Source: a virus. From it: a DNA stretch of 26,472 nucleotides. The stretch spans positions 1 to 26,472 of IMG/VR virus record IMGVR_UViG_3300032242_000212. One strand, written 5' to 3'. Positions 1 through 26,472 of this stretch are shown here, piece after piece. Made by a program: the position numbers and the translations under genes. Position 1 is the stretch's first letter, and each line of letters opens with the position of its first letter. Below the pieces are notes generated by a model. That model searched no databases and was not told the DNA's origin. It worked only from the letters and a program-made list of their open reading frames with translations.

Positions 1-1
1 G

Positions 2-22
2 ACATTGAAGCAACAAGGATGA
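2..22 (+). CDS. 3' end of an upstream gene (partial)
   Basis: Only the last six codons lie in the window (TLKQQG, then TGA at 20-22). The reading is supported only by the ATGA overlap with the next gene, whose ATG begins at 19. The same start/stop overlap links most genes downstream, so an upstream member of the operon ending here is plausible. Nothing can be said about its product. Confidence 0.3.
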   Translation, partial: TLKQQG

Positions 23-285
23 CCAACGCTTTTGCGGAGATCATATTAACAATACAGCCCATGCTTGTGAAGTGTATGGAAACTCTAGGAGACGAGTGCA
101 CCGTAGTTGTTGTAAGGCAGTTGGCAATAGAGTTCTCTGCCCGATACCTGCTCGCAGTGAAGGTTACGGTCAAAGATGCCAACAAAGAAGAATTGGTTGA
201 AGATTTAATGAACGCAACATTTATTCGACTAGGGGAGTTGATGGAAGATGCTGTTGGCTTGGGCCTTCTAAGGCGCACACAATGA
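19..285 (+). CDS. Hypothetical phage protein, 88 aa
   Basis: I do not recognise this family. The product is mostly helical and acidic, with a central beta-like stretch (TVVVVRQLA near residue 30) and no signal peptide or clear membrane segment. The frame is open to the window edge, so a start further left is possible. I chose ATG 19 because it overlaps the preceding stop as ATGA. Its own TGA overlaps the ATG of the nuclease gene, again as ATGA, so it is translationally coupled to the recombination genes. A role alongside them is only inferred from position. Confidence 0.6.
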   Translation: MTNAFAEIILTIQPMLVKCMETLGDECTVVVVRQLAIEFSARYLLAVKVTVKDANKEELVEDLMNATFIRLGELMEDAVGLGLLRRTQ

Positions 286-1160
286 TCATCACCAACAAGT
301 ACAACCTCCCGCAGACGTTTGTTAACGTCCTAAAGCGCCCGTCTTACTCCAAGGGAAAGTCCAACATCTCGGCCACCGAGTTGATCTCTTCCCCGCGGAT
401 TGTCCAGCTGCGCAAGCTACACGCCGATCAGATTGAGCAGGACGTTAGCGAGATGGTCTGGTCCATCTTCGGCACGGCTATTCACGGCGTACTGGAGCAT
501 GGCAAGGATGACCACCACCTAGTCGAAGAACGCTTACATACCAGCGTTGACGGCTGGGCCATTTCCGGCGCCATAGACCTACAGATTGTCAATCAGGACG
601 GCACTATCACCGTTAATGATTACAAGACTGTGGGCGCATGGTCGGTGATGAACGAGAAGATCGACTGGGAGCTACAGCTAAACATCTACGCTTGGCTTGT
701 CCGCAAGGTAAAGAACATCGATGTGAGCAAGCTGGAGATTGTGGCCATCATCCGCGACTGGAGCCGTAGGGACGCCGCCATAAAGGCATCCTACCCTGAT
801 GCCCCTGTGAAGGTTATTCCCATTCACTTATGGCCATACGAGCGCCAGCAGGAGTTTATCCAGCAGCGCATTGAGATTCACTCCAACGCCCTGTTTGACC
901 TTGAGACAGGCGACGAGTTACCCCACTGCACCTCTGAGGAGATGTGGGAAAAGCAAACAACCTACGCGGTTAAAAAGATTGGTGGAGTCAAGGCACGCAA
1001 TGTCTGTGACACCAATGAGGAAGCTCTAGCCAAGGTGGTGGAGTACGGAAAAGAGTACGAGATAGAAGTGCGTCCAGGAGAACGGACGCGCTGCGCTAAC
1101 TTTTGCTCTGTTAGTAAATGGTGCAATCAGTACCAGGATTATTTAAAAACCAAGGAGTAA
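282..1160 (+). CDS. PD-(D/E)XK exonuclease, RecB/Cas4-like, four-cysteine type
   Basis: Predicted DNA exonuclease that would resect double-strand ends to make single strands for the Erf-type annealase two genes downstream. Visible nuclease elements are a GTAIH box ending at His68, SGAID with Asp99, NDYK with Asp113 and Lys115, and a QLNIY motif at Gln132. Four cysteines frame the C-terminal half: Cys216 (PHCTSEE), then Cys271-x3-Cys275-x5-Cys281. This resembles the iron-sulphur staple of Cas4 and AddB nucleases, where one cysteine pairs with a distant C-terminal trio. The 292-residue length fits a single-domain phage nuclease. The nuclease call is firm; the Fe-S cluster is inferred from spacing. 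It is too far from any CRISPR feature to be a Cas gene here. Confidence 0.85.
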   Translation: MIITNKYNLPQTFVNVLKRPSYSKGKSNISATELISSPRIVQLRKLHADQIEQDVSEMVWSIFGTAIHGVLEHGKDDHHLVEERLHTSVDGWAISGAIDLQIVNQDGTITVNDYKTVGAWSVMNEKIDWELQLNIYAWLVRKVKNIDVSKLEIVAIIRDWSRRDAAIKASYPDAPVKVIPIHLWPYERQQEFIQQRIEIHSNALFDLETGDELPHCTSEEMWEKQTTYAVKKIGGVKARNVCDTNEEALAKVVEYGKEYEIEVRPGERTRCANFCSVSKWCNQYQDYLKTKE

Positions 1161-1162
1161 GC

Positions 1163-1414
1163 ATGAAGGATTGGATGGAAAGGGATGGCATTCAAGAAGT
1201 TGAAACCAAAACGGAAGGCATTACTGCTGACCACGTTTGGTACAACGCAGATATTTTGACGCGCAAGATGTCAGGTTGGTCGTTTGAATTTCAGCGGCTG
1301 GTTAAAACAATGGAGGACCGGCACAATGAACATCTCAAGATAATTGCTGATCTTTTAGCAGAAAACCAGCAACTTAAAAATCAGTTAAAAAACAAGGAAA
1401 AGCATGGTACATAA
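1163..1414 (+). CDS. Small hypothetical protein with C-terminal coiled coil, 83 aa
   Basis: Unrecognised small protein. The C-terminal half (residues about 40-83) is a continuous charged helix ending in a Gln/Lys/Leu-rich stretch (LLAENQQLKNQLKNK) with leucine spacing typical of a coiled coil, so it probably dimerises. An in-frame ATG at 1118 lies inside the nuclease gene, but I chose ATG 1163 because AAGGAG sits 4 bases upstream and this start avoids a 43-bp overlap. It lies between the exonuclease and the Erf annealase, and overlaps the latter by 11 bp. An accessory role in recombination is only a guess from position. Confidence 0.7.
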   Translation: MKDWMERDGIQEVETKTEGITADHVWYNADILTRKMSGWSFEFQRLVKTMEDRHNEHLKIIADLLAENQQLKNQLKNKEKHGT

Positions 1415-2084
1415 AAAATTAATGCAAGCGCGGATACGTCTGCAAGGCACAAAGCTAAAGAAGACCGGATTGAACAAGTTTGCCGGTTACAGTTATTTTG
1501 AACTGGGCGACTTCTTGCCCGAGATCCAAAATATCTTTAACGACCTAGGTCTATGTGGGGTTGTTTCTTACGAGCAAACCTACGCAACCCTGTCCATCAC
1601 CGACATTGATGACGGCACAGTGATTGTGATCTCTAGCCCTATGGCTGGTGCCGAACTCAAAGGCGCACACCCCATCCAGAACCTAGGCGCGGTTGAAACC
1701 TACCAACGCCGCTACCTTTGGATGACGGCCATGGAGATAGTAGAGCATGACGCTATTGATTCCTCTTCCAGAGTAGACGAGCCAAAGCCAAAGGCAGAAC
1801 CAAAAGCGGAGCCGAAGAAAGTAGTCAAGGGCGACACGTTACCGCCTCAGTGGGTAGAGCCTAACGAACCTTGGACGATTGTGGTTAACGCCGAAGACCC
1901 TAAACAGTGGAACGAGCTACTGATAGCCGCAACCAAGTTAAAGCTGCAATACGCTGACAGCGAAGACAAGGTTAAGGAAATGTACAAGGTTAACCGCCAG
2001 CATTACGACCATGCGAAAGCAGAGTCACCAGAGGTCCATGCGGAAATCATGGATTTGTTTAAAGAAGCGAAAGGAAGGTTTTAA
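1404..2084 (+). CDS. erf: Erf-family single-strand DNA annealing recombinase
   Basis: Single-strand annealing protein of the ERF superfamily. These proteins pair complementary single strands for phage recombination and genome circularisation, independently of or together with host RecA. The two conserved ERF blocks are visible: KKTGLNKFAGYSYFELGDF at about 19-37 and the LGAVETYQRRYLWMTAMEI block at 94-112. A Lys/Pro/Glu linker (about 125-142) then joins a charged C-terminal tail, as in P22 Erf, where the N-terminal domain forms rings. It is preceded by an AAGGA-like ribosome site and encoded just downstream of the exonuclease, giving the usual nuclease-plus-annealase pair. Its TAA overlaps the next ATG as TAATG. 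Confidence 0.88.
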   Translation: MVHKKLMQARIRLQGTKLKKTGLNKFAGYSYFELGDFLPEIQNIFNDLGLCGVVSYEQTYATLSITDIDDGTVIVISSPMAGAELKGAHPIQNLGAVETYQRRYLWMTAMEIVEHDAIDSSSRVDEPKPKAEPKAEPKKVVKGDTLPPQWVEPNEPWTIVVNAEDPKQWNELLIAATKLKLQYADSEDKVKEMYKVNRQHYDHAKAESPEVHAEIMDLFKEAKGRF

Positions 2085-2344
2085 TGGAATACTCCAACAC
2101 AGGTGCGCTGTTCACCTCAATGAACAAGCGAAACGAGAAAGCGCCGGACATGAACGGCAACATGAAGTTTGATAAAGCCTACCTCATGGATATGATTGAT
2201 AAAGCAAAAGGCTCAGATGAAGTAATTATCAAGCTGGACGGCTGGGTCAAGCGCGACAAGAACAACAACCGCATGGTTTCAATGAAGGTAAATACCTACG
2301 TTAAGCCTGCTTCAACTCAAGAAAAGGACCCATGGGATGACTAA
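2084..2344 (+). CDS. Small hypothetical protein following erf, 86 aa
   Basis: Unrecognised. The translated sequence has a helical N-terminal third, then a strand-turn-strand pattern (VIIKLDGWVKRDKNNNRMV) and a Pro/Asp C-terminal tail ending in DPWDD. An acidic tail of this kind occurs in single-strand-binding proteins as a partner-docking peptide, but an OB fold is not evident in so short a protein, so this is a weak analogy. It is coupled to erf by TAATG and overlaps the next gene by 8 bp, which supports a recombination-linked role. Confidence 0.65.
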   Translation: MEYSNTGALFTSMNKRNEKAPDMNGNMKFDKAYLMDMIDKAKGSDEVIIKLDGWVKRDKNNNRMVSMKVNTYVKPASTQEKDPWDD

Positions 2345-2552
2345 GAAGACACCAACCACAGTTAAAGAGTGGAAAAAAGTTTGCGTCAATTTGAACAGTG
2401 CTTTGCAACTATCAATTGACAATGAAATCAAGCTTGACGAAAAGCTTTGCAAGCTTACAGACCAGCTTGAAAAAGTTGAAGAGCAGCTAACCATGTCTGT
2501 TGGCGTGATCAAGTACTTGGAGATGAAGCTTGAGCGAACCAATCCAGTTTGA
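2337..2552 (+). CDS. Small coiled-coil protein, 71 aa
   Basis: Almost the whole product from residue 20 on is a predicted amphipathic helix with heptad leucines and charged residues (LDEKLCKLTDQLEKVEEQL), so a coiled-coil dimer or adaptor is likely. No catalytic motif is seen. ATG 2337 lies inside the end of the preceding gene (8-bp overlap). The gene overlaps the following TTG-started gene by 23 bp. The antisense reading here (2312-2542) is a shadow of this helix-coding stretch. Confidence 0.65.
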   Translation: MTKKTPTTVKEWKKVCVNLNSALQLSIDNEIKLDEKLCKLTDQLEKVEEQLTMSVGVIKYLEMKLERTNPV

Positions 2553-2952
2553 GGGCATCAAGACCGGGCTGAAACAGTCCAAGGACGGCTATGTTCTAAC
2601 TATGGCTGTCCATCCTGATGATCTACCAGATGACCTAATGCGGGACTTTGTTGGATCGCGTTATGTTGTTGTGATGGTACGGCTGGGCGACGATGAGCAG
2701 CCCATGGTCCGTGAACACGAGTTTCCAGGCGATCATGCCGTTAAGATGGCTGGAATACTCTGCCGCGATCCTGAGTTCTGGGAGTGGCTGCACAAGAAAG
2801 AGTGGCTCATGGAAAAGAACGAAAAGGCCTGCGCCTCTTGGCTGATCTTCTATCTGGGCATAGAGTCCCGCAAGGAGCTAAAGACAAGTGAGGAGGCCCG
2901 CGATCTATTTAACCGTCTTAAAGCAAGCTTTGAGGCTTGGAGGAAACAATGA
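2530..2952 (+). CDS. Hypothetical protein, 140 aa, TTG start
   Basis: Unrecognised conserved-looking phage protein. The N-terminal half is beta-rich (YVLTMAVHPDDLP, then RYVVVMVRLGDDEQP). The C-terminal half is helical and tryptophan-rich (EFWEWLHKKEWLMEKNE and a C-terminal FNRLKASFEAWRKQ). The start is TTG at 2530, supported by GGAGA at 2519-2523 seven bases upstream. The first ATG in frame is about 25 codons further in and would remove part of the beta region. The TGA overlaps the next ATG as ATGA. The strand/helix split suggests a small nucleic-acid- or protein-binding fold, but no function can be assigned. Confidence 0.7.
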   Translation: MSEPIQFEGIKTGLKQSKDGYVLTMAVHPDDLPDDLMRDFVGSRYVVVMVRLGDDEQPMVREHEFPGDHAVKMAGILCRDPEFWEWLHKKEWLMEKNEKACASWLIFYLGIESRKELKTSEEARDLFNRLKASFEAWRKQ

Positions 2953-3221
2953 AGAAACTAATCCCCTACAGCGTATATCTACCTGTGGAATATCACGACA
3001 AGATCAAAGTCTTGGCAGCACAGCGCAAAGCATCAGCGATGGTGCGGGATGCCATTTGCATGATCCTTGATGGCAATGATGCCTACAAAGCTGGCTACAA
3101 CAAAGCCCTGAAAGACTGCACCCGACAGATTGATGAGGTCAAAGAGATTGAGCATATCGCCGTCAGAGGCAAGTACCTTAACAGTCTGTTGACTTTAAAA
3201 ATTGAAGCCTTGGAGATGTGA
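2949..3221 (+). CDS. Ribbon-helix-helix-like DNA-binding protein, 90 aa
   Basis: Probable small DNA-binding regulator. Residues about 5-38 follow the ribbon-helix-helix pattern: a short strand (PYSVYLPVEYH), a helix (DKIKVLAAQRK), a Ser-Ala turn, then a second helix (AMVRDAICMIL). This resembles CopG/Arc-type repressors and accessory factors. The rest (about 45-90) is helical and may mediate oligomerisation. ATG 2949 is preceded by GGAGG at 2939-2943 and overlaps the previous stop as ATGA. A longer in-frame reading from TTG 2937 would start on the ribosome site itself and was rejected. It could regulate this operon; no operator could be identified. Confidence 0.65.
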   Translation: MKKLIPYSVYLPVEYHDKIKVLAAQRKASAMVRDAICMILDGNDAYKAGYNKALKDCTRQIDEVKEIEHIAVRGKYLNSLLTLKIEALEM

Positions 3222-3433
3222 TGGATGAATTCGACAACATGCAAAACGCCATCTATGAGGCCATAGCAAATACAGAATGCAAGGAACCAATGAACGCCGT
3301 TATGGCTCTTTGCTCTGTGATGTGCGATCTTATGGTCCAGCTTAAGATGGATAACGAAAACCAGGCTGTTAACGCTGTTATACACACCCTGCGTATAGCA
3401 AGAGAAAACCGCCAGAATACGGAGATCCACTAA
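3221..3433 (+). CDS. Small helical hypothetical protein, 70 aa
   Basis: Unrecognised all-helical protein, rich in Met, Asn and Ala, with two cysteines in the middle (ALCSVMCDLM). That stretch is hydrophobic but too short and polar to call a membrane span. I chose ATG 3221, which overlaps the previous TGA as TGATG and has GGAG five bases upstream. A GTG at 3218 lies only two bases from that site. The TAA overlaps the next ATG as TAATG. Confidence 0.6.
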   Translation: MDEFDNMQNAIYEAIANTECKEPMNAVMALCSVMCDLMVQLKMDNENQAVNAVIHTLRIARENRQNTEIH

Positions 3434-3645
3434 TGACTGAGCATGAAGAAAACCTGCGCGACTTGGCGGCTATGTTTGCCATGACCGGCTTAATCATTAG
3501 GAATAGGGAAGGAGAACAAATAGTTCCTACCGCCTTTGAGTTGGCCGACTACTTCATGGAGTCGCGTAAACCAGAGGAGGGTATTGCGGCCATCAAGAAG
3601 ACCCGCAAGAAACATGTACAGGAATCGCAAGCCGGGGAAATTTAA
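3433..3645 (+). CDS. Small hypothetical protein, 70 aa
   Basis: Unrecognised. A helical N-terminal part (ENLRDLAAMFAMTGLII) is followed by a charged middle and a basic C-terminal tail (KKTRKKHVQESQ), which could contact nucleic acid. It is coupled to the gene before it by TAATG and abuts the PAPS-reductase-like gene with no spacer. Nothing in the sequence fixes a function. Confidence 0.6.
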   Translation: MTEHEENLRDLAAMFAMTGLIIRNREGEQIVPTAFELADYFMESRKPEEGIAAIKKTRKKHVQESQAGEI

Positions 3646-4443
3646 ATGGACCCCTTTTTAATCACAGAGCCAACTTGCATATCGTTTAGCGGAGGGAGGA
3701 CTTCTGCTTATATGCTTTGGAAAGTATTGCAAAGCAATGGCAAGCTGCCAGATGAAACATTCATTCTATTTGCTAATACCGGCAAAGAAGATGAAGTAAC
3801 GTTAAATTTTGTACAAGAATGCTCGGAACGTTGGAATGTGCCAATCACTTGGTTAGAATTTGATCCAGACGCAAAATTTAAAGTTGTGGACTACAAAACT
3901 GCTAGTCGTAATGGAGAGCCTTTTGAAGCATTAATAAAAAAACGTAACTACTTGCCAAACACGTTTGCTAGGTTTTGCACATCAGAGCTAAAAATTCTGC
4001 CAATGAAAAAGTATTTAGAGTCACTAGGTTACGAAGACATTGTTACTTTTGTTGGAATAAGAGCAGACGAGCCAAGACGAGTGGCAAAGATGAAGACTAA
4101 TGCAGACATTAAAGAAACGCCATTGGCGACTGCAAATGTTGGTGTAGATGAAGTGCTTGCGTTTTGGAGTAATCAACCATTTAATTTGCAAACGATAACG
4201 CTTGATGGCAACTCATTGCTAAGCAACTGTGATTTGTGCTTTCTAAAAAAAAGCAATCATTTGTTGTCTTTGATAAAAGACAAGCCAGAAAGGGCAGTTT
4301 GGTGGATAAACATGGAAGACAAAATTGGCGCAAGATTTAACCAAGCACATCCTTCTTACAAATCTTTATTGCAATTTTCAGAAGATCAAATTGATATGTT
4401 TGATACGGATGAAGAATCCATTGCCTGCTTTTGTGGCGATTAA
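3646..4443 (+). CDS. PAPS reductase-fold (PP-loop ATP pyrophosphatase) protein
   Basis: Belongs to the adenine-nucleotide alpha-hydrolase/PAPS reductase-like family common in phages. The PP-loop SGGRTS is at 15-20, FANTGKE at 42-48 and GIRADEPRR at 137-145. Cysteines lie at Cys111 (RFCTSEL), Cys195-x2-Cys198 (CDLCFLKK) and Cys261-x-Cys263 at the extreme C-terminus, which could bind iron-sulphur or zinc. The fold is shared with DndC of DNA phosphorothioation and with sulphate-assimilation enzymes, but no DndD/E or siderophore-type partner lies nearby, so the substrate is unknown. Its base composition is clearly more AT-rich than the nuclease gene upstream (hand-counted 60-base rows at 3901 and 3961 give 37% and 35% GC, against 62% at 361), suggesting recent acquisition. 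No strong ribosome site is seen before ATG 3646. Confidence 0.82.
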   Translation: MDPFLITEPTCISFSGGRTSAYMLWKVLQSNGKLPDETFILFANTGKEDEVTLNFVQECSERWNVPITWLEFDPDAKFKVVDYKTASRNGEPFEALIKKRNYLPNTFARFCTSELKILPMKKYLESLGYEDIVTFVGIRADEPRRVAKMKTNADIKETPLATANVGVDEVLAFWSNQPFNLQTITLDGNSLLSNCDLCFLKKSNHLLSLIKDKPERAVWWINMEDKIGARFNQAHPSYKSLLQFSEDQIDMFDTDEESIACFCGD

Positions 4444-4445
4444 AA

Positions 4446-4733
4446 GTGTACAGGAATCGTAAGTTGCTGGACGCTGCGCGTGAGTTGCCCTGCCAACACT
4501 GTGGTACGCAAGATGGTACGGTAGTGGCGGCTCACAGCAATCAATTGAGGGATGGCAAAGGCCGCGGCCTTAAAGCGCACGACTACAGGATTGCCTCACT
4601 CTGTTACAAGTGCCACGCCGACCTGGATCAGGGCACGCATATGAGCAAGGCCGAAAGAATTGAGATGTGGGAGGAAGCACACCGCAAGACTATCGGCCTT
4701 TTCTTTGAACGCGAGATTATTGGGCTGCTCTGA
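4446..4733 (+). CDS. DUF1364-like HNH nuclease
   Basis: Small metal-dependent nuclease-like protein resembling the phage DUF1364/NinX-type family. With the GTG start, Cys16-x2-Cys19 (PCQHC) and Cys53-x2-Cys56-His57 (CYKCH) form a zinc-ribbon pair around an AAHSNQ motif at His30 and a GKGRGLKAHDY block. DLDQG follows the second cysteine pair, as in HNH folds. Such genes sit in phage recombination/late-control regions and may act as junction or packaging nucleases; the exact substrate is not known. The start is uncertain: TTG 4431 overlaps the previous gene, GTG 4446 follows its stop, and TTG 4464 has AGGA upstream. Its 3' end overlaps the giant convergent gene by 17 bp. Confidence 0.75.
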   Translation: MYRNRKLLDAARELPCQHCGTQDGTVVAAHSNQLRDGKGRGLKAHDYRIASLCYKCHADLDQGTHMSKAERIEMWEEAHRKTIGLFFEREIIGLL

Positions 4734-7700
4734 CCTTATCGTTAAATGCTTGCATAGCCTTAACCTTCCTGGCATCAATAGCATCAATTATTGCTTTTGG
4801 TTTGTTTTGTGCAATTGCATCCCTTTTCTCTTTGTTAATGGTGCCAACAGCTTTTTGGGCAGCATTAGCTTCACTCCAAAGTCTGGCCTCTGGGTTGTCT
4901 TTTAAGTATTCGGCTACAGGCTCACGATTTTTCTCGCGTTGCTTAATTTCATGCTCGAATACATTCATTCTTTCTATGTTGTCATAGAACCTGGATGAGG
5001 TGGCGGCTGGAGTCTTAGTCTCGCCAAAGAACTTGCCAGCAACTGGAACGCGATACATGGGTTGTTCTTCACCCCTTACCGCTGCGCCAACAGACTCACC
5101 GGCCTTAACCATCTCTCTGAACACGCCGCCAAAATATTGCTCGGCCAAGTAATCCAATTGGTCTGCGGTTGGGCTAATTTTTCCTTTGGTATGTAATGTT
5201 CCAAAAGGGGAAGAGGACCAGTTAAGGAAGTAAGCAATACCTTTACTGATAGCGCTGGCGTTATCTCTTGACCGCTCATATCCCGGAGTTTCTTCGCCCG
5301 GACGATCTGTCCTTGCAATTGGACGGCCAAAAGCATCTTTATTCATCAAGATATTTGCCATTGGGTCCAATGGAGTGGGCATTAGCTGCTGCCAAGTAGC
5401 TCCAATACCCAATGGATTTACAGAATCAAACATCATTGGAAGAATGTTAAAAATCTTATCAGAGGCAGATTCGTTGCTCTTCATTGCCTTTGACTTGATT
5501 AAAAACGCCTCTGTCAACATACGGCCAATTCCTGGCAACATGCTAAATCCTGGGGGATAAGGAGGATACATAACAAAGTACTTACCACCACCAGTTGGGA
5601 TAACAAACGCTTTTTCTTTTACAAACTCTGGCGGATCATCATCATCAAAACCAGCCGCAAGAAGTAATAAGGCTTGCACGATGCCAAGCCCAATACCGCC
5701 AGCAATAATGTTTCTTCCTTTTGGCCCAGATAAAACTTTTGCAACAGTTACTGCGCCTTGTATACCAGGGTTAATAAAAGAGAACCAGGCTTGTAATTTT
5801 GGAACCAGTGCGCCCTTCTTATCAAAGTTAATAGTGACATTTTTGGCTAAGCTTGCAGCCTTGTCATCGCTCATATTGTTGTCAAGGACCGCGACTTTAA
5901 ACGTAGCCAGACGCACGGCATTTTCCATTGCCTCGTTGTAATCGGACAAGTAATCAAATAACCAGTGGGCACCAGCCATAATCTTGCCACGATCCATTTC
6001 TGCAAGTTTTTTATCAATTAGGCTAATTTCATCAGTAGCCGCCCTGATGCTTAGTAGGCCTTTTATGCCCCAACCTTTTTCCAGCTTTTCAAGCCTGGTC
6101 TTTTGTTGAATAAAGTTTGCAGAAACACCAGTCTTTCCTCCAGCTAGTCTATAACGCTGGTAAAGATCGCGCCATTCTTGTGGTGTTAATTCATCTTTAT
6201 CAAGAACATTTTTTGATCCACTCCAGCCGCGCTGCTCTTTAAAGATTGCAGCCAATGCGGGCATGACGGACTTCATTACCTTGCCCTTCTGGTCGGCAAG
6301 CTCTGTAGTGGATAGTTGGAGCAAAGCAGTGCCAACGTCACGGCCAAAGTTAAAGGCTCCGAAGATTGGGTTGTACTGGGTGTTAATGGCCGAGATCCAG
6401 CGCGTAATCATGCCGGCAGTACCAAGGAAGATGCCTAGCTTTTCAACATCCAGGTTTCTCAAGGACTTAACCATACGCATTGCGCGCTCATCGCTGGGGT
6501 TAAAGATGATGAACCAGTCCTGGCCATTTATGCGAACAGGGAAAACGTTATCCATGCTACGCATAGCTGGGTTGACAGCGTATTTAACAAGCCCAGTCTC
6601 TTTATCAATAGATGGAGACTTTGGCTCTTGCAGCATATTTTCTGCTTCGTCCGCAGAGATACCAAGAGACTGCACCTCTTGCCTGAACTTCTTAATGCTT
6701 TTTATTGCATTGGGATTAACGGGCACCCAAAAGTTTGGATTTGGATTTGTTAGCACCAGGCCCATGAGCGACTTGCCAACGCGGATACGCTCAGCCCTGT
6801 CAATGGCGCGCTTATGCTGCAATATGATGTTCTGCAAAATATTGGCAACATTTTTGGTTGATCCAAATGCGCGTTTGGAGAATGATCCCCTGGAGCCAAG
6901 GCCACCGCCATTGCCAACGCCATGATTAACGAAGTCTAGATCTTCACGCTGCAACGGAACGTAATGCTCGTATGTGTTGTTCCAATCATTAATAGTCTTT
7001 TGTGTTTCAGCGCCAGAGTCCACCAAAATCTTTTGAGTGTCATCAACAATCTTGTCAAACATGTTGGCAATTTTGTTGTAAATCTTCAGTTTGTTTTCCG
7101 GGACTTCTGCTAGATATTTAAGCGCCTTTGCTGTTTCAATGCCAGATCCACCATCAGGCAATGATGGGTTAATTTTTGCTATTTGCTCATTGCGCTCTTC
7201 CGCATGGCGGTTATGCATGTACTCCTCTACCTCAATAATGCTCACTTTGTTCTTGTACATTTCCTGAACAATTGGCATGATTAAGTTATCAATGAAGTTT
7301 TCTTCACGCGCAGCTTTGCGGCTAATGAAGCTTTCATTCTTGAGGTAGGGATTAATCTGCTCATTCAACAATTCTCCACGCACTTTTTGAATTGCATCAA
7401 TGACACTCTTCATGTCGTGCTGCTTGTCAAGGAAGTTGTACGCAAAGGTATCCAGTGGAGATGAGACTGGTGCCTCAAATGCTGGCTCTGGAGCTTCATT
7501 GCCTCTAAAGTTTCTGCGCTCAATAGAATAGTAATCACCAGCACCTAACATATAGTTGGTGACAAACTTTCCATCAGACTTTGCAAGGCTATCCAGCGCA
7601 CGGATGATGGAGGCGTCAGACTTCAAGCCAAACAACGACTTGATCTTTTGGCCCAACTCTTTGAGCCAGTTCTTCAGGCGAGCAAGGACGCCGCCTCTAA

Positions 7701-10700
7701 CGGCATCAAAACGGGCTTTAACAATGTCGGAGCCATTGACAGCCCAGAACTCAGATGGGTTAAAGTACTCGTAAAGATTCCTTGGAACCATGCCAAGCTT
7801 AAGCATTTCCATTGCAAATTCTTCACTAGACCCACCTTTCTGAAGTGCTTCTAATAAAGATTTTATTTGCTCGTAAGCTTTTTCTGCGCCCTTGGGGACT
7901 TCTATGTTGGCTATATTGCCATCGCCATAGTGGGCATCCATAAGGGCGGCAAAGTAAAGCTTTTCACTTGGAGTCTTAGCTGCCTTGGCGGCTTTGGCAA
8001 GCTGAGATGACCAAGCCTTGCGGATAGCCTGCTGTATCTTGGTTGGCATCATGCGCTCAAGATGATGCAAGATCTCATGTACTGTTGTTAAGTCAGATCC
8101 GCCATTTTTAATAATCGTCATGATCCGCTTATAGGCGTCGTATTGACCACCTTGACCTGGCTTGCCTTTGCCAATAATAGATACGCCTAAGTCGCTAACA
8201 AGATCTTCGTTGTTCACCATAAACCAAGTGGCTAAGTCACGAGCTTCGCGTGAAATTTCTTTGGCATCGACGGCTTGATTTAATCTTGTTTGAATGTGCA
8301 GAAACCCACGCTTGCGTTCATTGGGCTCTTCGTTAAGACGTTGCTCTTCATCAGCAGCAATGGCCGCATCAGCCCGCTCAACAAACTGTTCGTCGGTTAT
8401 GCGGCCATCTTTGCGCATCCGGTTAAGAGTCTTGATGGTGCGCTTTAGTGATTCAGAGCGTTTCTTCTGTTCTTCCTCTGCGTAGCCTTCTCTCCCTATG
8501 TTATAAAGATAATCAGCTTTATCTCCATAAGTAACATTTTTAGCCAAAACCATGTTGCCAATTTGTATAACTTGTTCCGCAGCTATGACTGGTTGAGTTG
8601 TATTTCGGTCATAGAAATAAGCATGGCGAGTTGGGTCTACAGCAATCTGAGTCCAAGCCGGATCATTCATTGCCTCCACAGCATTCACATAAGCCGTAGA
8701 TGGATCGGTTTTAACGTACTCCCCCTCCATTGTTTGAAGGGCATCTTTTGAGGCTCCTGTAGCAATATCTAAAGCTTTAGTTTGGCTACCTAATCCAAAG
8801 GTTACATTGTTGATTACAGCAACACTGTCATAGCCAATCACTTTGCCGGGGCCACTTTTGTTGCCCTTCTCATGGATTGAAACAACGTATACACCCTTGC
8901 GGTTAAAAGCTGGTATATCCAGACGCAGGCCAACGCGAGTGCCGTCTGAAATGGCTGGGTTAATTTTTTCTTTTTTATCCGAACTTAAAGCCTCAACCAT
9001 TTGCTCTTTAGTAGCTGGCTTTAATGGGACTTGGTATAAATAAATTGGCCTGTATTTATTTACTAATTTATCAAACTCAGCCGCCGACATTCTTCCAGCT
9101 TTAACTTCTTTTGCCGCAGCCGCCAACTCAGGAGAACGCCCCGGAGGTAATTTTTTACCCTCAACACTGTAGAAAGTTTGTTCCTTTGGTTCTTTTGGTT
9201 CTTTGCCTGGAGCCTCTTCCTCGGTCTTGACCTCAAGCTTGGCTACCTCTGTTTCACGGCCAGTTTGCTTGCGCTCAACGCCAGGCTTGGGGGCGGGGAC
9301 TTGCTTCTCTGTTACGGTTGTCTTGGTGACTGGCTCAACCTTCTGGCGGATGATGTCATCACTGTACATAGCTTTACCATTGATAAAGTCCATGACATTT
9401 GCGCCGTTCTCAGGAACGATAAATATCTTGGCACCATCCATCTGGTTAAGGTGGTTGGTGATTAGGTACTTGAAGGTTTCCTTGTTGACATTAATGCAGC
9501 CAAAGGAATAGCGGGAGTCTTCTGCTCCGGGCTTCTCTAGCGCAGCCAGGCGTTGCTTGGCGTCCGTCTCATGCGTCCATACAGAGTGCATGATAGTATT
9601 GGAGTATGGGCCGTTGCTTCCCATATGGGATTTGTCCAGCACAAACACCTTACCAAAGTCATAGTCTCCAGCGGTATAAGCCTCTCCAGCGCTTCGTTTA
9701 GCATCACGCAGGCCGAGATCAAACACGCCGGCCGGAGTAATTCTATTGGCTACGATCTCATTGTCGCCATGCATGTAATCGCCGATGGCCTTACCAAACA
9801 ATGTTTTGCTTTGTAGCAATAGCGATCCATCAGGATTGAACAAGTAAGTGTTACCGCTGCGCTTATCTGCAACAATGAACAGCTTGTCATTAGCCTTAAG
9901 CTGCTTTTCCAGGGCTGGGTAGATCACGCCATACGCACGTTTGGCGGCGTCAGACATGGACTGCGCTTCTTTTGGAAGGTCTTTGATAACCTCGCTGGTC
10001 TTGATGTCGTACTGGGGAACTGCAATCGTGTACGGCTTGCTGACAAACTGAGGGTTAAAGACAATAGCCACAGACAGCACGCCGTTGGCCAGCTGCTTGA
10101 TGATCGCACGGATCTTGCCGTTAACAGCCTTGGCGCCTTCTGTAATGAAAGCAATGACATCTTTGCGGATGCTGTCAAGGAACTTAGTAGAGCCACGCTT
10201 AGCCCCGTACTGAGACTCAAGAGACTTGGTCTGGTCTTCACTGAGCTTGGATACTTGGTTGGTTAATAGAGCGTGCTGCTTCTCTTCACCTATTTCCGTG
10301 AACTCGCCTTCAATCGTGTATGGCTCATTAGTCAGCCGAGGCGCAGCTGGCTTTTCTTCTGGCCCAAGCACCTCCACCTCCGGATCACGAACCATAACTT
10401 TGTTGGAATCTTCTGCAAAGTCAAAGCCAAACTTTTTGTAGAGATCCTCAAGCTGCTGGCGGTCCAAGCCAAAGTTCTTTTCCTTGATGTTTACAAGAGG
10501 AGTTGGCTCAATATAAAGGGTAACGCCATACTGATCGGCGGCATCCACAATGTTCTGGAGCGCTTCATTGGCCTTGCCTTGGTTTCTCTTTGCTTGGTCC
10601 ACCAGCAGGGCGTTGATTACCAGATCGGTAGACTCACCTTGACCAGTTAGGACGGCATTCTTATCCTGGAAAAGCACAAGCTGCGGCGTAAGAGATACGC

Positions 10701-13700
10701 GCACGCCATCTTTCTCAAACGTGCGATGGGGCTCACCACCCTTGTCAACATAAGTGCGAGGGTCGTCAAGAGCCAACACCTCATAGCCGTCATTGAACAG
10801 CACGGATGCCAAGGGATAGCGTAGATTGCGCCCCTCTGGAGTTTCTACTGGCTCAGGTTTGGCTGGCTTTGCAGGAGCTTCTTCCTTAGCAGTCTCTTCT
10901 TCTTTCCCGCCAATAATGTTGCGGGCAATCGTGGCTGCTTCCTCTAAGTCACCATCGTAGTACTTATCCTGGAACGCAGAGCTATCAATAGCTTTTTCAT
11001 CAGCCTCTGTAGCACTGTCAAAAGCCTTTGGATCTACGCCGTAATAGGTGCGAGTGAGGCGCTCAGCTGGAGTCATACTCTCGGCGTTGTTAGCCATAAA
11101 GAATGCGTAAGCAAACCCCTCGGGCGTCAATGAGCGGGAGTATTTATCTTTGCCGCTTAGTTTGACTATCTTTGAGCCTTCTGTTGGCTCAACAGGGGCC
11201 ATAGGTAATTCATTCTCAAAGTTACCCCATAGCAGGGTTTTTTTTGTGTATGGATCACCGTAAAGGTTAGGGTCAAACGTCAAATGCGCTGGCGGCAGGT
11301 TATTTAACTTGGCAATGCGACCAACAGGATTTTCCAATGCCCAAATTTTTGGCTGAAGAAAATTAACTGTACGGATCACTTGCATTACCAACTCGTTACT
11401 AATCTCTGTCTGGCCCTTGGCGTCTTTTTTGGCCCAGAATTGAGCGCCAGAAGAGGCGAAGTCTGTGCAAGGAGGGGCAGCAAGAATGCCCCATACATCC
11501 AAATCTCCATACCCATTTTCAAGTAAGTACTCTGCACTAAAGTCGTTAATGTCTTCGCCCGTTTGAATATCAAAGGTATGAACATCGTAGCCGGCTTCAT
11601 GCCAAGGTTTAGCCCACTCACCAGAAGCATCAAACAAACTAAGAATGGTCTTGTTGTAATTTTTATTAGCCTTGCCCTGGCGTGCCGCCTCCGCCTTCCA
11701 CTCATCTATCTGAGCCTTGGCCTCTTCGGGCGTCATCATTTCAGTCGCCTTGGGTTTAGCCGGCTTTTCCGTCGAGTGCATCAATGCATTTTTGCGGATA
11801 TCAGATGGGTCTTCCTCATCTAATTTTTCTTTAAGAATATCTCCAACAACTTTTGAGTCTGCCTCAAATGGAACAACCTTAACACCGTCTTCATTGACCG
11901 GCGCTTCTTCGTCTTTTTCTTCTTGAGCAAAGATATCCTTTTGGCCTTGTACAGCTGCAATATCCGCAGCGCGGTCACTACCTGTTAAAGTAAATTCACC
12001 AACCTCTTTGTCAGCTTTGGCCCTATCTCCAGCTTCTTTATTAGCCTTGGCCTCGGCGGCCTCTTTTGCCTCCGCCTCAATACGATACTTTTCTTTAGCC
12101 CTTAATCCTTCTGGGGTTGGTTTAGTAAGCGCTTCTCCTTCATCTGGTTCAGTAGATGGAATCTCGCTTTCGGGCTCAACGCTGCGAGCATTGATTTCAC
12201 CCTGTCTTTGTTCGTCTGCTGCTTCTTGAAGCTCAAGATTTTGCTCCTCGGTGGTTAGGTAGTCGTTGATTAATTTCTCGGCCTGTTCAATAGATCCAAA
12301 GATTTGTTCAATTTCTACCTGTGAATCGTAAGGAATATAGTTCTGGCCACGGACCTGGTCCTTGATGTACTCTTCCGCCTCTTGGCCATCAAAGCCGGGA
12401 ACGCTTGAGCGCATTTGGAACGGCAAGAATTCGTCCAAATCCCCATTGGAAACCATGTCTGCAATTGATGTAGGGCTCTTTTTGGCTTGAAGCTTTTTCT
12501 GGTAAACCTGTGGGCTTTTACCAAACAACTCAGCCATATCGCTAGGGCCAAGCTTTCCTGTTAAAGCTGTCCATAAGCTCATTCCAGGTTTACCCTTGAT
12601 TTTGCTTACAGCCTTCTCACCCTCTGCAACCCTTTGCTCTGCCTCGGTAACTTCCTGTGGCCGTGGAACAGCCTTGCGGATTACTTGTTGGGCGTTATTG
12701 GCAGAAGTATTTGCACGCTTGATAGCGGCATTAAACTTGTTTTGATCAGCGTTATTAAATTTTTCTTGTAAGGCATAGTGCCCAGATAAAAGATTTGACC
12801 TATCAGCCGTTAAAACGTTGTATTGATCTTTTAATTTACTTGCTTCTGAATTTGATTTTATTTTTGGATCAGTAACTTCATAACCAAGATTGTTAATAGC
12901 CTCTACAACACTTCCAAGTGTTTTTTCTACATTATCAAAAGCAGCCTTTGCCTCAGGTGAGGCTGTTTTCTGAAAGGCGTCGTAATAATCTTGCTCTGTT
13001 GTTAATTTTTTAGGCGCAACTGGAGCAGCAGGCTTTTCTTCTTTTGCAATTGGTAAAGATGGTTTAACTGCATTAGTTCCCTCTCCCACAGTGGCAAATG
13101 ATTTTCCTTGAGCAACAGCAATGCGAGCCTGTTCTGCATTTGTAATAGGCGTTATGTTTGTTAAGCCGCCTTTGATTGGATCTCCAGCATAATGTTTTAT
13201 AACAGTTCCATCTATGCCAGTTAAATGCAGCGTGTTTGTTTTTGGATTAAAAAATCCATTTTCTGGATCTATATAGTCAGCTGCATTAGAAATACCATCA
13301 AACATGCCTTTTAAATCTTTATCCAAGATTTGCAAAACAGGAGTAACAGGTGGCTTTACATTGGCTGCGGGCGCTTGTTGTTCTTGCGCTTCTGCTTGCT
13401 TGGCTTTAGGGGTTTCAATGCCACTTAAGGCTCCTTCAATAGAGACTGGGGTTGGGGTAGTGGGAGCTTGTGCCTCCATTTGCTTGCGAACAAATTGACC
13501 AGCCTCTGAAACTGTTGGCTGGATTTCAGCAGGCGTTTCTTTTACTCCGCGTTCAGTTAAATAGTCATGTATGCGGGCAATATCAGTATTGCTAATTCCG
13601 CCTTTAGTGAGTACTTCTAATTGGTCGATAATTTGCTGGCGTGTTTTACCTGATGCCAAGCCATTTTCTACAATTTTGACAACCATATCCCTCAAAAGAA

Positions 13701-15369
13701 TTTTGTCATCAAAAGGAATTTCTTCGTTTGCGGCGTTTTCTCTAGCAGGACCTTGAGGCAAACCAATGCGATCAGCAAGCCCTTTGGCTGCTTTGGGCTC
13801 TTCAACATTAACTGATGGTAATGTTGCAACACCAGCAGGAGGTTGTCCCAATGCCTCACGCAGCATTGCTTCTGTGTCCATAGACTCAGAAGGTGCAGCA
13901 GTCAGGCCAGCAATACCAGCCGGAGGTGGCGCAGGCGGTTCTTCTGGAGGAGGCGCCATTGCAACGCCTTGCCGTGGCTTAGCAACTTTTTCTGCAACAA
14001 CTGGTTGATTTTGATAGTTGTTGGGGTTAAGGCGAGCAACAGCCTCTTTGTTAATTGCGTTTTGACTAAATTCAACAGCATTAAGGTCTGCCATGATGGC
14101 TTTACCCAAAGCAGTTCCAGGAGCAATACGCGGCTCCACTCTGTCTTTATAAAACTGGGAAGCTATATGGGTGGCTTTTGTACCGCCCTCCATTACACCG
14201 CCCATTAATAACGTTTGCAAGAACTGCTGCTTAAACGCATCTACGAGATCCATTTCATCTGTAGTCAGTCCAGCCTTTAATTCTGCTGCATTTTGACCAA
14301 GATTGGTAACCGTCTCGGTTGTATGCTCTGCCGCTAAAGCAGTGGCTTTTTCGGCAATATTATTTTTAACCATAAATTGCTCAAGTCGGCTACTTCCGGC
14401 GGCTGCTCTAGCGGGGCCAGTAAATGCCTTGAGCATAATTGCATTGCTTAATGCTTCGGGAACAGCTTCCCAAGCGCCATAAGAAGATGCAGCATCATCA
14501 AATTCTTTTTTGGCATTTTCCCAATCAGCTTTTCCAATTGGTTTGTTATACAGCTTAATAGACTCTTGGTTTAATTTATCTCTAAGCCTGTTTAAAAAGT
14601 CATCTTTACTTGCTCTGTATGCAATAGTTCCGGAAGTCCCCATTCCGCCGGCAATAGCGCCAGGAATTCCAGCTACAGCAGCGCCAGCAGCATCTCCAAC
14701 AATAGAGCCAACCATAGAGGCCAGGCTAAATCCCATTGACTTAGAAAGTCCTTGGAATGCGTCGTAATTTTTATCCTGCTCTCCTGATGGAGTTTCAGGA
14801 TTCATCGCATTAATAGTTTTATCTACCCAAGTTTCCTCGCCTGGTGCGCCAATATCTCCAGCACGCAAAGCCTGAAGACCAGCCGCTACAAACTGGCCTG
14901 GGATTTTTGGAATTTCGCTGGCAACAATTTTTCCAGCTTGAGTTGCTGCCAGAATAGGCGTACGACCTTCTGGGTTAAACATTGGCCTAGCGCCACCAGC
15001 ACCTTTGTAGATTTCTTCTTCAGATACGCCACGCTCTTCCGCAGCTTTTCTTGCAGCATATTCATTGGCTGCTTTTGCTTTATCTCCAGGAAGTAGGCCC
15101 ATTAACATTTCTGAGAATGTTGGGGTGTATTCTGTAATCTCAGGACCACCGCTAGGTTTACGCAAACTAGCTATGCCGCCTTTTGGGGCTGTAGCGGCCG
15201 CGTAAAGCTGCTCTTGCGGAGACAACGCTGGGTTACCTGCAAAGTCAGGAACCTTTGGCGCAGGTGCCGGAGGTTGGTTCTCAAGGTAACCTAGGATCTT
15301 AGCTTTAGCCTCCGCCGGGTCTTCAGTAGTAATGTCGTACTGCTGACCTTTGTACTCATAAATGGGCAT
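4717..15369 (-). CDS. Giant polyvalent virion protein: methyltransferase, GNAT, L,D-transpeptidase and zincin domains
   Basis: A 3550-residue multidomain protein, the last gene of the late operon. Visible order: a small N-terminal domain (about 1-32, MPIYEYKGQQYDI); a Gly/Ala hydrophobic stretch (212-250); Pro/Ala/Glu linkers to about 1230; a cytosine-C5-methyltransferase-like domain (about 1240-1440; Phe1246-Asp1247, Pro-Pro-Cys1301, Glu1346-Asn-Pro); a GNAT-like domain (about 1515-1665; RNQGKA from 1595); an L,D-transpeptidase (about 1810-1995; His1928, Ser1955-x-Gly-Cys1958); a zincin HEILH (2431-2435); then long helical regions and a hydrophobic segment near 3240 before a basic coiled tail. 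The C-terminal part recalls large polyvalent-protein domains such as LPD38 (less certain). Such proteins are thought to be packaged and ejected to shield the phage genome and pass the cell wall. ATG 15369 has AAGG upstream. Confidence 0.88.
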   Translation of the reverse strand: MPIYEYKGQQYDITTEDPAEAKAKILGYLENQPPAPAPKVPDFAGNPALSPQEQLYAAATAPKGGIASLRKPSGGPEITEYTPTFSEMLMGLLPGDKAKAANEYAARKAAEERGVSEEEIYKGAGGARPMFNPEGRTPILAATQAGKIVASEIPKIPGQFVAAGLQALRAGDIGAPGEETWVDKTINAMNPETPSGEQDKNYDAFQGLSKSMGFSLASMVGSIVGDAAGAAVAGIPGAIAGGMGTSGTIAYRASKDDFLNRLRDKLNQESIKLYNKPIGKADWENAKKEFDDAASSYGAWEAVPEALSNAIMLKAFTGPARAAAGSSRLEQFMVKNNIAEKATALAAEHTTETVTNLGQNAAELKAGLTTDEMDLVDAFKQQFLQTLLMGGVMEGGTKATHIASQFYKDRVEPRIAPGTALGKAIMADLNAVEFSQNAINKEAVARLNPNNYQNQPVVAEKVAKPRQGVAMAPPPEEPPAPPPAGIAGLTAAPSESMDTEAMLREALGQPPAGVATLPSVNVEEPKAAKGLADRIGLPQGPARENAANEEIPFDDKILLRDMVVKIVENGLASGKTRQQIIDQLEVLTKGGISNTDIARIHDYLTERGVKETPAEIQPTVSEAGQFVRKQMEAQAPTTPTPVSIEGALSGIETPKAKQAEAQEQQAPAANVKPPVTPVLQILDKDLKGMFDGISNAADYIDPENGFFNPKTNTLHLTGIDGTVIKHYAGDPIKGGLTNITPITNAEQARIAVAQGKSFATVGEGTNAVKPSLPIAKEEKPAAPVAPKKLTTEQDYYDAFQKTASPEAKAAFDNVEKTLGSVVEAINNLGYEVTDPKIKSNSEASKLKDQYNVLTADRSNLLSGHYALQEKFNNADQNKFNAAIKRANTSANNAQQVIRKAVPRPQEVTEAEQRVAEGEKAVSKIKGKPGMSLWTALTGKLGPSDMAELFGKSPQVYQKKLQAKKSPTSIADMVSNGDLDEFLPFQMRSSVPGFDGQEAEEYIKDQVRGQNYIPYDSQVEIEQIFGSIEQAEKLINDYLTTEEQNLELQEAADEQRQGEINARSVEPESEIPSTEPDEGEALTKPTPEGLRAKEKYRIEAEAKEAAEAKANKEAGDRAKADKEVGEFTLTGSDRAADIAAVQGQKDIFAQEEKDEEAPVNEDGVKVVPFEADSKVVGDILKEKLDEEDPSDIRKNALMHSTEKPAKPKATEMMTPEEAKAQIDEWKAEAARQGKANKNYNKTILSLFDASGEWAKPWHEAGYDVHTFDIQTGEDINDFSAEYLLENGYGDLDVWGILAAPPCTDFASSGAQFWAKKDAKGQTEISNELVMQVIRTVNFLQPKIWALENPVGRIAKLNNLPPAHLTFDPNLYGDPYTKKTLLWGNFENELPMAPVEPTEGSKIVKLSGKDKYSRSLTPEGFAYAFFMANNAESMTPAERLTRTYYGVDPKAFDSATEADEKAIDSSAFQDKYYDGDLEEAATIARNIIGGKEEETAKEEAPAKPAKPEPVETPEGRNLRYPLASVLFNDGYEVLALDDPRTYVDKGGEPHRTFEKDGVRVSLTPQLVLFQDKNAVLTGQGESTDLVINALLVDQAKRNQGKANEALQNIVDAADQYGVTLYIEPTPLVNIKEKNFGLDRQQLEDLYKKFGFDFAEDSNKVMVRDPEVEVLGPEEKPAAPRLTNEPYTIEGEFTEIGEEKQHALLTNQVSKLSEDQTKSLESQYGAKRGSTKFLDSIRKDVIAFITEGAKAVNGKIRAIIKQLANGVLSVAIVFNPQFVSKPYTIAVPQYDIKTSEVIKDLPKEAQSMSDAAKRAYGVIYPALEKQLKANDKLFIVADKRSGNTYLFNPDGSLLLQSKTLFGKAIGDYMHGDNEIVANRITPAGVFDLGLRDAKRSAGEAYTAGDYDFGKVFVLDKSHMGSNGPYSNTIMHSVWTHETDAKQRLAALEKPGAEDSRYSFGCINVNKETFKYLITNHLNQMDGAKIFIVPENGANVMDFINGKAMYSDDIIRQKVEPVTKTTVTEKQVPAPKPGVERKQTGRETEVAKLEVKTEEEAPGKEPKEPKEQTFYSVEGKKLPPGRSPELAAAAKEVKAGRMSAAEFDKLVNKYRPIYLYQVPLKPATKEQMVEALSSDKKEKINPAISDGTRVGLRLDIPAFNRKGVYVVSIHEKGNKSGPGKVIGYDSVAVINNVTFGLGSQTKALDIATGASKDALQTMEGEYVKTDPSTAYVNAVEAMNDPAWTQIAVDPTRHAYFYDRNTTQPVIAAEQVIQIGNMVLAKNVTYGDKADYLYNIGREGYAEEEQKKRSESLKRTIKTLNRMRKDGRITDEQFVERADAAIAADEEQRLNEEPNERKRGFLHIQTRLNQAVDAKEISREARDLATWFMVNNEDLVSDLGVSIIGKGKPGQGGQYDAYKRIMTIIKNGGSDLTTVHEILHHLERMMPTKIQQAIRKAWSSQLAKAAKAAKTPSEKLYFAALMDAHYGDGNIANIEVPKGAEKAYEQIKSLLEALQKGGSSEEFAMEMLKLGMVPRNLYEYFNPSEFWAVNGSDIVKARFDAVRGGVLARLKNWLKELGQKIKSLFGLKSDASIIRALDSLAKSDGKFVTNYMLGAGDYYSIERRNFRGNEAPEPAFEAPVSSPLDTFAYNFLDKQHDMKSVIDAIQKVRGELLNEQINPYLKNESFISRKAAREENFIDNLIMPIVQEMYKNKVSIIEVEEYMHNRHAEERNEQIAKINPSLPDGGSGIETAKALKYLAEVPENKLKIYNKIANMFDKIVDDTQKILVDSGAETQKTINDWNNTYEHYVPLQREDLDFVNHGVGNGGGLGSRGSFSKRAFGSTKNVANILQNIILQHKRAIDRAERIRVGKSLMGLVLTNPNPNFWVPVNPNAIKSIKKFRQEVQSLGISADEAENMLQEPKSPSIDKETGLVKYAVNPAMRSMDNVFPVRINGQDWFIIFNPSDERAMRMVKSLRNLDVEKLGIFLGTAGMITRWISAINTQYNPIFGAFNFGRDVGTALLQLSTTELADQKGKVMKSVMPALAAIFKEQRGWSGSKNVLDKDELTPQEWRDLYQRYRLAGGKTGVSANFIQQKTRLEKLEKGWGIKGLLSIRAATDEISLIDKKLAEMDRGKIMAGAHWLFDYLSDYNEAMENAVRLATFKVAVLDNNMSDDKAASLAKNVTINFDKKGALVPKLQAWFSFINPGIQGAVTVAKVLSGPKGRNIIAGGIGLGIVQALLLLAAGFDDDDPPEFVKEKAFVIPTGGGKYFVMYPPYPPGFSMLPGIGRMLTEAFLIKSKAMKSNESASDKIFNILPMMFDSVNPLGIGATWQQLMPTPLDPMANILMNKDAFGRPIARTDRPGEETPGYERSRDNASAISKGIAYFLNWSSSPFGTLHTKGKISPTADQLDYLAEQYFGGVFREMVKAGESVGAAVRGEEQPMYRVPVAGKFFGETKTPAATSSRFYDNIERMNVFEHEIKQREKNREPVAEYLKDNPEARLWSEANAAQKAVGTINKEKRDAIAQNKPKAIIDAIDARKVKAMQAFNDKVRAAQ

Positions 15370-15377
15370 GGCGAGCC

Positions 15378-16958
15378 TTAATCAAGTTTAATTACTTTTG
15401 GCGCTGGGGCGGGAGAGCCTCCAAACATTCTACTGAAGAATCCCGGCTCTTCTTTTGGGGTTGGTTTTGGTTCACGTTGGACTGGAGGAGGAAGTCTCAT
15501 CCCTGGAGCATAGTGAGTAATTGCAATATTTCTGGCTGCTTCCAAAATATTGTAATAATCATCACTGTTAATTTCTACATTTTCCAATTTCTTCAAAATA
15601 GTTTGATACCCCTTGTCTCCATTTATTTTGGCTTGAGTTTGCTGATCAAGTTTTTCTTCTTTTGATGGCTTGGTTGCTTCAGCTAAATCATCTTGAGCTT
15701 TGCGATGAGCCGCTTCACTTGCGTAATTAGCTCCCATCATCCTATTTCTTTGGCGCTCAATATCTGCTTGAGTGGCGTTGTGAGAAATCATTTCTTGTAA
15801 TTTAAGCGCTTCATTCGTTTCAAGCTGTTTGTAATGAGCAATAGTTCCACGCATTTGTTCTTGCGCAGTGCCCGCACTAATTGCCTTCTCAGAGGCTCCA
15901 ACTTGAAGTTCTTGAATCTTACCAAGACGGTCTGCAATAGCCTTTTGATAGTTAGCGGCATCAGTAACGCGACCTTCAATTTGCGCTTTTGCATAAGCTT
16001 GACGTAGCGTTTCAATGTCGGCATTTAGCTTGCCAACTTCAATAGTTTGCTGACGCTCAAGAGCCTGCTGGGCTTGTTGGCGTTTAACATCTTCAGCCGT
16101 AAATGCGCCGTATGACTTACCAAACCCACCCATTGCCTCACCAAATCCAAGACCTTTATGGCCACGAGTAGCTTCTCCGGCTGCAATTAAGGCATTTGCC
16201 AATCCAGCAAGACCCATACGGCCTTGGCCTTCTTGGAACTGAGCCTTACTGGCTTCATTTTGAGCCTGAAGTCTCGCAGACAATTCAGCCAACTTATCGC
16301 CTGGAATTGTGTTTACAAGATTGGCTAATTCTGGATTTTTATCCAATATTTCTTTTCTTATAAGCTCTGGGTCTTTAGGCATTGGTATATCAGTATCACC
16401 CCTAATGGCTTTAGCTATGGCGGAAGTTGCTGCGCCCTCTAAGGATGCAAGTCCAGGTGCCTGCATTGCGGATACAGGAGGACCCTGACTTTGATCGGCA
16501 GCAGCCATTCCGGCGCTAGCTTCGGCTTCACCAGCTGTATCCTCATCAGTTTCACCGCCACCACCAAAAGCAACAATACCGCCGGGTGCGTAGTTAAACA
16601 TGTCATGGCGCACAGGTAGCTCAGCTAAGCCACCGCCGGCCATACTAGGTGCTGGTTGAGGCGCTTCCTGTGGAGCGGCTTGACCCATTTGAGCGGCTGG
16701 CAATTGAGCAATACCCTGCGGGCCTTGAGATCCTTGCGGAACAGCGCCCGGCATAGGTGGCGCTTTTGATTCTGACTCAAGCTTCTCTTTAACGGACTGC
16801 GTTGGAGGCTCTGCCCTGCGTTGCTCTGACATTTTGCGGCGGTTAAGCTCACCAAGAGCCATGTAAGGAGGCACCTCTGGATTCTGCCCATTTGCATAGG
16901 ACATGATCACTTGAGTAGGAAGATCCTTAAGATTTTCCTGGATTTGTATCAGATTCAT
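15378..16958 (-). CDS. Late structural/internal virion protein with coiled-coil C-terminal half, 526 aa
   Basis: Probably a minor virion protein, by context and composition; no enzyme motif is seen. The compact N-terminal segment (1-45, with LKDLPTQVIMSYANG and PYMALGELNRRK) is followed by a Pro/Gln/Ala-rich disordered region (50-105). Next is a glycine motif block at 106-135 (GGGLAELPVRHD, then FNYAPGGIVAFGGGG), an acidic linker, and a long charged helix from about 215 to 470 with coiled-coil character. The tail is Pro-rich. It lies 9 bases upstream of the giant gene and 11 bases downstream of the Gln/Ala-rich protein, with AAGG before ATG 16958. The glycine block resembles two blocks in the gene at 18107-21109. 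A role as ejection protein or chaperone for the giant protein is inferred. Confidence 0.7.
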   Translation of the reverse strand: MNLIQIQENLKDLPTQVIMSYANGQNPEVPPYMALGELNRRKMSEQRRAEPPTQSVKEKLESESKAPPMPGAVPQGSQGPQGIAQLPAAQMGQAAPQEAPQPAPSMAGGGLAELPVRHDMFNYAPGGIVAFGGGGETDEDTAGEAEASAGMAAADQSQGPPVSAMQAPGLASLEGAATSAIAKAIRGDTDIPMPKDPELIRKEILDKNPELANLVNTIPGDKLAELSARLQAQNEASKAQFQEGQGRMGLAGLANALIAAGEATRGHKGLGFGEAMGGFGKSYGAFTAEDVKRQQAQQALERQQTIEVGKLNADIETLRQAYAKAQIEGRVTDAANYQKAIADRLGKIQELQVGASEKAISAGTAQEQMRGTIAHYKQLETNEALKLQEMISHNATQADIERQRNRMMGANYASEAAHRKAQDDLAEATKPSKEEKLDQQTQAKINGDKGYQTILKKLENVEINSDDYYNILEAARNIAITHYAPGMRLPPPVQREPKPTPKEEPGFFSRMFGGSPAPAPKVIKLD

Positions 16959-16969
16959 TTTGAGTACCT

Positions 16970-18097
16970 TTATGGTCCTAAATCAAGCCCTAGTTTCTTC
17001 AAGAGCGATCCAACATCTTTGTATCCAAGCGCAGAAGCTACAGATGTAGCGCCACCCAGTGAACTTAGTAAAGCGCCCATCCCTGTTAAAGATCCGGGCG
17101 TGTTTGATACAGAGGCAACGGGTAATCCAGAGATCATGTCGCGCTGGAACTGGACCTGCTGATAAGGATACTGACGCTGCTTCTCAAACTCAGCCAAGTC
17201 AGCCGCAGTGCCCTCTGACTCAATGCCACGTTGTACAGCACCGCCGGCCAGCTGCGCGTTAAGGTTAGCCAGGTTGGCTTGATTACTCATGTTGCCCAAT
17301 TGGCCTTGAGCCTGTGCGGCACCAAGTGCAGCGTTCTGAGCATTAAGGCCAAAGTTAGAACCAAACTGTTTAGATTGCTCGGTTGCTTGTTGGCCAGACA
17401 ATCCATACTGTGCGGCTAATTGAGCCGCAGTCATACCCTGTTGAGAGCCAAACTGGGCCTCTTGGATCTTGCGTTGCTGGTCAGCGTTAAATTGCTGTTG
17501 TGCATTATTAAAGGCGGTGTTATATCCCTGGCCAGTAATATTGGCTAGGTTAGTACCAAGATTGCGTTGTGTCTCGGTATCCATAAGAGCTTGACGGCTT
17601 CCGCCAAACGCCCCTGCATTTGCCATCTTTCCAGCATTTTGCATCTGGGTAATTTGAGACTGCCTACGCGCTTCTTCTATTTGAGGATTGAGAGAAGCCT
17701 GCAAGTACGGATTCATGTACTGCTGCGCTTGTCCGGCATCAAACCCAGATCCCACTGATTTGTAAGCATCAGGCGCTTGGAATTGGTTTCCAAACGTAGT
17801 TGGGGCGTATGACATACCCGACAAGTTAGTCGCTACATTACCAGCGGTAGTAGCTGCTTGACCAATAGAGCTAGGAACCGTTAACCCAGCTAAACCTTGA
17901 AAGCCTTGCGTTTGAAGCGCAGAGGTTCCTGCCGTTAGCGGGCCTTGGTAAGCTTGATAAGGCGTATTAGCTAATGCCTGGGCTTGACCCAAGTAATTAG
18001 TAATATACGGAGATGCCCACTCTGCCAGACCTTGGGCATTAGTCCCGCCGGTAGTTAAGTTATTGTCAAGCGTAGATGTAGATACAGGATTAGCCAT
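16970..18097 (-). CDS. Gln/Ala/Asn-rich putative internal virion (ejection) protein, 375 aa
   Basis: Low-complexity, Gln/Ala/Asn/Gly-rich protein of a type I associate with uncultured podovirus genomes. The best ordered core is at about 130-210: MNPYLQASLNPQIEEARRQ, then AGAFGGSRQALMDTETQRN, then a GYNTAFNNAQQQFN helix. It is preceded by YQAYQGPLTAG near residue 47. The rest consists of alanine-rich helices with repeated AAQ/NAQ steps and a small hydrophobic C-terminal end (SALGYKDVGSLLKKLGL). No signal peptide, enzyme motif or clear membrane span is seen. AAGGAA precedes ATG 18097. The amphipathic Ala/Gln helices and position before the giant protein fit a DNA-ejection or channel-lining protein like those of P22 and T7; this is inference. 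Confidence 0.68.
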   Translation of the reverse strand: MANPVSTSTLDNNLTTGGTNAQGLAEWASPYITNYLGQAQALANTPYQAYQGPLTAGTSALQTQGFQGLAGLTVPSSIGQAATTAGNVATNLSGMSYAPTTFGNQFQAPDAYKSVGSGFDAGQAQQYMNPYLQASLNPQIEEARRQSQITQMQNAGKMANAGAFGGSRQALMDTETQRNLGTNLANITGQGYNTAFNNAQQQFNADQQRKIQEAQFGSQQGMTAAQLAAQYGLSGQQATEQSKQFGSNFGLNAQNAALGAAQAQGQLGNMSNQANLANLNAQLAGGAVQRGIESEGTAADLAEFEKQRQYPYQQVQFQRDMISGLPVASVSNTPGSLTGMGALLSSLGGATSVASALGYKDVGSLLKKLGLDLGP

Positions 18098-18106
18098 GAT
18101 CGTTCC

Positions 18107-21100
18107 TTATGCTGGCAGGTACTTTGCCGCTTTTGTATTAGCAGCTACATTTTTTGTAGCTCTACGAACTCGTTGGATTCGGTCCATCATCTCATACAGG
18201 CGTTTGGCGCCTGCATCTGTAGAACCATTTCCTAGCTCGGAAACAATTCTTGCTGGTATAACAAACTCGCCATCAGCAAGGCGGGCGGGTTGTTTTTGGC
18301 CAATTGTAGCGGGGATACTATCGGATACACCATCTCCTGGCCCTTTAAGTAGCCTACCGCCGTCAGAGTAAGAGCCAAGGTTATACATACCGCCTTGAGC
18401 CAGTGCAGTAATGCCGCCGCCTTGGGCATAGCGTGAACGAAGCAAACCACCATGCGCAGCCATGCTGCCGCTGTGATCTCCTGTATCCGCAGTTCTAGTT
18501 AAAGAGTTTTCATAGCCGCCACCAATTTCTGAACGGGGTCCGATGTTTTGAGAAGCGGTGCGATCTGCCGCTGACTGTTCATTTGCCGCTGCAATAGCAG
18601 CACGCGTATCATCATCAAAAGGATTGCGTTGAATTTTTGTTCCGGGCGTACCTGCGCCAGCTTCTAAAGCATTTTTTAGTTGGCGGGCTTCCTCTGCACG
18701 AGCTAAGATTGCACGTTGTGCTTCCATCTGCCCCGGATCAAACTTATTTTGGATCATTCCCGGCAAGGTCATCCCCCAACCAGTTAAAACTGCATCTTGC
18801 ACTTTAGCCATGCCAGGGTTGTCTGCAAAATATGCAGCTTTTTGTTCTGGTGTTTGATTGTGCCAAGCAGTAGGATCGTTCTTTATTTCCCTTTGAGCCA
18901 TCCCCGCGCTACCGCCTACGTTATTCCACTCAGGACCTTTGGAGCGAGGAAGCGTCATTCCATAAGGATCTGTATAGTCCACTGGTGAACTAATACTTTT
19001 AATCCCAGCTTGATCAGTAAGTCCAGCAAGAGAAACGGAATAAGGGTCAGTAAAGTCTGCCGACGAACCATTTCCTACCGGGCTATACAACTGTTTAATA
19101 ATATATGGATAATTAGGATCATTAGGATCAAGTGGCAACTCATTTGGCTTTTTACCTTGCGCTACTAATTGGCGTAGTTGGTCCATTGATACCCCGCTAA
19201 CCGTAGGTTGCAATGATTGAATAACGCCAGCAGCACCGCCATCAGCTAACGAAGCAATACCGCCGTCAGCATAATGTGAACGCAGTAGTCCGCCATGAGC
19301 AACACCACTACCCCGTCCTTCACCAAAACCACCGGTAAAGTTTCCACTGGAATTACCAGTAAGACCCTCGGCAGTGCCAGCAGGCCCTATTGAATACCCA
19401 GAAATAGGATTAGATCGATTGTCTGTTTGATTATCTGTTGATAATTTATTTTGCTCTGCAATTCTTAAACCAACAGCGCCTTCATGACCATAATTGGAGT
19501 CAACATTTTTAGCAATTGCGTCAGAAAGAGTTGTAAGTCCAAGATTACCAAGGAATGCGGCAGCTCTATTTGCGGCCGATGCCGCGCCAGTAGTTACGCC
19601 ACTATCACCTAAAGCATTAGTAGTTGCACCAGCATAACCACCAGAACCTATGCCGGAATCACCGCTTCTATATCCACCACCACCCCTGTTATTCCATTGG
19701 GCGCGCGCTAACTCTTCAGCAGTTAATGAATCTAGCGCCGTATTAGAAGCTGATTGATCTGCTGATGTTGCGGCAGTAGGCGCAGTAATTGGCTTATACA
19801 ACAGAGGATTGAAGTAAGTAATACCACCTTGTCCAGGTCGATATAACTTACCGCCTGTTGCATCTTTCTCCAACATCTTAGTTAGGTAATCCGTCTGGGT
19901 TCTGTCAGCAGTAACACCGCCAATGTCGTATCGTTGAGTCATCATCAAACCTCCATCTGCCGCTTTTTGGGCATAATTAGAAACGTATTGTTTATTTGGG
20001 CTGTCATAAGGTAATGCCATATTGCTAGCGCCTAATGCAGAAACAGGCGCAGGTGTATCATTTTTCTTATTCATCATCTCCAGCATAGCAATAAGCTTGA
20101 GAAGTTGATTGGGGTCAGATTGAGTTTTTTCCTCTGAATCGCCACTTAAAAGATCTTTACCTTTTTTAAGGATGTCTTTAGTTGTAAGCCCACTTGAGGC
20201 TCCAGTTTCTGCTCCAGATCCAATCTTTGCAGGATCAAATAAACCAGACTCTTTTGCAGCTTCACTTACACCATAGCCTGGAGTACCCAAACCAGACTCA
20301 ATTGCAGCCGGTGTTAAATGGCTTGCCGCCTCCACAGAAGCAATTTCTGGCGCAACAGATTCAGCCGCTGCCGGGATTACTGCCTCGGCTGCTGCCCCTG
20401 GTAAAACAGAAGAGCCGGCACTTGGGATAACAGCTTCAGCGCCAAATGGCATTCCCATGAAATACATTCCCGCCATGCCGGCCATCGCCAGTCCCAGAGG
20501 GCTTTTAAGAACATCTCCAATAGCATTGCCTACTGGGCGAAGTACATCACCGAGAAAGTCGCCAACGCCTTTTAAGCCGTTACCAAGATCATCCAGAACA
20601 TTAAACTCAGGCAATCCAGTCTCTGGATTTAATGTGCCAATACCACCTTTAGAGCGCAATAGCTCTGCCTCTTTAGGGCTGATATGAGCCAGCATGGTGT
20701 CTTTGCCACGGCCCTGCTCTTTCATGTGCTGAGCAACATCTGCAATACCACCAGCGGCCATCCCGCGATCTTGTTGTGCGCGAGCAATGCTTAAAGCAAA
20801 TACAGACAGAAACTTAGGGTCGTAGTTCTCAGGAAAAACATTTGGCGGCAATGAGCCTTTTGCAGCAAGCTTAGCTATAGCCTGCTTATATTGAGATTTG
20901 TGGTCTTTAAGATATTGAGTAAGTTGCAACAATAAGCCAAGCGTCTTGCTATCTAGCTTATTTAACATTGGAGCAATACGATCCAACGCTTGATTAACCG
21001 CCTGCGAAGCCGCTGGATTAGACTTAGCCACGGTTTGCTGCATTGCACCATAGGACTCATTCAGGCTCATTGGCCTGCGCAGAGACGTAATTCCTTGGTT

Positions 21101-21109
21101 AGATGCCAT
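18107..21109 (-). CDS. Large glycine-rich late protein with repeated YAxGG modules and a GPGDG C-terminus, 1000 aa
   Basis: A 1000-residue late protein, mostly Gly/Ala/Ser-rich and disordered. The N-terminal 110 residues are helical. Residues about 118-170 carry AAGGIADVAQHM, LAHISPKEAELL and LNPETGLPEF, and a hydrophobic glycine stretch lies near 203-245. Two similar blocks, LLRSHYADGGIASLADGG (about 607-624) and LLRSRYAQGGGITALAQGG (about 885-903), precede a C-terminal module: GPGDGVSDSIPATI (about 923-936), QPARLADGEFVIP and a basic helix. The C-terminal module resembles sequences in tape-measure and internal proteins of many phages. GAGGAAA precedes ATG 21109. It is probably an internal virion or ejection protein; enzyme activity is not evident. 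Confidence 0.7.
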   Translation of the reverse strand: MASNQGITSLRRPMSLNESYGAMQQTVAKSNPAASQAVNQALDRIAPMLNKLDSKTLGLLLQLTQYLKDHKSQYKQAIAKLAAKGSLPPNVFPENYDPKFLSVFALSIARAQQDRGMAAGGIADVAQHMKEQGRGKDTMLAHISPKEAELLRSKGGIGTLNPETGLPEFNVLDDLGNGLKGVGDFLGDVLRPVGNAIGDVLKSPLGLAMAGMAGMYFMGMPFGAEAVIPSAGSSVLPGAAAEAVIPAAAESVAPEIASVEAASHLTPAAIESGLGTPGYGVSEAAKESGLFDPAKIGSGAETGASSGLTTKDILKKGKDLLSGDSEEKTQSDPNQLLKLIAMLEMMNKKNDTPAPVSALGASNMALPYDSPNKQYVSNYAQKAADGGLMMTQRYDIGGVTADRTQTDYLTKMLEKDATGGKLYRPGQGGITYFNPLLYKPITAPTAATSADQSASNTALDSLTAEELARAQWNNRGGGGYRSGDSGIGSGGYAGATTNALGDSGVTTGAASAANRAAAFLGNLGLTTLSDAIAKNVDSNYGHEGAVGLRIAEQNKLSTDNQTDNRSNPISGYSIGPAGTAEGLTGNSSGNFTGGFGEGRGSGVAHGGLLRSHYADGGIASLADGGAAGVIQSLQPTVSGVSMDQLRQLVAQGKKPNELPLDPNDPNYPYIIKQLYSPVGNGSSADFTDPYSVSLAGLTDQAGIKSISSPVDYTDPYGMTLPRSKGPEWNNVGGSAGMAQREIKNDPTAWHNQTPEQKAAYFADNPGMAKVQDAVLTGWGMTLPGMIQNKFDPGQMEAQRAILARAEEARQLKNALEAGAGTPGTKIQRNPFDDDTRAAIAAANEQSAADRTASQNIGPRSEIGGGYENSLTRTADTGDHSGSMAAHGGLLRSRYAQGGGITALAQGGMYNLGSYSDGGRLLKGPGDGVSDSIPATIGQKQPARLADGEFVIPARIVSELGNGSTDAGAKRLYEMMDRIQRVRRATKNVAANTKAAKYLPA
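18361..18464 (-). repeat. Diverged repeat module, copy B (LLRSRYAQGG type)
   Basis: Encodes AAHGGLLRSRYAQGGG followed by ITALAQGG and a YSDGG turn within the 1000-aa late protein. It is similar in order and sequence to the block at 19235-19300. The DNA copies are clearly diverged, so this is a protein-level repeat rather than a recent duplication. Confidence 0.7.
19235..19300 (-). repeat. Diverged repeat module, copy A (LLRSHYADGG type)
   Basis: Encodes AHGGLLRSHYADGGIASLADGG. It matches copy B (18361-18464) at HGGLLRSxYAxGG and the following I-x-x-L-A-x-GG. A shorter relative (FNYAPGGIVAFGGGG) is encoded at about 16554-16597 in the neighbouring 526-aa protein gene. Confidence 0.7.
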
Positions 21110-21144
21110 ACATTTTCCTCAAATCTTTGCAAATAATATCATTG

Positions 21145-21495
21145 TTAGCCAACTTTCCAATTGGTTCCATCAGAATAAACAGGCACTGCAACAACTCCAC
21201 CTGCTGTTACAGTTGATCCAAATGTTGGTGCTAATGCATCCGATACAAATGATCTTGCTCCAATTCCAACTACTGATGCGCTTGGTAGCGTAGCTACTGT
21301 ATACACAGTTAGTGCAGGTATATAACCTAAACTTATACTTATCTGGCTAATAATTTTGTCTATTTGATTAAAGTATAGACGTAACACATTATTTAGTTGA
21401 TTAATGTAATTAACATCATACTGCTCCGTAGCAGCAGGTAAACGTGGCGCCACTACCTGACTTAAAGCTTTATCTGATGTAACAATAAATGTCAT
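21145..21495 (-). CDS. Small distal structural protein, 116 aa
   Basis: Two-part protein. The helical N-terminal half (QYDVNYINQLNNVLRLYFNQ, with a further helix to about 57) looks like a trimerisation or attachment helix. The C-terminal half (TVATLPSASVVGIGARSFVSDA, ending VYSDGTNWKVG) is a beta-rich module I associate with the ends of phage tail-fibre and head-decoration proteins. Its ATG overlaps the stop of the gp10-like gene as ATGA, so the two are probably translated together and may assemble together. A 35-bp gap, the longest in the window, separates it from the next gene. Confidence 0.65.
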   Translation of the reverse strand: MTFIVTSDKALSQVVAPRLPAATEQYDVNYINQLNNVLRLYFNQIDKIISQISISLGYIPALTVYTVATLPSASVVGIGARSFVSDALAPTFGSTVTAGGVVAVPVYSDGTNWKVG

Positions 21496-23645
21496 CGTCT
21501 TCCATCCGGTCTAATATCAATACGGGGTGAACCTAACTGCCATTGCGTGCCAATCTTATTGGAGGTAATACGCATAGACATCTGCCGGCCACGAACACGA
21601 ATATAGACTTGTCCCGTAAACGTATCCAGGTCTATTGGGTAAGTTTGGGTTGCAGTTACAACCTGGGATGCATCATCACTAGTTCCACCAATTGACTTAG
21701 GGTTGTTATATCCTGATCCAGAGTTTTGGAGAGGAAGCAATTGCATTGTTAACGCAGGTGTAGTTCCATCAGTAGATCCACGGAAGGTCAAGTCAGGAAC
21801 CATTCTCCAAACAAATGCCATATTGTGGCCATCTCCAATATCGTACTGAGATGATGTTATCGTTGCTGTAATAGGCAAAGTTGTACCGGTTTCATTGTCA
21901 TCTACGCCATATTCATGCTGAACAATGTTATAGCTATAAGTAGCTGCAAGAGGGTAATTGCGCAATCCAGTATCCAGCCATGCTGTGCGTTGCATATTTC
22001 CATAGTACCAAGTGTCCTCAAGGTAGTTATAAATGACGTACCTGTCAACTATGTTATTGGGGTTTGATATTGTGTTGGTTCCGTCTGGCCCTGTGATTGA
22101 GCAATAGAAGAACCAAACTTCATTAAAGCCTTCGTTGGTGCTGGCAAATACTTGGTCAGACTGGATTAAGTTTATGTTCTCGTAAATGAATTGGCGCAAG
22201 TCGCAGCGCAGGGTTTGAACCCGTCCATCGTATTTGTAGAACTTATCCACGCCCATCCAGTAGCTAACGCCAGAAGCCATAGCCGCCGCATTAGGACCAA
22301 TAATTGATATGTTGTCGGCAAGAAGCTGCGTACTCCAAACAACGGGCGGTCCCAGGTATTGCAACGAATACAGAGATTGGTCCGTCCAAACCACAATCTC
22401 TTGTCGGCTTTGTAGGGTAGTGACAATCTTAGATCCATGGGATAAACGAACACTACCAGCCTGGTTAGTTGCAGCTGGATACCATGTAGTCAAAGACTCT
22501 TGGTCCGACCAGCGGATAAGCATTGGATCAAGTACTGTACTGCCATAGTCGTTAGTACCAAACACAATCAAGAACCGGCTTGCATCAGAAACGGTAAATG
22601 TGTTTTGGACAATTGGCGTATATCCGTCAGCGCCGGGTAAGGTGGAAAGAAGCGTGCCCCTTGGGGAAACGGACTGAACCCCCGACTGGGTTCCTGAAGT
22701 GTTAATGTTTGCGCCGCCAGAAGTCGCAGCTACGTTAAAAGAAGCAGCATTAATGTACTTAACGTAGTACGTTACCCCGGGTAACAAGCCAGTCGGCAGC
22801 GCTCCAGTTGTGGAAAACGTGATTGGCGTACCGTCAGCCAGCCCAAGTCCGCAGCTTACAACGCAAGGCGAGGCAATAGTCATGGTAACTACTGAACCCG
22901 CAAAACCTAAAGTTGCATTCCAGTAATATATTGGGAATCCACGAGGGCCATAGATTAAGTTCTGTCCCCAGTTAATTTGGTTCCAAATGCGCACTCCGGT
23001 GGTCGATATAGTTACTGGCCCGCCATTACCCCAAGTACCCGCATTCCAAGTGCCAGCACCCCAGCCTTCAGTTGGGATGTACGTAGAAGATCCTGTAGTT
23101 ACCTGGTAGACGGCATAAACAGTACCGCCGCCAGTTGCGGAGGATGTGGCTGTACCGGCAACACGGATGGTGTATGTTGTGGCAGATATAAAAGTAAGCT
23201 GGTACTCGCCTAAAACCGTAATGCCACCAACAGCTGAAGAATTATAAAAAGTAACAAAGTCGCCGTTAGAAAATCCCGGAGATGCCGTAACAGTTACCGT
23301 TGTATACCCTCCAGAATTTGTGGCTGTACTGGTTGTAAACGGGTTGGTTAAAGTATTTTCGGTTCGGATCGGGGTGATGTCGTAGTACGCACCGCCGTTT
23401 TCAACGTAAAACTTATTGGACGTTCCGATACCTAATAGGTTCTGCCCAGCCAGGGTTACCCAGTTCCACAAAGAACGGCAAATACCTATAAAAACATTCT
23501 GAGAAATACGCTGCCAGCCACCAATCTTTTCGGGCGTGCCCTGGCGAAACCGAACTTTATCGGACTCATACCATCCGCCCTCGTTGGTGTACCGAGTGTT
23601 TTCCCTGTTAACCCCAGGCTTGAGAGTTAGCTTTTGTAAAGGCAT
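21492..23645 (-). CDS. P22 gp10-like tail stabilisation protein
   Basis: Probable short-tail hub/stabilisation protein that closes the portal and carries tail parts. The N-terminus has the recognisable start of this group: LTLKPGVNRENTRY, GGWYESDKVRFRQGTPEKIG (24-43), then repeated beta blades (LAGQNLLGIGTSNKFYVENG, RFLIVFGTNDYG, EIVVWTDQSLYSLQYLG). Two inserted beta modules are visible. One at about 100-180 (PGFSNGDFVTFYN, then ATTYTIRVAGTATSSATGGG) resembles the FCCH-type module found in phage tail proteins. The other, near 250-330, has the LLPGVTYYVKYINAASFNV pattern. The length, 717 aa, is longer than P22 gp10, consistent with the insertions. AGGA precedes ATG 23645. The assignment rests on N-terminal and repeat similarity. 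Confidence 0.72.
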   Translation of the reverse strand: MPLQKLTLKPGVNRENTRYTNEGGWYESDKVRFRQGTPEKIGGWQRISQNVFIGICRSLWNWVTLAGQNLLGIGTSNKFYVENGGAYYDITPIRTENTLTNPFTTSTATNSGGYTTVTVTASPGFSNGDFVTFYNSSAVGGITVLGEYQLTFISATTYTIRVAGTATSSATGGGTVYAVYQVTTGSSTYIPTEGWGAGTWNAGTWGNGGPVTISTTGVRIWNQINWGQNLIYGPRGFPIYYWNATLGFAGSVVTMTIASPCVVSCGLGLADGTPITFSTTGALPTGLLPGVTYYVKYINAASFNVAATSGGANINTSGTQSGVQSVSPRGTLLSTLPGADGYTPIVQNTFTVSDASRFLIVFGTNDYGSTVLDPMLIRWSDQESLTTWYPAATNQAGSVRLSHGSKIVTTLQSRQEIVVWTDQSLYSLQYLGPPVVWSTQLLADNISIIGPNAAAMASGVSYWMGVDKFYKYDGRVQTLRCDLRQFIYENINLIQSDQVFASTNEGFNEVWFFYCSITGPDGTNTISNPNNIVDRYVIYNYLEDTWYYGNMQRTAWLDTGLRNYPLAATYSYNIVQHEYGVDDNETGTTLPITATITSSQYDIGDGHNMAFVWRMVPDLTFRGSTDGTTPALTMQLLPLQNSGSGYNNPKSIGGTSDDASQVVTATQTYPIDLDTFTGQVYIRVRGRQMSMRITSNKIGTQWQLGSPRIDIRPDGRR

Positions 23646-23648
23646 CGG

Positions 23649-24125
23649 TCATCCTAAAAATAGGGCACGTTCATCAATGCGGCGGTTTTGCAACCCTTTA
23701 AGGATTTTACCCCCAGCCATGCAATACTTCAAGAATTCTTCAGCAGCGCCATCTTTGTCCCCGCGAAGCAGTTTTTGGCGAAGCGTACTACGCTGGAGTG
23801 TCCCAAGGCCCACGTTAAAAGAGAAGCTGACAAGCCCATCAAACATACCCTGTGTAAGCATAACAGGGCAGAACTTCTCCACTCCTCGCTCAAAACGCTG
23901 TAGGTCTGCTGCAAGAATTCCATTGACTTCCTCCATAGTGAAAACCCTATCATCCTCTGGTCGCAGCGGAAATGCGCCTCGCTCCTCCAGCTTTATCTTG
24001 CCCTGCTCTGGGTATAGCACATGGCCCACGCCGACAGTCCACAACTTAGCTGGGCAGCGGTAAGGGCGCTGTTTCACGCCTTCATGGTGGCGTATGACCC
24101 CAAGGGCTTTTTCGGAAGTCTTCAT
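23649..24125 (-). CDS. Endolysin, GH24 (T4-type) lysozyme
   Basis: Muramidase that cleaves the sugar backbone of peptidoglycan at lysis. With ATG 24125 the product is 158 aa and shows the GH24 catalytic arrangement Glu15-x8-Cys24-x5-Thr30 (HHEGVKQRPYRCPAKLWTVG). Cysteine takes the place of the T4 aspartate, as in many phage lysozymes. VGVGH follows, then FVSFSFNVGLG-like helices and a C-terminal RRIDERALFLG. The in-frame upstream ATG at 24197 lies inside the preceding gene; ATG 24125 overlaps that gene's stop as ATGA. No signal or SAR segment is present at this start, so export should depend on a holin. Confidence 0.9.
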   Translation of the reverse strand: MKTSEKALGVIRHHEGVKQRPYRCPAKLWTVGVGHVLYPEQGKIKLEERGAFPLRPEDDRVFTMEEVNGILAADLQRFERGVEKFCPVMLTQGMFDGLVSFSFNVGLGTLQRSTLRQKLLRGDKDGAAEEFLKYCMAGGKILKGLQNRRIDERALFLG

Positions 24126-24637
24126 TTGCCAAACGCCCGACCACCGAAATGAAACGCGATTATTGAAGCAAACAAGGCTTGTGTGTTGGAATCCCAAAGG
24201 CGTTCAGCCAAGGCGGGAAAGGCCACGCCGTTGTTCCAACCGTAAACAAACATGCCGACATCTACAAAGCATAGCAGAAAAAAGAATCCTAGCGTGATAA
24301 AGCTACGGACACCGGCACGAAGGTTTTTCATCCATTGGCTTGTGCCTTCGTTAAGGCTTTCGTCATGCTGATAGATGGCGTTCATCTCAGCGACCTGGGC
24401 GTTGACCAGATTCTCGGTAGCCTTGGCGGTGGTTTCCATCTCTAGCTGCTGAGTATGTATCTGCTCTACCCTTTCTTGCGCTTCAAAGCCTGCCTTGCGT
24501 AGTTCAAGCTCTCGCTCAATCTGCATCTGCGCTAACGCTAGTTCGTGCTTCTTGTCTTGCCGGTCTTGGAAAAAGTCCAGCAGCTTGGGTAGGCCACCCA
24601 TCAGGAAAGAGATCAAGGTAGAAAGAATAGTCAGCAT
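24122..24637 (-). CDS. Holin-like three-span membrane protein
   Basis: Predicted inner-membrane protein that would release the lysozyme. A hydrophobic N-terminus (1-20, MLTILSTLISFLMGGLPKLL) precedes a long charged coiled helix (about 25-100). Two hydrophobic segments follow, at about 112-133 (ITLGFFFLLCFVDVGMFVYG) and 153-166 (ALFASIIAFHFGGRAF). The C-terminal half (SQWMKNLRAGVRSF to the FGGRAFGK end) recalls the three-span holin family of gene transfer agents and phages. It ends with an ATGA overlap into the lysozyme gene, supporting a lysis cassette. The extended central coiled coil is longer than in simple holins. The start was not preceded by an obviously strong ribosome site. Confidence 0.72.
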   Translation of the reverse strand: MLTILSTLISFLMGGLPKLLDFFQDRQDKKHELALAQMQIERELELRKAGFEAQERVEQIHTQQLEMETTAKATENLVNAQVAEMNAIYQHDESLNEGTSQWMKNLRAGVRSFITLGFFFLLCFVDVGMFVYGWNNGVAFPALAERLWDSNTQALFASIIAFHFGGRAFGK

Positions 24638-25108
24638 TTATTTCCCCATCAAAAGTGTTAACCACCAAAAGCATAAACCTAGTAAAAGAAGCACCAGCGC
24701 CCCGCCCATCAGCCAGGTTAAAAACTCGTCCATTTCCTCTTTCTTGGCCTTGGCGTTTTTCTCGTCCAGTATTTCCTGCGTCTTGCGGTCTTGGATAATC
24801 CTGTTGCGCTCAATCAGTAGCTGCTGCCAGAGGTCTGCGTTACCCGACATGACAAAATAATTGTTCAACTCCCGCTCGGCATCTGCAAGCTGTTTGGCGT
24901 GCATGACGATCTCAAAAGCCTGCGCCGTATCGGACTTGGCAAAGCTGCTCTTGGGTGAGGACGCAGCTTTCTGTACCACATCCTTGGCCTCGAAGAACTT
25001 CATCAGGTCGCCAGATACGGCCTGTATATCCTTACCCAGTGCGATAGCGGCCTTGACCCCTTTAACGGCGGCTTGGGCGGCAGCAAAGGCGGTGACAGGA
25101 TCAATCAT
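24638..25108 (-). CDS. C-tail-anchored phage membrane protein, 156 aa
   Basis: Conserved-looking protein of the lysis region. It has an Ala/Lys-rich amphipathic N-terminus (AFAAAQAAVKGVKAAIALGK), a charged helical middle with coiled-coil character, and one strong membrane span near the C-terminus (about 130-154, LMGGALVLLLLGLCFWWLTL). This is a tail-anchored topology with most of the protein outside the bilayer. It directly abuts the holin-like gene with no spacer. A role as antiholin, membrane organiser or inner-membrane spanin partner is possible, but no lipobox-bearing partner was seen. Its start overlaps the candidate 35-codon gene upstream as ATGA. Confidence 0.65.
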   Translation of the reverse strand: MIDPVTAFAAAQAAVKGVKAAIALGKDIQAVSGDLMKFFEAKDVVQKAASSPKSSFAKSDTAQAFEIVMHAKQLADAERELNNYFVMSGNADLWQQLLIERNRIIQDRKTQEILDEKNAKAKKEEMDEFLTWLMGGALVLLLLGLCFWWLTLLMGK

Positions 25109-25212
25109 TTATCCACCTTCTCCCACTTTAAACAGTACACCCTACGGTCGTATACGTCGCCTGTCCAATACCATTTCACGCATACGTACTTTACGGGCGC
25201 ATCAAATACCAA
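25105..25212 (-). CDS. Possible very small protein, 35 aa, TTG start
   Basis: Candidate gene too short for usual gene-length cut-offs. The reading (LVFDAPVKYVCVKWYWTGD, ending YDRRVYCLKWEKVDK) is Tyr/Trp/Lys-rich with two cysteines in similar settings (VCVKW and YCLKW), which looks constrained rather than random. The stop overlaps the next ATG as ATGA. I placed the start at TTG 25212, which overlaps the preceding gene by 11 bp. A longer reading from ATG 25290 would overlap that gene by 89 bp. Only a weak AAAAAG ribosome site is seen. Function unknown. Confidence 0.42.
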   Translation of the reverse strand: MVFDAPVKYVCVKWYWTGDVYDRRVYCLKWEKVDK

Positions 25213-25399
25213 AAATCTTTTTGACAAACTCAGCAGCAACACCGGGGCCAAGAAGTACAGCAGCAATGACCGCATATAGTAGGTACTCAATTTTGGTCAT
25301 GCGGATGCTGCCGCTATCCAGCGACTTAGATATGCTGTTGTACCGCTCGGCGCAGACAGCCTCATGCACGGCTAGTTTGGTGTCCACCGAATCAACCAT
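25202..25399 (-). CDS. Small single-span membrane protein, XhlA/holin-like, 65 aa
   Basis: Small protein with a helical N-terminal half (KLAVHEAVCAERYNSISKSL) and one membrane span near the C-terminus (about 37-57, KIEYLLYAVIAAVLLGPGVA) ending in FVKKIFGI. This topology resembles haemolysin XhlA-type accessory lysis proteins, so it is a second candidate for membrane permeabilisation. I chose ATG 25399 because GAGGTG lies 5 bases upstream. An in-frame ATG at 25450 falls inside the preceding gene. It overlaps that gene by 8 bp. Confidence 0.68.
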   Translation of the reverse strand: MVDSVDTKLAVHEAVCAERYNSISKSLDSGSIRMTKIEYLLYAVIAAVLLGPGVAAEFVKKIFGI

Positions 25400-25541
25400 T
25401 TTGCACCTCTGATGGCTGCTCCTGTTTGGCTTCCTTTTGGATGGCATCAATTAATTGGAACACCTCTTGGTACGGCTTTGACCCAAGGTAGGCAAGCATT
25501 GCGTTGACCAGATTTACGGACAGGGATAACTTGTCGTTCAT
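25392..25541 (-). CDS. Small conserved-looking phage protein, 49 aa
   Basis: Short gene, missed by usual length cut-offs. The product starts MNDKLSLSVNLVNAMLAYLG and continues SKPYQEVFQLIDAIQKEAKQ with an acidic/Asn tail, forming two amphipathic helices with a Gly-Ser-Lys-Pro turn. Its ATG at 25541 overlaps the tail-fibre stop as ATGA, and GGAAGC lies upstream. Its stop overlaps the next gene. I believe similar short proteins occur at this position in related phages, but the role is unknown. Confidence 0.68.
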   Translation of the reverse strand: MNDKLSLSVNLVNAMLAYLGSKPYQEVFQLIDAIQKEAKQEQPSEVQNG

Positions 25542-26383
25542 TTTGCTTCCAGCGCCGCAATGCGGTCAGTTAGTTGCGTGATTAGGGCTTGCTGCTCTTG
25601 AATGGCTTTAGTTAGTAATGCTGTAATTTGCGCGTATGCAACTGAATCTGGCAAACCTTCTGCGTCATATTCAACAAATTCTTTTAAGCCTAAAGTATCA
25701 ATTTCTTCTGCAATAAAACCAGCGTAAACCCTATCTTTTTTATCGCCATCTTTAGGGTTAAAACTTACCGCACGAAGATTCATAACATCTTGTAAGCCTT
25801 TGGTGTAGCTCACTACATTTGTTTTGTATCGCAAAGAAGATGTTGAACGATAAAAAACGCCTGTTGAGGCTTCCCAATAAGCAGACGCTGCATTGGCAGC
25901 AGTTCTATTGGATGGGTTTAACCACAATCCTCCGGCGTAAATATCTTTTGTACTTGTTGGAGGGGTTGAAGTAGCTGTTTGCCCAACCAGCAAGTTACCG
26001 CTGGAGTCTATACGGGCGCGTTCTGTACCGCTAGTTGCAAATTGAACAGTTGCTCCATCTACTACAAAATCTTTGTACGCATTTTGGGCTAGATTCAATC
26101 CAACGACTCGCGCACCTGTACCCGCAGAAGTTTTCCCAATACCTACAACAAAGTCAGTATCAGTCTTAACAACTAGTGGCACTAAAGGCGAACTCGTCCC
26201 TATCCCCACGTTCTGGCTTGCGTCCACAGTCATTGCCAACGTGCCATTGGTAGAAATACCAACGCTAGTAGACGTAGGGAAATAAACGCCCGTGTTGCTA
26301 GATGTCGTGTTGGATTCGGCAGGGGCTGCTGCGCTGCCAAGTACGTTTTGGATTCCGGCGGTTCCGGAGATAACGACGGTCAT
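25538..26383 (-). CDS. Tail fibre protein with C-terminal S74-type self-cleaving chaperone
   Basis: Short tail fibre, 281 aa. The N-terminal two thirds is Thr/Ser/Gly-rich beta-helix sequence with repeats of the form VGIGTSSP, GIGKTSAG and ARIDSSGNLLVG. The C-terminal 100 residues form an intramolecular chaperone of the peptidase S74 type, which trimerises the fibre and then cuts itself off. The catalytic Ser-x4-Lys lies in TSSLRYK, with Ser182 and Lys187. The usual Asp after the serine is replaced by Ser183. AGFIAEE (221-227) and a terminal coiled coil (LLTKAIQEQQALITQLTDRI) follow. GAGGAA precedes ATG 26383. It is short for a receptor-binding fibre, so it may attach to a larger upstream adaptor. 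Confidence 0.85.
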   Translation of the reverse strand: MTVVISGTAGIQNVLGSAAAPAESNTTSSNTGVYFPTSTSVGISTNGTLAMTVDASQNVGIGTSSPLVPLVVKTDTDFVVGIGKTSAGTGARVVGLNLAQNAYKDFVVDGATVQFATSGTERARIDSSGNLLVGQTATSTPPTSTKDIYAGGLWLNPSNRTAANAASAYWEASTGVFYRSTSSLRYKTNVVSYTKGLQDVMNLRAVSFNPKDGDKKDRVYAGFIAEEIDTLGLKEFVEYDAEGLPDSVAYAQITALLTKAIQEQQALITQLTDRIAALEAK

Positions 26384-26386
26384 GAT

Positions 26387-26472
26387 TTATTCCTCTGCGG
26401 GGAGTGGTTGATTTCCGGCCTCAAGCCAAGCTAGGTAGGCTACGTAATCGGTGTTGGCGGGGTCAGGCGGAA
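26387..26472 (-). CDS. 3' end of an upstream tail-related gene (partial)
   Basis: The last 28 codons run into the window edge and read PPDPANTDYVAYLAWLEAGN, ending QPLPAEE then TAA. This Tyr-x-Ala-Tyr-Leu-Ala-Trp pattern is common at the C-terminus of small phage tail proteins encoded next to tail fibres (from memory). The stop lies 3 bases before the tail-fibre ATG, and the AGAGGAA just before the stop also serves as the fibre's ribosome site. Confidence 0.55.
   Translation of the reverse strand, partial: PPDPANTDYVAYLAWLEAGNQPLPAEE

Follow-up and report, generated by a model that had tools for sequence, protein, structure and literature searches.

A phage lambda NinC-family gene carried as an optional insert before an HNH gene, with SspD as its closest described family

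Introduction

The described system that lies closest to the gene analysed here is SspABCD, which carries out single-strand DNA phosphorothioation and in which SspD is the enzyme that inserts sulfur; in the available text of PMC7188994 and PMC8092258, SspD binds SspA and IscS can act as a sulfur donor. A three-cysteine 4Fe-4S centre plus a cysteine dyad is described for DndC in the accessible part of PMC10853773. Phage lambda carries a gene, ninC, that was found to be dispensable for plaques (PMC10695390, available passages), and the accessible part of PMC3224144 gives no yeast two-hybrid partner for NinC. No assigned function for lambda ninC was found in the literature, and no paper joining NinC to SspD or phosphorothioation was found in the open-licence literature. 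Virome studies have placed phage genes of the cysH type under sulfate assimilation in their counts, and viral cysH is termed 'not validated' in the available portion of a 2025 review (PMC12713726).

The gene and its family

The window (the whole stretch of DNA analysed, a virus record of 26,472 bases) was examined by ORF calling, and the gene under study, with an ATG start and a TAA stop, encodes 265 aa:

3646..4443, + strand: ninC-family gene for an SspD-like PP-loop protein (PF01507; PHROG 424; PADLOC SspD; aligns with lambda NinC)

The product contains a PAPS_reduct/PP-loop domain (PF01507, E = 3.1e-08, 34.3 bits, Pfam cut-off 22.5) and was assigned to PHROG 424 (E = 5.1e-50). Its alignment with lambda NinC (Orf290) spans the full length with the same motifs, and on this sequence evidence the lambda NinC family gains a new member. 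The first-pass annotation had described it as a PP-loop gene with Cys111, Cys195/198 and Cys261/263, all of which were confirmed together with the ORF and the domain; it had also called the gene an orphan, which is wrong as to family, this being a lambda NinC relative with hundreds of phage relatives. In tblastn searches of 50,697 phage records, relatives were found in 410 with the window protein and in 501 with lambda NinC, and 258 of 267 pattern-matching stretches from viral contigs encoded a NinC relative. The name NinC has been given to relatives by several annotators, and many records say PAPS reductase instead. Among 5,426 complete E. coli genomes, 382 had a match to lambda ninC DNA, which in 147 covered 80% or more of the gene. 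Among close relatives the gene is under strong purifying selection (dN/dS 0.02–0.13 for pairs with unsaturated dS; all pairs with the window gene are saturated). Two paralogues lie close together in one phage (L016, 349–1185 and 1942–2757; L018, 4399–5235 and 5992–6807), with about 53% and 67% identity to the window protein.

Conserved residues

Conservation was followed in 78 members (70 distinct aligned sequences and eight cultured-phage proteins), of which 13 rows belong to phages in culture, with identity falling to about 30% in the most distant; close relatives make up most of the set because the best 80 of 258 relatives were kept. The following motifs were located in the window:

3682..3705, + strand: PP-loop SFSGGRTS, residues 13–20; Thr19, found in 77/78, stands at the position of the Asp of SspD SGGxDS
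3976..3978, + strand: Cys111 in FCTSELK, proposed cluster ligand 1; aligned with SspD RWCT
4057..4071, + strand: IRADE, residues 138–142, with D141 and E142 each in 78/78
4228..4239, + strand: C195-x-x-C198, proposed cluster ligands 2 and 3; aligned with SspD GCxFCFFQ
4426..4434, + strand: C261-F-C263, C-terminal cysteine pair, proposed persulfide-carrying arm

Loss of the cysteines in related sequences had been set beforehand as the outcome that would count against a thiolation role; C195 and C198 were present in 78/78 members and C111 in 77/78, and the idea survived this check. K201 was likewise found in all 78, as were C195, C198, D141 and E142, and the PP-loop residues, R139 and R145 are also invariant, residue 19 being Thr in 77 members and Ser in one. 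The extreme C-terminal cysteine pair, scored by pattern, was present in 76/78, with varying spacing (CxC in the window protein, CxxxC in lambda NinC); the exceptions are L039, whose frame ends early, and Flavobacterium phage FL-1. FL-1 is also the member with Ser in place of Cys111, and this joint change, with the second C-terminal cysteine absent, fits a linked function of these residues. C11 (60/70) and C59 (66/70) of the distinct sequences are less conserved than the other cysteines. Taken at the level of sequence, the cysteines of the NinC family are not due to chance.

An optional insert in a recombination block

The gene lies in a recombination block similar to those of lambda-like phages, and the following features were recorded there:

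282..2344, + strand: upstream recombination genes for a PD-(D/E)XK exonuclease, an ERF annealing protein and an SSB-like protein (Pfam, PHROG)
3433..3645, + strand: small ORF; where ninC is absent, its final codons overlap with the start of HNH, which it adjoins in 28 related places
3610..3631, + strand: direct repeat, left copy, 22 nt, 86% identical to the right copy
4442..4463, + strand: direct repeat, right copy, and start of the HNH gene (MYRNRK), from the repeat search and empty-site comparison
4446..4733, + strand: HNH endonuclease gene (YbcO/DUF968-like; PHROG 131, E = 2.6e-25 on the longer frame 4431–4733)

In five related contigs without ninC (L284, L285, L288, L289 and L290) the small ORF runs straight into the HNH start. 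When the window was compared with L284 by BLAST, the match ended at 3630 and restarted at 4442, with both ends falling on one L284 place, where they overlap, and both repeat copies map to a single place in the empty sites (in L284, near 3178–3198). The GTG start of the HNH gene at 4446 lies inside the right repeat and matches the ATG start of the empty sites. Among 47 related places with both flanking genes, a list in which at least three contigs occur twice, ninC was absent from 44 and present in three (the window, L286 and L287). Thus ninC is here an optional, discrete AT-rich insert before the HNH gene. The GC content, noted in the first-pass annotation as lower than in the upstream genes, is indeed 0.380 (GC3 0.342) against 0.401–0.520 (GC3 0.414–0.679) in nine upstream genes, two small ones being close (0.401 and 0.403), and 0.535 in the next gene; low GC3 also occurs in some late genes on the opposite strand. 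The low value fits a recent gain of ninC. L286 and L287 share the insertion site and junction of the window, and their ninC has diverged more than the flanking genes; the excess divergence between the window and L286 may reflect a later replacement after insertion. Direct repeats were not found as a general rule beside ninC: at 144 other loci, with the window, L286 and L287 set apart, the shared stretches were at most 11 nt, near the shuffled control. Such empty and filled sites in the phage group of the window offer a clean natural comparison with and without ninC.

On the opposite strand, the window encodes a polyvalent protein of 3550 aa (4717–15369, − strand), with an LPD38 domain towards the C-terminus (PF18857, E = 3.6e-24) and a part resembling DNA methyltransferases at residues 1233–1438 (PHROG 757, E = 3.2e-39; PF00145 just at the cut-off).

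Nearest described family and predicted fold

Reference sets were assembled for SspD (eight loci, 307–456 bits), DndC (six), CysH (six) and CysD (five), together with E. coli YbdN; four of the six DndC proteins are above the curated cut-off, with L257 and L258 below it and L259 dropped. With PADLOC, the window protein matched SspD (62.3 bits, E = 1.4e-17) and only weakly DndC (19 bits); of 56 NinC members, all 56 matched SspD, 16 and 14 matched the two DndC models and six matched BrxP. The same ranking was obtained by profile–profile comparison (SspD, E = 1e-25 over 210 columns; DndC, 9e-12; CysH, 3e-6; CysD, 1.4e-3), in which C111, C195 and C198 align with SspD cysteines. The NinC profile scored all eight SspD at 65–73 bits, above every other reference protein (DndC 6.6–43, YbdN 28, CysH 1.5–17 and CysD at most 7 bits). 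In the tree, from which the truncated SspD L242 was excluded, 22 NinC rows formed a single clade (100/98), beside which SspD and one unassigned row were placed (94/84). The AU test gave p = 0.17 for NinC with SspD, 0.048 with DndC, 0.066 with CysH, 0.14 with CysH and CysD and 0.17 with YbdN, values that do not firmly exclude the rivals. On the profile evidence, the closest described family to NinC is SspD, with DndC and CysH clearly further. The suggestion that the protein is a thiolation-type enzyme stands as the best family inference from these comparisons, but the proper comparison is SspD, not DndC as first proposed.

Other assignments were considered and set aside. DndC as the nearest relative was ruled out by the profile scores, and the NCBIfam DndC model TIGR03183 found nothing in the window record at a threshold of E = 0.001. 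An IbrA-like role was approached through E. coli YbdN only: DUF3440 was present in 0 of 274 genomes of the class examined, YbdN scored 28 bits with the NinC profile, and the literature on IbrA/IbrB gave no lead.

The AlphaFold2 model, built from 56 sequences, gave a pLDDT of 86.3 and a pTM of 0.82; residues beyond 180 are less certain, the last block having a value of 46, and the tail bearing the C-terminal cysteine pair is poorly predicted. The solved folds nearest to the predicted one are APS/PAPS reductases (2goy: VIA Z 13.6, rmsd 3.5, 174 aligned) and the sulfur transferases LarE, TtuA and NcsA, some with [4Fe-4S] clusters; searches of PDB by single sequence or profile gave unrelated best matches. 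Likeness of a predicted fold to reductases and sulfur transferases does not show function.

The common annotation would make NinC a true PAPS/APS reductase, an auxiliary metabolic gene of sulfate assimilation. It draws on the PF01507 domain, on the label in many records and on the reductases at the top of the fold matches, and the C-terminal cysteine arm could stand in for the catalytic cysteine of CysH. Against this, the catalytic motif ECGxH (ECG[IL]H) was present in 0/78 NinC and 6/6 CysH, the CysH profile is far weaker than that of SspD, and the context is one of recombination. Sulfate assimilation was ruled out as the main reading by the missing motif and the weak profile, and a reductase activity is judged very improbable.

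Partner genes and the PP-loop

Two features set NinC apart from SspD. The motif SGGxDS was present in 8/8 SspD and 0/78 NinC, with SGGxTS in 77/78 NinC; as Thr replaces the Asp, the ATP pyrophosphatase activity of SspD cannot be assumed. The second is the operon with SspB and SspC, genes that were identified by position and size beside SspD in 4/4 regions, not by profile. A scan of 3665 genes from 197 ninC loci gave no match to either (the gene count includes 57 of the 80 bacterial loci, a crude gene caller having missed the remainder). In the window, partners for phosphorothioation or sulfate assimilation had been reported as lacking, and accordingly no second sulfur gene and no SspB or SspC homologue was present among the scanned proteins of a record that may be incomplete. 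Lacking these two features, NinC may still work like SspD. Across the 50,697 phage records, SspB was found in three and SspC in three. The only records with SspB- and SspC-like genes, MT835926, MT835506 and MT835493, all come from human faecal samples.

The same observations bear on whether NinC has lost SspD-type catalysis and serves instead as a sensor (redox or Fe-S) or, in counter-defence, as a decoy binding host IscS or proteins of Ssp or Dnd. Thr19 in nearly the whole family, the missing SspB and SspC, the optional character of the insert (44 of 47 places empty) and the dispensability in lambda are in keeping with such a protein. The invariant PP-loop residues, R139, D141, E142, R145 and the three cysteines, however, exceed the needs of a decoy, and the E. 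coli-type PAPS reductase L260 also has no PP-loop Asp, yet is an enzyme. A non-catalytic role is therefore considered unlikely, if still to be weighed.

Genes beside ninC across phages

Neighbours were counted in 87 usable loci of 88 dereplicated from 140 viral loci, with random same-strand genes within six positions as the control. RusA, RuvC-like, VRR-NUC or Hjr genes directly adjoin ninC in 32/87 loci, compared with a control mean of 6.6% and a maximum of 14.9% over 1000 draws, an effect size that is biased upwards because the nuclease classes were picked after the neighbours had been seen and the profiles were built from neighbours. With HNH added, the count is 34/87. HNH alone (9/87) was not enriched, 61 of 1000 draws being as high, and the HNH neighbour in the window is thus not evidence by itself. 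Primase genes were also enriched beside ninC (19/87), and those frequent neighbours to which a name could be given are genes of DNA replication and recombination. In Vibrio phage P23 (L278), FL-1 (L279) and NVP1246 (L283), ninC is found next to genes for terminase, portal or DNA circulation/tail, not in a recombination block.

This neighbourhood also bears on the substrate. Transfer of sulfur by an Fe-S enzyme to RNA (host or phage tRNA) or to a free nucleotide, not to DNA, is suggested by the tRNA thiolases TtuA and NcsA among the nearest solved folds; tRNA thiolases of this type use three-cysteine clusters. Since the sequence profiles favour SspD, a DNA enzyme, and the frequent nameable neighbours are DNA replication and recombination genes, an RNA or nucleotide substrate appears rather unlikely.

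Proposed function

The reading preferred here, to which a probability of about 0.4 is given, is that NinC is an SspD-like Fe-S sulfur-transfer enzyme, fed by host IscS, with phage DNA as its substrate while that DNA recombines or replicates. C111, C195 and C198 would hold a [4Fe-4S] cluster in the PP-loop protein, and the host cysteine desulfurase IscS would hand persulfide sulfur to the flexible C-terminal cysteine pair. The three-cysteine cluster might then hold or activate the sulfur while the PP-loop binds substrate or nucleotide, and NinC would deliver the sulfur to nucleic acid, the likeliest target being phage DNA at nicks or junctions of recombination or replication. Phage junction nucleases could fill the role that the SspB nickase has in the Ssp system. 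Weighing against this reading are the Thr in the PP-loop, the missing SspB and SspC, the dispensability of lambda ninC for plaques, its want of a two-hybrid partner, the cultured phages with ninC away from recombination genes, and the lambda passaging result given below.

A broader version is doubtful: NinC in lambda and hundreds of phages would be a stand-alone DNA sulfur-insertion enzyme, working without Ssp/Dnd complexes and placing a phosphorothioate or other thio-modification at nicks and junctions exposed by RusA, RuvC-like, VRR-NUC, HNH or Rap, and its sparse sulfur marks would change the fate of DNA in recombination, in packaging or against nucleases. In the passages available from PMC8053081, lambda passaged on ssp-less E. 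coli loses SspE-protective phosphorothioation. Lambda carries ninC; if the lambda of that study was nin+ (those passages do not give the genotype), NinC alone makes too few CpsCA marks, and the result speaks against SspD-like phosphorothioation by NinC alone.

If NinC does transfer sulfur in the manner of SspD, many virome counts of the cysH type may carry the wrong label, and a new class of nucleic-acid modification in phages would become open to direct testing in lambda. Should NinC instead be an SspD with altered catalysis, counter-defence against phosphorothioation systems would be a possible role. The likeness to SspD gives the long-known ninC a testable role.

Comparison with known systems

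Lambda NinC, which carries the label 'phosphoadenosine phosphosulfate reductase', shares with the window protein the PP-loop, FCT..LK, NC..C..K, GIRADE..R and the C-terminal cysteine pair; the genes differ in setting, ninC of lambda lying between ninB and ninD in the nin region and the window gene being a cassette before an HNH gene. The 'SspD' matches reported by PADLOC in Sinorhizobium meliloti prophages, whose affiliation the authors left undecided in the available text of PMC12429752, have E values of about 1e-11 to 1e-15, the same range as NinC. DndC and BrxP resemble NinC in the PP-loop and the WCT..LK region, but DndC is longer, has no C-terminal cysteine pair (0/6) and scores far lower than SspD. 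SspD itself is of similar length to NinC and gives the best profile match, with three aligned cysteines and a C-terminal cysteine pair (7/8, all seven CxxC, the eighth being truncated); it differs in having SGGxDS where NinC has SGGxTS, and in the SspB and SspC genes that do not adjoin ninC.
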